Of a stretch of DNA of 64,000 bases, positions 1 to 64,000 are shown one piece after another. Position 1 is the stretch's first letter. Every line of letters begins with the position of its first letter. The translations under genes were made by a program, and so were the position numbers. Under the pieces are notes generated by a model that saw nothing but the letters and a program-made list of their open reading frames with translations, did no database searches and had not been told where the DNA came from. The stretch comes from Caldinitratiruptor microaerophilus. Lineage in GTDB: Bacteria > Bacillota > Sulfobacillia > Symbiobacteriales > ZC4RG38. The stretch is taken from contig NZ_AP025628.1 in assembly GCF_025999835.1 (NCBI RefSeq), positions 2,914,001-2,978,000 on the forward strand, in the 5' to 3' direction.

Positions 1-16
1 GACCATCTTGTTTCAT
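1..16 (-). CDS. atpE: start of atpE (ATP synthase F0 subunit c), cut by the window edge
   Basis: Only about five codons are visible on the minus strand. An ATG at 16-14 follows an AGGAGGT Shine-Dalgarno sequence, unusually close (about 3 nt). Its position just downstream of atpB is where subunit c lies in nearly all bacterial atp operons. The product identity comes from this gene order, not from protein sequence. Another ATG at 6-4 in a different frame lies about 12 nt from the same SD, so the true start is unsettled. Confidence 0.4.
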
Positions 17-127
17 GTACCTCCTCATGATGGCTTGGGGCACGCGGGCTTCTCGCCCTTGATGCTTCACGTCCTCCCGGGGAAGGGCCGGGGCCTTCCT
101 AGAGGGGGAGGAAATCCGGACACGCGG

Positions 128-925
128 TCAGTGGGCGGCGGCCGCGTGGGCCTCGTGGGCGCCGTGGCCGTGGTCGCCGTGCGCCAGGTGCGCCCTGGCC
201 TCGATGACGCCGCCGATGTAGATGGCGGTGAGCGTGGTGAACACCACCGCCTGGATCGCCCCGAAGAGCAGGCTCAGGCCCATGATCGGGATCGGGGCGA
301 GGTAGGGCGCCAGGGTCGAGATGATGAGGAGGAGGACCTCCTCGGCGAAGATGTTGCCGAAGAGTCGGAGGCTCAGCGAGAAGGGACGCACGAACTCCTC
401 GAGGATGCGGAGCGGGCCCATCAGGATGGCCAGGGGGCCCTGGTGCAGCTCCAGGACGTGCGTGATCCAGCCGCCGAAGCCGAGCTCGCGGATCGAGATC
501 ACCTGGACGGCGATCATCACCACGACGCCCAGGCCGGCGGTGGTGCCCCACTTGCCGGTGGGCGGGTAGAAGGACCACGTCTGCCCGGCCGTGGGGATGA
601 GGCCCGAGTAGTTGCTGAGCAAGATGAACAAGAAGAAGGTGGCCAGGAGCGGCAGGTACTTGCGGGCCTCCTTGCGGCCTCCGATAAACCCGGCGAGCCA
701 GCCCTCCAGGAAGTCCAGCGCGTACTCGAAGAAGCCCTGGATCCGGGTGCGCGGGACGGGGCGGATCGCCCGGTTCACGAGGACGGCCAGGAGCACCAGC
801 ACGCCCATGACCAGCCACTCGCCGACCACCAGGTTGTCGATCCCCAGGGCGGGAACCAACATGTGCGGTTCGTGAAACTCGATCGCCGGACCTGCGGCCT
901 CCCCCAGGGTCCAGAGTCCGGTCAA
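128..925 (-). CDS. atpB: ATP synthase F0 subunit a
   Basis: Integral-membrane a subunit of the F0 proton channel, forming the proton half-channels against the c-ring. The 265-residue protein has several hydrophobic helices. The diagnostic helix SLRLFGNIFAEE carries the essential arginine (SLRLFGN), and a final membrane segment holds the FTTLTAIYIGG stretch. The C-terminus is a His-rich tail (HGDHGHGAHEAHAAAAH), which is unusual. I place the start at the TTG at 925-923: a GGGAGG lies 5 nt upstream, and the TTGA overlaps the stop of the preceding atpI gene, implying translational coupling. It is the third gene of the atp operon and atpE follows about 110 nt downstream. Confidence 0.95.
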   Translation of the reverse strand: MTGLWTLGEAAGPAIEFHEPHMLVPALGIDNLVVGEWLVMGVLVLLAVLVNRAIRPVPRTRIQGFFEYALDFLEGWLAGFIGGRKEARKYLPLLATFFLFILLSNYSGLIPTAGQTWSFYPPTGKWGTTAGLGVVVMIAVQVISIRELGFGGWITHVLELHQGPLAILMGPLRILEEFVRPFSLSLRLFGNIFAEEVLLLIISTLAPYLAPIPIMGLSLLFGAIQAVVFTTLTAIYIGGVIEARAHLAHGDHGHGAHEAHAAAAH

Positions 926-1209
926 TCAAACCTCCCCCCTTTCCGCGTGTAGACGATAAAAAGAGAAATCTTCACTGCGACCGTGAGGCTGAGTGCGGCA
1001 GCGATCAGGCCGGACGCGCTGCGGGTCAGCACCCAGAACAGAACCAGCAGCAGGATGTCAAAGACGTACCGCGCAAAGAACATGCCGCCCAGTATCCGGA
1101 CCGGCTCCTTCCCGGCCCGGCGGACGCGGTCCATCGCCCGGAACAGGAGGGCGTTCTCCAGGAAGCCGGCTGCTGCCCCGAATGTGATGCCGAGAACAAC
1201 TCCTAGCAC
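922..1209 (-). CDS. atpI: ATP synthase subunit I (AtpI-type, four-helix membrane protein)
   Basis: A 95-residue hydrophobic protein directly upstream of atpB, in the position of atpI/uncI. It reads as membrane helices separated by a basic loop (RAMDRVRRAGKEPVR), as expected for the ATP synthase I chain that helps assemble the c-ring or handles Mg2+. I use the GTG at 1209, which has AGGGGG 9 nt upstream, rather than a longer upstream extension that reads as low-complexity Arg/Gly/Pro. Its stop overlaps the atpB start (TTGA). It is the second of two AtpI-like genes here. Confidence 0.75.
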   Translation of the reverse strand: MLGVVLGITFGAAAGFLENALLFRAMDRVRRAGKEPVRILGGMFFARYVFDILLLVLFWVLTRSASGLIAAALSLTVAVKISLFIVYTRKGGRFD

Positions 1210-1222
1210 GAAAGAAGTCCCC

Positions 1223-1513
1223 CTAGCGGGGTCCCTCTTCGGGACCACCCCGGGAGGGCTCCCTGGCCTTCGCCCTCCTCTCCCGCTCCGCGCGCTCCAG
1301 GCGGGCAAGCCCGCGGAAGAGGCTCTGGAAGGATACGGCCAGCGCGAGCAGCACGCCGGTCAGGCCAAACCAGGGGACTTCGGCTCCCCGGGCCCGATCC
1401 ACCCAGTACCCGCCGCCCCCCAGGAGAACCACCGCTGCCAGGAGCATGTAGCCGAAATCGGCCGCCAGGCTGAGGTACGGGGACCAGTTGGAGCGTCGGG
1501 GGCGTTCGGGCAA
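1223..1513 (-). CDS. AtpZ/AtpI-family membrane protein, first gene of the atp operon
   Basis: A 96-residue protein with two predicted membrane helices (around YMLLAAVVLLGGGGYWVD and WFGLTGVLLALAVSF) and a basic, charged C-terminal tail, typical of the AtpZ/AtpI family encoded upstream of atpB. I choose the TTG at 1513: AAGGAGG lies 9 nt upstream, and the promoter at 1561-1589 would start transcription near 1553-1555, which makes the longer TTG start at 1555 unlikely. The gene is separated by 13 nt from the next atpI gene. Members are thought to form an Mg2+/Ca2+ channel or aid F0 assembly; the role here is inferred from context. Confidence 0.7.
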   Translation of the reverse strand: MPERPRRSNWSPYLSLAADFGYMLLAAVVLLGGGGYWVDRARGAEVPWFGLTGVLLALAVSFQSLFRGLARLERAERERRAKAREPSRGGPEEGPR

Positions 1514-1560
1514 CGGCTCGGGCCTCCTTCGTGCCAGCGGGCCGCCGACTCCCAACGGGC

Positions 1561-1589
1561 ATTATACAACCCTGGCCATCGTTACACAA
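1561..1589 (-). promoter_or_regulatory. sigma-A-type promoter of the atp operon
   Basis: Minus strand: -10 box TATAAT (1566-1561, perfect consensus), 17-nt spacer, -35 box TTGTGT (1589-1584). The expected transcription start is near 1554, about 40 nt upstream of the TTG start of the first atp gene. Confidence 0.65.
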
Positions 1590-1712
1590 CGGGAATGGAC
1601 CCTAAGAGAAATTCCAACATGGAAACCACATGATTCCCGTCCGGGTGGGCCGTTCACGCCGCCACCCCGCCCGGGCGGGCGCCGGGCTTGCCCTCCCCGG
1701 CCGGGCCGGCGG

Positions 1713-2864
1713 TCACGGCGCGAACTCGGACGGAAGCGCCGGAGCCAGGCCGAAGTGGTGGGCCAGGATGCCGGCGATGCGCTCGGAAGCCCGCCCGTCC
1801 CCGAACGGGTTGCGGGCCCGTGCCATGGCCGCGTAGGCCTCCGCGTCCGAGAGAAGCCGGTGCGCGTGGGCGTAGACGGCCTCGCGGCTCGTGCCCGCCA
1901 GCACCACGGTGCCCGCCGCCACCGCCTCGGGCCGCTCCGTGGTGTCCCGCATGAGCACCAGAGGCCGGCCGAAGACGGGGGTCTCCTCCTGCAGGCCGCC
2001 CGAGTCGCTGAGCACCAGGTACGACCGGGCGAGCAGGTTGATCATGTCCGGGTAGTCGATGGGATCCAGCAGGAGGATCCGAGGGTGCCCGGAGAGGATG
2101 GGGAAGGCCACCTCCCGGACCGCCGGCCCCAGGTGCACCGGGTAGACCAGGAGCACGTCCGGGTGGGTCTCTACGAGCTCCCGCATGGCGGTGAACATCT
2201 GGCGCATGGGCTCGCCCCAGTTCTCCCGCCGGTGGGCGGTGACGGCGACCACGCGCCAGCGCCCGAAGTCGACTTCCCGCAGGCGGGGCTCGTGGAACCG
2301 GTAGTCCTCCCGGTACGTGATGAGCGTGGCGTCCACGCCCGTCTGCCCGGTCACGAAGATGCGGGACGGGTCGATCCCCTCCCGCAGCAGGTTCTCCCGG
2401 TTCGCCGGCGTGGGTGCGAAGAGGAGGTCCGCCACCGCGTCGGTGAGGCGGCGGTTCATCTCCTCCGGGAACGGCGAGTACTTGTTGTAGGTCCGCAGCC
2501 CGGCCTCGACGTGCCCGACCGGCACCTGGTTGTAATACGCCGCCAGGGTCCCGGCCAGGGTCGTGTGGGTGTCGCCGTGGACGAGCACCATGTCCGGGCG
2601 CTCGCCCCGGATGACCTCTTCCAGCCCCACGAGCGCCGCGGTCACGATGTAGCTCAGCGTCTGGCGGGGTTGCATGATGTCCAGGTCGTGGTCGGGGACG
2701 ATGCCGAAGTGGGCCAGCACCTGGTCGAGCTGCTCCCGGTGCTGGCCGGTCACGGCCACCCGCACGTCGAACCATTCGGGGCGCCGCCGGAGCGCCTGCA
2801 CCACGGGCGCCATCTTCGTGGCCTCCGGGCGGGTCCCGAAGATCGTCAGGACCTTGCGCCTCAC
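1713..2864 (-). CDS. wecB: UDP-N-acetylglucosamine 2-epimerase (non-hydrolysing)
   Basis: Interconverts UDP-GlcNAc and UDP-ManNAc, the donor for teichoic-acid linkage units or other surface glycans (MnaA in Bacillus). The 383-residue product begins with the signature GTRPEATKMAPVVQAL and carries the family motifs GDTHTT, EAGLRT and HRRENWG, plus SGGLQEE near the C-terminus. I chose the GTG at 2864: it has GGGAGG 7 nt upstream and overlaps the stop of the upstream tagO gene (GTGA). The pair tagO-mnaA directly upstream of the atp operon, below upp, matches the Bacillus layout. Confidence 0.95.
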   Translation of the reverse strand: MRRKVLTIFGTRPEATKMAPVVQALRRRPEWFDVRVAVTGQHREQLDQVLAHFGIVPDHDLDIMQPRQTLSYIVTAALVGLEEVIRGERPDMVLVHGDTHTTLAGTLAAYYNQVPVGHVEAGLRTYNKYSPFPEEMNRRLTDAVADLLFAPTPANRENLLREGIDPSRIFVTGQTGVDATLITYREDYRFHEPRLREVDFGRWRVVAVTAHRRENWGEPMRQMFTAMRELVETHPDVLLVYPVHLGPAVREVAFPILSGHPRILLLDPIDYPDMINLLARSYLVLSDSGGLQEETPVFGRPLVLMRDTTERPEAVAAGTVVLAGTSREAVYAHAHRLLSDAEAYAAMARARNPFGDGRASERIAGILAHHFGLAPALPSEFAP

Positions 2865-3952
2865 CGCCCCGCCTCCCGGCGTCCCTCCCCGCCGGCGGAG
2901 CGGTGCGTCCCGCCGCCGAGCGTGAGAAGGCCGGTCCGCGCGCCGCCGTACAGGAGGCCCAGGCTCACGGCGGCCATGACCGCGAGGGCCCGGTCCTGGG
3001 CGAGTTCCGAGGCGGTCACGGCGGTGAGCGCCAGGGCCCCGGAGACCGTCCACAGCAGGAGGACCGCCGCGCGCTGGCTCAGGCCGAGCCGCAGGAGCCG
3101 GTGGTGCAGGTGGTCCCGGTCAGGCTCCCCGACGGGCCGGTGCCCCAGGACCCGGCGCAGGATCGCCAGCGCCGTGTCGGCGATGGGCAGGCCCAGGGCG
3201 ACGATCGGCACCAGCACCCCCACGGCGAGCGCGCTCTTGAGCACCCCGTACACGGCGACGGCGCCGAGGGTGAAGCCCAGGAACATGGCGCCGGCGTCGC
3301 CCATGAAGATGCGGGCCGGGTTGAAGTTGTAGCGCAGGAACCCCACGGCTGCCCCCGCCAGTGCGGCGGCGAGGAGGGTCGCCTCCCGCTGGCCCTGCCC
3401 CAGCGCCACCGCCACCAGCGTGAGGGCGCCGATCGTCGAGATGCCCGCGGCAAGCCCGTCCAGCCCGTCCGCAAGGTTGATGACGTTCGTGAAGCTCACG
3501 AGCCAGAGCACCGTGAGGGGCACGGCCAGCCAGCCGAAGAAGATGTAGTCTCCCGGCCGGGAGGTGAAGAAGTTCTGGATCCAGTCGATCCGCAGGTCAA
3601 AACCCACCACCGTGACCGCCGCTGCCGCAATCTGGAGGAGGAACTTCACCCGGGCGCTCAGGCCGCCGGCGCGCCGGCGAAGGTCGTCCACGAGGCCGAC
3701 GGCGAAGGCGAGGCTCCCACCGACCAGGATGCCCAGTTCCCCGCGGTCGAGCGGCCGGGCCACTGCCAGGACCGCGAGCACGAATGCGGCGAAGATCGCC
3801 AGGCCGCCCAGGTAGGGCGTGGGCTCCCGGTGGACGCTGCGGGACACCACCGGGTCGAGGCAACCCGTGCGCAGGGCCAGCTTGCGGGCGAGCGGCGTCA
3901 GGACGAGAGCGAGGACCGTGGCGAGAAGAAAGCCGAGAAGGCCACCGTGCAT
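2861..3952 (-). CDS. tagO: undecaprenyl-phosphate GlcNAc-1-phosphate transferase (TagO/WecA)
   Basis: A polytopic membrane enzyme of the MraY/WecA family, 363 residues with about ten hydrophobic segments. It transfers GlcNAc-1-P from UDP-GlcNAc to undecaprenyl phosphate, the first step of wall teichoic acid or related polymer synthesis. Visible family motifs are VDDLRRR (DDxxD-type loop), NVINLADGLDGLAAG, FMGDAGAMFLG and the HLHHRLL motif near residue 280. It is translationally coupled to wecB, which supplies the next sugar donor, so the two genes act in one pathway. MraY itself is less likely because the NxxNxxDGxDGL and HxHH motifs are of the WecA type. Confidence 0.92.
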   Translation of the reverse strand: MHGGLLGFLLATVLALVLTPLARKLALRTGCLDPVVSRSVHREPTPYLGGLAIFAAFVLAVLAVARPLDRGELGILVGGSLAFAVGLVDDLRRRAGGLSARVKFLLQIAAAAVTVVGFDLRIDWIQNFFTSRPGDYIFFGWLAVPLTVLWLVSFTNVINLADGLDGLAAGISTIGALTLVAVALGQGQREATLLAAALAGAAVGFLRYNFNPARIFMGDAGAMFLGFTLGAVAVYGVLKSALAVGVLVPIVALGLPIADTALAILRRVLGHRPVGEPDRDHLHHRLLRLGLSQRAAVLLLWTVSGALALTAVTASELAQDRALAVMAAVSLGLLYGGARTGLLTLGGGTHRSAGGEGRREAGR

Positions 3953-4035
3953 CTTGACAGGTCATCTCCCGGATCGCGCCGGGGACGGGACACCCCGGAC
4001 ATCGGGGGCATTGTACCCCTCATCTCCCCGTGACG

Positions 4036-4437
4036 TCAAAGCGCACCCCGCGGTTCCCGGTCCCGCTGCCCGCCGGCCGGGTCGGCCTGCCGGGGAAGCG
4101 GGGTCAGATAGCCCTTGCGGGTGAGCTTCTCGATGTGCTCGGCGAGCACCGAGCGCGTGTCCAGGCCGTACTCGTCCTCCAGGACGAACATCATGGTGAC
4201 GGCGGTCTGCGCCACGTCCAGGAGCTCCAGGGCGACCTCGCGCAGGAGGTCCTGGGGCGTGGCGCCGGGGGGCGTCTGGATGCCGGCGGCACCCCTCAGC
4301 CGGCTGATGGCGGCCCCCAGCTCGCCGGCCTCCTCCATGAGCTTGAGGGCCGTGGACTCGACGGTGACGTTCTTCAGGATTCGGTCGAGCTTGGGGAGGG
4401 ACAGGGACTTCGACTCGGACAAGCGATCCGCCCCCAT
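4036..4437 (-). CDS. MazG-like nucleotide pyrophosphohydrolase
   Basis: A 133-residue all-alpha protein with the MazG-type metal-binding pattern: EEAGELGAAI (ExxE) followed by ELLDVAQTAV (ExxD). This fold hydrolyses (d)NTPs to monophosphates and pyrophosphate, often as a house-cleaning enzyme. The start ATG at 4437 has GGAG about 8 nt upstream and lies 3 nt after the stop of the dCMP deaminase-like gene, so the two are co-transcribed. Sitting beside a deoxycytidylate deaminase and upp suggests a role in pyrimidine nucleotide balance; the substrate is not knowable from sequence. Confidence 0.75.
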   Translation of the reverse strand: MGADRLSESKSLSLPKLDRILKNVTVESTALKLMEEAGELGAAISRLRGAAGIQTPPGATPQDLLREVALELLDVAQTAVTMMFVLEDEYGLDTRSVLAEHIEKLTRKGYLTPLPRQADPAGGQRDREPRGAL

Positions 4438-4440
4438 CTC

Positions 4441-4998
4441 TCAGGCTCCGCGGGGGTCGCGGACCAGCCGGTAGCCGGCCCGTGCCGGGACGAAACGGGC
4501 GAAGGGGAGGTCGCCGTCATCCAGCACGACGCGGGTCGCGGCGGCCTCGGCATCGCCCGGAGGCTCCTCCACCGGGACCGCCCGGTACAGCTCGACCCCG
4601 CCGGCCCGCAGGACGCCGGCGGAGTTCGGGTCGGGGTAATCGGCCAGGTAGATGACCCGCTCCACGCCGGCCTGCACCAGGGCCTTGGCGCAGTCCACGC
4701 AGGGGAAGTCGGTGGTGTAGAGGGTGCTGCCCCGGCTGCTGACGCCGTTCAGGGCGCACTGGAGAAGGGCGTTCAGCTCGGCGTGGACGGTGCGCTTGCA
4801 GTGACCGTTGTCGAGAAGGCAGCCCACGTCGTCGCAGTGCGGCGCCCCCCGCACGGCGCCGTTGTAGCCCGTGGCGATCACGCGCGCGTCACGCACGAGC
4901 ACCGCGCCGACACGCCGGCGCGGGCAGGTCGCCCGGGTGGCGGCCAGCCGGGCCATCTCCACGAAGTACTCGTCCCACGTGGGGCGGCGGTGCGACAT
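4441..4998 (-). CDS. deoxycytidylate (dCMP) deaminase-type protein, ComEB-like
   Basis: Zinc-dependent deaminase of the cytidine/deoxycytidylate family, 185 residues. The zinc site is clear: HAE in TVHAELNALL, and PCVDC in DFPCVDCAKAL. An insertion with Cys and His residues (HCDDVGCLLDNGHCKR) precedes it, as in dCMP deaminases and ComEB, where it binds a second zinc. Expected reaction: dCMP to dUMP, feeding thymidylate synthesis. It lies between upp and a MazG-like gene, a pyrimidine-metabolism neighbourhood. The C-terminal 40 residues (after the GVELYRAVP strand) look like an extension compared with the usual length of about 150 residues. Confidence 0.88.
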   Translation of the reverse strand: MSHRRPTWDEYFVEMARLAATRATCPRRRVGAVLVRDARVIATGYNGAVRGAPHCDDVGCLLDNGHCKRTVHAELNALLQCALNGVSSRGSTLYTTDFPCVDCAKALVQAGVERVIYLADYPDPNSAGVLRAGGVELYRAVPVEEPPGDAEAAATRVVLDDGDLPFARFVPARAGYRLVRDPRGA

Positions 4999-5015
4999 CG
5001 CCGGTCACCCCTGGG

Positions 5016-5645
5016 CTACTTCGTGCCGTACAGCCGGTCCCCGGCGTCTCCGAGGCCCGGCACGATGTAGGCGTGCTCGTCCAGGTGGGAGTCGATCGCG
5101 GCCACGTAGATGTCCACGTCCGCGTGGCGCTCCTGCACCCGCCGGACGCCCTCCGGCGCGGCCACCAGCGCCATCAGCTTGATCTGCCGCGCCCCCCGCT
5201 CCTTGAGGAAGTCGATGGCCGCCACGGCGCTGCCGCCCGTCGCCAGCATGGGGTCGAGCACGATGATCTCGCGCTCGTTCACGTCCGGCGGGAGCTTGCA
5301 GTAGTACTCGACGGGAAGGTGCGTCTCCGGATCGCGGTACAGGCCCACGTGCCCCACCCGGGCCGCCGGGATCAGGCGCAGGACCCCGTTCACCATCCCG
5401 AGCCCCGCCCGGAGGATCGGGACGAGGCCGATCTTCTTCCCGGCCAGCATCCGGAACCGGCCCCGCGCGAGGGGAGTGGTCACCTCCACCTCCTCGGTGG
5501 GGAGGTCGCGGGTGATCTCGTAGGCCATGAGCATCGAGATCTCCTCGAGCAGTTCCCGGAAGTCCTTCGGACCCGTGTTCACGTCCCGCATGATGGTCAG
5601 CTTGTGCTGGACCAGCGGGTGATCGATGACGACGACCCGTCCCAA
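5016..5645 (-). CDS. upp: uracil phosphoribosyltransferase
   Basis: Salvages uracil with PRPP to UMP. The 209-residue product matches the usual UPRT length and shows the PRPP-binding loop [14 protein letters not shown], the RAGLGMVNG stretch and the C-terminal uracil-binding region ([17 protein letters not shown]). I choose the TTG at 5645, which has GGGAGG 7 nt upstream and gives a start [21 protein letters not shown]-like alignment. A GTG at 5699 overlapping the upstream stop would add 18 residues with no family counterpart. In Bacillus glyA lies between ywlG and upp; here it is missing and the genes are adjacent. Confidence 0.95.
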
Positions 5646-5695
5646 GTTCCGGCCTCCCGTCGGTACCTTGTCGTGAGCGGCGGGCTGGACCGGGG

Positions 5696-6283
5696 TCACC
5701 CCTCGCGGCGGTACACGGCGCGTTCGCCGCCGATCAGCTTGGGCCGCGTGCGCGCCGCGGTCAGCACGGCCTCGCCGATCGTGCGCAGGCTGAGCCGCAC
5801 CGGAACCGCCACCCGCCTCAGGTGCATCCCGATGAGCGTCTGCCCGATGTCAAGCCCGGCGTGCCCCTGGCCGCGCAGGTCCTCGACCACCACGGCGTCG
5901 GGCTCGGCGAATGCCCGGGCGGCGAAGGCACCCCCCGCCCGGGGGACGGGGACCACCGTGACCTCCTCCAGGCCGTAGCGCTCCGCGCACGCCCGGCTCA
6001 CCACCAGCGCCCGGTTCAGGTGCTCGCACGCCTGGCAGGCGAGGAAGATCCCGCGTGCACCCGTCACCTCGGCGAGGGGGCCGTACACGGCGTCGGCGAT
6101 CGCGCGGGAGCCTGCCGTGCCGATGCGCCGGCCGGCCACCTCGCTGGTGGAACACCCCACCACCAGGATCTGGCCGCTCCGGAGCCCCGCCACGTCGACC
6201 AGCTCCAGGGCGGCCTGCCGGACCTGCTCCCGCACGGTCGCGAGAAGCTCCTCCGGAGGCAGGTCGGTGCGTTCCTCGGACAC
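5696..6283 (-). CDS. YwlG-like TIGR01440 family protein
   Basis: Conserved Firmicute protein of unknown biochemical function, about 195 residues. The characteristic segment [16 protein letters not shown] and the following [15 protein letters not shown], with its CxxC-like cysteines, are family hallmarks. It lies in the same place as ywlG in Bacillus, between rpiB and upp. I choose the GTG at 6283, because GGGGGTG six nt upstream fits the anti-SD; a GTG at 6292 overlapping the rpiB stop (GTGA) is the alternative and adds three residues. No catalytic function can be assigned. Confidence 0.85.
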
Positions 6284-6288
6284 CGCGC

Positions 6289-6768
6289 TCACCCCCCGGT
6301 GACCCGGCCACCCGGAGGCGGGGGGGCGAACTCGAGCTCGATCGCCCGGATCTTGCCCACGCGCCGGGCGTGGCGGCCGCCCTCGAAACGCGCGGTCAGG
6401 AAGGCCCGGACGATGTCCTGCGCCAGCCCGGGCCCCACCACGCGGGCCCCCATGCAGAGCACGTTGGCGTCGTTGTGCTGGCGCGCCATGCGGGCGGAGT
6501 AAGGCTCGGCGCACAGGGCGGCGCGAATCCCCGGGACCTTGTTGGCCGTGATCGACACGCCGATCCCGGTGCCGCACATGAGCACGCCCAGATCGGCTTC
6601 CCCGGCCGCGACCGCGGCGGCCACGGCGCGGGCGAAGTCCGGGTAGTCGACCGACTCCCGGCTCATGGTCCCGAAGTCGCGCACCTCGTGCCCTTCCTGG
6701 CGCAGGACCTCGATCACCGCCTCCTTCAGGTCGAAACCGCCGTGGTCGCACCCCACCGCGATGATCAT
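6289..6768 (-). CDS. rpiB: ribose-5-phosphate isomerase B
   Basis: RpiB/LacAB-family sugar-phosphate isomerase of the pentose phosphate pathway, 159 residues. Visible motifs are CDHGGFDLK (ligand-binding start), the active-site MCGTGIGVSITANK and RQHNDANVLCMGARVVG. The ATG at 6768 overlaps the stop of the preceding phosphatase gene (ATGA) with AAAGGGG 9 nt upstream. The order ywlC-ywlE-rpiB-ywlG is conserved with Bacillus. The Pro-rich C-terminal tail (FAPPPPGGRVTGG) is longer than usual. Confidence 0.95.
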   Translation of the reverse strand: MIIAVGCDHGGFDLKEAVIEVLRQEGHEVRDFGTMSRESVDYPDFARAVAAAVAAGEADLGVLMCGTGIGVSITANKVPGIRAALCAEPYSARMARQHNDANVLCMGARVVGPGLAQDIVRAFLTARFEGGRHARRVGKIRAIELEFAPPPPGGRVTGG

Positions 6769-7247
6769 GACGGGCGGCCCCTTTCCTGCAGGTAACGGTC
6801 GAGTGCAGCTTCCACCAGTCGCTCCAGCACCTGGGCCGTCTCCCGGTAGCGTTCGAGCCCCGCTCCGAGGGGATCGGGGATGTCCGACGCCTCGCCGGTC
6901 GCATACTCGGACAGCGTGTGCACCCGGTCCCGGGCGCCGGGCGCCAGCTCCAGCACCCTGTCGCGGTGCGCCGCGGTCATGGTCAGCACCAGGTCGGCCG
7001 CCTCCACGTCCGGCGCCTCCAGGCGGCGGGCGCGGTGGGAGGAGAGGTCGACCCCCTTCTCGAGCAGCGCCGCCACGGCCTCGGGAGCCGCAGGGGCGTC
7101 GGGGGCGGCCGCGGTGCCGGCGGAGGCGACCTCGAGCTCGATCCCACGCCGTTCGGCGGCCCGCCGCATGAGCCCGGCGGCCATCGGACTGCGGCAGGTG
7201 TTCCCGGTGCACACCAGGAGGATGCGCGGGGGCCGGTCCGCACTCAC
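6765..7247 (-). CDS. low-molecular-weight phosphatase, YwlE type (probable protein-arginine phosphatase)
   Basis: 160-residue LMW-PTP fold enzyme with the P-loop CTGNTCRSP at residues 13-21 and the C-terminal acid loop DIPDPLG. In the classical tyrosine phosphatases the P-loop reads CLGNICRSP; here the Ile position is Thr (T17), as in Bacillus YwlE (T11), where this residue gives phosphoarginine specificity. The locus is also the ywlE locus: downstream of ywlC/sua5 and upstream of rpiB. The GTG at 7247 overlaps the sua5 stop (GTGA). The substrate call is inference; no McsB kinase gene is visible in the window. Confidence 0.85.
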   Translation of the reverse strand: MSADRPPRILLVCTGNTCRSPMAAGLMRRAAERRGIELEVASAGTAAAPDAPAAPEAVAALLEKGVDLSSHRARRLEAPDVEAADLVLTMTAAHRDRVLELAPGARDRVHTLSEYATGEASDIPDPLGAGLERYRETAQVLERLVEAALDRYLQERGRPS

Positions 7248-8281
7248 AGCTCGATCACCCGCCCCGCTGCCGCACGGCGCAGGCGGTTCATGATCGCCAG
7301 GCCGAGCCCTTCCTCCGGGAACCCCTCGGCCAGCACCACGTCGACCCCGTGGCGGTCGAACGCCCGTAGGGTGGCGAAAAGGCTGCTGGCCACCATCTCC
7401 AGGTTCTTGCGGCTCCCGACCTCGAGCACGACGGGCACCTGGTAGGTCCCGCGGCTCTCCGCGGTCGCCAGCACCCCCACCGTGCGCCCCTCCTGCATGA
7501 ACTCGTAGGCCAGATCGTTGATCTTCCGCTGGACGTCCCGCAGCGGGCCGTCGACCACGATCACCTGGGCCCGGGGCGCGTAGTGCGCGTACTTCTGTCC
7601 GGGCGAGCGGGGCGCCTCGCCAGCCTCGGCCCCGTGGACCGACGGGTCGATCTGGATCGGGCCGATGACGGCGCAGATCGCGCCGGGGGTCACCCCGCCG
7701 GGGCGGTACAGCACCGGCGGGTCGACGGAAAGATCGAGGAAGGTGGACTCCACCCCGACTCCGGTTTCGCCCGCGTCCAGGACCAGGTCGATGCGGCCGC
7801 CCAGGTCCTCGATCACGTGCTCGGCCCGGGTCGGGCTCGGGCGGCCCGAGAGGTTGGCCGACGGGGCGGCGATCGGCACCCCCGCGGCCCGGATGAGGCC
7901 GAGCGCGACCGGGTGGTCGGGCATCCGCACCCCGACGGTCGGCAGCCCCGCCGTCACCACGTCCGGAACGTGAGGCCGGCGGGGCAGGGCCAGCGTGAGC
8001 GGACCCGGCCAGAACCGCTGCATGAGCTCCCGCGCGGCCGGGGTGACCTCGGCCCACAGCGCCTCGGCCTCAGCCGGGGACGCCACGTGGACGATGAGCG
8101 GGTTGTCGGCCGGCCGGCCCTTCGCGCGGAAGACGCGCTCCACCGCGGCGGGGTCGAGGGCGCTGGCGCCGAGGCCGTACACGGTCTCGGTGGGGAAGGC
8201 CACCAGCCCGCCCCGCCGGATGACGTCGCCGGCCTCACGGAGGGCGTCCGGATCCGGCTGCCGCGGGTCCAGCCTGAGCAC
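7244..8281 (-). CDS. ywlC: L-threonylcarbamoyladenylate synthase (Sua5/YwlC)
   Basis: Makes threonylcarbamoyl-AMP from Thr, bicarbonate and ATP for the t6A37 modification of ANN-decoding tRNAs. The 345-residue protein has the YrdC domain (AFPTETVYGLGASA, KGRPADNPLIVHV, SANLSGRPSPT) followed by the Sua5-specific C-terminal domain (YAHYAPRAQVIVVDG), so it is the long Sua5 type rather than short YrdC. I choose the GTG at 8281, with GGAG 6 nt upstream, giving a start that aligns with YwlC; a longer frame to 8347 would read through repeat-like DNA. It is coupled to the phosphatase gene by GTGA. Confidence 0.93.
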   Translation of the reverse strand: MLRLDPRQPDPDALREAGDVIRRGGLVAFPTETVYGLGASALDPAAVERVFRAKGRPADNPLIVHVASPAEAEALWAEVTPAARELMQRFWPGPLTLALPRRPHVPDVVTAGLPTVGVRMPDHPVALGLIRAAGVPIAAPSANLSGRPSPTRAEHVIEDLGGRIDLVLDAGETGVGVESTFLDLSVDPPVLYRPGGVTPGAICAVIGPIQIDPSVHGAEAGEAPRSPGQKYAHYAPRAQVIVVDGPLRDVQRKINDLAYEFMQEGRTVGVLATAESRGTYQVPVVLEVGSRKNLEMVASSLFATLRAFDRHGVDVVLAEGFPEEGLGLAIMNRLRRAAAGRVIEL

Positions 8282-8648
8282 GCGCGTCTCCAGAGCCCCC
8301 CTTTCGGTTGTCCGTTGGGAGTGATGCGTGGTGAGCGTCGCGCGCACACGGGCACTCGCAGTCCGCCCGTCCGCCGGCCCGCGCGTGTGCCGTCCTTCCG
8401 GCCCGCACCCCGCCGGACCGCACGCCGTTGGCCTGCTGGTGTGCCTCCGGCCCGCCGGTCCTGCCCTACGGGACGCACCGGACGGGCTGCGGGGCGCTCA
8501 CAACTCACAGCCCACTACCCACAACTGGATTCGCCCATGCGGCCCCAAGTCCTTCCCCCGGTGAGGTCCCCCGAAGATGTTGCTACGGGGAGGCAGAGCT
8601 TATGATGACCGACCCGGGGCGGCCGGCCTCGGGCTCCGCCCGACGGCC
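8282..8648. other. intergenic stretch with inverted heptad-repeat clusters
   Basis: A 367-nt gap between prmC and sua5 with no supportable gene. It carries two degenerate clusters of a GTTGTGA-like heptad: about four units on the plus strand near 8308-8337 and about four units on the minus strand near 8498-8527. They form an imperfect inverted pair (about 22 of 34 positions match) around roughly 160 nt of GC-rich DNA. It might be a small non-autonomous element. Confidence 0.5.
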
Positions 8649-9551
8649 TCAGCCGCCGCCCGGCTGCGGGCCACGGCGGGGCCACCCGGTTAGGCGGCCG
8701 ATCACGGCCCGGAGGTGGCCGGCCGGGTCACGGCGTGCCGCCGCCTCCAGACCCCGGGCGCGCAGGAGCGCCAGCACGGCCTCCGCCTGCCGGTATCCCA
8801 CCTCGAGGGCCAGGACGCCGCCGGGCTCGAGGCGCTCCGGCGCCCCGGCCACGAGGCGGCGGATCACGGCGAGACCGTCCGGGCCGGCCAGGAGCGCCTG
8901 GCGCGGCTCGTACTCGCGGACCTCGGGCATGAGCCCGGGCCACTCGTCCTCCGCCACGTAGGGCGGGTTGGACACGATCGCGTGCAGGCGCAGGGCGGGC
9001 GGCAGCGGGTCCAGGAGGTCGCCCTCCAGGAAGGTCACCCGGCCGGCGCACCCCACCGAGGCGGCGTTTTCCCGCGCGACGGCCAGGGCGGCGGGAGCGA
9101 CGTCGGTCGCCCAGACGCGGGCCTGGGGGAGGAGCCGGCAGATCGCCACGGCGATGCACCCCGAGCCCGTCCCCACGTCGGCCACCCGCAGCTCGGTCGC
9201 CCCGGGGAAGGCTTCCCGGAGGGCCTCCACGGCGGCCTCGACCAGGACGGCGGTATCCGCCCGGGGGACGAGGACGTCCCGGGTCACCCGGAGCGTGAGC
9301 CCCATGAACTCCTGCGTCCCCAGGATGTAGGCGAGGGGCTCCCGCGCTGCCCGCCGCTCGACGGCGCGCCAGAACGCCCCGGCCACCTCCTCCGGCAGGG
9401 GCCGGTCGGGCAGGAGGGCCGGGTCGGACAGCGGCACGCCGAGGGCGTGGGCGAGCAGCCAGCGCGCCTCCCGCGCGGGGTCCCCGACCCCGGCCGCTGC
9501 AAGGCGCGCCGAGGCCGCCCGGAGGGCGTCCCGGACACGCACGGGCGTCAC
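8649..9551 (-). CDS. prmC: peptide chain release factor N5-glutamine methyltransferase
   Basis: SAM-dependent methyltransferase that methylates the Gln of the GGQ motif in release factors. The 300-residue protein has an N-terminal helical RF-binding domain, the SAM motif [15 protein letters not shown] and the substrate-side motif SNPPYV typical of amino-group methyltransferases. It is coupled to prfA, its substrate: the GTG at 9551 overlaps the prfA stop (GTGA). The open frame continues far upstream through prfA (to 11228), but that part is an antisense-like shadow and not an extension. Confidence 0.95.
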
Positions 9552-10630
9552 ACCGCGGCGTCCCGGAGCCGGGCGGCCTGGTCGTTCATGATCAGGGCGT
9601 CGATGACCTCGTCCATGTCCCCGTCCAGGAACTGGTCCAGCTTGTACAGGGTCAGCTTGATCCGGTGGTCGCTCACCCGGTTCTCGGGGAAATTGTAAGT
9701 GCGGATGCGCTCGGCCCGCTCGCCCGTGCCCACCTGCGCCCGGCGAGCCGCCTCCTCCTGGCTGCGGGCCTGCTCGCTGTAATGGTCGTAGAGACGCGCC
9801 CGCAGGATCCGCATGGCCTTGTCGCGGTTCTGGTGCTGGGAGCGCTCGTCCTGTACCAGCACCACGATCCCGGTGGGCAGGTGCGTGATCCGTACCGCCG
9901 ACTCGGTCTTGTTGACGTGCTGGCCGCCGGCCCCGCCCGACCGCAAGGTATCGATGCGGAGATCCTTCGGGTCGATCTCCACGTCCACCTCCTCGGCCTC
10001 CGGCAGCACCGCCACCGTGCACGTCGACGTGTGGATCCGCCCCTGCGCCTCGGTCTCCGGCACCCGCTGGACGCGGTGCACCCCCGCCTCGAACTTCAGC
10101 CGGCTGTACGCGCCGTCGCCGGAGATCTGGAACACGACCTCCTTGTAGCCCCCCAGTTCGGTCGGGTTCGCGTCGAGGATCTCCACCCGCCAGCGCCGGC
10201 GCTCGGCGTAGCGGGTGTACATGCGCAGGAGGTCGGCGGCGAAGAGCGCCGCCTCCTCGCCGCCGGTGCCCTGGCGGATCTCCATGATCACGTTGCGCTC
10301 GTCGTTGGGGTCGCGGGGCAGGAGCAGGATGCGGAGCTCCCGGTCCAGCGACTCCTCCCGGGCGCTCAGCGACTCCAGCTCGGCGCGCGCCAGCGCCCGC
10401 AGCTCCTCGTCGCCCGCGTCGAGGAGGTGGCGGACCTCTTCGAGGTCGGTCAGGACCTTCCGGTACTCGCGATACTTCTCCACGATGGGACCCAGCCGGC
10501 GGTGCTCCCGGCCCAGCCGCTGCAGCTCCCGCGGGTCGGCGAGGGCCGCCGGGCTGGCCATCTGCTCCTCCAGCTCCCGGAAGCGCTTCTCCACTTCGTC
10601 GAGCTTGCTCAGAACCGCTGTCTCGAGCAT
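9548..10630 (-). CDS. prfA: peptide chain release factor 1
   Basis: Class I release factor reading UAA/UAG, 360 residues. The GGQ loop is in [16 protein letters not shown] and the codon-recognition region follows the family pattern. I choose the ATG at 10630, with AGGAGG 7 nt upstream, rather than the GTG two codons earlier, which sits too close to the SD. It precedes prmC, which modifies its GGQ glutamine. A strong GC hairpin (10683-10720) separates it from the upstream yqhQ-like gene, so prfA may have its own transcript. Confidence 0.96.
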
Positions 10631-10682
10631 CGTCACCCCTCCTCCCGGGGCGCCGGCCCCGCGGGCCCCGGGCGCACACGCG

Positions 10683-10720
10683 CGGACGACCGGCGCCCCC
10701 CGGGGCGCGCCGGTCGTCCG
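10683..10720 (-). terminator. GC-rich hairpin between the yqhQ-like gene and prfA
   Basis: A perfect 14-bp stem (10683-10696 with 10707-10720) and a 10-nt loop, 6 nt after the stop of the yqhQ-like gene on the minus strand. There is no U-tract, so it may be a weak intrinsic or processing hairpin. Confidence 0.5.
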
Positions 10721-10726
10721 AGGGCG

Positions 10727-11605
10727 CTAGCCGGGGAGGCCGAACCCGCGCGCCGCCTGCAGGGCGGCGATGGACACTTCCAGCTGGGCGTCGTCCGGTT
10801 CCCTCGTCGTCAGCCCCTGAAGCCACATGCCGGGCCGGCTGAGCAGGTGCACCAGAGGATGCTTCGACCGGCCGGCGAAGCGGATGAACTCGTAGGCCAG
10901 GCCCGCGATCACCGGCACCAGCGCCAGGCGGGTCAGGACCCGCAGCCAGAGCGCCTGCCAGCCGAGGAAGGCGTAGACCAGGATCGAGATCACCACGACG
11001 TACAGGAGGAAGCTGGTGCCGCAGCGCTTGTGCTCCCGGGAGTGCCGGCGGGCGTTCTCCACCGTCAGCTCCTCGCCGGCCTCCAGCGTGTTGATCACCT
11101 TGTGCTCGGCCCCGTGGTACTGGAACACCCGCTCGATGTCCGGGATGAGGGCCACGGCCTTGAGGTAGCCGATGAGAAGCGCCAGCCGCACCAGGCCCTC
11201 GAACAGGTTGGCCGCGAAGGGGCTCCACGCGTGGACCCGGACGGCCCCGGTCAGCCAGGTGGGCAGCGCGACAAACAGGGCGAGGCCGCCGACCACCCCG
11301 ACGACGGTCGTGGCCGTCAGCTCGCCCCGGGTCAGGTTCTGCTCCTCCGGCGCGGCCTCGTTGGCCGAGTACAGGAGCGCCGAGACACCGAGCACGGTGG
11401 TCTCCACCAGGGCGACCACCCCACGCACGACGGGCCAGCCGAGCGGCGGGTAGCGCCGCACGATGGACTCGATCCGTTCCACGCGCAGGCCGATCTCGCC
11501 GTCCGGCCGCCGGACGGCGATGGCCATCCGGTCCGGGCCGCGCATCATCACGCCCTCGATCACGGCCTGCCCGCCGTACAGGACCGCTTCCGGCAACCTT
11601 CCCAC
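10727..11605 (-). CDS. DUF1385 family membrane protein (YqhQ-like)
   Basis: 292-residue integral membrane protein starting with the family signature YGGQAVIEGVMMRGPDRMA and carrying FQYHGAEHKVINTLEAGEELT and HKRCGTSFLL, all typical of DUF1385/YqhQ. Four or five hydrophobic segments are visible. Function is unknown, although its conserved position between rpmE and prfA in clostridia is well recognised. I choose the GTG at 11605, since AAGGA precedes it (closely, about 3 nt) and upstream codons have no family match; a TTG three codons later is possible. Confidence 0.85.
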   Translation of the reverse strand: MGRLPEAVLYGGQAVIEGVMMRGPDRMAIAVRRPDGEIGLRVERIESIVRRYPPLGWPVVRGVVALVETTVLGVSALLYSANEAAPEEQNLTRGELTATTVVGVVGGLALFVALPTWLTGAVRVHAWSPFAANLFEGLVRLALLIGYLKAVALIPDIERVFQYHGAEHKVINTLEAGEELTVENARRHSREHKRCGTSFLLYVVVISILVYAFLGWQALWLRVLTRLALVPVIAGLAYEFIRFAGRSKHPLVHLLSRPGMWLQGLTTREPDDAQLEVSIAALQAARGFGLPG

Positions 11606-11639
11606 CGTTCCTTCGCTCGTGCAGCCCGCCCCGTCCGGT

Positions 11640-11846
11640 TCACGCCATGCCGTACTTCTTGCGGAAGCGCTCGATGCGGCCGCCGGTGGTCTCGACCCGG
11701 GCCGAACGGTTGCCGCTGTAGAACGGATGGCAGTTGGCGCAGACTTCCACGCGGATGTTCTTCTTCGTCGACCCCACGTGGTACACCGCGCCACAGGCGC
11801 ACGTGATCGTCGTCAGCTCGTACTTCGGGTGGATCCCGGGCTTCAT
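11640..11846 (-). CDS. rpmE: 50S ribosomal protein L31
   Basis: 68-residue L31 of the zinc-binding type: MKPGIHPKY start, [14 protein letters not shown] with the CxC pair, and [10 protein letters not shown] with the CxxC pair. ATG at 11846 has GGGAG 8 nt upstream. It lies downstream of rho in the usual Firmicute order, now separated from it by an M23 peptidase gene and an ISLre2 element. Confidence 0.97.
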
Positions 11847-11957
11847 GCTGCTCACTCCCAGACGCCCCCCGGTTCGCCGGGGAGGGCGAAGCGAACTCAC
11901 GGCCGGGCGACGCCGGGGACGGCGACGAAAAGCCGGCACCCCGGCTCGCACCGGTCG

Positions 11958-11986
11958 ATTATATCACGGGCCCTCCCAGGGCGCAA
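11958..11986 (-). promoter_or_regulatory. sigma-A-type promoter of rpmE
   Basis: Minus strand: -10 TATAAT (11963-11958), 17-nt spacer, -35 TTGCGC (11986-11981). The ISLre2 element begins only 16 nt further upstream, so the core promoter was spared but upstream context was replaced. Confidence 0.65.
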
Positions 11987-12002
11987 TCGCACCCTCTGTA
12001 AC

Positions 12003-13615
12003 GGCCGTGTCAAGCTTCGGTAGGTGACCCGACAAGGCCCGAATTTTTTGGTTCGTTATGCACTCCGCGGCAGCGCCCTCACAAGCTCACGTAGCACGTA
12101 CTTGACCCACGGCGAGCCGGCAGCTGGTCCGCTGAGCGCCGGCAGGTTCACCCGCAGCCATGCCTCCGGATCATTCAGTTCCCCGGGCTGCACCCGAATC
12201 GCCGTCGAGCCGGTTGCCTGGCGCAACACCTCCGACTGCATCGGCCAGGCCTGCCGCCCCATCACCGCCAATTCCCCGTTCGCCCGGGCCGCCAGCAGCC
12301 GCACCAGATGGTCCGCTCCCCTGTCACTCCACTGCGCTCCATGGCGCTTCATCCGTCGGGCGACATGGTGGAACACCTGCCCCTCAATGGTGCCCAAACT
12401 GTCTGCGGCCCCGGAACGGCAGATGCCGTCCCAGTTCTCCTGCAGGTACTTCCGCAGCCCTGCCACACGCTTGCGCTGCGCCCCACGACTGGCCCGCTCG
12501 GCCGTCGCCAGCACCTGCTCCACCTGGCTCCAGTCCTTGACCTTCAGGGCCTCCACCGCCTTCCGGTAGGCCTCCTCGTCATGCGACAGACCCTCCAGCA
12601 GCGCCCGGCGGAGGTGGAACGGGTCCAGCTGGTACCTCGCTCCGGCAAACGTCCCCGCCCACTGCTTCACCCACGGGGCACCGTCGCCGCCCACCACCAC
12701 GTCCTGTACCGCACTCAGATCCCACTTGCTGCCGAAATCCGCATACGTCTGCTCCGAGAAGACCTCCGCACTGGCCAAGCCTGCGGTCACCCGGCGCTCT
12801 ACCAGTTGCCACCGGTTTTGCCCGACTTGCTCTTTGCCCTCATAGCCGACCGCCAGCTTCAGCCCCAGGTGCCTGTGGGCTCCCCGGGGACCACGGCCTT
12901 GGACCACCACCTCGTCCACCTCAATCCGCAACCGCTCGGTCCGCCGCTGCCCCGCCGGCACCTCGCCACGGTCGAACACTGCACGGCGCTGCGCTTCGGC
13001 TTGCTCCACCCGTACAGCGCCCACCTCCTGGACCTCACGCCAGACGCTCATCGCTCGGACATCCATGCCCCCCAGCGTGAGCTTCGCCAGCACCGCCGCC
13101 GCCCGGTGGTACGGCATCTCCGCGGCCATCGCCACCGCCAGTTCTGTGGCCCACGGCGACAGCCGCTGGCGGGCTGTCCACCCCAGCGCCTCGTCCAGCA
13201 GGAAATGGCCTTCCCCGCTCTGACGGTCCCGGTAGTACCGCCGCCGCACCTGCACCTTCCCAAACGGCGTCACGATCGTCCGCGGCTTGCTGTGCACCAA
13301 CTCATATCGCGCCGCGTCCCGCCGGCGCATCAGCTCGTCGTCCAGCCGGTGCAACGCCAGCACCAGCGCCCGTCGCGCCACCTCCTGCACCAGCCGGAAG
13401 ATCCCCTTCTCCAGTTCCATGAAGTCGTGGCGGGTCCGCAGCAACTCCGAGATCCCATGCACCAGCAGCAGGATTAGGTCCATGATCTCACGAACTAGCC
13501 ACATCGAGACCTCACCCATTACCAGGCCTTGTCGGGATGGTTGCTACCGCAACCTACCAGGTGAGGTCTCATTCTTTGTTGTCCCCACCATCTCCTCCCG
13601 AAATGTTATCCGGCC
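12003..13615 (-). mobile_element. ISLre2-family insertion sequence, complete
   Basis: 1613-bp element with one transposase gene. The ends form an imperfect inverted repeat of about 26 bp (17 matches) beginning GGCCG at 12003 and, on the opposite strand, at 13615. It is flanked by a perfect 9-bp direct repeat CTCTGTAAC (11994-12002 and 13616-13624). Nine-bp duplications and a length of 1.5-2 kb fit what is known of ISLre2 elements. A second internal inverted pair, CCCGACAAGGCC, lies at about 12028-12039 and in the complement near 13528-13539. The intact duplication suggests a fairly recent insertion. Confidence 0.85.
12056..13504 (-). CDS. ISLre2 family transposase (UPF0236)
   Basis: 482-residue transposase of the UPF0236 (ISLre2) family. 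Recognisable parts are the N-terminal segment ending VTPFGKVQVRRRYYRD, the central DEVVVQGRGPRGAHRH with an acidic residue, VVVGGDGAPWVKQW, and YQLDPFHLRRALLEGL; the C-terminal half holds TIEGQVFHHVARRMKRHGAQW. The frame is intact and full length, so the protein is probably functional. I use the ATG at 13504 with GAGGT about 5 nt upstream; an ATG five codons earlier lacks an SD. Confidence 0.9.
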   Translation of the reverse strand: MWLVREIMDLILLLVHGISELLRTRHDFMELEKGIFRLVQEVARRALVLALHRLDDELMRRRDAARYELVHSKPRTIVTPFGKVQVRRRYYRDRQSGEGHFLLDEALGWTARQRLSPWATELAVAMAAEMPYHRAAAVLAKLTLGGMDVRAMSVWREVQEVGAVRVEQAEAQRRAVFDRGEVPAGQRRTERLRIEVDEVVVQGRGPRGAHRHLGLKLAVGYEGKEQVGQNRWQLVERRVTAGLASAEVFSEQTYADFGSKWDLSAVQDVVVGGDGAPWVKQWAGTFAGARYQLDPFHLRRALLEGLSHDEEAYRKAVEALKVKDWSQVEQVLATAERASRGAQRKRVAGLRKYLQENWDGICRSGAADSLGTIEGQVFHHVARRMKRHGAQWSDRGADHLVRLLAARANGELAVMGRQAWPMQSEVLRQATGSTAIRVQPGELNDPEAWLRVNLPALSGPAAGSPWVKYVLRELVRALPRSA

Positions 13616-13740
13616 CTCTGTAACGCTTTTGCACCGAACCGGTGGGGGGTTCGCACCGGTCACAGGCGGCAAAATTTATTGACATCCCCCTGTGGATATT
13701 GTGGACAACTCGGGGCGCGACCGTTCAGGTCACGCCCGGC

Positions 13741-14754
13741 TCACCCGCCGCGGCGGGGCAGGTAGCGCATGGGGTCGACGGGGCGCCCGGCAATGAGCTC
13801 GAAGTGCAGGTGCGGCCCGGTGCTGCGGCCGGTCGACCCCACCCGGGCGATCACCTGGCCCTGACGGACCCGGTCGCCCGGCCGGACCAGGACGCGCGAG
13901 GAATGGGCGTAGAGGGTACGGGACCCGTCGGCATGGCGCAGGATGACCGTGTTCCCGTACCCTCCCACCCAGCCAGCCAGGTCGACCACACCGGCCCGTG
14001 CGGCCAGGATGGGGTCCCCGGCGTTGGCGGCGATGTCGATGCCCGAGTGGAATCGGCCCCAGCGCGGGCCGTAGGGGGAGGAGATGGGGCCGGAGGCGGG
14101 CCACACGAACCGGGCGTCCGGAGCGATCCGGACGTCCGGGGCGGCCTCCTCGCCCTGCCACCGCGCCCCGGCAGGAAGGCGCAGGGCCTGTCCGACCTGG
14201 AGGAGGCCCAGGTCCTCCAGGTCGGGGTTCACGGCGGCGAGTTCCTCCAGCGTGATGCCGTAGAGCCGGGCGATGTCCCAGGCGGTGTCCCCGGCGCGGA
14301 CCACGTGCTCGGTGGGGCGTTCGCCGGGAACCGTGAGCACCTGTCCCGGGAAGATCGTGTCGCCGGTCAGGCCGTTCGCGACCCGGAGGGCTTCGACCTT
14401 CACCCCGAGGCGGCGGGCGATCGCGCCCAGCGTGTCGCCCGTCCGGACCGTGTAGGTGGCCGGACGGCCGGGAGGGGGCCCGTCGCCGGGGACGCCGGCG
14501 CCCGCGGCAGCCGCCGCAGGGCCCTGGCCACCTGCCCCGCCGCCGGCGGGACCCGTGGGCGCCTCCGCCCCCCCGCTCCTCTGCGGCCCGACGTCGGGTC
14601 CCCCGACCCCGAGGGGAAGGGGCGCCAGGGCGGCGGCGGCCGGTTCGCCCGGGAAGGCGCGGTCGGCGGCGGCCTGCCGGCGCCAGCCCAGAGTGAAACT
14701 CAGCATGCACCCGAGCGCCAGGAGCCCGAGCCGCTTCCAGGCTTCCCGATCCAC
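13741..14754 (-). CDS. M23 peptidase with two LysM domains
   Basis: 337-residue envelope protein: an N-terminal hydrophobic anchor (residues about 8-23), a Pro/Gly/Ala-rich linker, two LysM domains (YTVRTGDTLGAIARRL and HVVRAGDTAWDIARLYG), and a C-terminal M23 (LytM) zinc peptidase domain with SSPYGPRWGRFHSGIDIAA and HLHFELIAG supplying the metal ligands. Expected to cleave peptidoglycan crosslinks outside the membrane. GTG start at 14754. It lies between rho and rpmE, and the ISLre2 element separates it from rpmE. It shares architecture with the M23 protein at 62464, especially the C-terminal GSTGRSTGPHLHFE stretch. The frame one base away is a shadow. Confidence 0.88.
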   Translation of the reverse strand: MDREAWKRLGLLALGCMLSFTLGWRRQAAADRAFPGEPAAAALAPLPLGVGGPDVGPQRSGGAEAPTGPAGGGAGGQGPAAAAAGAGVPGDGPPPGRPATYTVRTGDTLGAIARRLGVKVEALRVANGLTGDTIFPGQVLTVPGERPTEHVVRAGDTAWDIARLYGITLEELAAVNPDLEDLGLLQVGQALRLPAGARWQGEEAAPDVRIAPDARFVWPASGPISSPYGPRWGRFHSGIDIAANAGDPILAARAGVVDLAGWVGGYGNTVILRHADGSRTLYAHSSRVLVRPGDRVRQGQVIARVGSTGRSTGPHLHFELIAGRPVDPMRYLPRRGG

Positions 14755-14875
14755 CCGGTCTCACCGCCCCCCGGGAGGCGCCGCGCCGGCCCGGCAGAGA
14801 CAGGCCGGGGGCCGCCGCGCCGGCGCCGGAACGCCTCCCGCCCGAAGGTATGCGGCGAGGGGGGACGAGTATGCC

Positions 14876-16126
14876 CTACTGGAGCTCGGCGCCGGTCACC
14901 TGCAGGAACTCGCGGTTGTCCCTGGTCTTGCTCATGCGGGTGAGGAGCCACTCCGCGGCCTCGACGTTGCCGAGGGGGGCCAGCGCCCGCCGAAGCTGCC
15001 ACATCACCTCGAGCTCGTCGGGCTCCAGGAGGAGCTCCTCCTTGCGGGTGCCGGAGCGCTTGATGTCGATGGCCGGGAAGAGCCGGCGCTCGGCGAGCTT
15101 GCGGTCCAGGTGCACCTCCATGTTGCCGGTGCCCTTGAACTCCTCGTACACCACGTCGTCGAGCCGGCTGCCGGTGTCCACCAGCGCCGTCGCCAGGATG
15201 GTCAGGCTGCCGCCTTCCTCCAGAGCCCGGGCCGCCCCGAAGAACCGCTTGGGCCGGTGGAAGGCGGTCGGGTCCATGCCGCCGGAGAGCGTGCGCCCGC
15301 TCGGGGGCAGGACCAGGTTGTAGGCGCGCGCAAGGCGCGTGATGCTGTCGAGAAGGATGACCACGTCCTTCTTCTGCTCCACGAGGCGCTTGGCGCGCTC
15401 CAGCACCAGTTCGGCCACCCGGGTGTGCATCTCGGGGTGCTCGTCGAAGGTGGAGCTGACCACCTCCCCCTTCACCGAGCGCTGCATGTCGGTGACCTCT
15501 TCCGGCCGCTCGTCGATGAGCAGGACCATGAGGTGCACGTCCGGGTGGTTGCGCGTGATGGCGCTGGCGATCTGCTTGAGCAGGATGGTCTTGCCGGCCT
15601 TGGGCGGGGACACGATGAGCCCACGCTGGCCCAGGCCGATGGGGGCGAAGAGGTCCAGGATCCGCGTCGAGACCTCGGTGGGGCCGCCCTCCAGGCGTAG
15701 CCGCCGGCGCGGGAAGACCGGGGTCAGGTTGTCGAAGGGGACCCGCTCGCAGCAGCTTTCCGGCGGCGCGCCGTTCACGCTCTCGACCCGCAGGAGGGCG
15801 TAGTTCCGCTCCCCCTCCCGGGGGAGGCGGGCCGTGCCGGAGACGAGGTCGCCGGTGCGCAGATCGAAGCGCCGGATCTGGGAGGGGGAGACGTAGATGT
15901 CCTCGGAGCTCGGCAAGTAACCCAGCGGGCGCAGGAAGCCGTACCCCTCGGCCAGGATCTCCAGGGTGCCCTCGACGAAGGCCAGGCCTTCCCGCTGCGC
16001 GCGGGCCTTCATGATCTCCCAGATGAGCTCCCGCTTCCGGAGCGTGTGGGACCGGGCGATCGACAGCCCGCGGGCCACGTTCTGGAGCTCCTCGAGCGGC
16101 ATGGCCGCCAGTTCGGACATGCTCAA
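14876..16126 (-). CDS. rho: transcription termination factor Rho
   Basis: RNA-dependent ATPase/helicase, 416 residues. The N-terminal Rho-N helices are followed by the RNA-binding cold-shock-like domain (GYGFLRPLGYLPSSEDIYVS), then the ATPase core with Walker A PPKAGKTILLK, Walker B VVILLDSITRLAR, and the Q-loop and R-loop segments (RTLSGGMDP, KGTGNMEVHLDR). Start: TTG at 16126 has GAGGTGA 7 nt upstream; an ATG at 16120 lies 13 nt from it. The order fsa-glpX-rho is conserved in Firmicutes. Confidence 0.97.
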   Translation of the reverse strand: MSMSELAAMPLEELQNVARGLSIARSHTLRKRELIWEIMKARAQREGLAFVEGTLEILAEGYGFLRPLGYLPSSEDIYVSPSQIRRFDLRTGDLVSGTARLPREGERNYALLRVESVNGAPPESCCERVPFDNLTPVFPRRRLRLEGGPTEVSTRILDLFAPIGLGQRGLIVSPPKAGKTILLKQIASAITRNHPDVHLMVLLIDERPEEVTDMQRSVKGEVVSSTFDEHPEMHTRVAELVLERAKRLVEQKKDVVILLDSITRLARAYNLVLPPSGRTLSGGMDPTAFHRPKRFFGAARALEEGGSLTILATALVDTGSRLDDVVYEEFKGTGNMEVHLDRKLAERRLFPAIDIKRSGTRKEELLLEPDELEVMWQLRRALAPLGNVEAAEWLLTRMSKTRDNREFLQVTGAELQ

Positions 16127-16215
16127 GGACCGGTCACCTCTCGAAGGAGTGGCGGCTCTGGAGGCGCCGCCCTACTCTTCGAGATTGGCCAGCCGGGCTG
16201 CTGCGTATCCGCCCT

Positions 16216-17202
16216 TCACTCCGCCGGCCGCACGGCCCCCCGCGCGTACACGGGCTTGCGGTCCAGCCGGTGGACCGCCTCGATGAAGCGGATCGTGCCC
16301 GTCCGCGACCGCATGACCACGGAGTGCGTCCGGGCCCGGAGCCCCTCGCCGTAGTAGCGCACGCCCCGCAGCAGGTCGCCGTCCGTGATGCCGGTGGCGG
16401 CGAAGATCACGTCGTCGCCCCTCACGAGGTCGTTCAGGGTCAGGACCCGCGTCGGGTCGTCGAGCCCCATCTGCCGGACCCGTTCCCACTCCTCCTCGTT
16501 GGAAGGGACCAGGCGGGCCTGCATGTCGCCGCCCATCGCCTTGACCGCCGCGGCCGCCAGCACGCCCTCGGGCGCGCCGCCGATGCCCAGCAGCATGTCG
16601 ACGCCGGTGTTCTCGATGCAGGCCGCCACCGCCGGCGCCACGTCGCCGTCCGAGATGAGCTTGATCCGCGCGCCCGCCTCCCGGACCTCCTGGATGATCT
16701 TCCGGTGCCGGTCGCGGTCGAGGATCACCACGGTGAGGTCCGACACGTCCATGCCCTTGGCCCGGGCCACCCACTTGAGGTTCGCGGACACCGAGGCCGT
16801 GATGTCGATGCACCCGGCCGCCTGCGGGCCCACGGCGATCTTCTCCATGTACATGTCCGGCGCATGCAGGAGCTGGCCCCGGGGCGCGGCCGCCACCACG
16901 GCGATCGATCCGTTCAGGCCCTTCGCCACCAGGTTCGTGCCCTCCACGGGGTCGACCGCGACGTCGAGTTCGACCCCGCCCGCCCCCACGTGCTCCCCGA
17001 TGTAGAGCATCGGGGCCTCGTCCATCTCGCCCTCGCCGATGACGACCACGCCGCTGATGGAGACGGTGTCGAAGGCCGCCCGCATGGCGTCGACCGCCAG
17101 CTGGTCGGCCCGGTTCTTGTCCCCGCGCCCCATCCAGCGGGCACAGGCGATGGCCGCCGCCTCGGTCACCCGCACGAACTCCAGGGCCAGCTCCCGCTCC
17201 AC
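16216..17202 (-). CDS. glpX: fructose-1,6-bisphosphatase class II
   Basis: Gluconeogenic phosphatase, 328 residues. Metal and phosphate-site motifs [25 protein letters not shown] and [12 protein letters not shown] are present, with [14 protein letters not shown] near the substrate site. I choose the GTG at 17202 (GAGG close upstream), giving a length like Bacillus GlpX; a GTG at 17238 lacks an SD. It lies upstream of rho and downstream of fsa, separated from fsa by a strong terminator-like hairpin. Confidence 0.95.
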
Positions 17203-17293
17203 GTGGCCTCGCCCCCCGGGGGAGTTTACCGGTTCCACTTCATTTTAGCACCGGTCGCACCCGGGGGAGCGCCCCCTGCGGCGAAAGCAGACA

Positions 17294-17330
17294 GCCGGTG
17301 CCCTGCCGGCCTGACCGGCAGGGCACCGGC
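17294..17330 (-). terminator. hairpin terminator after fsa
   Basis: Perfect 16-bp stem (17294-17309 pairing with 17315-17330) and a 5-nt loop, 35 nt past the fsa stop on the minus strand. The downstream tail has scattered U residues but no long run. Confidence 0.65.
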
Positions 17331-17364
17331 TTGCGGCTTGTACGACCCCTCCCGGGGGGAACGG

Positions 17365-18042
17365 TCAGGTCCGGGCGGGAGCCGCGCCCCCGGCGACGGC
17401 CTCGCGGGCCGCCTCCCAGTCCTTCAGGAACCGCTCGAGGCCCTTGTCGGTGAGCGGGTGCTGGAGCGCCGCCTGCAACACCTTGTACGGGCTGGTGGCG
17501 ATGTGGGCACCCGCCCGGGCGGCCTCCACCAGGTGCATGGGGTGGCGGATCGAGGCGGCGATGACCTCGGTCGCGATCCCGTGCTTCCGGAAGATCTCCA
17601 CCGTGTCGCGGACCACCTGCACGCCGTCGTGGCCCACGTCGTCCAGCCGCCCCACGAAGGGGCTCACGAACGCGGCCCCGGCCCGGGCGGCCAGGAGGGC
17701 CTGATTCGGGTTGAAGACGAGGGTGACGTTCGTCCGGATGCCGCGGCGGGCCAGTTCGTGGGTGGCCTTGAGCCCCTCGGCCGTCACCGGCACCTTGATC
17801 ACGATGTTCGGGTGGATGGCCGCCAGGGGCAGGGCCTCCTCGACCATCTCCGCCGCGCGGGTGCTCACGACCTCGGCGCTGACGGGGCCGTCCACGATCG
17901 ACACGATCTCCCGCAGCACCGAGCGGAAGTCCCGGCCCTCCCGGGCGACCAGCGAGGGGTTCGTCGTCACCCCGGCCAGCACGCCCCAGGAGGCGACCTC
18001 CCGGATCTCGTCCACGTTGGCGGTGTCGATGAAGAGCTTCAC
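17365..18042 (-). CDS. fsa: transaldolase / fructose-6-phosphate aldolase family protein
   Basis: 225-residue small transaldolase (subfamily 3B, FSA/TalC type). [15 protein letters not shown] start, GVTTNPSLV, the Schiff-base lysine in IVIKVPVT, and [20 protein letters not shown] and SPFVGRLDD are all hallmark segments. GTG start at 18042 with AAGGG 5 nt upstream. It could catalyse either transaldolase or F6P aldolase chemistry; sequence alone does not decide. In Bacillus this gene (ywjH) sits between fbaA and murAA-glpX-rho. Confidence 0.93.
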
Positions 18043-18088
18043 CCGGACCCTTCACTCCCTTCGTTCGGCCCCGCCCGGCCCCGGCGCC

Positions 18089-18718
18089 TCAGGGGCGCCC
18101 GTCGCCCGGGCGGGAGCTCGGCGCCCCCACCTCCAGCCGGCGGGCGCGGCGCGCCCGGGACACGTCGGCCTCGGTGGCGGCGCCCAGGCTGCGGCGGGAG
18201 CCGCAACGGGGACAGACCAGGTCGAGGCGGTCAGGCTGCAGCTCGTAGTCGATGTGGGCGTTGCCGCACCGGCACCGCAGCCGCCCCGCCTCGTCGAGTT
18301 CGTGCACGGCGGCGAGGACCTCGTACATGACCTCGGGGTTGACGAAGTAGTCGCCGAGCACGCCCGGGTCGACGGAGCCGTACGCCGGGGCCGGATCGGC
18401 GAACTCCCTGGCGAGCTCCGGCGAGCCCACCGTCCCCAGGTGCAGCCCGGTCTCCTGGCAGACGACGGCCTGCGGCGCGCCCTGCCAGAACCGCCCCGGG
18501 CGGAACGGGAGGTGGTGGAGCCCGTCGCAGAGGAAGCACGGGACCTGCAGCACCAGCCGCCCCCTCCGCCGGGAAAGGGTGGCCTGGTGCTGGCCGCACG
18601 AGCAGTCGAGCCGGACCGAGGGATTGCCCGACAGCTCGAACAGGGACAGCTCGTGAACGGCGGTCTTCCCGCACCGCGGACAGCGGAGGGCCAGCCCGAC
18701 CCGGGCCGGAACCAGCAT
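18089..18718 (-). CDS. multi-zinc-ribbon protein of unknown function
   Basis: 209-residue soluble protein with at least four Cys pairs: CPRCG (residues 13-17), CSCG, CFLC, CRCG and CPRCG near the C-terminus, arranged as two or three zinc ribbons. The middle contains a helical segment DYFVNPEVMYEVLAAVHELDE. I do not recognise a named family with certainty; the pattern recalls CpXC-like proteins. ATG at 18718 with GGAGGAGGT 7 nt upstream. It is upstream of fsa (46-nt gap) and downstream of the S8 protease, probably co-transcribed with fsa. A nucleic-acid or regulatory role is possible but not shown. Confidence 0.7.
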   Translation of the reverse strand: MLVPARVGLALRCPRCGKTAVHELSLFELSGNPSVRLDCSCGQHQATLSRRRGRLVLQVPCFLCDGLHHLPFRPGRFWQGAPQAVVCQETGLHLGTVGSPELAREFADPAPAYGSVDPGVLGDYFVNPEVMYEVLAAVHELDEAGRLRCRCGNAHIDYELQPDRLDLVCPRCGSRRSLGAATEADVSRARRARRLEVGAPSSRPGDGRP

Positions 18719-18856
18719 GGGCGCGACCTCCTCCGGGCGGCCGATCCTGAGGCCGTGCGCCGCGCGTTGTGGAACAGGAAGTTCTCGGCCCGGACGGCGA
18801 TCTCCTCCTCCCCGGCGGCGGCCGGCGCGAATTGCGGCCCGCGCCTACTACCGAGC

Positions 18857-22426
<3,570 letters not shown>

Positions 22427-22450
22427 GCGTCCTCCCCCCTCCTGCCGCTT

Positions 22451-23779
22451 CTACTGTCTCTCCGCTCCGGCCCCGCTGCCCTCCGCCGGCGCATTCCCGG
22501 CAGGCGGCTCCACCTGGAGGAAGCGGAGGAGATCGCCTTCCGCCAAGGCCACGGCCGTCTCGCCGATGTGAAGACGCTCCAGCTGTACCGGACGGCCGTC
22601 CTGGTAGAGGAGGGCGTCCGGCGGCACCCGCAGGGCCACCGGTCCCTCCTCGAGCAGCCACACGCGCTGCGTCGCCCGGTCGACCCGGGCGATGCGCCCG
22701 CGGTGGTTGTAGCGCACCGCGTCGACCACCCGGGCCTCGCCGCTCGCCGGGTCGAGCACCACGTACACGAGCTGCGCCCCGTCCACCTGCGCCGCCTCGG
22801 CGGGGCGGCCGTTGACGAAGACCCGGGTGCCTGGCCCGACCGGCACCTGCCGCACCCGGCCCGCCCCTTCCTCGGCGATCTGGACGGCCCCGTCCCGGAA
22901 GACGGCCTGCGTGCCGAGGAGGTCCTCGTAGCGCGCCTCCGCGAACCCGACCCGGCCGGCGGGATCGAGCAGCACCCAGACCTGGTCGAGCGTCCGGAAG
23001 TCGGAGGCCGGCTCGCCGTTGCGGAAGATCCAGGCGTCCGGGGCCACCTCGAGCCGGCGGGTCTCGTCCGCCGGCGTCCGCAGGGTCAGGGTCCGGGTCC
23101 GGGCGTCCCAGCCGCGCACCTCGCCGGTGAGGTCGTACAGCCCCCCGGCGCGGGCCGCCACCCGGGCGGTCAGCACCGCGGCCTCGGCCCGCGTGGCGGG
23201 GCGCAGGGGGTCGAGGCGCTCCCCGACGAGGCCGCGCAGGAGCCCGGCCGCCTCCGCCGCCGCGATGGGGCCGCGGGCCCATTCGGCGACCCCGGCCGAG
23301 TCCGGGAACGGCAGGGCCCGATCCCCGGGCGCCTCCAGGCCCAGCGCCCGCGCCGCGACGACGATGGCCTCCTGGCGGGTGATCCGCCCGTCCGGACGGA
23401 ACAGGCCGTCCGAGTAGCCCATGACCAGCCCTGACTCGGCCGCCGCCTCGACGTAGCCCTGTGCCCAGTGGCCGCGCACGTCCGGGAAGCGCGAGAAGGG
23501 CGGCTGCCCGGCCGGCAGCCCGGCCCCCGCCCCCGTCGCCAGCACGAGGAGCTTCGTGAACTCGGCCCGGGTCACGGGCGCCTCGGGCCGGAAGGTGCCG
23601 TCCGGGAATCCGCTGACCTGCCCGCGGGCCGCCAGCGCGGTGACGGCAGGGCGCGCCCAGTGGCCGTCGAGGTCCGGGAACGTCCTGACGCCCGCGCCGG
23701 CGGCGAGCGCGGTCGCCGCCGCGATCACGCCGCCCAGGACCCGGAGCCCCGGCGCGTGCCGTCCGTCCCGGCCTGACAA
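22451..23779 (-). CDS. S-layer homology (SLH) domain protein
   Basis: 442-residue exported protein. After a signal peptide (GLRVLGGVIAAATALAAGAG) come three SLH repeats: FPDLDGHWARPAVTALAARG, FPDVRGHWAQGYVEAAAESG and a third, more diverged, FPDSAGVAEWARGPIAAAEAAG. The C-terminal 230 residues are beta-rich and of unknown function. SLH domains bind pyruvylated secondary cell-wall polymers, so the protein should be wall-attached. I use the TTG at 23779 with GAGAGGGGGA 6 nt upstream; an ATG at 23833 lacks an SD. It is coupled to the S8 protease 24 nt downstream, which may process or share its location. Confidence 0.88.
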   Translation of the reverse strand: MSGRDGRHAPGLRVLGGVIAAATALAAGAGVRTFPDLDGHWARPAVTALAARGQVSGFPDGTFRPEAPVTRAEFTKLLVLATGAGAGLPAGQPPFSRFPDVRGHWAQGYVEAAAESGLVMGYSDGLFRPDGRITRQEAIVVAARALGLEAPGDRALPFPDSAGVAEWARGPIAAAEAAGLLRGLVGERLDPLRPATRAEAAVLTARVAARAGGLYDLTGEVRGWDARTRTLTLRTPADETRRLEVAPDAWIFRNGEPASDFRTLDQVWVLLDPAGRVGFAEARYEDLLGTQAVFRDGAVQIAEEGAGRVRQVPVGPGTRVFVNGRPAEAAQVDGAQLVYVVLDPASGEARVVDAVRYNHRGRIARVDRATQRVWLLEEGPVALRVPPDALLYQDGRPVQLERLHIGETAVALAEGDLLRFLQVEPPAGNAPAEGSGAGAERQ

Positions 23780-23854
23780 GCCTGTTCCCCCTCTCCGGTG
23801 GCGCTGTTCCCGTGCGGATCGGAGAAAACCCATGCTGTTTGACGGGCGGGCGGG

Positions 23855-23921
23855 GGGGACCGGTTCCAGCGCCCGGCCCGCGCAAGGAGGCCGGCCCGGG
23901 AGCTGCCCCGGACCGGTCCCC
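23855..23921. repeat. long-loop inverted repeat downstream of the FtsH-like gene
   Basis: GGGGACCGGT (23855-23864) and its complement (23912-23921) enclose 47 nt that contain a further GC-rich palindrome. It lies between the FtsH-like stop (23948) and the SLH start (23779) and may act as a terminator on the minus strand. No U-run is visible. Confidence 0.35.
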
Positions 23922-23947
23922 GCGATCCCTGCCCAGGCGGCTCCGGT

Positions 23948-25657
23948 TCAGGCAAGCCCGGAGCCGGCCGGCGACCCCCGGAACGCCGCCTCGCGCGCCG
24001 GCACCCGCGGCGCGTGGCTCTCGATGAGGTCCCGGATCTCGTCCCGGTCCAGTTCCTCGCGCTCCAGGAGGCCGCGGGCGATCGCCTCGACGGCGTCGCG
24101 GTGCTCCTGGAGGAGCCGGGCGACCTTCTCGTACTGCTCGTTCAGCAGCTTGTCGATCTGCTCCCGCAGCTGGGCGTCCGGCACCGTCTGGCCGAAGGTG
24201 GCGTACGAGTAGAAGCTGCCGCCCATGCCGAACCACCCGAGGTAGGCGGCGGCCGCCGCGGTCGCCTGCTGGAGGTCGCCGTAGACCCCGGTCATCTCCG
24301 TACCGAGGAACAGGCGCTCGGCGGCCCGGCTGGCCAGGGAGATCTGGATGTCCGCCAGGAGCTCCTCGCGCGTCTGGGTGTGCCGCTCCTGCAGGGGCTT
24401 GGCCTGGACGGCCCCCAGGAACCGCTCGTGGCGGATGATGGTCGCCTTGATCGGGGGCTTGTCGGGCTGCAGGAGGTACATCGCCACGGCGTGGCCGGCC
24501 TCGTGGTAGGCGAGGCGCCGCTTGTCCTCGGGCGACATGCTCCGGATCGGCTGCCGGAGCCCCCACTCCTCCACCTCCCGGGCCCGCGCGAAGTCCTGGT
24601 ACGTGATGGCGTCCCGCCCGTCGAAGTGGGCGATCACGACGGCCTCGTTGATCACGTGCTTGATCTGGACGGGGGAGTAGCCGATGGTGTCGGACGCCAT
24701 GCGGTCGATCGGCATGTCCGGGACGTGCTTGACCTTGGACAGGTAGTACTCGATGATCTCCTTCCGCCCGTCGAAGTCCGGCCGGTCGACGATCACCTTC
24801 CAGTCGAAGCGGCCGGGCCGCAGGAGCGCGGGGTCGAGGACCTCCGGGATGTTCGTGGCCGCGATGGTGAAGACGACCGGCCGCTCACTCGGCCGGGGCC
24901 GCAGCCCCAGCTTGCGCAGGAACTTGCGGAAGAGGCTGCGGTCCGTGTTGGGCGGGTCCATCTGGAGGAGCAGCTCGTTCAGCAGGCCCATACCGCCCCA
25001 GAAGAACCCGCCGCCCGCGCCGGCCAGGCCTCCCGGGCCCTGGCGCCGCATGCCGATCGCGTCGATCTCGTCGATGAACACGATCGCCGCGCCGTACTTC
25101 GCCGCCTTCTTGCGGGCGACCCGGTAGACGTTCATCACGATCAGGTTCGACACGCCGAAGAACATGTTCTGGAAGCTCGGCGCGCTGGCATAGCAGAACG
25201 GCACCCCGGCCTCCGTGGCGATGCACTGGGCCAGGTAGCTCTTCCCGGTCCCTGGCGGGCCGATCAGGAGCATGCCCCGGGAAACCTCGCCCCCCATCTG
25301 CTTGAACTGCTTGACGCCCCGCAGCAGGGTGACGATGCGGCGGGCGAGCTCGAGGACTTCCTTGTTGCCCTTGTAGTCGTCGAAGGTGACCCCCGTCTCC
25401 CCCGGGTCGATCCAGTACACTCGGCCGTGGCCGAGGAACCAGAAGATGGCCACGAACTGGATCACCATGAGGAACATGACGTAGAAGATCTGGAGGAGGA
25501 TCATCAGGATACGGAGCAGCGTATCCTGGCGCTCCACCACCCAGTCCTGCCAGTTCCAGAGGACGAGCGCCACCGCCAGGGTCCAGAACACGATGGCGCG
25601 CCAGTTCTGGCTCACGGTCCGCAGCAGCTGCTTGAATCCCTTCTGCCGTCTGTCCAC
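23948..25657 (-). CDS. FtsH-like membrane AAA+ zinc metalloprotease
   Basis: 569 residues. Two N-terminal transmembrane helices (about 20-36 and 48-75), AAA+ module with Walker A GPPGTGKS (133-140), Walker B VFIDEIDAIG (193-202), arginine-finger region ATNIPEVLDPALLRPGRFD, and an M41-type protease domain with HEAGH (385-389) and the downstream acidic ligand in GDLQQAT. The pore motif reads FFG rather than the common FVG. A Gly/Phe-rich insert (GGLAGAGGGFFWGGMG) follows Walker B. Expected to degrade membrane or misfolded proteins. GTG start with AAGGGGG 7 nt upstream. It is diverged from canonical FtsH, so the housekeeping ftsH is probably elsewhere. Confidence 0.88.
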   Translation of the reverse strand: MDRRQKGFKQLLRTVSQNWRAIVFWTLAVALVLWNWQDWVVERQDTLLRILMILLQIFYVMFLMVIQFVAIFWFLGHGRVYWIDPGETGVTFDDYKGNKEVLELARRIVTLLRGVKQFKQMGGEVSRGMLLIGPPGTGKSYLAQCIATEAGVPFCYASAPSFQNMFFGVSNLIVMNVYRVARKKAAKYGAAIVFIDEIDAIGMRRQGPGGLAGAGGGFFWGGMGLLNELLLQMDPPNTDRSLFRKFLRKLGLRPRPSERPVVFTIAATNIPEVLDPALLRPGRFDWKVIVDRPDFDGRKEIIEYYLSKVKHVPDMPIDRMASDTIGYSPVQIKHVINEAVVIAHFDGRDAITYQDFARAREVEEWGLRQPIRSMSPEDKRRLAYHEAGHAVAMYLLQPDKPPIKATIIRHERFLGAVQAKPLQERHTQTREELLADIQISLASRAAERLFLGTEMTGVYGDLQQATAAAAAYLGWFGMGGSFYSYATFGQTVPDAQLREQIDKLLNEQYEKVARLLQEHRDAVEAIARGLLEREELDRDEIRDLIESHAPRVPAREAAFRGSPAGSGLA

Positions 25658-25825
25658 TGGCTCGCCCCCTTTTCCCCAGCATACGCCAGGCGCCCGCCCC
25701 CCTGCCCGGTTTCCGGGCGCGGCCGCGGCGGCCGCGAGGAAGAAGCGGAGGGTACGCCCCGGACCCGCAGGGATACGGGGAAATTCGGTATCCTCCGCTA
25801 TGACTCCTTTTCGAAACCCGGTCCC

Positions 25826-27238
25826 TCAGGCGGCCGACCCGGCGATCTTCTGGCGCAGGATCTCCACGGCCTTCTCCTTCTGCACGTCCCGGGCGGCCAG
25901 GTCGTGGGCGTACTGGGCCACGCGGCCCTCCAGGGCCCGGAGTGTCGCCTCGTCGACCGTACCGGTCACGGGCAGGCCGGCTGCCTGCTGGAAGGCCCGC
26001 ACCGCCGCCTCCGTCGCCGGCCCGTACACGCCGTCCTCGGCGATCCGGGGGAAACCGAGGTCGTTCAGGCGCTGCTGCACCGCCAGCACGTCGAGGCCCA
26101 CGACCCGGCGGCCGAGCACCCGGGTGAAGGTGAGCGGCCGGGTGCGCTCCGGATCAGGCTGCAGGGGTTTCACCTCGACGTCGGGCACGAGCCCCTGCCC
26201 GTCGACCACCCGGCCCTTCGGGGTGCGGTACTCGGCCACGGTGAGCTTCAGGACCCCGCCCCCCGGAACGTCGAAGAGCCGCTGGATGCTGCCCTTGCCG
26301 AAGGTGCGCGTACCCACGAGGGTGGCGATCCCGTAGTCCTGGAGGGCCCCGGCGAAGATCTCCGAGGCCGAGGCCGACCCCTCGTTCACCAGCACCACCA
26401 CCGGCACCCGGACGGGCTCGCGGGCGCCCCGGGATCGCAGCACCTCCTGGCGGCCGTCCTGGCCGACCTCCCGGACGACCGGTTCGCCCTGCCGGATGAA
26501 GCGGCCTGCCAGTTCGACCGCCGAGTCCAGGAGCCCGCCGGGGTTGTTGCGCAGGTCGACGATCAGGCCCCGCAGGCCGGCGGCCGCCAGCTCCCGGTAC
26601 GCCTCGTCGAAGCGCTCCGGCATGACCTCGCTGAACGAATGAATGCGGATCAGTCCGATCCCGCCCCCGAGCGGCTCCGCCTCGACCGCCGGTATCTGGA
26701 CGGGCGCCCGGGTCACCGTCACCTCGAAGACGCGCCCCTCCGACGGCCGCTCGATCTTGAGGGTGACGCGGGTGCCCGCCTCGCCCCGGATCCGGTCGGC
26801 CGCCTCCGACGGGGAGACGCCCACGAGGCTCTCGCCGTCGGCCTCGAGGATCCGGTCGCCCGCCTTCAGTCCCGCCTTCTCCGCCGGTGAGCCCTTGATG
26901 GGCGAGACGACCGTGATGTACCGCCCCACGGCCTCGATCGTTATCCCGATGCCGACCAGCCGGCCCTCGAGGTCGTCCTGGAACGCCTTGAACTCGTCCG
27001 GTTCCATGTACGACGTGTACGGGTCGCCCAGCTCCTCCAGGGCGCCCCGGATGGCGCCGCGCCACAGGTCATCCGCCGCCACGGGTCGCCGGTAGTACGA
27101 TTCGACGAGTCCGATGATCGCTTGGAGCGTGGCGGCCGGCGCCGGCAACCCCGCCGCCCGCAGGTTCGTCGCAAAGCCGAGGCTGAGGATCACCAACAGG
27201 GTGACGGCGGCCCACCGAACGGCAGAACGGCGCTGCAT
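25826..27238 (-). CDS. CtpA-type S41 protease with PDZ and peptidoglycan-binding domains
   Basis: 470-residue carboxyl-terminal processing protease. N-terminal signal/anchor (residues 8-28), PDZ domain (about 90-175), S41 catalytic domain with Ser290 in EGSASASE and Lys315 in RTFGKGSIQ (spacing 25, as in CtpB), then a C-terminal PG_binding_1 domain (LAVQQRLNDLGF ... AVRAFQQAAGL, about 390-450). Likely acts outside the membrane at the cell wall. I choose the ATG at 27238 with GGGGG 7 nt upstream. In sporulating bacteria CtpB-like enzymes also signal between compartments, but nothing here ties it to sporulation. It is preceded by the unknown gene at 27275. Confidence 0.92.
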   Translation of the reverse strand: MQRRSAVRWAAVTLLVILSLGFATNLRAAGLPAPAATLQAIIGLVESYYRRPVAADDLWRGAIRGALEELGDPYTSYMEPDEFKAFQDDLEGRLVGIGITIEAVGRYITVVSPIKGSPAEKAGLKAGDRILEADGESLVGVSPSEAADRIRGEAGTRVTLKIERPSEGRVFEVTVTRAPVQIPAVEAEPLGGGIGLIRIHSFSEVMPERFDEAYRELAAAGLRGLIVDLRNNPGGLLDSAVELAGRFIRQGEPVVREVGQDGRQEVLRSRGAREPVRVPVVVLVNEGSASASEIFAGALQDYGIATLVGTRTFGKGSIQRLFDVPGGGVLKLTVAEYRTPKGRVVDGQGLVPDVEVKPLQPDPERTRPLTFTRVLGRRVVGLDVLAVQQRLNDLGFPRIAEDGVYGPATEAAVRAFQQAAGLPVTGTVDEATLRALEGRVAQYAHDLAARDVQKEKAVEILRQKIAGSAA

Positions 27239-27249
27239 CGCATGGCCCC

Positions 27250-27283
27250 CACTCATCGACTCACAACTCACAACTCATAACTG
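27250..27283. repeat. tandem GTTGTGA heptads
   Basis: On the minus strand three consecutive heptads (GTTATGA, GTTGTGA, GTTGTGA) start at the stop codon of the unknown gene and run into the ctpA leader. Similar units occur near 8308-8337 and 8498-8527. Confidence 0.5.
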
Positions 27284-27829
27284 GGTGCTCACGAGGTCTC
27301 TCGCCTCTTCGTACGCCCTGTCCGGCGAAAGACCGCGGGCCAGGATGACGTTGAGGAAGTGCGCGATCTGGTCGGTGCGCCACGCCTCCCCCGGCGTGGT
27401 GCCCTCCTGCTCGAAGAGCAGGTCCCCCCCCACCATGGGCACGCTGATCACGGCGTGGACGGCACCGGTGATACGGTTCTCCACGCGCACCGTCCCGTCC
27501 TCCACCCAGAACCTCAGGGCCGACTGTCCCTGGCGGTGGCGCTTGGCGGCCGTGTACAGCTTCTCGGCGTCGGCCCGCTTGAGCCGCGCCGCCACCTGCC
27601 CGAACGGGACCGGCTTGACGATCCCCTCCTTGAGCTTCTTGTCCTCCCAGACGCGGTAGTAGCGGACCCCCTCGCGCATCCAGGTGAAGAAGCAGTAGCT
27701 GGCCGGGTCGAGCCCCTGCTCAAGGAGGCGCCGCCGGGCTTCTTCCAGGGACAGCACGGTGAAGAGCTGTTCTTCCTCCGGGTAGGACTGCACCTCCTGT
27801 GCGTCGATCTTGCGCAGGGAACGCCGCAC
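27275..27829 (-). CDS. hypothetical protein, co-transcribed with ctpA-like protease
   Basis: 184 residues, soluble, with alternating helices and strands and many aromatic residues (YCFFTWMREGVRYYRVWED). There is no signal peptide or recognisable family motif. The GTG at 27829 has AAGGGGG 8 nt upstream and lies about 54 nt from the predicted transcription start of a strong promoter at 27890-27918. The stop overlaps the heptad-repeat tract, and ctpA starts 37 nt later. The gene has the composition of its neighbours. I cannot name a function; context suggests an accessory to the downstream protease genes. Confidence 0.65.
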   Translation of the reverse strand: MRRSLRKIDAQEVQSYPEEEQLFTVLSLEEARRRLLEQGLDPASYCFFTWMREGVRYYRVWEDKKLKEGIVKPVPFGQVAARLKRADAEKLYTAAKRHRQGQSALRFWVEDGTVRVENRITGAVHAVISVPMVGGDLLFEQEGTTPGEAWRTDQIAHFLNVILARGLSPDRAYEEARDLVSTQL

Positions 27830-27889
27830 TCGAAATGCCCCCTTTTTTGCCCGCAACTGGCCTGCTGGTGAACTGCTGCCTACGTGGAT

Positions 27890-27918
27890 ATTATCTGGTA
27901 AAAACGGTCTAGTGTAAA
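27890..27918 (-). promoter_or_regulatory. sigma-A-type promoter ahead of the unknown gene and ctpA
   Basis: Minus strand: -35 TTTACA (27918-27913), 17-nt spacer, -10 GATAAT (27895-27890). The region is AT-richer than its surroundings. The leader to the GTG at 27829 is about 54 nt. Confidence 0.7.
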
Positions 27919-27960
27919 GCGGATGGTTTCCGCCCTGAAGCAACGCTGCCAAATCCAGAC

Positions 27961-28002
27961 GCGCGGGGGCGGCGGGGCTCATCGGCCCCGCCGCCCCCGC
28001 GC
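27961..28002 (-). terminator. strong hairpin terminator after the NYN-domain gene
   Basis: Perfect 18-bp GC stem (27961-27978 with 27985-28002) and a 6-nt loop, starting 29 nt past the NYN gene stop on the minus strand. The tail holds GTCTGGATTTGG, which is only partly U-rich. Confidence 0.65.
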
Positions 28003-28030
28003 GGCTCCCGCACCCGGCCTGGCCGGCCCG

Positions 28031-28831
28031 TCAGGCCGTGGCGCTGCTCTTGGCGCCGGCCGGCGCCACGCTCCCCAGCACCCGCCGGACGAGTTCGTGC
28101 GACCGGTTCAGGCGGCAGGCGGTGGTGGGGAACAGCTCATCCTTGGGGTTGGGAACCTTATACGTTTCGATGATTCCCTCGGAAATCGCCTGGTTGACGA
28201 GCTCGTACGTCTTGCGGTCGACGATCTCCGACCCGGACAGCGTCCGCAGGAAGTACTTCAGCCCGACGAACGGCTTGCCGTACTCGGCCGAGTCGAGGCG
28301 CCGGATCATCATCTCCATGTCGTGCATCTGCGGCGGCACGAGGCCGAGCACCGTCTCGATGGTGGTGAAGTGGTTGACGAACGACATGACGTCCTTGGAC
28401 ATCGTGCGCTCGACGGCGACCACGTGCACCAGCTTGCCCCGGGAGCGCAGCTTGCGGATCACCTGGATCATGTCCCGGTCCCCGCACACGAGCAGGAAGA
28501 CCTCGATGTCGGGCCGGGTGTACATGAGCTCCAGGGCGTCCAGGCTCATCTCGATGTCGGCGGCGTTCTTGCGGGTACCATCCTCGTAGTTCTTGGAAAA
28601 CACGTGCCGGGGCTCGACGCTGCGGCGCTGCAGGTCGGACAGGAGGCCGCGGAACTCCTCGTGGTCGAAGTCGGCGTACGCCTGCATGAGACACACGGGT
28701 CCGCCCCCGTGCTTGTGCTCCGCCAGGTCGCGAACCCCGGCGATGAAGCGGTCGACATCCGGTCCGGAGCCGTACTGCTGCTTCATGCTCCAGTAGATAT
28801 TCTCGTAGTCCATAAACACAGCGGTCTTCAT
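28031..28831 (-). CDS. NYN-domain (PIN-like) protein, LabA/DUF88 type
   Basis: 266-residue protein with an N-terminal NYN ribonuclease fold: AVFMDYENIYW (first acidic site), KNAADIEMSLDALEL (second) and VCGDRDMIQVIRKLRSRG (third). These acidic residues form the metal site seen in NYN/PIN nucleases. Residues after about 180 form a helical C-terminal domain with a winged-helix feel (VGLKYFLRTL ... KTYELVNQAISEGIIE). Likely an RNA-processing or decay factor, but substrate is unknown. ATG at 28831 with AAGGAGGGT upstream; a longer start at 28849 is less likely. Flanked by terminators on both sides, so it is monocistronic. Confidence 0.83.
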   Translation of the reverse strand: MKTAVFMDYENIYWSMKQQYGSGPDVDRFIAGVRDLAEHKHGGGPVCLMQAYADFDHEEFRGLLSDLQRRSVEPRHVFSKNYEDGTRKNAADIEMSLDALELMYTRPDIEVFLLVCGDRDMIQVIRKLRSRGKLVHVVAVERTMSKDVMSFVNHFTTIETVLGLVPPQMHDMEMMIRRLDSAEYGKPFVGLKYFLRTLSGSEIVDRKTYELVNQAISEGIIETYKVPNPKDELFPTTACRLNRSHELVRRVLGSVAPAGAKSSATA

Positions 28832-28966
28832 GCACACCCTCCTTCGCACCCTCGGCCCCGCCGGCCGGGCTGCCGGTTGGGAACCGGCGGGAGGCCGTCA
28901 GTAGGTAGCATGGACGGGCCCTGCGCGGCCCATTCCACGCGGCACCGGTACCAGGGTACGACGGAG

Positions 28967-28991
28967 GAGCCGGCCCCGTGCGGGCCGGCTC
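28967..28991 (-). terminator. hairpin after the HD-domain gene
   Basis: Perfect 10-bp stem (28967-28976 with 28982-28991) and a 5-nt loop, 18 nt past the HD gene stop on the minus strand. No U-tract is visible. Confidence 0.5.
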
Positions 28992-29008
28992 TTGCGGGAG
29001 AGGGCGCC

Positions 29009-30304
29009 TCACAGGTCGAAGAGGAGCTGCCGCTGGACGAGAGGGAGCACGGCCTCCCGGGCCTCGGCGGGAACGAAGAGGACGTGCCGGGTCACGGCGC
29101 GCTCCGTGATGCCCTGGAGCACCACGCTGCGCGCGGAGATCTCCTCCACCCGGAGCCTGCCCCGCTCCTCGCTGGCGATCCAGATGGGCTGCGCGCCCCC
29201 GGCCGCCGGGCTCAGGTAATAGCTGTAGGCCACGTTGTCCGCGCGGTCGACCTGGACGTAGTACTCCGGGTCCGGGAAGCCCAGGCTCGCCACCCGCTCG
29301 CGCACCGCCCGGAGCTGGTCGGGGTCGGGGGCCGCGCGCAGGGGGAGAGCCTTGAGGAGACGGCGCTCCAGCACGCGGCGGCTGAGGTCGGCCAGGGTCC
29401 GGTCGGGGGCGCGGGTCCAGGCCTTGACCGCGGCCAGCACGTCCACCTCGTCGAGGGCCAGGTAATCGGCCAGATCCGGCTCCCGCCCGGCCAGGAGCGC
29501 GGCCAGGGCCCCGGGCAGCGGGTCGGGCGCGGCCCCGGCCCGCACCAGGTCCGACGCCCGGCGCAGGAGGCCGTACAGGATCACCTCGGCCGCCCGGGTG
29601 GCCTTGTGGAAATACACGTTCCAGTACATGAAGTAGCGGGCCAGGATGAACGACTCGGCGGCCCCCTGGCCCTTGGCGGTCACGGCGAGGCGGGGGCCGC
29701 CCTCGCCCGGCACCGCGGTGAGGCACGACAGCAGGCGGTCGAGGTCGAAGCGCCCGTAGCTCACCCCGCACATGAGCGAGTCCCGCAGGAGGTAGTCCAT
29801 GCGGTCGACGTCCAGCTGGCTGGACAGGAGGTCGTGCAGGAGCGGGGGGCCGCCGCGGCCCGCCAGCAGGTCAGCGATGGCGGCCGGCCAGGTGGGATCC
29901 CGGTCCCGCAGCACCTGGTGGACGGTCGTGGAGGGCGAGGTGAGGATCCGCTCCGTCCACGCCTCGTGACTCCGGCCGGTGAGCCGCTCGAAGAGATGCG
30001 AGAAGGGGCCGTGCCCGGCGTCGTGCAGCAGGGCGGCGCACACGCCCAGGGCCCGTTCCTCCGGCTCGAGGGCGACGCCCGCCCGGGCCTGCAGGAGGTC
30101 GAGAGCCCGGCCCATCAGGTGGTACACGCCGAGGGAGTGGGCAAAGCGGGTGTGCTCGGCCCCGGGATACGAGATGAAGGACGTGCCCAGCTGCCGGATG
30201 CGGCGCAGCCGCTGCATCTCCGGCGCGTCCACCAGGGCCAGGACCGTGGGGTCCCGGACCGGGATGTCCCCGTGGACCGGGTCCCGGAAGACGTACTCCT
30301 TCAT
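29009..30304 (-). CDS. HD-domain phosphohydrolase (dGTPase/SAMHD1-like)
   Basis: 431 residues. The N-terminus KEYVFRDPVHGDIPVRD and the motif order TRFAHSLGVYH, LLHDAGHGPFSH and DVDRMDYLLRDSLMCGV match the HD superfamily branch with SAMHD1 and YwfO-like proteins (H...HD...D metal site). Such enzymes hydrolyse dNTPs to nucleosides and triphosphate. Placement directly after pyrG (CTP synthase) fits nucleotide metabolism. ATG at 30304 is chosen; a GTG at 30319 would overlap the pyrG stop by 11 nt and is an alternative for coupled translation. Confidence 0.87.
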   Translation of the reverse strand: MKEYVFRDPVHGDIPVRDPTVLALVDAPEMQRLRRIRQLGTSFISYPGAEHTRFAHSLGVYHLMGRALDLLQARAGVALEPEERALGVCAALLHDAGHGPFSHLFERLTGRSHEAWTERILTSPSTTVHQVLRDRDPTWPAAIADLLAGRGGPPLLHDLLSSQLDVDRMDYLLRDSLMCGVSYGRFDLDRLLSCLTAVPGEGGPRLAVTAKGQGAAESFILARYFMYWNVYFHKATRAAEVILYGLLRRASDLVRAGAAPDPLPGALAALLAGREPDLADYLALDEVDVLAAVKAWTRAPDRTLADLSRRVLERRLLKALPLRAAPDPDQLRAVRERVASLGFPDPEYYVQVDRADNVAYSYYLSPAAGGAQPIWIASEERGRLRVEEISARSVVLQGITERAVTRHVLFVPAEAREAVLPLVQRQLLFDL

Positions 30305-30308
30305 CGCT

Positions 30309-32120
<1,812 letters not shown>

Positions 32121-32152
32121 TTATAGCGGCGGGTCGGGGACCGGGCAACGGC

Positions 32153-32599
32153 TCACATCTCTTCGTCCTCGTCGGTATCGTAATCCTCCGCGTCGTAGTC
32201 CAGCAGGCCCTCGTCCTCGCTCTCCTCGTCCTCGTCCTCCTGCAGCCCGTTCTCGTCGTCCTCCAGGCCCAGTTCGTCGTCCTCCGGGATCAGTTCCCGG
32301 CGCGGCCGCGGCGGAGCCGGAGATCCGGAGCGGATGCGGATGATCTTGGTTCCGCCCTTCGGCTGCCAGTCCCGCAGGCCCCATTCTCCGTTGCCCTGGT
32401 GGATGAAGCGCGAGTCGAGGTTGATCTCGGTGTGGATCTGGGCGATGACCCGGCCGGGGTTGTCGAGCGGGATCGCCTTCACCTTGAGGATCTCCTGGAT
32501 GAGCTCCTTGAAGTGGATGGCACGGCCCCGGTTCTTGAGGATGTGGTACGCCAGGTCGGTGACGGACATGTCCGCGCGCAGCTCGTCCGGGACACCCAT
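32153..32599 (-). CDS. rpoE: DNA-directed RNA polymerase subunit delta
   Basis: 148 residues: N-terminal HARE-HTH domain (LAYHILKNRGRAIHFKELIQEIL, ending in GNGEWGLRDW) and a very acidic C-terminal tail from about residue 100, made almost entirely of Asp and Glu. This two-part design is diagnostic of the Gram-positive delta subunit, which speeds RNA polymerase recycling and tunes iNTP sensitivity. ATG at 32599; the SD (AGGAG) is about 12 nt away, so another start (M11) is possible. It sits upstream of pyrG as in Bacillus. Confidence 0.9.
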   Translation of the reverse strand: MGVPDELRADMSVTDLAYHILKNRGRAIHFKELIQEILKVKAIPLDNPGRVIAQIHTEINLDSRFIHQGNGEWGLRDWQPKGGTKIIRIRSGSPAPPRPRRELIPEDDELGLEDDENGLQEDEDEESEDEGLLDYDAEDYDTDEDEEM

Positions 32600-32785
32600 C
32601 GCTCGATCACGCTCCTGGGAGACGTGGGCCTGGAGGCTGGCGAACCGCCAATAGATTCGTCCCGGTGGCGGAATTTCCTTCTCCGCACCAACGAATGCCG
32701 CCAGTCCAGCGAGCCTCGTGCCCGCGCTCTGCTTCCGTGTGGCCGCGGGGCGCGGTCCGGCCGCACCCGGCTACCCAGTAGACGT

Positions 32786-32814
32786 ATTGTGAGGCGCGCA
32801 CGGCCGGGTGTCAA
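32786..32814 (-). promoter_or_regulatory. sigma-A-type promoter of rpoE overlapping the patatin stop codon
   Basis: Minus strand: -35 TTGACA (32814-32809), 17-nt spacer, -10 CACAAT (32791-32786). The TTGA of the -35 box contains the TGA stop of the upstream patatin gene. Predicted leader to the rpoE ATG is about 180 nt. Confidence 0.65.
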
Positions 32815-33623
32815 GAGAGCGTGCGCGTGGCGGCCCGTCCGGCGCGGAGGCGCTCCAGGTCGGCGCGGATGCGCGGGACCGCGGCGAAGGTGGCCCTGCG
32901 TCCGGCCTCCACCATCTCGGACACACGCTCGAGCTCGACCACGCTGAACTCGCTGAGGTCGGGGCGGATCGCCACGTCCGCCTGCGCGAGACTGGCCTCG
33001 ATCTGCGGCCGCTGCAGGAGCGCCAGGGTGTACAGGAGGATGTGGAGCAGGTTCCGGGGGGGCCTCAGCCGGTCACGGGGCCTGTTCAGGTCGACGCCGA
33101 TCACGTAGTCGGCGCCCATGGCCCGGCAGACCGAGACGGGCACGTTGTTGACGATGCCCCCGTCCACCAGGAGCCGCGCCCCCATGCGCACCGGCAGGAA
33201 CACCCCGGGCATGGAGGCGCTGGCCCGCACCGCCGGGGCCACCCGGCCCTCGCGGAAGACCACCTCTTCCCCGGTGAGGAGGTCGCACGCGACCGCCGCG
33301 AAGGGGATGCGAAGCTGCGAGAACTCGAGGTCGCCGATGTTGCCGCGCAGGAGCTGTTCCAGGCCCTCGGCGTCCAGGAGGCCGTCGCGGCGGAGCCGGA
33401 GGCGGACGAGCCCCCGCCAGTTCAGCTCCCGCGCCACCCGCTCCAGCAGCCACGGGTCGAGGCCGGCGGCGTAGAGGGCTCCCACGATGCTTCCCGCCGA
33501 GGTCCCTGCGACGATGTGGATGGGGATGCCGGACTCCTCCAGGGCCTGCAGCACCCCCACGTGGGCGATGCCCCGGGCGACCCCTCCGCCGAGCGCCAGC
33601 CCCACCTTGACTTCCTGGGACAC
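32811..33623 (-). CDS. patatin-like phospholipase (RssA-like)
   Basis: 270-residue bacterial patatin family lipid hydrolase. Oxyanion loop GGGVARG near residue 13, nucleophile in GTSAGS, and catalytic Asp in VDGGIVNNVP: the Ser-Asp dyad is intact. I choose the GTG at 33623 with GAGGTG 7 nt upstream; upstream in-frame codons are low complexity. Substrate unknown (phospholipid or acyl ester). It lies upstream of rpoE with which it may share partial read-through, and downstream of the anti-sigma gene. Confidence 0.9.
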   Translation of the reverse strand: MSQEVKVGLALGGGVARGIAHVGVLQALEESGIPIHIVAGTSAGSIVGALYAAGLDPWLLERVARELNWRGLVRLRLRRDGLLDAEGLEQLLRGNIGDLEFSQLRIPFAAVACDLLTGEEVVFREGRVAPAVRASASMPGVFLPVRMGARLLVDGGIVNNVPVSVCRAMGADYVIGVDLNRPRDRLRPPRNLLHILLYTLALLQRPQIEASLAQADVAIRPDLSEFSVVELERVSEMVEAGRRATFAAVPRIRADLERLRAGRAATRTLS

Positions 33624-33696
33624 GGCCCACCACCTCGCCTCGCGGCCGGCACCCGGCCAGCCCCGGGCGTCCCGGGGGCCGGGTGGCCCACTTCCT

Positions 33697-33702
33697 ATTC
33701 TA
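33697..33702 (-). promoter_or_regulatory. possible -10 box for the patatin gene
   Basis: TAGAAT on the minus strand about 74 nt upstream of the patatin GTG start. The -35 region (GTACTT at 17-nt spacing) matches poorly, so this is tentative. Confidence 0.3.
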
Positions 33703-33792
33703 GCCACCGCCGGGCGCGAAAGTACCGGGGCGCAGGGACCCCGGCGACACACTTTCTCTGGCTGGAACCCGCCGGGCGGGACCTGCGGAGCG

Positions 33793-34569
33793 CTAGCGCC
33801 GGGCGGCGGCCGGGAACTCCACCTCCAGCGCGTGCTCGCCCTCACCCAGGCGGAGGACCAGCGGGGCCCCCGCCGGCGCCGCCTCGTACGTGGCCACCAC
33901 GCGCACGGGTCCGCCGCCCTCGCCCGTCACCTCGGCCCGGCGCAGGGTCAGGGCGCGCCCGCCGGCGTACAGCGCCGCCAGGCCCGGTCGGGCCCCGGCC
34001 CCCGCCCCCTCGCCGTCCAGGCTGTAGACGACGACCGTCGCCGCCGGGCCGTGGGTCACCGTGTGCACGGTCAGCGTCACCCCGCCGGCGGTGGCCGACC
34101 GGTCCACCCGCACGGGCACTCCGCCCTGCGGCCGCAGGAGCCCCACGAGGCTCCCCACGACCGGCAGCTCGCCGGGCCGCACGGCCGGCGTGCTCACCAG
34201 CAGGAGCCCGGCGACCGTCGCGGCCGCCAGCGCCATGGCCAGCGTCATCCGCCGCCCGGCGCGGCCGGCCATCACCGGCCGCGCCCCGGGGCTCGCCAGC
34301 GCCAGCACCTCCTCGAGGTCGACCGGACGTGGGCCGGCCTGTCGGACCGCGTCGCGCAGGACGGCCTCGAGGCCGGCCGGCGCCGGGCCGGTCTCCACCC
34401 ACGCCCGCAGCTCCCGGGCGACGAAGCCTGCTACCGATCGCATGCCCGCCAGCTCCCCCGCGCACTCGGGGCAGGCGGCGATGTGGTCGATGAGGGGCTG
34501 CGCCGCCGCGGGGTCGAGGGCTCCGACCGCCAGCGCCGCCAGATCGCCCCGGTACCGTTCGCAGCTCAT
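33793..34569 (-). CDS. zinc-binding anti-sigma factor (ZAS family) with one transmembrane helix
   Basis: 258 residues. The N-terminal zinc anti-sigma module has the HxxxCxxC motif HIAACPECAGE; a helix follows, then one transmembrane segment (about 108-125, TLAMALAAATVAGLLLVS) and an extracytoplasmic domain of about 130 residues rich in beta strands. This is the layout of membrane anti-sigma factors that hold an ECF sigma until a wall or membrane signal is sensed. Its ATG overlaps the sigma factor stop (ATGA), so the pair is translationally coupled and balanced. Confidence 0.87.
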   Translation of the reverse strand: MSCERYRGDLAALAVGALDPAAAQPLIDHIAACPECAGELAGMRSVAGFVARELRAWVETGPAPAGLEAVLRDAVRQAGPRPVDLEEVLALASPGARPVMAGRAGRRMTLAMALAAATVAGLLLVSTPAVRPGELPVVGSLVGLLRPQGGVPVRVDRSATAGGVTLTVHTVTHGPAATVVVYSLDGEGAGAGARPGLAALYAGGRALTLRRAEVTGEGGGPVRVVATYEAAPAGAPLVLRLGEGEHALEVEFPAAARR

Positions 34570-35090
34570 ACCGCCCCTGCCCCCCTCGCCTCGGCCCCGG
34601 GCCCGGCCAGCATCTCCCGGAGGCGCCGCAGCGCCACGTGCAACCGGGATTTCACCGTCCCCACGGGGATGTCGAGCGCTCGCCCGATCTCCTCGAGGGA
34701 CATGTCCTCGAGGAACCGCAGCACGACCACGGCCCGGTAGCGGTCGTCAAGGCGCCGCACGGCGTCCCAGACATCGCCCTGGAGCTCAGGCGGCGGGCCC
34801 TCGGGATCCGGGTGGAGCGCCTCGGGCCGCTCCACCGGGATCACCCGCAGCCGCCGGCGCAGGATCTGGGTGGCGCTGTTCACCACGATGCGCCGCATCC
34901 ACGTGGGGAAGGCAGCCTGGCCGCCGCGCAGCTGCGGGTACGCCCGGAATGCCCGGATCACGGCGTCCTGGAGCGCGTCGCGCGCGTCGGCGTCGCTGCC
35001 CAGGATGGCCAGCGCCAGGCGGTAGAGCTTCCCCTGCTCCGGCTCCAGGAGGCGGAAGAACTCGTCTTCCAGCGTCTGTGACCGGCCCAT
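34566..35090 (-). CDS. ECF-subfamily RNA polymerase sigma factor
   Basis: 174 residues with sigma region 2 (ALAILGSDADARDALQDAVIRAFRAY, then TWMRRIVVNSATQILRRR) and region 4 (RYRAVVVLRFLEDMSLEEIGRALDIPVGTVKSRLHVALRRLRE). Directs RNA polymerase to a stress or envelope regulon and is controlled by the coupled anti-sigma factor downstream. ATG at 35090. Upstream lies speB after 105 nt, so this may be an autoregulated transcript, though I could not convincingly fix an ECF promoter there. Confidence 0.93.
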   Translation of the reverse strand: MGRSQTLEDEFFRLLEPEQGKLYRLALAILGSDADARDALQDAVIRAFRAYPQLRGGQAAFPTWMRRIVVNSATQILRRRLRVIPVERPEALHPDPEGPPPELQGDVWDAVRRLDDRYRAVVVLRFLEDMSLEEIGRALDIPVGTVKSRLHVALRRLREMLAGPGAEARGAGAV

Positions 35091-35195
35091 GGTCGGCGGA
35101 CTCCCTCCCCGAGGGGCTCCCGGGACCGCCCGGCCGCAGGGCCGGGGGTGTGTTCCTACGGTTGAGAGCGCTCAAGCCCCTGCAAGGGTTCGCGC

Positions 35196-36080
35196 TCAGC
35201 GCCCGAACGCGAGCAGGGCCTCCCGGACGATGAGAGCCCCCACAACGGCGGTGCGGCCGGTGGGGTCGAGGTCGGGTGCGGCCTCCACGAGGTCGAAGCC
35301 CACGACGCGCAGGTCGCCGAGCACGCGCAGCGCCTCGAGGAGCTCCCGCACGTCGATCCCTCCCGGTTCCGGGGTGCCCGTCCCCGGGGCGAACGCCGGG
35401 TCCAGGACGTCCAGGTCGAGGGTGACGTAGACGGGCCGGCCGCGCAGGTCCCCGACCGCCGCGCGCAGCGGCTCCAGCACCCGGTGGGGCCAGAGGTGGG
35501 CGTGCCGCCGGGCGTACTCGTACTCTTCGCGGGTGCCGGACCGGATGCCGAACTGGTAGAGCCTGTCCGGCGCCACGTGCTCCAGGCAGCGGCGGATCAC
35601 CGTCGCGTGGGACAGCCGGTTGCCGAGGTACTCCTCGCGCAGGTCCGCGTGCGCGTCGAGGTGGACGAGCGCGAGGTCGGGGTGGCGGCGCGCCACGGCC
35701 TCGAGCACCGGCAGCGTGGACAGGTGCTCGCCCCCGACCATGAAGGGGATCTTGCCGTCGGACACGACCCGGTCGGCGACCCGGCCGACGGCGGCCAGGG
35801 ACGCCTCCAGCTGCCCGATCGGCAGTGCGACGTCGCCCAGGTCGCACGATGCCACCTCGTCCAGGCCGGCCTCCTGGTGGTAGCTCCAGTCCTCGAGGCC
35901 GTACGACGCCTCCCGCAGCCTGGCCGGGCCGAAGCGGGCGCCGGGGCGGTACGAGGTGGTGAGGTCGAGCGGCACCCCGAAGATGGCCACCCGGGCCGAC
36001 GCGTAGTCGTCCGAAGTGCCGAGGAACCGGTCGAGCCGCTCGAGGGGCAGGCCCTGCAGGGCCCGGTCCGCCAGGCCCAT
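35196..36080 (-). CDS. speB: agmatinase
   Basis: Arginase-superfamily Mn2+ enzyme, 294 residues, hydrolysing agmatine to putrescine and urea. The metal-binding motifs are GGEHLST, HLDAHADLREEY and TLDLDVLDPAFAPGTGTPEPGG, and the protein starts [22 protein letters not shown] at 36080 overlaps the speE stop by one base (TGATG), so translation is coupled. With speE upstream this is the Bacillus speE-speB operon. The putative arginine decarboxylase at 54959 would supply its substrate. Confidence 0.93.
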   Translation of the reverse strand: MGLADRALQGLPLERLDRFLGTSDDYASARVAIFGVPLDLTTSYRPGARFGPARLREASYGLEDWSYHQEAGLDEVASCDLGDVALPIGQLEASLAAVGRVADRVVSDGKIPFMVGGEHLSTLPVLEAVARRHPDLALVHLDAHADLREEYLGNRLSHATVIRRCLEHVAPDRLYQFGIRSGTREEYEYARRHAHLWPHRVLEPLRAAVGDLRGRPVYVTLDLDVLDPAFAPGTGTPEPGGIDVRELLEALRVLGDLRVVGFDLVEAAPDLDPTGRTAVVGALIVREALLAFGR

Positions 36081-37015
36081 CAGCCCTCCGCCCCCCCGTC
36101 CGGCTCGGCCCGCCAGCGCTCCGGCGCCATCCCCGGCAGCCCCGCCGGCAGCACGATGCCCTTCTCGCGGGCCGCCTTCTGCGCCTCCCAGGTGAGGTGG
36201 CGGGCGAAGGGGGGCAGCACGAACGCCGCCCGGTGCATGTCGGGGTCGTAGTAGCGAGTCTCCATGTCCCGGAACCGGTCGCCGAACTCGACCTTGCGGG
36301 GGTCGTGCCGCTTGGACCCCAGCGTGATGCTCCACATGCCCGTGGGGTAGGTGGGCACGGCGGCGAAGTAGAAGGTGGTGATCGGGAAGATCTCGCCCAC
36401 CCGGCGCTGGATGTCGCGCAGGAAGACGGGGTTCACGAAGGGCGATTCGGTCTGCGCCACGAACACGCCGTCGTCGGTCAGGCACTCGTGCACGCTCCGG
36501 TAGAACTCCCGGGAGAACAGGCCCACGGCGGGCCCCACGGGGTCGGTGCTGTCGACGATCACGACGTCGAACGCGTTCTTGTGCTCCGCCACGTAGCGGA
36601 TGCCGTCGCCGACCTCGATGCGGCAGCGGGGATCGTCGAGGGCCCGGCTGATCGTCGGGAAGTACCGGCGCGACACCTCGATGACCCGCTCGTCGATCTC
36701 GGCCAAGACGGCCTCCTCCACCGTGGGGTGCTTGAGCACCTCGCGGATCACGCCGCCGTCCCCGCCGCCCACCACCAGGACCCGCCGCGGGTTGGGGTGG
36801 GTGAAGAGGGGCACGTGCGCCATCATCTCGTGGTAGACGAACTCGTCCGCCTCCGTGGTCATGATGAACCCATCGAGGACGAGCATTCGCCCGAACTGGT
36901 GGGTGTCCACCACCAGCAGCTCCTGGTACGGCGTCGTCTCCCGGTGGAGGGTCGACCGCACCCGCAGCGAGAACGCCATGTGGTCCGTCTGCTTCTCCGT
37001 GAACCACAGCTCCAA
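36080..37015 (-). CDS. speE: spermidine synthase (aminopropyltransferase)
   Basis: 311 residues, transfers the aminopropyl group from decarboxylated SAM to putrescine. Seen: N-terminal beta-domain ([29 protein letters not shown]), SAM-binding motif [19 protein letters not shown] and the catalytic DSTDPVGPA segment. I choose the TTG at 37015 with AGGGGGG 9 nt upstream. It is the first gene of the speE-speB pair. The C-terminal 40 residues extend beyond the fold in a Pro/Ala-rich tail. Confidence 0.93.
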
Positions 37016-37125
37016 CCCGCCAAGCCCCCCTGTGCCGGCCGGCGCGCCCTTTCCGCCGCCGCCGCCTCGTGACCATCCGGAAGGAGTATAGCACCGACGG
37101 GCCGGCGTGTCTCGCCAGACACGTG

Positions 37126-38031
37126 TCAGCCGCGGTGGCGGAGGCGGGGGTCGAGAAGGTCGCGCAGGCCGTCGCCCAGGAGGTTGAAGCCCAGGACGGC
37201 CAGCATGATCGCCATCCCCGGGAAGGTCACCACCCAGGGGGCGGTCTGGAGGAACTCGCGGGCCCGGGACAGCATGGCGCCCCACTCGGCGGCCGGCGGG
37301 GCGGCACCGAGGCCGAGGAAGCTGAGGCCCGCCACCTCCAGGATCGCCGAGCCGATGCTCATGGTCGACTGCACGATGAGAGGTGCCAGAGCCCCCGGCA
37401 GGACGTGACGCCAGATGACCCGCGCCGTCGGCATCCCGGCGGCCCGGGCGGCCTCCACGTACTCCAGCTCGCGGATCGACAGCACGGAGGACCGGACCAG
37501 GCGGGCGTAGATGGGGACGTTCACGATCGCGACCGCGACCACCGCGTTGGTCAGGCTGGGCCCGAGGATCGCCGTGATGGCGATTGCCAGGAGGGTGCTC
37601 GGGAAGGCGAGCATGATGTCGATGACCCGCATGGTGAGCAGGTCCAGCCACCCGCCCAGGTAGCCGGAGACCGCGCCGACCGCGGTGCCGGCGACCAGCG
37701 CCAGGCCCACTGAGGTGACCCCGACCAGGAGCGAGAGGCGCGCCCCGTACATGAGGCGGGTCAGCATGTCGCGCCCCAGCTCGTCCGTCCCCAGGAGGTG
37801 ACCGGGTCCGGGCGGCCGGGCGATCCGGGCCAGGTCGTTCTTGTACGGGTCATAGGGGGAGAGGACCGGCGCCAGGAGGGCGACCAGCACCAGAGCGAGC
37901 ACGATCGTCCCGCCGACCATGGCCCCCCGGTGCCGGAGCACGCGCCGCAGGCCCCGCCACAGGGCGCCCTGCTGCGTGGGGTCGGCGGCGGGGGCGCCCC
38001 CGGCCTGCCCGGCGCGCACCGCCTCACGCAT
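37126..38031 (-). CDS. peptide-type ABC transporter permease (DppC/OppC family)
   Basis: 301-residue inner-membrane permease with an N-terminal OppC-type segment ([36 protein letters not shown]), six predicted helices and the EAA loop [25 protein letters not shown] that docks with the ATPase. The ATG lies inside the end of dppB (8-bp overlap), so it is coupled. The partner is the permease upstream and the substrate-binding protein at 39120. No ATPase genes follow; the next gene is speE. Substrate may be a peptide or nickel; not decidable. Confidence 0.9.
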
Positions 38032-39028
38032 AGCGGATCCGGGGGTCGATGACGGCGTAGAGCAGGTCGACCACCAGGTTCACCACCACGAACGCCAGGG
38101 CGATCAGGAGGATGCCGCCCTGCACCACCGGGTAGTCGCGGGCGTAGATCGCCAGCACGATGTACCGGCCGATGCCGGGCCAGGAGAACACGGTCTCGGT
38201 CAGCACGGCCCCGCCGAGGAGGAGTCCCACCTCCAGGCCCGTGATGGTCACCACGGGCAGGAGAGCGTTGCGCAGGACGTGCTTGAAGATCACCACCCGC
38301 TCGGAGAGGCCCTTCGCCCGGGCGGTCCGTACGTAGTCGAGCCCGAGCACCTCCAGGATGGTCGAGCGGGTCATCCGGGCGATGATCGAGAGCGGGATGC
38401 TGGCCAGCGCCACCGCCGGGAGGACGAGGTGGCGGAAGGCGTCCACGAAGACGGTCCACTGGCCGCGCAGGAGCATCTCGAAGAACACGAAGTCGGTCGC
38501 CCCCCGCCAGCCGAGGCGGGGGTCGACCCGTCCGGCCGCGGGCAGCCAGCGCAGGTCGACGGCGAACACCATGAGGAGGACGAGCCCCAGCCAGAAGACG
38601 GGCATCGAGACGCCGAGGAGCGCCAGGGTCATCGAGCCCCAGTCGAGGAGGGTGTTGCGGTAGACGGCTGAGATGATCCCGACGAGGACTCCGACCACGG
38701 TGGCCAGGAGCATCGCCGCCAGGGTCAACTCGATGGTGGCGGGGTAGCGGTCCAGTAGCTCTTCCACCACCGGCACCTTGCTCTGGATCGACTTGCCCAG
38801 GTCGCCCTGCAGGACCCCGCCGAGGAAGCGCCAGAACTGCACGGGCAGCGGCTGGTCGAGGCCCAGCTCGTGCCGGATGGCCTCCACCTGCTCCGTCGTC
38901 GCCCGCTCGCCGGCGATCACGCGCGCCGGGTCCCCGGGGATGAGCCGGATGAGGAAGAACACGGCGACCAGAATGCCCAGCGCGGTGGGGATCACGAGCC
39001 CCACCCGCCGGGCGACGTAACGCCACAT
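38024..39028 (-). CDS. peptide-type ABC transporter permease (DppB/OppB family)
   Basis: 334-residue permease: N-terminal MWRYVARRVGLVIPTALGILVAVFFLIRLIPGDPA is the typical DppB start, and the EAA loop is VRTARAKGLSERVVIFKHVLRNALLPVVT. Six helices predicted. It pairs with the dppC-type gene downstream (8-bp overlap) and follows the substrate-binding protein gene after 91 nt that carry a hairpin. Together they form the membrane pore of an oligopeptide/dipeptide/nickel-type importer. Confidence 0.9.
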   Translation of the reverse strand: MWRYVARRVGLVIPTALGILVAVFFLIRLIPGDPARVIAGERATTEQVEAIRHELGLDQPLPVQFWRFLGGVLQGDLGKSIQSKVPVVEELLDRYPATIELTLAAMLLATVVGVLVGIISAVYRNTLLDWGSMTLALLGVSMPVFWLGLVLLMVFAVDLRWLPAAGRVDPRLGWRGATDFVFFEMLLRGQWTVFVDAFRHLVLPAVALASIPLSIIARMTRSTILEVLGLDYVRTARAKGLSERVVIFKHVLRNALLPVVTITGLEVGLLLGGAVLTETVFSWPGIGRYIVLAIYARDYPVVQGGILLIALAFVVVNLVVDLLYAVIDPRIRYA

Positions 39029-39058
39029 GCGACCTCACTCCGGAGACAGGATCGGGCC

Positions 39059-39095
39059 GCCCGGCCGGGCCGGTCCGGCGCCGGTCCGGCCGGGC
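39059..39095 (-). repeat. intercistronic hairpin between the binding-protein and permease genes
   Basis: GCCCGGCC (39059-39066) pairs with GGCCGGGC (39088-39095); the loop contains further self-complementary GGCC repeats. Such stem-loops after a binding-protein gene often raise its transcript level over the downstream permeases. Confidence 0.5.
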
Positions 39096-39119
39096 GCTGC
39101 CCGCTGGAGACCGCTCACG

Positions 39120-40787
39120 CTACGGCAGCGTGATCTGGTAGAGGGGCTCCGAACCGGTGGGGTTCGGGACGTAACCCTGAATGCCCTTCTTCATCACGAT
39201 GGGCTCCTGGGCGTGAGCCAGCACCACCCACGGCGCGTCCTCGGCGATGATCTTCTGCGCCCGGACGTAGAGCTCCGCCCGCCTGGACTGGTCGGGGATC
39301 TCCTGGGCCTGCACCAGCAGCTCGTGCAGCTGGTCGTTGCGGTAGAAGGCGATGTTGCCGGCGTCCGGACCCTTCGCGTTGTCCTTGTCGAGGAGCACGT
39401 AAAGGAAGTTGTCCGGGTCGCCGTTGTCGCCGACCCAGCCGAGGAGCGCCATGGTGTGCTCGCCCATGCCGGTCTTCTCGAGGTACGTGGCCCACTCGTA
39501 GGTGACGATCTCCGCCTCGATGCCCACTTCCTTGAGGTAGCCCTGGATCGCCTGGGCGATCTTCTCCGGCTGCGGCATGTACGGCCGCGGCACGGGCATG
39601 GCCCACAGCTGGGTCTTGAAGCCGTTCGGGAAGCCCGCCTGCGCCAGCAGCTGCTTGGCCTTCTGCGGGTCGTACGGGTACTGCGTCACGTCGTCCGTCC
39701 AGCCCCACATCGACGGCGGCAGCGGGGTGACCGCCACCTGGCCGAGCCCGGCGTACAGAGTCTCGACGATGGCCTTCTTGTCGATGGCGTGGTTGATGGC
39801 CTTGCGCACCAGCGGGTTGTCGAAGGGCTTCTTGTCCATGTTGAAAGCCAGGTAGCCGACGTTCATGGCCGGCCGGAGCGCCACCTGGAACCGGTCGTCG
39901 GACTGGATCACCTGCAGCTGGTTCGGCTCGACGCCGTCCATCACGTCGATGTCACCGGACTGCAGGGCCAGGAGGCGGGCGTTGTTGTCCGGAATCGACC
40001 GGTAGATGATCCGGTCGATCTTCGGCTTGCCGCCCCAGTAGTCCGGGTTGGCCTCCAGGGTGATGGACTCGCCCTTCTTCCAGTCGACGAACTTGTAAGC
40101 GCCGGTGCCGACCGGTTTCTGGCCCAGGGCCTCCGGGTCCGCCTTGATGGCCGTCGGGCTGGCGATGCTGAACATCGGCATGGCGAGGTTCTGGAGGAAG
40201 TAGGCCAACGGCCGCTTGAGGGTGAACTTCACCTTGTACTTGTCGACGACCTGGACGTCCTGGATCACCGACTTGTCGTCGAAGCCGCCGAACATGTACG
40301 AGTAATAGGCGAACTCCCCGCCCTTGTGGTAGGGGTTCTTGGTGTCCCGCCAGCGGTCGAAGTTGAACTTGACGGCCTCGGCGTCGAACTCGGTGCCGTC
40401 GTGGAACTTCACGCCCTGGCGGAGCGAGAAGGTCCACTCCTTCGCGTCGGGGCTCGCCTGCCAGTCGGTGGCCAGCGCCGGTTCGACCTCGGTCTTGCCG
40501 GCCTTGTAGCGGACCAGCGTGTCGTAGATCTGGTTGATCACCTTGAACGACTCGCCATCGGTGGGCTGGATCGGGTCGAGGCTGACGGTGTCCCCGCCCC
40601 GGCCCCAGACGAGCGTCTTCGGGCCGGCCGGCTTCGCCTGCTCCTGCTGCGCCGCCTGCTGACCGCCTTGCTGCGCCGGGGGCGTCTGGGGCTGCTTGGC
40701 CCCGCCGCACGCACTGACGAGCAGCCCCAGTGCCACGGCGCCCGCGGTGAGCCAGCCGACCCGGCTCCTACGGTGGAACAAACTCAC
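39120..40787 (-). CDS. peptide-type ABC transporter substrate-binding lipoprotein (SBP_bac_5)
   Basis: 555-residue extracytoplasmic solute-binding lipoprotein. Signal peptide with lipobox LVSAC, a Gln/Pro linker, then SBP_bac_5 domain (WGRGGDTVSLDP start, INQIYDTLVRYKAG, FSLRQGVKFHDGTEFDAEAVKFNFDRW, PVGTGAYKFVDWKKGESITLEANPDYWG). Captures a peptide-like ligand and delivers it to the DppB/C permeases downstream. GTG at 40787 with AGAGGGGGA 7 nt upstream. No ATPase genes are nearby. The upstream 1.4 kb is non-coding. Confidence 0.92.
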   Translation of the reverse strand: MSLFHRRSRVGWLTAGAVALGLLVSACGGAKQPQTPPAQQGGQQAAQQEQAKPAGPKTLVWGRGGDTVSLDPIQPTDGESFKVINQIYDTLVRYKAGKTEVEPALATDWQASPDAKEWTFSLRQGVKFHDGTEFDAEAVKFNFDRWRDTKNPYHKGGEFAYYSYMFGGFDDKSVIQDVQVVDKYKVKFTLKRPLAYFLQNLAMPMFSIASPTAIKADPEALGQKPVGTGAYKFVDWKKGESITLEANPDYWGGKPKIDRIIYRSIPDNNARLLALQSGDIDVMDGVEPNQLQVIQSDDRFQVALRPAMNVGYLAFNMDKKPFDNPLVRKAINHAIDKKAIVETLYAGLGQVAVTPLPPSMWGWTDDVTQYPYDPQKAKQLLAQAGFPNGFKTQLWAMPVPRPYMPQPEKIAQAIQGYLKEVGIEAEIVTYEWATYLEKTGMGEHTMALLGWVGDNGDPDNFLYVLLDKDNAKGPDAGNIAFYRNDQLHELLVQAQEIPDQSRRAELYVRAQKIIAEDAPWVVLAHAQEPIVMKKGIQGYVPNPTGSEPLYQITLP

Positions 40788-41641
40788 CCTGTGTTCCCCC
40801 TCTGCATCGAATATGCTTACCAAACCTTACGTTACTCGGATTTTCCATGTCACCCTACTTCATGCAGACCACGCATAAGGGTTTGACAGGTCGCGCACGA
40901 TTCCTGCTGGAACTTCCGGCAGGCGCCGGGGCATGGACGCTGTCCCCCCTGGCACTGCTCCGGCGCGGGTCCACGTCCCCGCAGCCACTGTGCCGGCCCG
41001 GGCCGGATGTGCGGCCGCCCTGTCGGGGCGGTGCGCGCCGTGTAATGGAGTCTCGTCTGGTGAGGCGTGAGGCAATCCGTGACTGGCAATCGTTTCCGTC
41101 GTGTCGCATTTTTTGTCCCATAATCAGCCTGTCCCTGGAAAAGTACCCCTGAAAGCAGCGTGACGTTTACCGGAACATAGACTTATGTCTGCTTGCGGGC
41201 CGGTTCGCCCGCGGCCCGGGCCACGGTGGGGCAAAGAATGCGAGTCAAACGCTCAGCTCAACTCACACATGTTGCCTCTTGGAGGTACAGAAGCCCATTT
41301 ATGGCACTTTCCGTAATCTAATCGCGGACCGCGTACCGCCCTGCCCCCCGTGTCCTGCCCTGGCCCATGCCTCGCCCCGGGGCTCCATCGCCCGGTAGTC
41401 ACCCCACGGGGCGGCGCACCTCCACGCCGACCCTCCCACCCGGCCCGAACTAACAGCGGAACTCGGCGCCATGCCTCACCCGAAGGCCGTCCTCCAACCC
41501 CCCGTCCTCACCTCACGAGCCGCCGTAGGTGTCTACCCGGATGCAGCGGGGGGTACGGTCCTGGCCCCAGTGGACACCAGGTGCCTGGTGCACCCCGGCC
41601 GGCTCGCGCGCACACCGCACGGCCGCGGTCTGCGGCCGCCG
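40788..41641. other. 854-nt non-coding stretch between divergent dpp and T-box units
   Basis: No supportable gene: all reading frames here are short, lack SD support, and have odd codon use. Composition is noticeably less GC-rich around 41100-41330 than elsewhere. It must hold the dpp promoter on the minus side; a possible one is GTGACA with an 18-nt spacer to TAAGGT near 40830-40855, weak. A TTGACA at 40883 on the plus strand has no matching -10. Confidence 0.5.
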
Positions 41642-41670
41642 TTGCACGGCGGGTCTGCGGATGGTAGAAT
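41642..41670 (+). promoter_or_regulatory. sigma-A-type promoter of the T-box/aspS transcript
   Basis: -35 TTGCAC (41642-41647), 17-nt spacer, -10 TAGAAT (41665-41670). Transcription would start near 41677, at the base of T-box stem I. Confidence 0.7.
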
Positions 41671-41676
41671 CGATGC

Positions 41677-41961
41677 CAACGCGAGGCGCAAAGTGATGAG
41701 CAGGAGGAGTACCCGGGCGCGGACCTGCCAGAGAGCCGGCGGTGGGTGCGAGCCGGTGGGAGGGCCCGGCGAAGAACACCTGCGAGCGCCGGCGTGAACG
41801 GTGCGGTCGGGATGCGTGCCGTCCCGCCGTCCCAGTAGCGCCGGACGGCCCCGGCCGTTATCCCGGGCGCTGTCGAGGGGCCGGCCCGCGACGGGCCGGC
41901 AAGAAGGGTGGCACCGCGAGCCGGCGGCTCGTCCCTTTGCGGGACGGGCCGCCTTCTTTGG
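41677..41961 (+). promoter_or_regulatory. T-box riboswitch with Asn (AAC) specifier
   Basis: Stem I carries the conserved AGTA (41708-41711) and a distal loop region GAGAGCCGGCGG...GGTGCGAGCC. The specifier bulge GAAG-AAC-A places AAC (Asn) at 41775-41777. The T-box proper AGGGTGGCACCGCG lies at 41905-41918, and an intrinsic terminator follows: 13-bp stem (41923-41935 with 41941-41953), loop TTTGC, then TTCTTTGG. Uncharged tRNA-Asn should bind and stabilise the antiterminator, turning on the downstream synthetase. The 14-nt T-box core is a near-perfect consensus match. Confidence 0.93.
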
Positions 41962-42194
41962 TTGCATGGCCGGCAAACGCGACGCAGGAAGTTTCGTGGC
42001 GTTGGAGCGGTCTCCCGGGGGTCGAGGGGCGGTTTCTGCACGCCACCCGGGGTGCAGGATCTGCACGGCGTCCCGCCCGGCGACGACTCGTGCCGCCACG
42101 TGAAACACCGGCCTGCGGCGCCGGGCGCCCCGGCCCGGCCTGGACCGGTCCGGCCGGCCCCGGCGCAACCGTTCCGGACGGGAGGTCCTCCGCG

Positions 42195-43505
42195 ATGTCG
42201 TCTTCGCTCACCACCACACGGGTTCTGGCAAGAGACCTCGCACGGCACACCGGGCAGACGGTCACGTTGAAGGGATGGGTGCAAAGCTGCCGCCACCTCG
42301 GCGGCCTAGCCTTCGTGATCCTGCGGGACCGGTCCGGCGTGGCCCAGGTCGTGCTCGAAGGGGAGCTGGCCGCACGGCCGCTTCCCGAGGAGGCGGTCGT
42401 CGCGGTGACCGGCGAGGTGGCGGCCGATCCCCGGGCGGTGGGCGGCGCCGAGGTGCGGGCCTCGGCCCTGGAGGTGCTGTCCGCCCCCACCCGGGTGCCG
42501 CCCTTCGAGATCAACAAGAAGACCCTCAAGGCGAGCCTGGAGACCATCCTCGAGCACCGCGCCTTCGCCCTGCGGCACCCCCGGATCGGCGCCGCGCTGC
42601 GGGTGCAGGCGGCCCTGATCGAGGGGTTCCGCAACTACCTGGCAGGGCAGGGGTTCCTGGAGGTGCGGACGCCGAAGATCGTCGCCACCGGCACGGAGGG
42701 CGGGGCGAACCTCTTCCCGGTCCAGTACTTCGAGCAGCGGGCCTTCCTGGCGCAGTCGCCGCAGCTGTACAAGCAGATGCTCGTCGGGGCCGGCTACGAG
42801 CGGGTGTTCGAGGTGGGACCCGCCTACCGGGCCGAGGATCACAACACCTCCCGCCACCTCTCCGAGTTCACGAGCCTCGACGTCGAAATGGGCTTCATCG
42901 ACTCCGAGGAGGACCTCATGGACCTGGAGACGGAGCTCCTCCGGTCGATGTTCGCCCACGTGGCGGAGCGGAGCGCCGCCGAACTGGACCTGCTCGGGGC
43001 CAGGGTGCCGGAGGTGCCCGGGCGCATCGAGCGCATCCCGGTCCACGAGGCGCACGAGATCCTGCGGCGTCGCTACCGCAAGGTCTCGCCGGAGGGGGAC
43101 CTCGACACCGAGGGGGAGCGCCTCATCTGCCAGTACGTCGCCGGGGAGGGGCGGCCGCCCCTGGTCTTCATCACCCGCTACCCGGCGTCCGTCCGTCCGT
43201 TCTACTCCTTCCCGGACCCCGACCGCCCCGGGCTCACCCGCACCTTCGACCTCCTCCTGGCCGGGCAGGAGATCACCTCGGGCGGCCAGCGGATCCACGA
43301 CCCGGAAGTGCTCCGGGAGAGCCTCCGCCGGCGGGGCCTCGACCCGGCGGGGTTCCAGCACTATCTCGAGATCTTCGAACTCGGGATGCCTCCCCACGGC
43401 GGGTTCGCCATCGGGGCGGAGCGGCTGACCGCCCTGGTCCTGGGGCTCGGGAACGCCCGCGAGGCCGCTGCCTTCCCGCGGGACCGCACGCGGCTCGTCC
43501 CGTAG
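42195..43505 (+). CDS. aspS: archaeal-type aspartyl-tRNA synthetase (AspS2-like, aspartate--tRNA(Asn) ligase candidate)
   Basis: 436-residue class IIb synthetase. N-terminal OB-fold anticodon domain (GWVQSCRHLGGLAFVILRDRSG), then motif 2 region FEVGPAYRAEDHNTSRHLSEFTSLDVEMGFID and motif 3 GMPPHGGFAIGAERLT. The short form without the bacterial GAD insertion and the wording of motif 2 match archaeal-type AspRS rather than AsnRS or bacterial AspRS. The upstream Asn T-box argues it serves Asn-tRNA formation by charging tRNA-Asn with Asp for GatCAB. ATG at 42195 has GGGAGGT 8 nt upstream. The two residues used to call discrimination look atypical (Gln in GWVQ, Val in RAVGG), so specificity stays open. 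Confidence 0.85.
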   Translation: MSSSLTTTRVLARDLARHTGQTVTLKGWVQSCRHLGGLAFVILRDRSGVAQVVLEGELAARPLPEEAVVAVTGEVAADPRAVGGAEVRASALEVLSAPTRVPPFEINKKTLKASLETILEHRAFALRHPRIGAALRVQAALIEGFRNYLAGQGFLEVRTPKIVATGTEGGANLFPVQYFEQRAFLAQSPQLYKQMLVGAGYERVFEVGPAYRAEDHNTSRHLSEFTSLDVEMGFIDSEEDLMDLETELLRSMFAHVAERSAAELDLLGARVPEVPGRIERIPVHEAHEILRRRYRKVSPEGDLDTEGERLICQYVAGEGRPPLVFITRYPASVRPFYSFPDPDRPGLTRTFDLLLAGQEITSGGQRIHDPEVLRESLRRRGLDPAGFQHYLEIFELGMPPHGGFAIGAERLTALVLGLGNAREAAAFPRDRTRLVP

Positions 43506-43520
43506 GGGCCGCTGCGGCTA

Positions 43521-43580
43521 GGCCCGGCCACGCGCGGCCACAATGCGAGGTGACGGAAGTGGCCGCGCGGTCGCCGGGCC
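43521..43580 (+). repeat. extended hairpin between aspS and the PBP gene
   Basis: Two nested stems: GGCCCGGC (43521-43528) with its complement at 43573-43580, and an 11-bp stem (43531-43541 with 43559-43569), enclosing a 17-nt loop. It starts 15 nt after the aspS stop and ends 12 nt before the PBP ATG, so it may attenuate or terminate aspS transcription, or control PBP translation. Confidence 0.55.
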
Positions 43581-43592
43581 GCGCGCGGGGGG

Positions 43593-45701
43593 ATGGCGTT
43601 GGGCGGACCGGCAGGGCACAAGCGAAGACGGTGGGGCCGCCTGGGGGTGGCGGCCCTCGTCCTGCTGCTCCTCGTCCTGGCCGTGCTGGCGGCCGGCGCG
43701 GTGACGGTCGCGGCGGCGGTGGCGCTCACCCCGCTCCCCCCGCCGGAACTCCCCCGGGCCACCGAGTTCTACGATGTGAAGGGCCGCCTGATCGGCCGCC
43801 GCTTCCACCAGAACCGGGTCGAGGTCCCCCTGACCGAACTGCCGCCCTACCTGGTCCAGGCCGTCCTGGCCGCGGAGGACGAACGCTTCTACCAGCACCG
43901 GGGGATCGACGTCCGGGGGCTTCTGCGCGCCGCCTACCGCAACCTGCGCGCCCGCCGCGTGGTGGAGGGCGGCAGCACGATCACCCAGCAGCTGGCCCGC
44001 AACCTCTACCTCGGCCGGGAGCGCACCGTGGCCCGCAAGCTGCGGGAGGCCGTCTACGCCCTCAAGCTGGAGACCGTCTACTCCAAGGACGAGATCCTGG
44101 AGCTCTACCTGAACACGATCTACCTGGGTCAGGGGGCGTACGGGGTCGAGGTGGCGGCCCAGACGTACTTCTCGAAGCACGCCCGGGAGCTCACGTTGCC
44201 GGAGGCGGCGCTTCTCGCCGGCCTGCCCCGGGGGCCGGAGCTCTACAACCCGATCCTCCACCCGGAGGCGGCAGAGGCCCGGCGCGCCGAGGTGCTCGAC
44301 CGGATGGTCGCCACCGGTGTGCTACCGCCCGCCCAGGCGACGGCCGCCCGGCAGGCGCCGCTCGGGGTGCGGCCGCCTCCCCCTGCTCCGGCGGGGGTGG
44401 ACTTCTTCCTCGACCACGTGATCGACGAGATCCGCCGGAGCTACCCGGCGATCGCCGACCGCCTGCCGCAGGGCGGCTACCGGATCGACACCACCTTGGA
44501 CCTCGACGTCCAGGCCGCGGCCGCGCGCGCCCTCGCCGACGGCTTGCCGGCGCCCGTGCCGGACGCGCGCGGGGTGCCCCAGCCCCAGGCCGCGCTGGTG
44601 GCGCTTGACCCGCGCACCGGGGCGATCCGGGCCATGATCGGCGGCCGCGACTACCGCACCTCCAGCTTCAACCGGGCGGTGCAGGCGCCCCGCCAGCCGG
44701 GCTCGGCCTTCAAGCCCTTCCTCTACGCCACGCTGCTGTCGACCCGCTACTACACGGCCGCCTCGACCCAGGTCTGCGAGCCCGTGCAGTTCCCGGGCGG
44801 CGCGGGCCGGCCTCCCTGGGAACCGGCCGACTTCGACCCCCGGCAGCCCTACCACAACCGGCCGCTCGGGGTGCGGGAGGCCATCCGGGTCTCGGACAAC
44901 GTGGTCGCCGCCCGGTGGATGGATGCGCTCGGTCCGGAGCGGGTGATCGACACCGCCCGGCGCCTCGGGATCACGAGCCCGCTGCGGCCGGACCTGACGC
45001 TGGCGCTCGGCACCTCCGAGGTGACCGTGCTCGAGATGGCCCGGGCCTTCGCCGCCTTCGCCAACGGGGGCCTGCGGGTTGACCCCCACGCGGTGGTGCG
45101 GATCACGGACCCGACGGGCCGGGTCCTGGCGGAACCGAGCCATCCCCCCGCGCGGGTCCTGGAGGAGGGCGTCGCCTACATCCTCACCGACCTGATGCGC
45201 GAGGTCGTGCGGCCCGGCGGCACCGCCGGGCACGTGGCCCCGATCCTGGGCGGGCGCCCCGCCGCCGGCAAGACCGGCACCACCGACGAGGCCCGGGACG
45301 CCTGGATGGTGGGCTACACGCCCGACCTGGTGGCGGCCGTGTGGGTGGGGAGCGACGACCCCGGCGCCGCCCCGGGTCGCCTCACGGGGCCCCGCGTGGC
45401 CGCCCCGATCTGGGCGAACTTCCTGAGCCGGGCCCTCGCCGGCCGGCCCCCCACCCCCTTCGTCCCGCCGGAGGGGGTTGTCACGGCCCGCATCTGCGCC
45501 GACTCGGGCCTTCTGGCCGTGCCCGGGTGCCCGGCGGCGGACGAGCTGTTCCTCTCGGGCACCGAGCCCACCACCTACGACCCGCGCTGGCTGGGCACCC
45601 CCCCGCCCATGCCGGGCGAGCCGGTCGTACCGGGCGAGCCCATCGTGCCGCCCGAGCCGGTCCCGCCGGGCCGGCCGGGAGCGCCGGAGCCGGTCCCGTG
45701 A
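43593..45701 (+). CDS. bifunctional penicillin-binding protein 1A (transglycosylase/transpeptidase)
   Basis: 702 residues: one N-terminal transmembrane helix (about 16-45), GT51 transglycosylase domain with catalytic Glu95 in EDERFYQHRGID and GGSTITQQLARNL, then a transpeptidase domain with SxxK at Ser371 (PGSAFKPF), SDN at 434-436 and KTGT at 560-563. The C-terminus is a Pro/Glu-rich repeat tail (VVPGEPIVPPEPVPPG). Class A PBP for glycan polymerisation and crosslinking. ATG at 43593 is directly behind a G-run; the TTG two codons later, with GGGGGG 6 nt upstream, is also plausible. The stop TGA lies in the loop of a terminator hairpin. Confidence 0.94.
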   Translation: MALGGPAGHKRRRWGRLGVAALVLLLLVLAVLAAGAVTVAAAVALTPLPPPELPRATEFYDVKGRLIGRRFHQNRVEVPLTELPPYLVQAVLAAEDERFYQHRGIDVRGLLRAAYRNLRARRVVEGGSTITQQLARNLYLGRERTVARKLREAVYALKLETVYSKDEILELYLNTIYLGQGAYGVEVAAQTYFSKHARELTLPEAALLAGLPRGPELYNPILHPEAAEARRAEVLDRMVATGVLPPAQATAARQAPLGVRPPPPAPAGVDFFLDHVIDEIRRSYPAIADRLPQGGYRIDTTLDLDVQAAAARALADGLPAPVPDARGVPQPQAALVALDPRTGAIRAMIGGRDYRTSSFNRAVQAPRQPGSAFKPFLYATLLSTRYYTAASTQVCEPVQFPGGAGRPPWEPADFDPRQPYHNRPLGVREAIRVSDNVVAARWMDALGPERVIDTARRLGITSPLRPDLTLALGTSEVTVLEMARAFAAFANGGLRVDPHAVVRITDPTGRVLAEPSHPPARVLEEGVAYILTDLMREVVRPGGTAGHVAPILGGRPAAGKTGTTDEARDAWMVGYTPDLVAAVWVGSDDPGAAPGRLTGPRVAAPIWANFLSRALAGRPPTPFVPPEGVVTARICADSGLLAVPGCPAADELFLSGTEPTTYDPRWLGTPPPMPGEPVVPGEPIVPPEPVPPGRPGAPEPVP

Positions 45702-45713
45702 GGGACCGGCTCC
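45686..45713. terminator. bidirectional terminator between convergent PBP and ypeB genes
   Basis: Perfect 12-bp stem (45686-45697 with 45702-45713) and a GTGA tetraloop at 45698-45701. The PBP stop codon (45699-45701) is in the loop. The convergent ypeB gene ends 27 nt away, so the hairpin can serve both. Confidence 0.7.
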
Positions 45714-45739
45714 CCCCGTTCGGGCGGCGGCGTGCGGGT

Positions 45740-47071
45740 CTAGCTCCGGTCCACGCGGTCGACCCGCACCTCCTCGCCCGTGCTGGCGTCGACGTAGATG
45801 TCGTACCGCAGGTCGTCCAGGCGGGCCCGCAGGCGGTAGGCCAGGACCTCCCGGTCCCGGTCCGCCTCGACGACGCCGAGCTGCACGTCCTCGACCGTGA
45901 CCCCCGGCTCCAGGTGCTCGGCGGCCTCGCCGGGGGTGATCGCCGGCCGGGCCAGCGTGCGGTCGCGCCGGTAGACCCAGTAGTCCCGCCCGTCAAAGCC
46001 GACGATCTCCCCGTTGTCCCGGGCCACCCGCACCTTCAGGCGCTGGGGGAAGAGCGCGACTCCGTCCTGCATCGGCACGAAGGTGACGACCGCGATGCCG
46101 CCGGCGTCGCCGTACTCGTCGTAGTCCGTCTCGAGAAGGGCCGGGAAGCCGTTCTTCTCGAGGAACTGCCGGGCCCTGGCCACCACCTGCTCCCGGCCGA
46201 GCTTGATCTGGGTGACCTCCCGCCCGTCGAGCATCTGCAGGACGTGCCCGCCCTGCTCCGTGACGGCGATGGTCACCGGGACCCCGCTGGTCTTCGTGTA
46301 GCTGACCAGGAAGACCGGGAGGGCGCCGTCGGCCCGGCCGGCCAGCTGGGGCCGGGTGGCCGGCGGCAGGTCGGCGAACCGGGCTGCGATCGCCAGCGCC
46401 TGGTCCTGCCCGATGCGCGGGCCCAGGTCCGACTTCGGCTTCTCGTGCGGTCCCGGCTGCGGCTGCGTGGCGGCCTCCTCGCCGGGCGGAGGCCGCAGCC
46501 CCGCCTCGATGCCGGAGATGCCCTGGAGGATCGGGGTCACGCCGGCGCCGTCGGCGCTCGCCGCGGTCATCCGCTCAGTGTCGGCCCAGCGGATGCGGCC
46601 GCCGGCGAGAAGGCCCGACAGCTTGGTGAGCTCGCCGGTGAGGAACCGCGCCTGCTGGTGCAGCTCCCGGAGCCGCGCCTTCTGCTCGGGAGTGAGCGGC
46701 TGGTTGCGGTCGAGCTGCACCAGGCCGGCGTCGGAAACCTCGAACACGTCGTTCAGGAACTTCTGGGTCCGCTCCAGCTTGACGTGGAGGAGCGGGAGCC
46801 CCGCCAGGGACTCCACCGCCGCGCTGCTGAACACCCGCAGGTCACCCAGCGTGCGGCGCTGAAGCGGCACGCTGCGGGCCACCAGGGCGGTGGACAGGCT
46901 CTCCTCGATGTTCACCACCGCCTGCTCGAGCCGCTGGAAGGCCTGCTGGTAGGCGTTCTCGCTCCGGATCGCCAGCTGGGCCCGGGCCCGGTTCTGGTTG
47001 TAGCCCCAGGCGAGGGCGGCCACGAGGGCCACCCCGAGCACCAGGACGGGCCACCACTGCCGCTGCCGCAT
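45740..47071 (-). CDS. ypeB: germination protein YpeB
   Basis: 443-residue protein with an N-terminal membrane anchor (WWPVLVLGVALVAALAWGY), a helical region, and PepSY-like repeats in the C-terminal half (RIGQDQALAIAARFADL..., DGREVTQIKLGREQVVARARQFLEKNG, ARPAITPGEAAEHLEPGV...). YpeB is needed for localisation and stability of the spore cortex-lytic enzyme SleB. The gene directly upstream encodes a SleB-type hydrolase, so the pair strongly supports the call and shows the organism forms endospores. ATG at 47071 with AGAGGGGG 8 nt upstream. Confidence 0.87.
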   Translation of the reverse strand: MRQRQWWPVLVLGVALVAALAWGYNQNRARAQLAIRSENAYQQAFQRLEQAVVNIEESLSTALVARSVPLQRRTLGDLRVFSSAAVESLAGLPLLHVKLERTQKFLNDVFEVSDAGLVQLDRNQPLTPEQKARLRELHQQARFLTGELTKLSGLLAGGRIRWADTERMTAASADGAGVTPILQGISGIEAGLRPPPGEEAATQPQPGPHEKPKSDLGPRIGQDQALAIAARFADLPPATRPQLAGRADGALPVFLVSYTKTSGVPVTIAVTEQGGHVLQMLDGREVTQIKLGREQVVARARQFLEKNGFPALLETDYDEYGDAGGIAVVTFVPMQDGVALFPQRLKVRVARDNGEIVGFDGRDYWVYRRDRTLARPAITPGEAAEHLEPGVTVEDVQLGVVEADRDREVLAYRLRARLDDLRYDIYVDASTGEEVRVDRVDRS

Positions 47072-47085
47072 GTCCGCGACCCCCT

Positions 47086-47544
47086 CTATCGGGCGAAGAT
47101 GTGCTTGCCGATCCGCCGTACCTGCGGGCGCGACCAGATGAAGCGGTTGCGCGTCTTGGCGGGGTTGAAGAAGTACAGCGAGCCGTAGCTCGGATCCCAC
47201 CCGTTCAGGGCGTCGCGGGCCGCGCGCCAGCACTCGGCCGTGACGTTGCGGTAGATCTGCCCGTTCGCCACGGATTCGAACGCCAGCGGCTCGTACACCA
47301 CGCCGGCGATGGTGTTCGGGAAGCGGCGGCTGTCCACCCGGTTCAGGATCACCGCGGCGACGGCCACCTTGCCCTCGTACGGCTCCCCCCGTGCCTCGCC
47401 GCAGACCGCCATGGCCAGGAGCCGCAGGTTGTTGTGGCGCCACCGCCCGCGGGCCTCGGCCGGCTCGCCGGCCGGTGGGGCCAGGGTGACGGCCGCGACG
47501 ACCAGGAGCCCGAGGGCGGCTGCCAGGCGCCATCGCCTCCGCAA
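47086..47544 (-). CDS. sleB: SleB-type spore cortex-lytic enzyme / cell wall hydrolase
   Basis: 152-residue exported protein: signal peptide (MRRRWRLAAALGLLVVAAVTLAPPAG) then a Hydrolase_2 (SleB) domain with MAVCGEARGEPYEGKVAVAAVILNRV carrying the catalytic Glu, and DSYG-like end WDPSYGSLYFFNPAK. It hydrolyses muramic-delta-lactam cortex during germination or acts on cell wall generally. There is no PG_binding domain, so the protein is shorter than Bacillus SleB. I choose the TTG at 47544 with GGAGGAG 9 nt upstream. It is 14 nt upstream of ypeB. Confidence 0.85.
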   Translation of the reverse strand: MRRRWRLAAALGLLVVAAVTLAPPAGEPAEARGRWRHNNLRLLAMAVCGEARGEPYEGKVAVAAVILNRVDSRRFPNTIAGVVYEPLAFESVANGQIYRNVTAECWRAARDALNGWDPSYGSLYFFNPAKTRNRFIWSRPQVRRIGKHIFAR

Positions 47545-47614
47545 CAGAACCAACTCCTCCAGCCGTGGGTTTGGCTGGAGGTAGTCTGCCGCCACGAGGG
47601 CTCGGGCTATTCGG

Positions 47615-49000
47615 TCAGCCTGCGCTCGCGCCGGTAGCGCGGGCACAGGCGCTCTCCCGCTCCAGCTTGAGGGTGACGAGCCGGCCGTCGGCGAGGGTGA
47701 GCGCCACGAAGCCGGGCACCACGGCGGGCTGGGCGGCGGGCGGTGCCGGCAGCGGGTGCTCCCAGACCGGAGCGCCGCCGGCCAGTGAGCGGGCGACGAG
47801 GCAGGGTCCGGGCCCCGCGCCCAGCGCAAGCGTGCCCGCCACCGCCACCGGCAAGGGGTCCGGGGGCGCTGAATCGTCCCCGTGCGGCCCGGCCACCTGC
47901 CAGCGGTACTCGCCGGTCCTGAGGTCGACCGCCCCGCCCGGGTAGACGGCCACCTCGCCCGCCACGGCGGGGGGCGCCGGCTCCGCCACCGACCAGCGCA
48001 GGACGCCGTCGGCGGCGCGCCGCGCCTGGCCGCCGATCAGGAGGAGATCGCCGGCGCATGCCGGCGGCACGTGGGGTGCGGCGGCGTGCCGCCACAGCAC
48101 TTCGCCCGTCTGCGGCGCCAGGGCCACGACCTCGTCCCCCAGGACGGCATACACGCCGGCCTCGGTCGCCGCCGGCGCCAGGGCGATCCCTTCCTTCGCC
48201 TCGTGGCGCCACACGCGGGCGCCGGTCTTCACCTCCAGCGCCCACAGGACCTGGCCGGCGGCCACGAGGAGGAGCCCCTCGGCGACCGCCGGGGCCTGCG
48301 CGGGCCCGTCACCGGCCCGGGTCCGCCAGACGATGCCGCCCCGGAAGGCGTCGACCGCGAGGACGAGCCCGTCCGGCGCCGCCAGGTAGACGAGGCCGTC
48401 GAAGACGGCCGGGGCCGCCAGGGCAGTGCCGGGCGCAGGGTCCAGGTCCAGCCGCCAGCGGGCACGGCCGGTGGCCAGATCCCAGCAGGCATACGCCCCG
48501 TCGCCGAGGCCGGCGTAGACGCGGCCGTACCGCACCACCGGCGGGGAGGGCCGAACCCTCCCCGGGACCCGGGGCCCGGCCTCCCAGGCCGGAGCCGCCC
48601 GCGCGGGGGAGGGGCCGGCCCCCGCCGACCGGCGGTCGGGGGTGCGCCCCCAGAAAGGCCACTCGTCGCCCGCTCCGGGACGCTCGGGGATCACGAGCTG
48701 CTGGCCGGGCAGGATGAACTCCGGGTGGGCCAGGTGGTTGGCGCGCACGATCTCGGCCGGGGTGGAACCGAACCGCCGCGCCAGGTGAAAGACGGTCTCC
48801 CCGGGCCGCACGAGATGCGTGATGCCGCCCGGCGGCGGCACCGGCACCTCGGCGGGTCCGGGGATGATCAGGGCCTGCCCGGGGGCGACGGCGTTGGGGT
48901 CCTCGATCCCGTTCGCGGCGACGATGGCGTGCACGGTGGTGCGGTACCTGCGGGCGATGCTGTAGAGCGTCTCCCCCCTCTGGACGAAGACGAACACCAT
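47615..49000 (-). CDS. protein with two LysM domains and a PQQ-type beta-propeller
   Basis: 461 residues. Two LysM domains (VFVQRGETLYSIARRYRTTVHAIVAANGI and HLVRPGETVFHLARRFGSTPAEIVRANHL) followed by a linker with aromatic WPFWGRTPD, then PQQ/pyrrolo-quinoline-type repeats (e.g. YACWDLATGRARWRLDLD, LAVDAFRGGIVWRTRAG, VVALAPQTGEVLWRHAA). No signal peptide is evident, so it may be a spore-coat or cortex-associated protein rather than exported, as for LysM proteins of sporulation. ATG at 49000 with AGGGGGG 9 nt upstream. It precedes sleB-ypeB by 70 nt, which suggests a sporulation-linked operon. Function unknown. Confidence 0.8.
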   Translation of the reverse strand: MVFVFVQRGETLYSIARRYRTTVHAIVAANGIEDPNAVAPGQALIIPGPAEVPVPPPGGITHLVRPGETVFHLARRFGSTPAEIVRANHLAHPEFILPGQQLVIPERPGAGDEWPFWGRTPDRRSAGAGPSPARAAPAWEAGPRVPGRVRPSPPVVRYGRVYAGLGDGAYACWDLATGRARWRLDLDPAPGTALAAPAVFDGLVYLAAPDGLVLAVDAFRGGIVWRTRAGDGPAQAPAVAEGLLLVAAGQVLWALEVKTGARVWRHEAKEGIALAPAATEAGVYAVLGDEVVALAPQTGEVLWRHAAAPHVPPACAGDLLLIGGQARRAADGVLRWSVAEPAPPAVAGEVAVYPGGAVDLRTGEYRWQVAGPHGDDSAPPDPLPVAVAGTLALGAGPGPCLVARSLAGGAPVWEHPLPAPPAAQPAVVPGFVALTLADGRLVTLKLERESACARATGASAG

Positions 49001-49062
49001 CCGGCGGAGCCCCCCTGAGCCCGTTCTGCACCATCGTACGTCGGGGGGATGCAAGCGGCCGC

Positions 49063-49108
49063 TCTCCCAAACCCACACAAACCTCAACACGCAGGTTTGG
49101 GTTTGGAG
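49063..49108 (-). repeat. imperfect hairpin at the 3' end of the IS607-type element
   Basis: Arms CTCCCAAACCC with GGGTTTGGAG and AAACCT with AGGTTT, interrupted by a small internal bulge, lying a few nt past the tnpB stop on the minus strand. It could end the tnpB transcript and lie close to or within the omega-RNA region of the element. Confidence 0.5.
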
Positions 49109-49111
49109 CTG

Positions 49112-50512
49112 TCATGCTCCGCATTTGATTTCCTGGCGGCTGGCGGCGTGATCATCCACCCGCCCGCCGGCGGCCCTCGGCATCTCCCGGATGCCTAGGC
49201 CGTCGAACCGCCAGGCCCGCCTGGTCCGGACGGCCACATGACCTCCCAGGTGGCCCGAGCAGGGCACCCCAAACTTTGCCAGCACCCGCGCCAGGCCGTT
49301 CAGGGCGGCGTTCTCGTCCCGGATGTGGCGCGTCCCGCAGTCTGGGCAGGTCCACTGCCGCACTTCGGGAGGAATCCCGTCCGGCGCCGCGCTGCCGCAC
49401 GCGCCGCACGTCCGCGTCGTGCCGCGTTCCTCCCAGACGCCGTAGACCTTCCCCGACCGCGCCGCCGTCCACGCCAGGGTCTCCTTGAACCGCCCGATCA
49501 GCGACTGGTTGTTCATGGCCCGGCGCATCTTGGTGCTGATTCCGCCGCCGTGCGGCGTGTAGTCCCCCACGAACACCCCGTCGTACTCCCGGTACAGCCG
49601 GTTGGCCACCGTGCGCAGGTACACCTTCGTCTGCTCTCGGCGCACCCGCCACAATTCATCCAACACAGCGTTCAGCCTCTGCCACCGCCGGGACGGCCGC
49701 CAGGACACCGACCCGCCGGGGCGGACCACCCGGACCGACTTCCGCCGGCACCGGTCCCGCAGCGACTTCACCTCGTCGATCCGCCGGTCCAGCGCCTTCA
49801 GGAACCACGGGTTGGCGATCTCCGTCGCCACGCCTTCCGTGTCCACCCCGTACCCCAGGTTCCTGTGGTTCGGGTCGATGGCGATGATCCGGCCTGCGGG
49901 CCGCGTGTCCGGAAGCACCCGCTCCACGGTGAAGACGGCATAGTAGATCCTCCCCTCCTTGGTGATGCGAAGCTGCCGCACCATGTCGTGACGGAACCAG
50001 TCCGGCGGCGGCTCGGCCAGCCGGACGGTGACGTGGACCCGCCGCCGCCGGCCCGATTCGGGGTCCAGCGACTGTCCCAGGGACAGTTCCAGCATCCGGC
50101 CGTGCAGGGCATAGCCCTTCCAGGGCTCGTCGTACAGGAGCGAGAACCATTTCCGCTTCCACGGCCGGAACCGCGGCCAGCGCACCCCACGGACCCGTCG
50201 TCCGTGGCGGCCCTTCTGGTGTTCCCGGATCGCCCAGCTCAGCCGCAGGGCCGCGTTCTTCAGCACCGACGAGTGGACCGTCCGAAGGAAGGGGAATTCC
50301 TGCTTCAAAGCGGGAATCCGATCCCGCAGGCCCCGCTCGGTGTACAGGACACGCGCCGCATCCGGGTCCCGGGTCTCCCGGAACCGCTGCCGCAGCGCGT
50401 TTGCCTCTTCCAGCAGGCGGTTGTAGAGCCAGTTGGCGATCCGGGACTGCCCGTCCAGCACCGCCGCGGTGTGCCCGTCCACTTCAAGCCGCATCTTCAG
50501 GGCGGATCGCAT
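49112..50512 (-). CDS. tnpB: TnpB (IS605/IS607-type RNA-guided nuclease), variant RuvC-II
   Basis: 466 residues: N-terminal OrfB-type helical domain, RuvC-I Asp213 in AIDPNHRNLGYG, a zinc finger (Cys369, Cys372, Cys389, Cys392: CGACG and CPDCG), and RuvC-III Asp399 in HIRDENAALN. At the RuvC-II position where most TnpB have a Glu (xxxEDL), this protein reads VFVGDYTP (Gly316, Asp317), so the canonical Glu is absent. Start ATG at 50512 has AAGGAGG 6 nt upstream and overlaps the tnpA end by 29 bp. Known role: RNA-guided cleavage that favours element retention. Activity of this variant is not known. Confidence 0.9.
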   Translation of the reverse strand: MRSALKMRLEVDGHTAAVLDGQSRIANWLYNRLLEEANALRQRFRETRDPDAARVLYTERGLRDRIPALKQEFPFLRTVHSSVLKNAALRLSWAIREHQKGRHGRRVRGVRWPRFRPWKRKWFSLLYDEPWKGYALHGRMLELSLGQSLDPESGRRRRVHVTVRLAEPPPDWFRHDMVRQLRITKEGRIYYAVFTVERVLPDTRPAGRIIAIDPNHRNLGYGVDTEGVATEIANPWFLKALDRRIDEVKSLRDRCRRKSVRVVRPGGSVSWRPSRRWQRLNAVLDELWRVRREQTKVYLRTVANRLYREYDGVFVGDYTPHGGGISTKMRRAMNNQSLIGRFKETLAWTAARSGKVYGVWEERGTTRTCGACGSAAPDGIPPEVRQWTCPDCGTRHIRDENAALNGLARVLAKFGVPCSGHLGGHVAVRTRRAWRFDGLGIREMPRAAGGRVDDHAASRQEIKCGA

Positions 50513-51116
50513 CGGCCGCCTCCTTCAGCCGCTGCATGACCTCCCGGTTCTTCCGGCTGCGGCTGCCGTACAGCCGGGCGGAGAAGACCGTGATGATCTC
50601 CAGCACGTCCTGCACCAGCTCCTCCTCGAAGGACGCCTCCTCGGACGCGCCCAGGATCACCACCTCCGTGCCGAAGTGCTCGCGCAGGGAGAAGACCAGC
50701 TCCGATCCGAAGCGCAGCAGGCGGTCCTTGTGGGTGACCACGAGCCGGCCCACCCGTCCGGTGCAGATCCGGCGGATCCGCTCCCGCAGGCCCCGCTTGT
50801 GGCAGTTGAGGCCGGACCCCAGATCCCGGATGACCTCATACCGCCAGCCGTTGGCGGCACAGAAGGCTTCCAGGAGGGCGACCTGGCGGTCCAGGTCGGC
50901 CTTCTGATCGTGGCTGGACACGCGGGCGTAGGCGATGGTGATCCGGTCCTGCTGCTGCGGGGCCCGCGGAACCAGGCCGCGCAGCACGGCCAGGTCGTAC
51001 CGGCGATGCCCGCCCGGCGTCCGTTCCGCCCGGATCTTGCCTGCCGCCTCCCACCGGCGCAGGGTCTCGGCGGAGACACCAAGTTCTCTGGCAGCCTTTC
51101 CGATTGAGACCTGCAT
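50484..51116 (-). CDS. tnpA: IS607-family serine recombinase (TnpA) with MerR-like HTH
   Basis: 210 residues: N-terminal MerR-like DNA-binding helix-turn-helix (IGKAARELGVSAETLRRWEAAGKIRAERTPGGHRRYD) followed by a serine-recombinase catalytic domain with nucleophile Ser67 in YARVSSHDQKADLDRQ and TGRVGRLVVTHKDRLLRFG. It catalyses strand exchange for IS607 transposition. ATG at 51116. A predicted promoter ends six nt before it, so the transcript may be leaderless. The frame is intact. Confidence 0.93.
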   Translation of the reverse strand: MQVSIGKAARELGVSAETLRRWEAAGKIRAERTPGGHRRYDLAVLRGLVPRAPQQQDRITIAYARVSSHDQKADLDRQVALLEAFCAANGWRYEVIRDLGSGLNCHKRGLRERIRRICTGRVGRLVVTHKDRLLRFGSELVFSLREHFGTEVVILGASEEASFEEELVQDVLEIITVFSARLYGSRSRKNREVMQRLKEAADAIRPEDAA

Positions 51117-51122
51117 ATCCAA

Positions 51123-51151
51123 ATCCTACATGCTGTGAGTGGATATGTCAA
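51123..51151 (-). promoter_or_regulatory. promoter of tnpA, probably giving a leaderless mRNA
   Basis: Minus strand: -35 TTGACA (51151-51146), 17-nt spacer, -10 TAGGAT (51128-51123). The expected transcription start coincides with the ATG at 51116. Confidence 0.6.
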
Positions 51152-51184
51152 GACATGTTGAGGATTTATGGAGCAGTTATGAGC

Positions 51185-51430
51185 CCCCCACTTCACGACC
51201 TCGCACTCCGCCTCCGAGCAGCCCATCTCCCTTGCGACGGCCTCTGCGAGTTCCGCCAGGTGCTCGCCGTGCCCCCCGGTGTACGTATGCTTGGCATCGA
51301 TCGCGTTCGACAGCGCCAGGATCATCTGGAGGTACGACTCCTCCATCTCCTGGTGCAGGACTGCCCGCCGGATCGCGTTGCCCGCCATGTCGGCGATGGT
51401 GCTCATCAGCCGTTGACAGTCCGCCGGCAC
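51185..51430 (-). pseudogene. remnant of an HD-GYP domain gene, truncated at both ends
   Basis: On the minus strand, 82 residues from the GTG at 51430 read as the end of a GAF-like domain (MSTIADMAGNAIRRAVLHQEME) and the start of an HD-GYP domain (LSNAIDAKHTYTGGHGEHLAELAEAVAREMGCSEAE). The catalytic HD and GYP motifs are missing. Homology stops at the G-run next to the IS607 element, and no continuation appears on the other side of the element, where the LysM-PQQ gene starts. So the 3' part of the gene was lost. The GAF part upstream is also absent. Confidence 0.65.
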
Positions 51431-51442
51431 GCTGACTATGAT
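51413..51442 (+). promoter_or_regulatory. sigma-A-type promoter of pyc
   Basis: -35 TTGACA (51413-51418, perfect), 18-nt spacer, -10 TATGAT (51437-51442). The start of transcription should be near 51449, about 35 nt upstream of the pyc GTG. It overlaps the 5' end of the HD-GYP remnant on the other strand. Confidence 0.7.
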
Positions 51443-51483
51443 GCAGACAACTTGAACATGGCGTCCGGCTGGGAGGTGCGCCT

Positions 51484-54400
51484 GTGGCCCACCGGCGGGA
51501 GTTCCGGCGGGTGCTCGTGGCGAATCGGGGCGAGATCGCGACCCGGATCTTCCAGGCGTGCACGGAACTCGGCAAGCAGACCGTCGCCATCTACAGCGAG
51601 GCGGACACCCTGTCCCTGCACCGGTACAAGGCGGACGAGGCGTACCTCGTCGGGGAGGGCCAGTCGCCCGTCGCTGCCTACCTCGACATCGACGGCATCC
51701 TGCGGCTCGCGCGCCAGAAGCAGGTGGACGCCATCCACCCGGGTTACGGCTTCCTGGCGGAGAACCCGGTTTTCGCCCGCCGCTGCGAGGAGGCGGGGAT
51801 CGCCTTCATCGGCCCCGAGCCGCGCCACCTGGAACTCTTCGGCGACAAGGTGGCCGCCCGCCGCCTCGCCCGGGAGGCCGGCCTGCCCGTCGTCCCCGGC
51901 ACCGACGAGCCCGTGGCGTCGGAGGCGGAAGCGCTCGCCTTCGCCCGGGAGCACGGGTACCCGGTCATCGTCAAGGCGGTGGCCGGGGGCGGCGGCCGGG
52001 GGATGCGGGTGGTCCGGGGCGAAGCGGAACTCCTCCTTGCCCTGGAGAGCGCCCGCTCCGAGGCCCGGGCCGCCTTCGGCGACGGCTCGGTGTACCTGGA
52101 GCGCCTGGTGCAGAGCCCCCGGCACATCGAGGTGCAGGTCCTGGGGGACCGGTCGGGCCGGGTCATCCACCTGTGGGAGCGGGACTGCTCGGTCCAGCGC
52201 CGCCATCAGAAGGTGGTGGAGGTGGCGCCGGCCGTCCGCCTGGACCCCGGGCTCCGGGAGGCCATCTGCCAGGCCGCCGTGGCCCTCATGACCCGGGCGG
52301 GGTACGTGAACGCGGGCACCGTGGAGTTCCTCGTCGACCGCGAGGGGCGCTTCTACTTCATCGAGGTCAACCCCCGCATCCAGGTCGAGCACACCATCAC
52401 CGAGCTGATCCTCGGGGTCGACATCGTCCAGGCGCAGATCCGCCTGGCGGAGGGCTACCTCCTCTCGGAGCTCGGGCCGATCCTGCCCGACCCGGAGCGA
52501 TTGGTCCCCCGGGGGTACGCCATCCAGTGCCGGGTCACGACGGAGGACCCCGAGAACGCCTTCCTCCCGGACACCGGCCGCATCACGGCCTTCCGCGCCC
52601 CCGGCGGGTTCGGCGTGCGCCTCGACGTGGGGGGCGGCCACGCCGGCGCCGAGATCACCCCACACTACGACTCCCTCCTGGTCAAGCTCAGCACCTGGGC
52701 CCTCACCTTCGAGCAGGCGGCCCGCAAGATGCACCGGGCGCTGCAGGAGTTCCGGGTGCGCGGGGTCAAGACGAACATCCCCTTCCTGGAGAACGTCGTC
52801 ACCCACCCCGACTTCCTGGCCGGGCGGGTGGACACCGGGTTCATCGACTCCCACCCCGAACTCCTCCAGTTCCCGCCCCGGCGGGACCGGGGGACCCGGC
52901 TCCTGCGCTACATCGCCCACGTGGTGGTGAACGGCTCCGAGGGGGTCCGGCCCGGCACCCGCAAGCCGAACCTCCGTCCCGCACCGGTGCCGCCCCCGGA
53001 CCCCGACTGGACCCCGCCCCCCACGGCCAAGGCGATCCTGGACCGGGACGGGCCGGAAGCCCTGGCCGGCTGGGTGCGGGCGCAGAAGCGGCTCCTCCTC
53101 TGCGACACGACCATGCGGGACGCCCACCAGTCCCTGCTCGCCACGCGGGTGCGCTCCCACGACATCCTCCGCATCGCCGAGGCCACCGGCCGCCTGGCCC
53201 CCGACCTCTTCGCGCTGGAGTGCTGGGGCGGCGCCACCTTCGACACGGCGTACCGCTTCCTCAAGGAAGACCCGTGGGAACGCCTGGCGGCCCTTCGCCG
53301 CCGGATCCCCCACGTCCTCTTCATGATGCTTCTGCGCGGCCAGAGCGTGGTGGGGTACGGCAGCTACCCCGACAACGTCGTGCGGGCCTTCGTGCGCGAG
53401 GCCGCCGCGGCGGGCATCGACATCTTCCGCATCTTCGACAGCCTCAACTACCTGCCGAACATGGAGGTCGCCATCGACGCCGTCCGGGCGGCGAGCAAGG
53501 TGGCAGAGGTGGCCCTGTGTTACACCGGCGACATCCTGGACCCGCACCGCACCCGCTACGACCTCCGCTACTACGTGCGGCTGGCGAAGGAGATCGAGCG
53601 GGCCGGCGCGCACATGCTGGCCATCAAGGACATGGCCGGGCTCCTCAAGCCCCAGGCGGCCTACCGGCTGGTGAAAGCGCTGAAGGAGGAGGTGGGCCTC
53701 CCCGTCCACCTGCACACCCACGACACGGCCGGCGCCGGAGTGGCGGCGGTGCTCAAGGCCGCCGAGGCGGGGGTGGACATCGCCGACGCGGCCCTCGGCG
53801 CCATGGCGGGCGGCACGTCCCAGCCGAGCCTGAACGCTGTGGTCGCCGCCCTGGAGGGTACCGACCGGGCCACGGGAATCGACCTGGACCGCCTCCAGGC
53901 CCTGTCCGACTACTGGGAGGTCGTGCGGACCTACTACTTCCCGTTCGAGGGCGGCTCGAACGCCCCGAACGCCTCCGTGTACCGCCACCAGGTCCCCGGC
54001 GGGCAGTTCACCAACCTGCGGCAGCAGGCCGAGGCGCTGGGGCTCGGGGACCGGTGGCCGGAGGTCGTCCGGGCCTATGCGCAGGTGGACGAACTCCTCG
54101 GCGAGCTCATCAAGGTCACCCCGTCCTCGAAGATGGTGGGCGACTTCGCCCTCTTCCTGGTGCAACAGGGCCTGACGCCGGCAGAGCTCGTGCGCCGGGC
54201 GCCCGAGCTCGACTTCCCGCAGTCGGTGGTCGACTTCTTCCGCGGCCTCCTGGGCCAGCCCCCGTACGGGTTCCCCGAAGAGCTGCAGCGGGCCGTGCTC
54301 CGGGGCGAGGAGCCCATCCGGGGGCGGCCGGGGGCGCTCCTGCCGCCGGCCGACTTCGACGCGGCGCGGGCGGCGCTGGCCGCCCGCACAGGCCGGCCGC

Positions 54401-54948
54401 CCGCCGAGCGGGAGGTCGTCTCCTACCTCCTCTTCCCCCAGGTCGTGCTCGACTACCTCCGCCACCACGAAGAGTACGGGGACACGTCCGTCCTCGACAC
54501 CCCCACCTTCCTGTACGGCCTGCGCCACGGCGAGCAGGTGGCGGTGGAGATCGAACCGGGGAAGACCCTCATCATCAAGCTCACCGCCGTGGGCGAGCCC
54601 ATGCCGGACGGCACCCGGATCGTCTACTTCGAGCTGAACGGGACGCCGCGGGAGGTGCGGATCCGGGACCGGCAGGCGGCCTCGGCCCTGCCGGTGCGCC
54701 CCCGGGCCGAGCGGGGCAACCCCCGCCACGTGGGCGCCTCGATGCCGGGCAAGATTCTCAAGGTGCTGGTCGAGCCCGGCGACGAGGTGCGGAAGGGCGA
54801 GCAGCTGGTCGTGATCGAGGCGATGAAGATGGAGACCGTCATCACCTCGCCGGCCGACGGGCGCGTGGAGGCCGTGCTCGTGCACCCCGGCGAGGCCGTG
54901 GAGGCCGGCGACCTGCTCATCCGGCTGGCAGGCGGCGCCGGAACCTGA
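51484..54948 (+). CDS. pyc: pyruvate carboxylase
   Basis: 1154 residues, biotin-dependent carboxylation of pyruvate to oxaloacetate (anaplerosis). Domains in order: biotin carboxylase (LVANRGEIATRIFQA, ATP-grasp KAVAGGGGRGMRVV, EVNPRIQVEHT), carboxyltransferase (LLLCDTTMRDAHQSLLATRVR ... LHTHDTAGAG), PYC allosteric linker, and a C-terminal biotinyl domain with the lysine in EAMKMET (about residue 1115). Full length and intact. GTG at 51484 with GGAGGTG about 6 nt upstream; strong promoter at 51413. It is convergent with the decarboxylase gene, with 10 bp between stops. Confidence 0.98.
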   Translation: MAHRREFRRVLVANRGEIATRIFQACTELGKQTVAIYSEADTLSLHRYKADEAYLVGEGQSPVAAYLDIDGILRLARQKQVDAIHPGYGFLAENPVFARRCEEAGIAFIGPEPRHLELFGDKVAARRLAREAGLPVVPGTDEPVASEAEALAFAREHGYPVIVKAVAGGGGRGMRVVRGEAELLLALESARSEARAAFGDGSVYLERLVQSPRHIEVQVLGDRSGRVIHLWERDCSVQRRHQKVVEVAPAVRLDPGLREAICQAAVALMTRAGYVNAGTVEFLVDREGRFYFIEVNPRIQVEHTITELILGVDIVQAQIRLAEGYLLSELGPILPDPERLVPRGYAIQCRVTTEDPENAFLPDTGRITAFRAPGGFGVRLDVGGGHAGAEITPHYDSLLVKLSTWALTFEQAARKMHRALQEFRVRGVKTNIPFLENVVTHPDFLAGRVDTGFIDSHPELLQFPPRRDRGTRLLRYIAHVVVNGSEGVRPGTRKPNLRPAPVPPPDPDWTPPPTAKAILDRDGPEALAGWVRAQKRLLLCDTTMRDAHQSLLATRVRSHDILRIAEATGRLAPDLFALECWGGATFDTAYRFLKEDPWERLAALRRRIPHVLFMMLLRGQSVVGYGSYPDNVVRAFVREAAAAGIDIFRIFDSLNYLPNMEVAIDAVRAASKVAEVALCYTGDILDPHRTRYDLRYYVRLAKEIERAGAHMLAIKDMAGLLKPQAAYRLVKALKEEVGLPVHLHTHDTAGAGVAAVLKAAEAGVDIADAALGAMAGGTSQPSLNAVVAALEGTDRATGIDLDRLQALSDYWEVVRTYYFPFEGGSNAPNASVYRHQVPGGQFTNLRQQAEALGLGDRWPEVVRAYAQVDELLGELIKVTPSSKMVGDFALFLVQQGLTPAELVRRAPELDFPQSVVDFFRGLLGQPPYGFPEELQRAVLRGEEPIRGRPGALLPPADFDAARAALAARTGRPPAEREVVSYLLFPQVVLDYLRHHEEYGDTSVLDTPTFLYGLRHGEQVAVEIEPGKTLIIKLTAVGEPMPDGTRIVYFELNGTPREVRIRDRQAASALPVRPRAERGNPRHVGASMPGKILKVLVEPGDEVRKGEQLVVIEAMKMETVITSPADGRVEAVLVHPGEAVEAGDLLIRLAGGAGT

Positions 54949-54958
54949 TCGCCCGGCG

Positions 54959-56419
54959 TCAGCCCCGGCGGACCACGCGGATCTCGCGCAGCGTCTCGTC
55001 CTCCGGCCCCTGCACGGGGTACCCGGCCGCCAGGTGGTCGAGGATGTAGGCGATGTTGCCGGAGGTGATGATCTCCCCCGGGGCCAGGATCGGGATGCCG
55101 GGCGGGTAGACCATCACGAACTCGGCGGAGATCCGGCCCTCCGACTCGGCCAGGGGCACCGCCTCGCTGGGGGCGTAGAACGCCTCCCGGGGCGTCATGA
55201 CGAGCTCGGGTAGCTCGGGCAGACGGACCCGCACGTGGTTGGCCGGGCGGCGGCGGTAGTGGCGCTCGGCGATCGCCCGCAGCGCGTCCACCAGGGCCCG
55301 GATCTCGAACTCGGTATCGCCAATCGACACCACGCAGAGGATGTTGTAGAGGTCGCTCAGCTCGATCTCGATGTTGAACTCCTCACGGAGGGTCTGCTCG
55401 ACCTCCGCGCCCGTCACACCCAGCTCCTTCACGGAGATGCAGAGCTTGGTGGGGTCGTAGTCGAACCGGGCCGAGGTGAGGCCGATCGCATCGGGCCCCA
55501 GGCAGTACAGCCCCGGGATGCGGCCGATCTCCGCCCGGGCCTGGTCGGCCAGGGCGATGGCCCGGCTGAGGAGGTCCCGCCCCCGGGTCGCCAGGTGCTT
55601 GCGGGCGACGTCCAGGGAGGCGAGGAGCAGGTAGGACGTGCTCGTCGTGTGGAGAAGCGAGAGCACCGCCTGCACCCGGGAGGCCGTGACGAGCCCTTCC
55701 CGCACGTTCAGGACCGAGGCCTGCGTCAGCGCCCCGCCGAGCTTGTGGACGCTGGTCGCCGACATGTCGGCGCCCGCCTGCATGGCCGACAGCGGCAGCC
55801 GCTCGTGGAAGTGCACGTGCACGCCGTGGGCCTCGTCGACCAGCACCGGGACCCCGTGGGCGTGGGCGACCTCGACGATCGACTTGAGGTCGGCCGCCAC
55901 CCCGTAGTACGTGGGGTTGATCACCAGCACGGCGCGGGCGTCCGGGTGGGCGGCGAGCGTGTCGCGCACGGTCTCGACGCTCACCCCGTGGGCGATGCCG
56001 AGGCGCGTGTCGAGGTCCGGCGCCATGTAGACCGGCCGGGCGCCGGTCAGGAGGATCGCGCTCATCACGCTCTTGTGGACGTTGCGGGGGACCAGGATCT
56101 TCTCCCCCGGCCCCACGGTGGCCATGATCATGGCCATGATCGCGCCGCTCGTGCCCTGCACGGAGAAGAAGGTCGCGTCGGCCCCGAAGGCCTCGGCGGC
56201 GATAGCCTGGGCCTCCTTGATGATCCCGTGCGGGTTGTGGAGGTCGTCCAGCGGGGCGATGTTGATCAGGTCGATGCTCAGGGCGTTCTCGCCGATGAAC
56301 CGGCGGAACTCCGGCGCCATCCCGGCCCCCTTCTTGTGGCCGGGGATGTGGAACTGGATCGGGTTTCTCGCCGCGTGGGCGAGGAGCCCCGTGAAGAGCG
56401 GCGTGTCGAACTGATTCAA
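54959..56419 (-). CDS. speA: Orn/Lys/Arg decarboxylase family protein (probable arginine decarboxylase)
   Basis: 486-residue fold-type I PLP decarboxylase. The PLP lysine is Lys226 in SATSVHKLGGALTQ, preceded by VDEAHGVHVHF; the C-terminal Orn/Lys/Arg domain is present. The length and the start NQFDTPLFTGLLAHA match the Bacillus SpeA type. Arginine is favoured because speB (agmatinase) is present at 35196, giving the path Arg to agmatine to putrescine, with spermidine by SpeE; lysine is not excluded. TTG at 56419 with AGGGGG 9 nt upstream. It is the last gene downstream of the walRK-yycHI operon. Confidence 0.87.
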   Translation of the reverse strand: MNQFDTPLFTGLLAHAARNPIQFHIPGHKKGAGMAPEFRRFIGENALSIDLINIAPLDDLHNPHGIIKEAQAIAAEAFGADATFFSVQGTSGAIMAMIMATVGPGEKILVPRNVHKSVMSAILLTGARPVYMAPDLDTRLGIAHGVSVETVRDTLAAHPDARAVLVINPTYYGVAADLKSIVEVAHAHGVPVLVDEAHGVHVHFHERLPLSAMQAGADMSATSVHKLGGALTQASVLNVREGLVTASRVQAVLSLLHTTSTSYLLLASLDVARKHLATRGRDLLSRAIALADQARAEIGRIPGLYCLGPDAIGLTSARFDYDPTKLCISVKELGVTGAEVEQTLREEFNIEIELSDLYNILCVVSIGDTEFEIRALVDALRAIAERHYRRRPANHVRVRLPELPELVMTPREAFYAPSEAVPLAESEGRISAEFVMVYPPGIPILAPGEIITSGNIAYILDHLAAGYPVQGPEDETLREIRVVRRG

Positions 56420-56479
56420 CCCATCGTGCCCCCTGAGCACGGAAGTGTACCAGAACGGGAACGGGGACACCATCCCGAT

Positions 56480-57331
56480 CTAACTTGCGGCTTCTTGCGC
56501 CGTCATCAGCTCACCGGTGAACGCGTTGACGTAGTACGCGTCTCCCCCATCGGTGAGGACCCGCCACACCGCGACGGCATCCCAGGCCCGCGCGCCGGGG
56601 GGCCGCGGCGCGTAGTACCCGAGCCGCACGTCCGTGAAGGTGACGGTGCCGTCCGCGCCCCGACCGGCGCTGCCGGCGGCGAGCTGCCCGGCGAGGCGCA
56701 GGAGTGCCTCCGTCGGGGCGATCACGCCCTTGGGGTCGCCCCGGAGGTCGTCCAGGCCGGGCAGGAACGCCCGGGCCTCAACGACCCCCGCCGGGCCGAC
56801 GGACACCCGGACCCAGCCCGAGTACACCGGAAAGCCGGAGCGGAGCGGCACGAACTCGACCTCGGCGAGCCCGGGTTCCGGCGTCCGGACCCGAGAGGGG
56901 GCCAGGTCGACGAACGAGGCCAGGCCGGTCGCCCGCAGGAACGCCTCGGCGGCCTCCCGGGCTCCCCGGTCGCCGGGGCGCGGTGCCCTCCCCCACGGCA
57001 GGGCGGGCCGGTAGACCACCACGCCGCCCGCCTCCGCCCGGGCCGTGCCCGGCCCCGGGCTGGCAAGGCGGGCAGCCACGGCCTCGACCGACCGCGGGTC
57101 CGGCGGGCTCAGGCGCAGGAGCGGGCGGACCGGCGGATGCGCCTCGAGGCGGGCGGTCAGGCGGAAGCCCTGTTCCGCCAGGCGGGCACGCACCTCGGAG
57201 AGCTGGAGCGACGCCAGGCCGGGGTCGGCCCCGGGCTGACGCCGGCCCGAGGCCCACAGGCGCACCCCGAGGAGCAGGTTCACCAGCGTGAAGGTCACGA
57301 GGAGGATCGCCCGGGCCCGCGGCCAGTCCAC
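56480..57331 (-). CDS. YycI-like two-component system regulatory protein
   Basis: 283 residues with one N-terminal transmembrane helix (ARAILLVTFTLVNLLLGVRLW) and an extracytoplasmic domain ending VLTDGGDAYYVNAFTGELM, the type of end seen in YycI. It inhibits or tunes WalK together with YycH through transmembrane contacts. GTG at 57331 with GGGAGGTG 5 nt upstream; the gene overlaps yycH by 37 nt. The low sequence identity in this family makes the exact name a context call. Confidence 0.75.
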   Translation of the reverse strand: MDWPRARAILLVTFTLVNLLLGVRLWASGRRQPGADPGLASLQLSEVRARLAEQGFRLTARLEAHPPVRPLLRLSPPDPRSVEAVAARLASPGPGTARAEAGGVVVYRPALPWGRAPRPGDRGAREAAEAFLRATGLASFVDLAPSRVRTPEPGLAEVEFVPLRSGFPVYSGWVRVSVGPAGVVEARAFLPGLDDLRGDPKGVIAPTEALLRLAGQLAAGSAGRGADGTVTFTDVRLGYYAPRPPGARAWDAVAVWRVLTDGGDAYYVNAFTGELMTAQEAAS

Positions 57332-58740
57332 AGGACCACCTCCCCCGTGCGGGCGTCCACCCACACCTGGCGCCCGCTGCCGAAATCGGCCACCCAGACC
57401 GGCACGGTGGCCCCGACCGGGTCTCCGGTCCGCCACTCGTGGAGGCCGAAGGCGAAGAGGCGCGGCTGCGGGTCGGCCAGTGCCGCCCGGACAGCTGCCA
57501 GGGCGGCCTCGGGGCCGATCAGGTGCTCTTCGTCCCCGACCTCACGCACGATGAGCTCCGGCGCCCGGAAGAAGGACACCACCGTGCCCCCCGCCACGCG
57601 CGCCTCCAGGAGCGGCGTACGGCTCACGGTGGGCAGCACCGGCCCGGGGATGGTGAACACGAGGCGGGTGACCTCCTCGCCGGCACTGAACGAGGACAGC
57701 CGGGCGCCGGCCGGCCACAGCCCCCGCGGGGTGGCGAAGGCGCGCACCGCCTCCAGGGCACGGGCGGGATCGCGCGGGCCGCGCGCGTCCTCCTGGCGGG
57801 GCGCCGTGTACTCGAGGGCCCCGCTGCGGTACAGCCGGAGGGCGCGCCCGCCGTCCGTGTACACCGTGGCGTCGGTTTCCTGGATCTCCTGGACCACCGA
57901 GGGATCGGGGAAAAGCCGGGGAAGCAGGTCCGCCGGATCGGGCCGCCGGGCCTCGTAGCGCCGGCGGAGCAGGTAAGGCGGCTCGACCGGCACCAGCACC
58001 CAGGGGTCGGCGGCCAGGGGCACCTCGCCGACGGAGCGCTCCTCGGGGGCCCTGCCGGGGCCGGGCCGCCCGGCGTCGCGGGCGGGAGAGCGGGGCGGGG
58101 TCACGGGCAGCGGCCGGTAGGCCGGGTAGCTGCCCGCTCCCGCTGCCTGCACCAGCGGCTCCAGCACGTCGCCGGCCCGCGGACCGAGCGGGAAGCGGAG
58201 CGCGCCCCCGGACCCGACCAGGTAGACGGCTCCGGCCTCGCCGAGGGTCACGGCCACGCGCTGCACCGGAGTGTCCCAGGCGTCGGACACCCCGCGCACG
58301 AACCCGAGCCCGGGTGACCCGCCCTGCACGAGGAACTGAGCCCACGCCGAGGCGGGCAGCTCGACGGGCAGGTCGGCTCCGGCGAAGCCCTCCGCCGGGT
58401 CGGTCTCCACCTGAAGGGGGTCGACGGGCTCCGGAAAGGGCGAGCGGTCCAGGGTGCGCGCGGTCGCCTCCCGCAGCGCCTCCCACAGGCGGTCGAAGAG
58501 AGGCACCTGCGGGCCGAGCACGGCGTAGCTGCCCCCGGGCGCGTGCGCCCAGACGCGGGTCGGGGCCAGGAGGTCCGGCTCGCTGCCGGGCGGCGGGGGC
58601 GGGGCGACCCGGGCCCGCTCGGCCAGGAGCGGAGCCCGGGCGGAGGCCGAAGCCGCCAGGACGGTCAGCGCCACGCTCAGCGCCACCTCGGCGGCCAGGA
58701 GGAGGCTCAGCAGGCGCTCCTTCCACACCCGGGCGCTCAT
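57295..58740 (-). CDS. YycH-like regulator of WalK
   Basis: 481 residues: an N-terminal transmembrane helix (LLSLLLAAEVALSVALTVLAASA) and a large extracytoplasmic domain, the YycH architecture. Its ATG overlaps the walK stop (ATGA). YycH and YycI form a complex with WalK in Bacillus. Family sequence conservation is low, so order in the operon (walR-walK-yycH-yycI) carries much of the evidence. The upstream frame extends in shadow into walK. Confidence 0.75.
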   Translation of the reverse strand: MSARVWKERLLSLLLAAEVALSVALTVLAASASARAPLLAERARVAPPPPPGSEPDLLAPTRVWAHAPGGSYAVLGPQVPLFDRLWEALREATARTLDRSPFPEPVDPLQVETDPAEGFAGADLPVELPASAWAQFLVQGGSPGLGFVRGVSDAWDTPVQRVAVTLGEAGAVYLVGSGGALRFPLGPRAGDVLEPLVQAAGAGSYPAYRPLPVTPPRSPARDAGRPGPGRAPEERSVGEVPLAADPWVLVPVEPPYLLRRRYEARRPDPADLLPRLFPDPSVVQEIQETDATVYTDGGRALRLYRSGALEYTAPRQEDARGPRDPARALEAVRAFATPRGLWPAGARLSSFSAGEEVTRLVFTIPGPVLPTVSRTPLLEARVAGGTVVSFFRAPELIVREVGDEEHLIGPEAALAAVRAALADPQPRLFAFGLHEWRTGDPVGATVPVWVADFGSGRQVWVDARTGEVVLWTGRGPGRSSS

Positions 58741-60608
58741 CCGGCGGTCGCCCCCCGTTCGGTCTCCGCCGGGCCTTCCTCGTCGGCCGCCTCCTCGGCC
58801 ACCGGCAGGAGGACGGTGACCTCCGTGCCCTTGCCCACCTCGGAGGCGATGCGGATGTCGCCGCCGAGGGCTTCGACGATCTGCTTGGCGATCGCCAGCC
58901 CGAGTCCGGTGCCGCCCAGGGTCCGGGCCCGCGCCTTGTCGACCCGGTAGAAGCGCTCGAAGATGCGGGGCAGGTCCTCGGCCGGTATGCCGATGCCGGT
59001 GTCCTTGACGGTCAGCCGCACGTAGGAGCCCGGGCTGCCCGGAGCGCCGCCAGGGTCCGGCCCCGCCCACAGGCGGATGCTTCCGCCCTCCGGGGTGAAC
59101 TCGACCGCGTTGGCGACGATGTTCAGCACCACCTGCTCGAGCCGGTCCCGGTCGGCCAGGCACAGGGGAAGGTCGGGCGCCCACTCCCACTCGACGGCCA
59201 GGCGCCGCCGCGACCAGGCGGGGCTCAGCCGGGCCAGCACCCCCTCGACGAGCTCCGGCAGGCTGACCGGCTGCAGGTCCAGCTGCAGCGTCCCCTGGTC
59301 GAGCTGGCTCAGCTGCAGGAGGTCCCGTACGAGCCGGACCATGCGGTCCGTCTCGGCCTCGACCACCCCGAGGAACCGGGTGCGCAGCTCCGGGTCCTCC
59401 GCGGCCCCGTCCAGGAGGGTCTCCACGTAGCTCTTGACCGTGGTGAGCGGGGTCTTCAGCTCGTGCGAGACGTTGGCCACGAAGTCCCGGCGCATCTGGT
59501 CCAGGCGCTGCAGCTCCGTGATGTCGTGCAGGACCAGCACGGCGCCGGCCGGGGCGTCCCCCTCGCCCCGCAGGGGGGTGGCCTCCGCGACGAGCACGGG
59601 GCCGCGCTCGCCCTGCGGGCGCAGCTCGAGGCTGCCCGACTCACCCTGCGTGCGGGCGCGCTCGAGGAGCTCGGCGACCGGGGAGTCCGGCCACGCCTCG
59701 GCCGGGCGGAGGCCGGTGAGCGTGCCCGGGTCGGCGCCCAGGAGGCGGGCGGCGGCGGGGTTCACCTTGATGATCCGGCCCTCCCGGTCCAGGGCGACGA
59801 GGCCGTCGGCCATGTAGGCCAGGATGGTCTCGAGCTTCTGGCGCTCGCCGGAGATCTCGGCGAGCGTCTCCTTCAGGCGCCCGGCCAGGAAGTTGAAGGT
59901 CTCGGCGAGGCGGCCGACCTCGTCCCCGGAACGGACGGGGATCGACTGGTCGAACTGGCCCTGGGCCATCGCGGTGGCCTTCGCGGTGAGCTCCCGCACC
60001 GGCCCGGTGATGGTGCGGGCGAGCGCGGTGCCGAGGACGGCGGACACGGCCAGGGCGATGCCCGTCGCAACCAGGACCAGGCGCCGGATGTTGCGCAGGA
60101 CCTCGTCGCTGCGCTCGAGCGAGCCCTTGAGGTAGACGACCCCGACCACCCGGCCGCCGCTGAAGAGCGGCGTGGCCCGCACCATGGTGCGCTCGCCCGT
60201 CTCGGGGTCGCGCGCCACCAGCTCCCCCACCGATCCACCCAGGGCGTGGGAGATCTCATCGGTCTGGAGGCGCTGCCCCACCAGCGCCGCCTGCCGGCGC
60301 GAGGCGCCGAGCACCTCGCCGTCGGAGCCGAGGATCGCCACGGAGATGCCCGTCTCGGCGGGCCAGTTCGCGACGAGGTTGGCGATCGCCTGCCGGTCCG
60401 GCCCCACCCCGCCCGCCGGCGCCAGGTGGGCGATCGCCATGCCGCCCAGCAGCTGCGCCTGGGCGCTCAGCGTGGTGCGGAAGGAGTTGAGGTAGTACGA
60501 CTCCAGGGAGCCCAGCAGGAACACGCCCGTGAGCTCCATCGCCACGAGCACCAGCAGGAGGTACGCCAGCACGAGGCGCGCCTGCAGCGACCGGAACAAA
60601 CGGGACAT
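58737..60608 (-). CDS. walK: sensor histidine kinase WalK
   Basis: 623 residues. Two transmembrane helices (about 12-34 and 176-198) around a short extracytoplasmic sensor, HAMP domain (TITGPVRELTAKATAMAQGQF), PAS domain (LETILAYMADGLVALDREGRIIKVN), HisKA with phospho-acceptor His382 (FVANVSHELKTPLTTVKS), and HATPase_c with N-box NIVANAVEFTPEGG and G-boxes DTGIGIP and GGTGLGLAIAKQ. This is the full WalK domain set controlling cell wall metabolism. It phosphorylates WalR, encoded just upstream. Confidence 0.92.
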   Translation of the reverse strand: MSRLFRSLQARLVLAYLLLVLVAMELTGVFLLGSLESYYLNSFRTTLSAQAQLLGGMAIAHLAPAGGVGPDRQAIANLVANWPAETGISVAILGSDGEVLGASRRQAALVGQRLQTDEISHALGGSVGELVARDPETGERTMVRATPLFSGGRVVGVVYLKGSLERSDEVLRNIRRLVLVATGIALAVSAVLGTALARTITGPVRELTAKATAMAQGQFDQSIPVRSGDEVGRLAETFNFLAGRLKETLAEISGERQKLETILAYMADGLVALDREGRIIKVNPAAARLLGADPGTLTGLRPAEAWPDSPVAELLERARTQGESGSLELRPQGERGPVLVAEATPLRGEGDAPAGAVLVLHDITELQRLDQMRRDFVANVSHELKTPLTTVKSYVETLLDGAAEDPELRTRFLGVVEAETDRMVRLVRDLLQLSQLDQGTLQLDLQPVSLPELVEGVLARLSPAWSRRRLAVEWEWAPDLPLCLADRDRLEQVVLNIVANAVEFTPEGGSIRLWAGPDPGGAPGSPGSYVRLTVKDTGIGIPAEDLPRIFERFYRVDKARARTLGGTGLGLAIAKQIVEALGGDIRIASEVGKGTEVTVLLPVAEEAADEEGPAETERGATAG

Positions 60609-60644
60609 GGGTGCACCCCCCGGCGTGGGGGCGGGCGGTACCCG

Positions 60645-61334
60645 TCAGAAGCGCTGGAAGTAGTACCCCACCCCGCGCCGGGTCCGGATGTACGCCGGCT
60701 GGGCGGGGTTCGGCTCGATCTTCTCGCGCAGGCGGCGCACGGTCACGTCGACCGTCCGCACGTCGCCGAAGTAGTCGTAACCCCACACCTGGCGCAGGAG
60801 GGCCTCCCGGGTGAAGACCTGGCCCGGGTGGGTGGCGAGGAACCGGAGCAGGTCGAACTCCCGGGGGCTCAGCTCGATCCGCTTGTCCCCCCGCCAGACC
60901 TCGTAGCTCTGCAGGTCGATCGTGAGGTCACCGCCCCGGATCACGGCCGGCTGCTGCCCGCCGGCCTGCGGCTGGGTGCGCCGCAGCACGGCACGGACCC
61001 GGGCGAGCAGCTCGCGGGGGCTGAACGGCTTCGTGACGTAGTCGTCCGCCCCCAGCTCGAGCCCCACGACCTTGTCGATCTCGGCCTCCTTGGCCGTCAG
61101 CATGAGGATGGGTACCGAGCTGAACGAGCGCACCTCGCGGCAGACCTGGAACCCGTCCATCCCCGGCAGCATGATGTCGAGGATGATCAGGTCCGGGGCC
61201 AGGCGTCGCGCCTTGTCGAGGGCCTCGGGCCCGCCCGTGGCCACCTCCACCTCGTAGCCCTCGCGCTCGAGGTTGAATCGGAGGATGTCGGCGATGGGGC
61301 GCTCGTCCTCCACGACCAGGATCCGCTGCGGCAT
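60645..61334 (-). CDS. walR: response regulator WalR
   Basis: 229-residue OmpR-family regulator: receiver with phospho-acceptor Asp53 ([13 protein letters not shown]), Lys in [16 protein letters not shown], and winged-helix DNA-binding domain ending [35 protein letters not shown]. It regulates cell-wall hydrolase and surface genes. ATG at 61334 with GGGGGGG 7 nt upstream. A WalR-like direct repeat (61674-61690) lies about 340 nt upstream, so autoregulation is possible. Confidence 0.95.
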
Positions 61335-61558
61335 CCGGAAACCCCCCCGGTCCTTCCCGGTTCGATTCCCCGGCGGCGGCCCGGTCTCCTGCCGGCGCGC
61401 GCCGCCCTCCGGCGCGCGCGATGTGGGCCTCGAGGCCGGCCATGCTCGGGCGGCACACCGCCCGCAGCCGCACCGGGCGACCGTTCACGGCCGGACGGGG
61501 ACCCCCGTCTCGCCCGCCCGCCGGCGGCCAGGCGTGGTGGCGTGCATGCCGGCACCTC

Positions 61559-61587
61559 AAAAAAAGACGCCCACGCTTTCGTGGGCG
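61559..61587 (-). terminator. intrinsic terminator of the YpiB-like gene
   Basis: 8-bp stem CGCCCACG (61568-61575 with 61580-61587), 4-nt loop, then on the minus strand TC followed by seven T residues (61565-61559). This is the clearest Rho-independent terminator in the window. Confidence 0.85.
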
Positions 61588-61673
61588 GAGGGCGTGGCCT
61601 GGGCCGGCCACCTTGATCAGAGGGGGTCCATCAGAGCGAAGTGTCCCGTCGGTTCCGATGGTACCGCACGTAC

Positions 61674-61690
61674 GTTACAGACCGGTGACA
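61674..61690 (-). promoter_or_regulatory. possible WalR box
   Basis: TGTCAC-N5-TGTAAC on the minus strand, one mismatch from the WalR consensus TGTWAH-N5-TGTWAH. It lies between the YpiB-like stop and walR, outside any gene. Confidence 0.45.
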
Positions 61691-61720
61691 GGGGCCTGAG
61701 CGTTTCGTTACAACCGCTCT

Positions 61721-62236
61721 TCAGTGCCAGCTGGACTCCAGCCGGCGGAGCTCGCCGCTCCAGTGCAGGAAGCTGTCCTGGTCACCCTGGTCGAGCGCCC
61801 GGTCGATCCGCGCCAGGATGTCCTGGCGGCGGTTCACCCGCGCGATCTCCTCGGCGAAAACCTCCTCGCGCCAGCGCGCCAGCATCTCCAGGAACTCCTG
61901 CCGCTCCGGGGACCAGGGCGGCGCGCCCGTCTCCAGGCACACGCAAAGGGGCTGGGGCACGAAGCGCATCAGGTCCACCACGGCCTGAGACGTCTTGAAG
62001 AAGTACCGGTCCCCCCGGCGGTAGAAGAAGGGCCAGCCGCCCGAGCCCTTGGCGGACACCAGGATCGCGTTCGCGCAGCCTTCCAGGTCCGACACGATCT
62101 CGAGCTTGCGGAGGATCTCCTCCTTGGCCAGCAGGAACTGGAGGAACCCGCGCGCCTCGGGGAGCTTCGGCTGGTACTCGGCCAGGAAGGAGCGGATCAC
62201 ATCCGCCTTGCTCCGGGCTTCCCTCGACTTTTCCAC
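61721..62236 (-). CDS. YpiB-like protein (UPF0302 with IDEAL domain)
   Basis: 171-residue soluble protein. The N-terminal part (VIRSFLAEYQPKLPEARGFLQFLLAKEEILRKLEIVSD ... AILVSAKG) resembles the UPF0302/YpiB fold and the C-terminus (ILARIDRALDQGDQDSFLHWSGELRRL) resembles the short IDEAL domain that ends many YpiB proteins. Role unknown; YpiB proteins occur in Firmicutes and have been linked to regulatory proteolysis or envelope processes. GTG at 62236 with AGGAGG 7 nt upstream; a clear terminator follows. The similarity is from memory of the family, so the call is moderate. Confidence 0.6.
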   Translation of the reverse strand: MEKSREARSKADVIRSFLAEYQPKLPEARGFLQFLLAKEEILRKLEIVSDLEGCANAILVSAKGSGGWPFFYRRGDRYFFKTSQAVVDLMRFVPQPLCVCLETGAPPWSPERQEFLEMLARWREEVFAEEIARVNRRQDILARIDRALDQGDQDSFLHWSGELRRLESSWH

Positions 62237-62375
62237 ACTGCCCCCTCCTTTGCACGGGCCTGTTGGGGGTCAGGCGAAAGGACGGTTCGGGGCGCCTTCT
62301 GTTTTACAGACTTCGTCAAACACTCTGGAGCTCCTGCAGCGAGTTCTTGGCAGCGGCGCCGGCCGGGAGAGCGAA

Positions 62376-62396
62376 AGCCCGCCGCCGGGGCGGGCT
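62376..62396 (-). terminator. terminator of the G5/LysM/M23 peptidase gene
   Basis: 8-bp stem AGCCCGCC (62376-62383 with 62389-62396), 5-nt loop, with TTTCGC following on the minus strand. It lies about 70 nt past the peptidase stop. Confidence 0.55.
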
Positions 62397-62463
62397 TCAC
62401 GGACACCGGGATTGCGGCCGGGATCCCAGATTCTGGACACCGCGGCGGGCCGGGGCGCCGGAG

Positions 62464-63843
62464 TCACGGGTAGAAGTCGAGGGGGTTGGCAGGCCGTCCT
62501 TCCAGGCGGACCTCGAAGTGCAGATGCGGCCCGGTGCTCCGGCCGGTGCTGCCCACCTGGCCGATCACCTGTCCCCGCTCGACGGTCTCCCCCACCCTGA
62601 CGGCGGCCGAGGACAGGTGCGCGTACACGGTCACGATGTTCCCCCCGCCGTGGTCGACCCGCACCGTCAGCCCGTACCCGGCGTCCCAGCCGACGAAGGT
62701 GACGGTGCCGGCGTCGGCCGCGTGCACGGGCGTCCCCTTCGGCGCCGCGATGTCGATGCCCGGGTGCCAGTCCCGGCGGCGGTAGCCGAACCCGGATGTA
62801 ATTTGCCCGTTCACGGGGAAGCACAGCTTGCCGGTTCCGAGCTTGGGGGCCTGGCGGGTGCCCCGGGCGACCCGCGCCGGCCGGGGCTCGGCCAGGAGCC
62901 GGGTGGAGACGATCTCGCGGCGCACCACCTGACCGTCACGCCGCTCCACCCGCGCGGTGACCTCGCGCCGCCCCGGCCGCCCGGGCTCGATGACGCGGCT
63001 CTCCCACGGCCACAGGTCGGGGTCCTTCACGACGTGCTCGGGGAACGGGATCTCCTCTTCGTAGACCTGGGTCTCCGTGCTCTCGATGTGGATGTAGGGC
63101 TCTCGGACGGTCAGGCTGATCTGCTGGCCGGGCTGGAGGCGGTCCGGGTCGATCTCCGGGTTGGCTGTCACCAGATCGTCCACGGACACGCCCCGGGTCC
63201 GGGCGATGTCCCACAGCGTGTCGCCGCGGCTGACGGTGTAGAAGATCTTCCGGTCGGTGCCGAAGCGCAGCACCTCGGCCGCCTGCTCGGGGGTGCGCAC
63301 CGCGCTGGCGGGGACCCACCGCTCCACGAAGCCGATCGAGCCGACGATCCGGACCTGGTCCACGCGCGACGCCTCGCGCAGCACCCGCTGCAGGTAGTCG
63401 TCCCGGATGGTGGCGAGCACGCGTTCGGCGTCCTCCCGGGTCCGGACGGGCACCACCTCACGCCCGTCGACGGTCAGCATCCAGGCCTTCGTCACGTCCG
63501 GCACGAAGGCCCGCAGGGCGGCCGCCAGGCCGGCGGAGTCGAGCACCGGCGTCGAGGCCGGCGCCGCTTCCGCCTCCGTGCGAAGGCGCGGGCGGGGGTC
63601 GACCGGCGCGCGCCCCTCCGGGGGAATCCCGGCCAGGAGAGCCGAAACGGCCTCGTCGACCACGGTCCGGTCGGCGACGTACCCGACCGGTTCGCCGCCG
63701 TACTCCACCCGGATGAGGGAGCGGGTCGGGGGAGGCGACGGCTCAGCGGACGGCGCCCCGCGCGCCAGGGACAGGCCCCAGGCGGCAAGGGCCAGGGCGG
63801 CCGCGGCAGCGGTCGCCCCCAGCACGGCGGGCCGGGGTTTCAC
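62464..63843 (-). CDS. M23 peptidase with LysM and G5-like domains
   Basis: 459 residues: N-terminal membrane anchor (about 8-27), a region typical of YabE/SpoIIQ-like proteins, a LysM domain (YTVSRGDTLWDIARTRGVSVDDLVTAN), a G5-like domain (HIESTETQVYEEEIPFP ... GQVVRREIVSTRLL), and a C-terminal M23 zinc peptidase domain (GIDIAAPKGTPVHA, HLHFEVRLEGR). Domain order is that of wall-lytic LytM proteins of sporulating Firmicutes. I use the GTG at 63843 with GGAGGT 6 nt upstream; a GTG two codons earlier is too close. It carries the same C-terminal core as the M23 protein at 13741. Confidence 0.88.
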   Translation of the reverse strand: MKPRPAVLGATAAAAALALAAWGLSLARGAPSAEPSPPPTRSLIRVEYGGEPVGYVADRTVVDEAVSALLAGIPPEGRAPVDPRPRLRTEAEAAPASTPVLDSAGLAAALRAFVPDVTKAWMLTVDGREVVPVRTREDAERVLATIRDDYLQRVLREASRVDQVRIVGSIGFVERWVPASAVRTPEQAAEVLRFGTDRKIFYTVSRGDTLWDIARTRGVSVDDLVTANPEIDPDRLQPGQQISLTVREPYIHIESTETQVYEEEIPFPEHVVKDPDLWPWESRVIEPGRPGRREVTARVERRDGQVVRREIVSTRLLAEPRPARVARGTRQAPKLGTGKLCFPVNGQITSGFGYRRRDWHPGIDIAAPKGTPVHAADAGTVTFVGWDAGYGLTVRVDHGGGNIVTVYAHLSSAAVRVGETVERGQVIGQVGSTGRSTGPHLHFEVRLEGRPANPLDFYP

Positions 63844-63979
63844 AGGCACACCTCCGGCACGGGCACGAGGTTGGCGCAGGCAGTATTCGCCTGCCGAAGT
63901 GGTTTATCCTGCTACCGTACAGGTCTATACGGAAGTGCCTCCGCATCCCGCCCGTCCCCTCCGGCGGTGCGCCGCCCGT

Positions 63980-63999
63980 CCGGCCCTGGAGAGGGCCGG
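63980..63999. terminator. hairpin at the window edge
   Basis: 8-bp stem CCGGCCCT (63980-63987 with 63992-63999) and a 4-nt loop. It may end a gene lying beyond the window. Confidence 0.4.
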
Positions 64000-64000
64000 C

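Follow-up and report, generated by a model that had tools for sequence, protein, structure and literature searches.

The aspS2 locus

The window we analysed is a stretch of 64,000 nucleotides from Caldinitratiruptor microaerophilus (class Sulfobacillia, order Symbiobacteriales, family ZC4RG38; NZ_AP025628.1 positions 2,914,001-2,978,000, assembly GCF_025999835.1), and all coordinates count from its first letter. It contains a T-box leader followed by aspS2, the gene for an archaeal-type aspartyl-tRNA synthetase, AspRS2 (Table 1). In a focused cmscan the leader matches RF00230 with 83.3 bits (E 1.8e-18), and all 219 model positions are aligned. The curated gathering cut-off of this model is 93, and a scan of the whole window at that cut-off returned no T-box match. 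We do not take the empty scan to mean that the leader is missing: unmistakable T-boxes elsewhere in the genome likewise score below 93. The high-GC genome of 3.6 Mb holds 15 T-box matches, just one of which reaches the cut-off. Since 14 of the 15 fall short, we attribute the low score of the aspS2 leader to GC-rich composition and not to a doubtful match.

Table 1. Features of the aspS2 locus in the window
Feature	Position	Strand	Basis
Possible promoter, TTGCAC-17-TAGAAT	41642..41670	+	8 of 12 consensus bases, read from sequence; weak
T-box leader (RF00230), Stem I to antiterminator	41687..41939	+	cmscan, full-length match
Specifier AAC (Asn)	41775..41777	+	Model register, validated on the genome's further T-boxes
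T-box core AGGGTGGCACCGCG	41905..41918	+	Model match, sequence reading
Intrinsic terminator, 13-pair stem then TTCTTTGG	41923..41961	+	Folding; excludes the antiterminator and vice versa
aspS2, archaeal-type aspartyl-tRNA synthetase, 436 aa	42195..43505	+	NF003483, TIGR00458; monocistronic by position

Both hairpins expected of a T-box can form. The antiterminator, with its 7-nt bulge, folds at -16.7 kcal/mol, a stability no greater than that of shuffled sequences. The rival terminator hairpin (41923-41953) reaches -30.1 kcal/mol (z -7.0) and is followed by TTCTTT. At this GC content, the fold of the complete leader carries no information (z -1.1); the terminator alone stands out. Within the core, the UGGC bulge (41909-41912) is complementary to the GCCA end of a tRNA with G73. 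An initial annotation of the locus, made from the letters alone, had already proposed the leader and the terminator, and had put the core where we find it. It had also proposed a promoter. The corresponding hexamers are indeed present, although they are weak and a consensus promoter scan did not report them.

The terminator is separated from the start codon by about 230 GC-rich bases (41962-42194); in the sister species this distance is roughly 85 bases. Folding of the segment predicts a long hairpin, with a stability no greater than that of shuffles.

As the initial annotation had it, the enzyme is of the short archaeal type. It lacks the bacterial GAD insertion and passes the cut-offs of two models for aspartate--tRNA(Asn) ligase, NF003483 (557 bits) and TIGR00458 (435 bits). 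The nearest PDB sequence is that of Thermus thermophilus AspRS2 (1n9w). The reading frame is intact, and its end branch on the protein tree is short (0.13).

The specifier of the leader

Around the specifier, the register of the covariance model reads GAA-G-AAC-A-CC, which places AAC where the initial annotation had put it. The same register yields the expected amino acid in 13 other T-boxes of the genome, whose downstream genes we named by eye from their translations. Among these controls, leaders of amino acid biosynthesis genes carry UAC (tyrA), CCC (proC and proB), CUC (ilv-leu) and AUC (a cimA-like, citramalate-synthase-like gene). Those of synthetase genes and hisZ carry CAC (hisZ), CUC (leuS), AUC (ileS), UUC (pheS), AUG (metG) and GGC (glyQS), and those of operons UCC (serine operon) and UGG (trp genes). 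A further T-box with a Phe specifier (UUC) lies at genome position 3277745-3278016.

The variable base of the bulge provides an independent check on the Asn specifier. It is C in the aspS2 and trp leaders, T in most others and A in glyQS. The tRNA-Asn(GUU) of the genome has G73 as well as a U1-A72 pair, and the bulge C pairs with this G73, as the discriminator rule predicts. With AAC in a validated register and UGGC facing G73, we regard the Asn T-box as secure as a sequence feature. That aspS2 is regulated by uncharged tRNA-Asn, as the initial annotation suggested, is likewise well supported at the level of sequence: by the specifier, the register controls and the G73-compatible bulge, by AAC in both relatives of the same family and by the clostridial gatCAB operons described below.

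Specifiers and gene order among relatives

Of the 154 genomes searched within the class, 45 have the AspRS2 gene. A Stem I covariance model located leaders before most of these genes, and many named homologues from clostridia, actinobacteria and Chloroflexi have one too. We read 71 aspS2 leaders, five of which have a spacer one base longer, so that their specifier was set by hand. The specifier is GAC or GAU (Asp) in 49, AAC (Asn) in 16 and GGC in six. Within the class GAC prevails, also among the next relatives in the order. AAC is found in all three members of the window family, in one other class member, in clostridia and in one member of the Chloroflexi. The leader of the window gene matches the T-box model better than the leaders of both sister species.

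The six GGC leaders belong to a single family-level group of the class. Their UGGC bulge suits tRNAs with G73 and not tRNA-Gly; the glyQS leader of the window genome has UGGA. Possibly GGC stands for Asp here, with anticodon GUC pairing to it by way of a G-U pair in the middle. Three Nonomuraea leaders with GAC place an Asp T-box before an actinobacterial aspS2, outside the usual Firmicutes setting.

For the protein tree, which is unrooted, we left out columns 30 and 82. In it, the window family is a fully supported trio, placed inside a group whose specifiers are mostly Asp (support 94). On the best tree, the distribution of specifiers takes seven changes or more to explain. Tests on the tree reject one common clade of the Asn leaders (p 8e-5); they disfavour, without rejecting it, a joint origin of the window family and the main clostridial Asn group (p 0.07). 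The parsimonious reading of this unrooted tree is that the specifier changed from Asp to Asn in the window family.

What lies downstream of aspS2 differs with the specifier. All 11 clostridial Asn loci have gatA, and usually gatB too, behind aspS2. Overall, gatA or gatB follows in 11 of 16 Asn loci and in 0 of 34 Asp loci for which 900 bases or more of downstream sequence were available (Fisher p 1e-7, kinship ignored). The Asn loci that lack an adjacent gatCAB are the window gene, its two same-family relatives and two others. Because clostridial Asn loci run into gatCAB and checkable Asp loci do not, we read the Asn specifier as the mark of a role in transamidation. This linkage is the best evidence for that reading, and it agrees with what is described for Clostridium acetobutylicum.

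Residues that determine tRNA discrimination

Non-discriminating enzymes typically carry His at about position 28-31 and Pro at about position 77-85. Our alignment gives Gln30 and Val82 in the window enzyme, in line with the Gln and Val named by the initial annotation; the counterparts are His and Pro in T. thermophilus AspRS2 and Trp and Lys in T. kodakarensis AspRS. The other enzymes under an Asn T-box have Pro82 without exception (15/15), and His or Tyr at position 30. Both same-family relatives, 73-74% identical to the window enzyme, keep the His/Pro pair. Elsewhere, a residue other than Pro at 82 is seen only with Asp leaders or where no leader was detected. The association of Pro82 with the specifier has a p of 0.014, with too few independent pairs on the tree to reach significance.

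The departure is confined to very few positions. Within residues 1-105, 21 anticodon-domain columns keep their residue in 80% or more of the enzymes under an Asn T-box, and the window enzyme departs from them at 30 and 82 only. Over the whole length, 76 columns are invariant in the other 15 enzymes, and it departs at two, 82 and 323. Position 82 is the equivalent of Pro77 in Deinococcus radiodurans AspRS2. Replacing this proline by several residues, including valine (P77V), reportedly left the charging of tRNA-Asp intact and abolished the use of tRNA-Asn in vivo. Judged by sequence, T-box and enzyme thus seem to disagree: the leader senses Asn, and both residues expected for the use of tRNA-Asn have changed.

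Routes to Asn-tRNA in the genome

The initial annotation implied tRNA-dependent asparagine synthesis. The genome encodes GatA and GatB, at a distance from aspS2, and its tRNA-Asn has the U1-A72 pair that bacterial GatCAB requires (PMC4206432). It also encodes an intact AsnRS (asnS), a bacterial-type AspRS behind a hisS-like gene and two asnB-like proteins above the TIGR01536 cut-off; targeted searches of the genome found neither asnA nor GlnRS. Because no GlnRS was found, GatCAB is expected anyway for the formation of Gln-tRNA. One AsnB is strong (342 bits), and the two sister species have the weaker type only, a contrast based on three genomes. The other routes to Asn-tRNA are present, and indirect formation is possible but not obligatory in this genome. 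Some clostridia with a second AspRS have a similar mixture of routes (PMC4206432). The initial annotation had held that its proposal would suffer from an intact asnS with an Asn T-box of its own, combined with strict tRNA-Asp specificity of AspRS2. An intact asnS is there, but it is without such a T-box: neither asnS nor the bacterial aspS lies near any of the 15 T-box matches of the genome.

Discussion

We propose that the leader acts by transcription attenuation, as a T-box sensor of uncharged tRNA-Asn. During a shortage of Asn-tRNA, tRNA-Asn would pair with the AAC specifier and, through its free GCCA end, with UGGC. The antiterminator would then form and aspS2 would be transcribed. For the AAC of the window family, the simplest origin would be a change from GAC. 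The AspRS2 of this family would be an inducible entry to indirect Asn-tRNA formation, in which Asp-tRNA-Asn is made and then converted by GatCAB, as a supplement to AsnRS and AsnB. Transamidation is likely to be the ancestral role in the window family. For the window gene itself, an Asn-sensing T-box over an AspRS2 that feeds indirect Asn-tRNA formation is our leading reading, and we lean towards it with modest confidence.

This reading draws on the register, the bulge C, the U1-A72 and G73 of tRNA-Asn, the AAC relatives with His/Pro, the gatCAB operons, the presence of GatA and GatB and the intact enzyme. Against it count Gln30 and Val82, asnS and the two asnB-like genes, the separation of aspS2 from gatCAB and the fact that Gln-tRNA formation already explains GatCAB. 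The weakest step is the aspartylation of tRNA-Asn, because His30 and Pro82 became Gln and Val. A contribution of AspRS2 to the formation of Asn-tRNA is plausible, although the determinants of the enzyme itself conflict with it.

Similar systems are known. In C. acetobutylicum (Saad et al. 2012, 2013, as cited in PMC4206432 and PMC4052509), an Asn-specific T-box likewise precedes the gene of an extra AspRS, and the genome encodes AsnRS and further AspRS enzymes besides. There, aspS2 and gatCAB form one operon; in the window aspS2 stands alone and gatCAB lies elsewhere. The window enzyme also lacks the His/Pro pair of the Asn-T-box clostridial enzymes we examined. T. thermophilus and D. radiodurans too have an archaeal-type second AspRS beside a bacterial-type AspRS and AsnRS. 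Their AspRS2 is non-discriminating, in bacteria without asparagine synthetases (PMC4206432), whereas the window genome has two asnB-like genes and an AspRS2 with different determinants. The Thermus-lineage loci that we searched showed no T-box. The Asp T-box aspS2 genes of the class relatives encode an orthologous enzyme behind a leader of the same architecture; they differ in the specifier, GAC or GAU, and have no gatCAB downstream where this could be checked.

One could also argue that the leader senses tRNA-Asn while the window enzyme has turned discriminating and charges tRNA-Asp only, regulator and enzyme having come apart since the split from the sister species. Both known specificity positions have changed, in this species alone among the Asn-T-box enzymes, and the effect attributed to P77V in D. 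radiodurans points the same way. With Asn-tRNA supplied by AsnRS and a canonical AsnB, such an uncoupling might be tolerated, and a relaxed need fits the strong AsnB that is missing from the two sister species. However, that comparison comprises three genomes, and the leader has stayed intact and even outscores those of the sisters. An Asn-controlled enzyme unable to relieve uncharged tRNA-Asn would be an open loop, and other residues may compensate for Gln30 and Val82. We consider this explanation a serious contender, though less likely than our leading reading.

It is improbable, in our view, that the leader answers to two tRNAs. GAAC at 41774-41777 contains GAA (Glu, 41774-41776) overlapping AAC, which could let both tRNA-Glu and tRNA-Asn act as in C. 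acetobutylicum; a review describes the T-box of Saad et al. 2013 in this way (PMC4052509). A G precedes the specifier in 14 of 16 Asn leaders and in 3 of 49 Asp leaders, which mostly have A there (kinship ignored), but G also precedes other specifiers of this genome (UUC, AUC). We give hardly any credit to a misassigned specifier and a leader that senses tRNA-Asp like most relatives: GAC does stand at the same place in most of the class, but the spacing is fixed, the register holds on the other leaders, two sister assemblies have AAC as well, and the first base of AAC would form an A-C mismatch with anticodon GUC.

The kind of system described here is already known from clostridia. What our study adds is the switching of the specifier across homologues and the mismatch in the window gene. 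The T-box specifier offers an independent readout of the tRNA that a second AspRS is meant to serve. In 65 leaders of homologous genes it points to either Asn or Asp, and an Asn readout is associated with gatCAB operons and with Pro at the determinant; in the aspS2 family the T-box appears to flip repeatedly between the two through one specifier base. The window gene is the sole exception to Pro among the Asn-T-box enzymes. If its enzyme charges tRNA-Asn, then proline would be dispensable for the recognition of this tRNA, contrary to what mutagenesis in D. radiodurans is said to have found. If it charges tRNA-Asp only, then riboswitch and enzyme can diverge in specificity, and a T-box still answering to tRNA-Asn over such an enzyme, which we put forward tentatively, would be a natural uncoupling of regulator and substrate specificity.

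What the first reader, a model, noticed from the sequence alone, without database searches (positions are those of the whole stretch)
49112..50512. TnpB lacks the usual RuvC-II glutamate
Seen: RuvC-I Asp213 and RuvC-III Asp399 and the zinc finger are intact, but the RuvC-II strand reads VFVGDYTP, with Gly where most TnpB carry the catalytic Glu. Known: TnpB and Cas12 normally use a D-E-D triad, and some TnpB lineages have rearranged or lost the second residue. Inference: the acidic role may pass to Asp317 or a residue elsewhere, or the protein may bind without cutting.
Basis: partly seen in the sequence, partly recalled or inferred. Interest (0 to 1): 0.55.

Follow-up and report, generated by a model that had tools for sequence, protein, structure and literature searches.

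The report
TnpB with a relocated catalytic glutamate
This DNA-cutting protein of a jumping gene has not lost its missing active-site glutamate but carries it 46 positions further along, as the related Fanzor proteins of eukaryotes do, so it is probably a working cutter rather than a dead one.

Summary
The 466-aa TnpB (49112-50512, minus strand) has Gly316 where canonical TnpB carries the RuvC-II glutamate. The acid sits elsewhere: Glu362, seven residues before the first zinc-finger cysteine, is the "alternative glutamate" (Ealt) known from Fanzors and a minority of TnpBs (PMC10711439). Of 63 homologous frames, 34 have Glu at the canonical site and not at Ealt; 22 have Gly there and Glu at Ealt; 4 are broken or partial; 3 are unscorable. 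A column scan finds that only column 316 loses an acid and only columns 246 and 362 gain one. Asp317 is Asn in a 74%-identical relative. Mimivirus Fanzor2, of known structure, aligns with the same Gly plus Ealt. The element is a complete-looking IS607: serine-recombinase gene, TnpB under purifying selection, structured right-end RNA; one relative has three near-identical copies in a genome. Binding without cutting is therefore unlikely, though no cleavage was tested. The less ordinary part is the RuvC-I motif Asp-Pro-Asn, which matches neither published Ealt signature (DPG, D-hydrophobic-G) but occurs in the Fanzor SpuFz1.

The parts
49059..51185 (-). IS607-type element, about 2.1 kb: left end begins GGCTC at 51185, right end finishes GAGAGCGG at 49059
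   Evidence: homology with L003, L042, L052 (right end also L004) stops at these points; exact end bases inferred, no empty site read
50484..51122 (-). tnpA, IS607 serine recombinase with N-terminal MerR-type HTH, 212 aa from TTG (ATG two codons in)
   Evidence: NF033518 211.3 bits against cut-off 110; PF00239 and PF00376; YARVSS motif
49112..50512 (-). tnpB, 466 aa, RNA-guided endonuclease with alternative RuvC-II glutamate
   Evidence: NF040570 127.4 bits against cut-off 100; AlphaFold model pLDDT 82 matches TnpB 8h1j at Z 27.4
49868..49876 (-). RuvC-I D213-P214-N215; D213 catalytic, N215 proposed second Mg2+ ligand
   Evidence: 11 rows read DPN and one DQN; SpuFz1 reads IDPN there
49562..49567 (-). 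G316-D317: the vacated canonical RuvC-II position and the residue after it
49427..49429 (-). E362, alternative RuvC-II glutamate (Ealt), E-x6-C
   Evidence: present in 22 of 22 scored rows with Gly at 316, in 0 of 34 with Glu at 316
49337..49408 (-). zinc finger / TNB insertion, C369-x2-C372 ... C389-x2-C392
   Evidence: PF07282 E 2e-14; alignment
49316..49318 (-). RuvC-III D399
   Evidence: Asp in 10 of 10 DPN, 7 of 7 other Ealt and 30 of 30 canonical rows
49059..49220 (-). predicted omega RNA scaffold at the right end, overlapping the 3' end of tnpB; its 5' limit is arbitrary
   Evidence: fold z -3.4; 98.8% of 258 cells paired, 6 of 52 pairs changed on both sides in 5 sequences; less synonymous change in codons 416-463
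49039..49058 (-). expected guide segment: host DNA just outside the right end
   Evidence: inferred from IS607 TnpB biology (PMC10711439 passage); its first 16 bases occur exactly once in the genome, with 5 further places at 1-2 mismatches

Best explanation
This is an RNA-guided TnpB nuclease of an IS607 element whose RuvC active site is D213, E362 and D399, probably with N215 as an extra metal ligand. The RuvC-II Glu is not at the end of the fourth RuvC strand (G316) but just after the next strand, in the loop before the zinc finger, from where it can reach the same pocket. Shown here: the swap of positions across homologues, the complete-looking element, and the structured right-end RNA. Inferred: metal binding, cutting, and the role (cutting the emptied donor site or uninserted copies so that the element is kept).
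For: Exclusive use of one site or the other: 34 rows Glu/no Ealt, 22 rows Gly/Ealt, 4 broken or partial rows, 3 unscorable, of 63. Column scan on 10 DPN, 7 other Ealt and 30 canonical rows: 316 alone loses the acid, 246 and 362 alone gain one. Tree of 46 rows: canonical and Ealt rows separate at 100/99, DPN clade 100/100. Model: strand 312-317, strand 356-361 with E362 directly after it, helix 398-414; [quoted passage not shown] Mimivirus Fanzor2 (9b0l) aligns with Gly at 316 and Glu at 362. SpuFz1 reads DPN in RuvC-I and its Mg2+ ions are held by E541, D383, N385 and D606 (PMC10432273, passage). dN/dS 0.20-0.31 in the ten pairs among five relatives. Covariation in the right-end RNA. In genome G587 two copies are each 99.4% identical to a third over about 2.04 kb.
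Against: No cleavage data. The model's coordinates could not be read, so no distances were measured and no metal was placed; only 5 of the 28 rows behind the model are Ealt proteins. D246 tracks Ealt as well as E362 does (17 of 17 against 0 of 30), although it lies in the helix 236-254. The relatives were found with this protein or profiles of its clade, so the counts are not a random census and many rows are near copies. In one search one of five measures, further standard pair types, was reached by 143 of 500 shuffles. The narrower NCBI models for IS607 and IS200 TnpB are far below their cut-offs. The frame ends three codons later than in L003 and L004.
Confidence: 0.88

Rival explanations
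1. A nuclease-dead TnpB that binds DNA without cutting, as the TldR transcription factors do.
For: The canonical RuvC-II Glu is absent; TldR-type TnpB derivatives exist (PMC13418256, search listing and start of abstract only).
Against: D213, D399, the zinc finger and a conserved Glu at Ealt are kept; tnpA lies next to it; a structured right end is kept; a relative has recently multiplied, which shows mobility, not cutting.
Confidence: 0.05
2. D317 takes over the role of the RuvC-II Glu.
For: It is next to the canonical position and is Asp in 6 of 7 rows.
Against: Asn in L004; Asp also stands there in 12 of 34 canonical rows, and it is not among the acids fixed in the clade.
Confidence: 0.03
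3. A decaying, recently inactivated copy: the loss of Glu is a passive mutation.
For: One full copy in this genome, with three short partial matches of 32-36 bases to its right end; the stop codon used by L003 and L004 is lost, adding three residues.
Against: Gly at 316 with Glu at 362 is shared by the whole scored clade; dN/dS 0.20-0.31; L042 has the same three-residue extension.
Confidence: 0.04

Closest known systems
Ealt TnpBs and pro-Fanzors (Yoon et al. 2023, PMC10711439; abstract, passages and section 23 seen)
   Same: Glu six residues upstream of the zinc finger (ExxxxxxC), no canonical Glu, IS607 association
   Different: RuvC-I reads DPN, not DPG (pro-Fanzors, Fanzors) nor D-hydrophobic-G; the host is not cyanobacterial
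Fanzor2 of mimivirus (PDB 9b0l, L79)
   Same: Gly at the canonical site and Glu at Ealt by profile alignment; same fold, Z 19.8, rmsd 4.0 over 365 residues
   Different: Protein of a virus of eukaryotes, 15-16% identity; its RuvC-I motif was not displayed by my searches
SpuFz1, Fanzor1 (PDB 8gkh)
   Same: RuvC-I reads IDPN; reported metal ligands E541, D383, N385, D606
   Different: Eukaryotic, larger; weak match only (E 0.03; Z 11.4, rmsd 5.6); no direct alignment of its E541 with E362 was obtained
ISDra2 TnpB (PDB 8h1j, 8exa, 8bf8)
   Same: Whole TnpB fold, best structural match (8h1j Z 27.4, rmsd 2.6 over 355 residues); RuvC-I and RuvC-III Asp, zinc finger
   Different: Canonical Glu on the RuvC-II strand, IS200/IS605-type element (recalled), 21% identity

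Membership tests
TnpB (guided_TnpB, NF040570) | Score above the curated cut-off | tested here: met
   127.4 bits against 100, residues 6-409
TnpB (guided_TnpB, NF040570) | RuvC domain in three parts with a zinc finger between II and III; TnpB fold | tested here: met
   PF07282 53.9 bits against 26.3; 8h1j Z 27.4
TnpB (guided_TnpB, NF040570) | Omega RNA at the element's right end | tested here: inconclusive
   structured and covarying in 5 sequences but transcription not tested; no Rfam match in 48800-51400
TnpB (guided_TnpB, NF040570) | RNA-guided DNA cleavage | not testable with these tools
   needs an assay
IS607_TnpB (NF038280) and IS200_TnpB (NF038281), narrow 'exception' models | Score above the curated cut-off | tested here: not met
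   31.7 bits against 350 and 59.3 against 425; so not filed in either
IS607 family element | IS607-type serine-recombinase TnpA next to tnpB | tested here: met
   NF033518 211.3 bits against 110
IS607 family element | Crossover at a short matching dinucleotide, no target duplication | tested here: inconclusive
   GG at both ends by comparison; no empty site examined
Ealt TnpB / Fanzor group | Glu seven residues before the first zinc-finger Cys, none at the canonical site | tested here: met
pro-Fanzor (PMC10711439) | DPG in RuvC-I | tested here: not met
   DPN; so not filed as a pro-Fanzor
pro-Fanzor (PMC10711439) | Cyanobacterial host | tested here: not met
   the nearest named relatives are Bacillota MAGs (L003, L004), and genomes of the window's own class hold matching loci with the same scores; the window's organism itself is not named
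Fanzor | Encoded by a eukaryote or its virus | tested here: not met
   3.6-Mb genome held in the prokaryote set
TldR-like inactive TnpB | Loss of RuvC catalytic residues and of the transposase partner (definition recalled) | tested here: not met
   D213, E362, D399 and tnpA kept
Cas12 (type V CRISPR) | CRISPR array nearby | tested here: not met
   only three two-copy repeat families at 74-82% identity within 46000-54000; nothing beyond that stretch examined

The most novel reading that the evidence does not exclude
A prokaryotic IS607 TnpB lineage (Bacillota genomes, a Cupriavidus plasmid, and two contigs of the viral collection, one of which reads DQN) carries the DPN-plus-Ealt active site seen in the Fanzor SpuFz1: a third Ealt class beside the published D-hydrophobic-G and DPG classes, with a four-ligand metal site (D213, N215, E362, D399). 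It could be a bacterial relative of Fanzors outside cyanobacteria, or an independent route to the same chemistry.
Probability: 0.3. Interest if true: 0.5.

Novelty: new variant of a known kind. Interest (0 to 1): 0.3.

Why it matters
It replaces a false lead (a TnpB without its catalytic Glu) with a testable rule: in the 56 scorable rows the RuvC-II Glu sits in one of two places, never in both. The DPN clade carries a Fanzor-like active site in bacteria without the DPG signature; the two patterns Yoon et al. used to collect Ealt proteins both demand a Gly two residues after the Asp and so could not have retrieved it. SpuFz1, which shares DPN, showed no robust collateral cleavage (PMC10432273, passage), so compact bacterial proteins with this site could be worth testing as genome editors.

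Tried and rejected
Asp317 as substitute: rejected, Asn in L004 and not clade-specific. Dead enzyme, TldR-like or decaying copy: disfavoured (see rivals). Cas12 effector: no array-like repeats nearby; PADLOC models for Cas12f, Cas12u and one called Csx1 score the protein at up to 73 bits, which I read as homology of the TnpB fold, not as defence. A known RNA family: none at E up to 1 in 48800-51400. Direct alignment of SpuFz1 E541 with E362: SpuFz1 was not listed with the RuvC-II/III profiles (which showed 60 of 62 matches), so that equivalence rests on the papers.

Whether the DPN/Ealt clade is in print: literature searches; no listing pointed to such a bacterial clade, and (terms 'DPN motif', 'pro-Fanzor', 'Ealt', 'RuvC-I motif', 'TnpB', any two) listed PMC10711439 alone. 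I saw passages and one section of that paper, not its supplements. The 2023 PNAS census of TnpB and Cas12 diversity, which reports rearranged catalytic sites in several branches, is recalled; none of these searches listed it, it was not read, and it may hold this branch. PMC11931038 was seen in one passage only.

The upstream fragment at 51184-51430 looks to me like the start of an HD-GYP gene cut by the element, but Pfam gave no match, so I do not claim it. Two outer pairs of the fold (columns 3-165, 4-164) looked spurious and were left out of the structure counted. In one search, frames under 350 aa, the near-copies L068 and L069 and one odd frame of L023 were left out; L067 joins the DPN clade only at 94/79 and on a long branch, and the program warned of several long-branch joins. 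Codons 416-463 for the synonymous test were chosen by me as the part overlapping the right-end RNA.

Full report
What is there. The finding's ORF is real: 49112-50512, minus strand, 466 aa, ATG start. It overlaps the end of a 212-aa IS607 serine-recombinase gene, tnpA, at 50484-51122 (NF033518 211.3 bits, cut-off 110). The protein passes the NCBI model for guided TnpB (127.4 bits, cut-off 100) but not the narrow IS607_TnpB and IS200_TnpB models; it passes PF07282 but not PF01385 (13.2 bits against 30.5). Comparison with relatives L003, L042 and L052 puts the element's left end at about 51185 (GGCTC...), and with these and L004 its right end at 49059 (...GAGAGCGG), beyond which homology stops. 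The genome (3.6 Mb, one contig) holds one full copy and one other TnpB, L002, which has the canonical Glu.

The observation. The alignment to ISDra2 TnpB sets G316 opposite Glu. So the canonical RuvC-II glutamate is really absent.

Where the glutamate went. Aligned to the 76% and 74% identical relatives L003 and L004 and to more distant ones (7 rows, among them L048 on a Cupriavidus necator plasmid), E362 and G316 are invariant, while D317 is Asn in L004. E362 is followed by six residues and then C369: the ExxxxxxC pattern by which Yoon et al. 2023 define the alternative glutamate (PMC10711439). I then scored every different open frame of at least 100 aa that matched the clade profile at E up to 1e-5 in the loci held (63 frames). 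34 have Glu at the canonical column and no Glu at Ealt; 22 have Gly at the canonical column and Glu at Ealt; 4 fit neither (the 5' pieces of the broken genes L044 and L046, the 3' piece of L044, which has Ealt, and L021, which has no scorable canonical residue and no Ealt); 3 had no Cys in the zinc-finger column. The rows are not a random sample and many are near copies. In a scan over all query columns (10 DPN, 7 other Ealt and 30 canonical rows of over 350 aa) column 316 alone is acidic in the canonical rows and not in the others, and columns 246 and 362 alone show the reverse. The tree of 46 long rows separates canonical from Ealt rows at 100/99 and holds the DPN clade at 100/100, in line with the clear Ecan/Ealt separation that Yoon et al. 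report.

How common. At profile E up to 1e-20, 5 of 398 genomes sampled from the phylum matched; at 1e-30, 12 of 154 genomes of the class did, of which the five strongest genomes carry members of this clade and the seven others D-Leu-Gly/Ealt proteins (six) or a canonical one (L060). Two further classes of the phylum gave 2 of 22 and 4 of 113 genomes at 1e-40, not all of them DPN members.

Structure. An AlphaFold model from a 28-row alignment has mean pLDDT 82 and pTM 0.69. It has a strand at 312-317 that holds G316/D317, a helix 328-353, a strand 356-361 with E362 directly after it, the zinc finger, and a helix 398-414 that holds D399 near its start. The structural paper PMC11423790 (passages and section 7 read) describes the catalytic Glu as lying in the loop between the fifth strand and the TNB domain, which is where E362 is. 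The best solved match is TnpB 8h1j (Z 27.4, rmsd 2.6, 355 residues); mimivirus Fanzor2 9b0l is at Z 19.8 and SpuFz1 8gkh at Z 11.4. By profile alignment 9b0l has Gly opposite G316 and Glu opposite E362 (NEYLTTKTC). I could not read the model's coordinates, so the closeness of E362 to D213 and D399 is inferred from topology.

RuvC-I. The motif is D213-P-N215. In one search eleven rows read DPN and one, L061, reads DQN; the frames of L066 and L045 scored there lack RuvC-I, but a neighbouring frame of L045 reads LDPNHKN. SpuFz1 also reads IDPN, and the paper on its structure says that its two Mg2+ ions are held by E541, D383, N385 and D606 (PMC10432273, passage). The DPN in that sequence most simply is D383-P-N385, though I did not see the chain's numbering. 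N215 as a metal ligand is therefore a prediction.

Is it alive? dN/dS in the ten pairs among five relatives, this gene included, runs from 0.20 to 0.31. The right end folds with z -3.4; 1 of 200 shuffles folds at least as well. In five sequences 98.8% of cells pair; six of 52 pairs are changed on both sides (shuffled mean 3.0, reached by 4 of 500), while the number of further pair types is not unusual (143 of 500). Synonymous change is lower in codons 416-463, which overlap that RNA, than elsewhere (0.16 against 0.28, permutation p 0.0145). In genome G587 a clade member is present three times; two copies are each 99.4% identical to the third over about 2.04 kb, and the matches stop at the same ends with different flanks. 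Recent mobility of a relative does not prove that its TnpB cuts, but with all three acids, zinc finger, tnpA and the structured right end kept, a dead protein is the less likely reading.

What to call it. It works, by inference, like an Ealt TnpB or a Fanzor. By the tests made it is a TnpB of an IS607 element. It is not a pro-Fanzor by the published definition (DPG not met) and not a Fanzor (prokaryotic). The relocated glutamate is already known; the DPN version in bacteria did not turn up in the papers I could search, with the caveat that the 2023 PNAS census was not among them.

Noticed in passing
L067 1372-2811 (G558); L044 and L046 (two places of G358): Genomes of the window's phylum with the DPG-plus-Ealt signature that Yoon et al. 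call mostly (results) or exclusively (discussion) cyanobacterial. L067 is a 480-aa open frame; L044 and L046 are broken by a stop before the zinc finger.
   Followed up: partly
window 49775-49777 (residue D246 of TnpB): An Asp in helix 236-254 that is acidic in 17 of 17 Ealt rows and 0 of 30 canonical rows; its role is unexplained.
   Followed up: no
L004 2543-3035: The tnpA of this otherwise close relative matches in two overlapping frames of 146 and 80 aa and no left end was found, so its recombinase gene may be divergent or broken.
   Followed up: no
L048 2224-4494 (Cupriavidus necator C39 plasmid p1): A DPN/Ealt tnpB with an IS607-type tnpA upstream in a betaproteobacterial plasmid; the collection's table lists no gene there.
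   Followed up: partly
window 45740-47829 and 47615-49003: Beside the element: YpeB-like and cell-wall-hydrolase (Hydrolase_2) frames and a LysM plus PQQ beta-propeller protein, which suggests a spore-related neighbourhood; a pyruvate-carboxylase-like gene lies on the other side.
   Followed up: no
window 51184-51430: A short frame abutting the left end may be a gene cut by the insertion; no Pfam match.
   Followed up: partly
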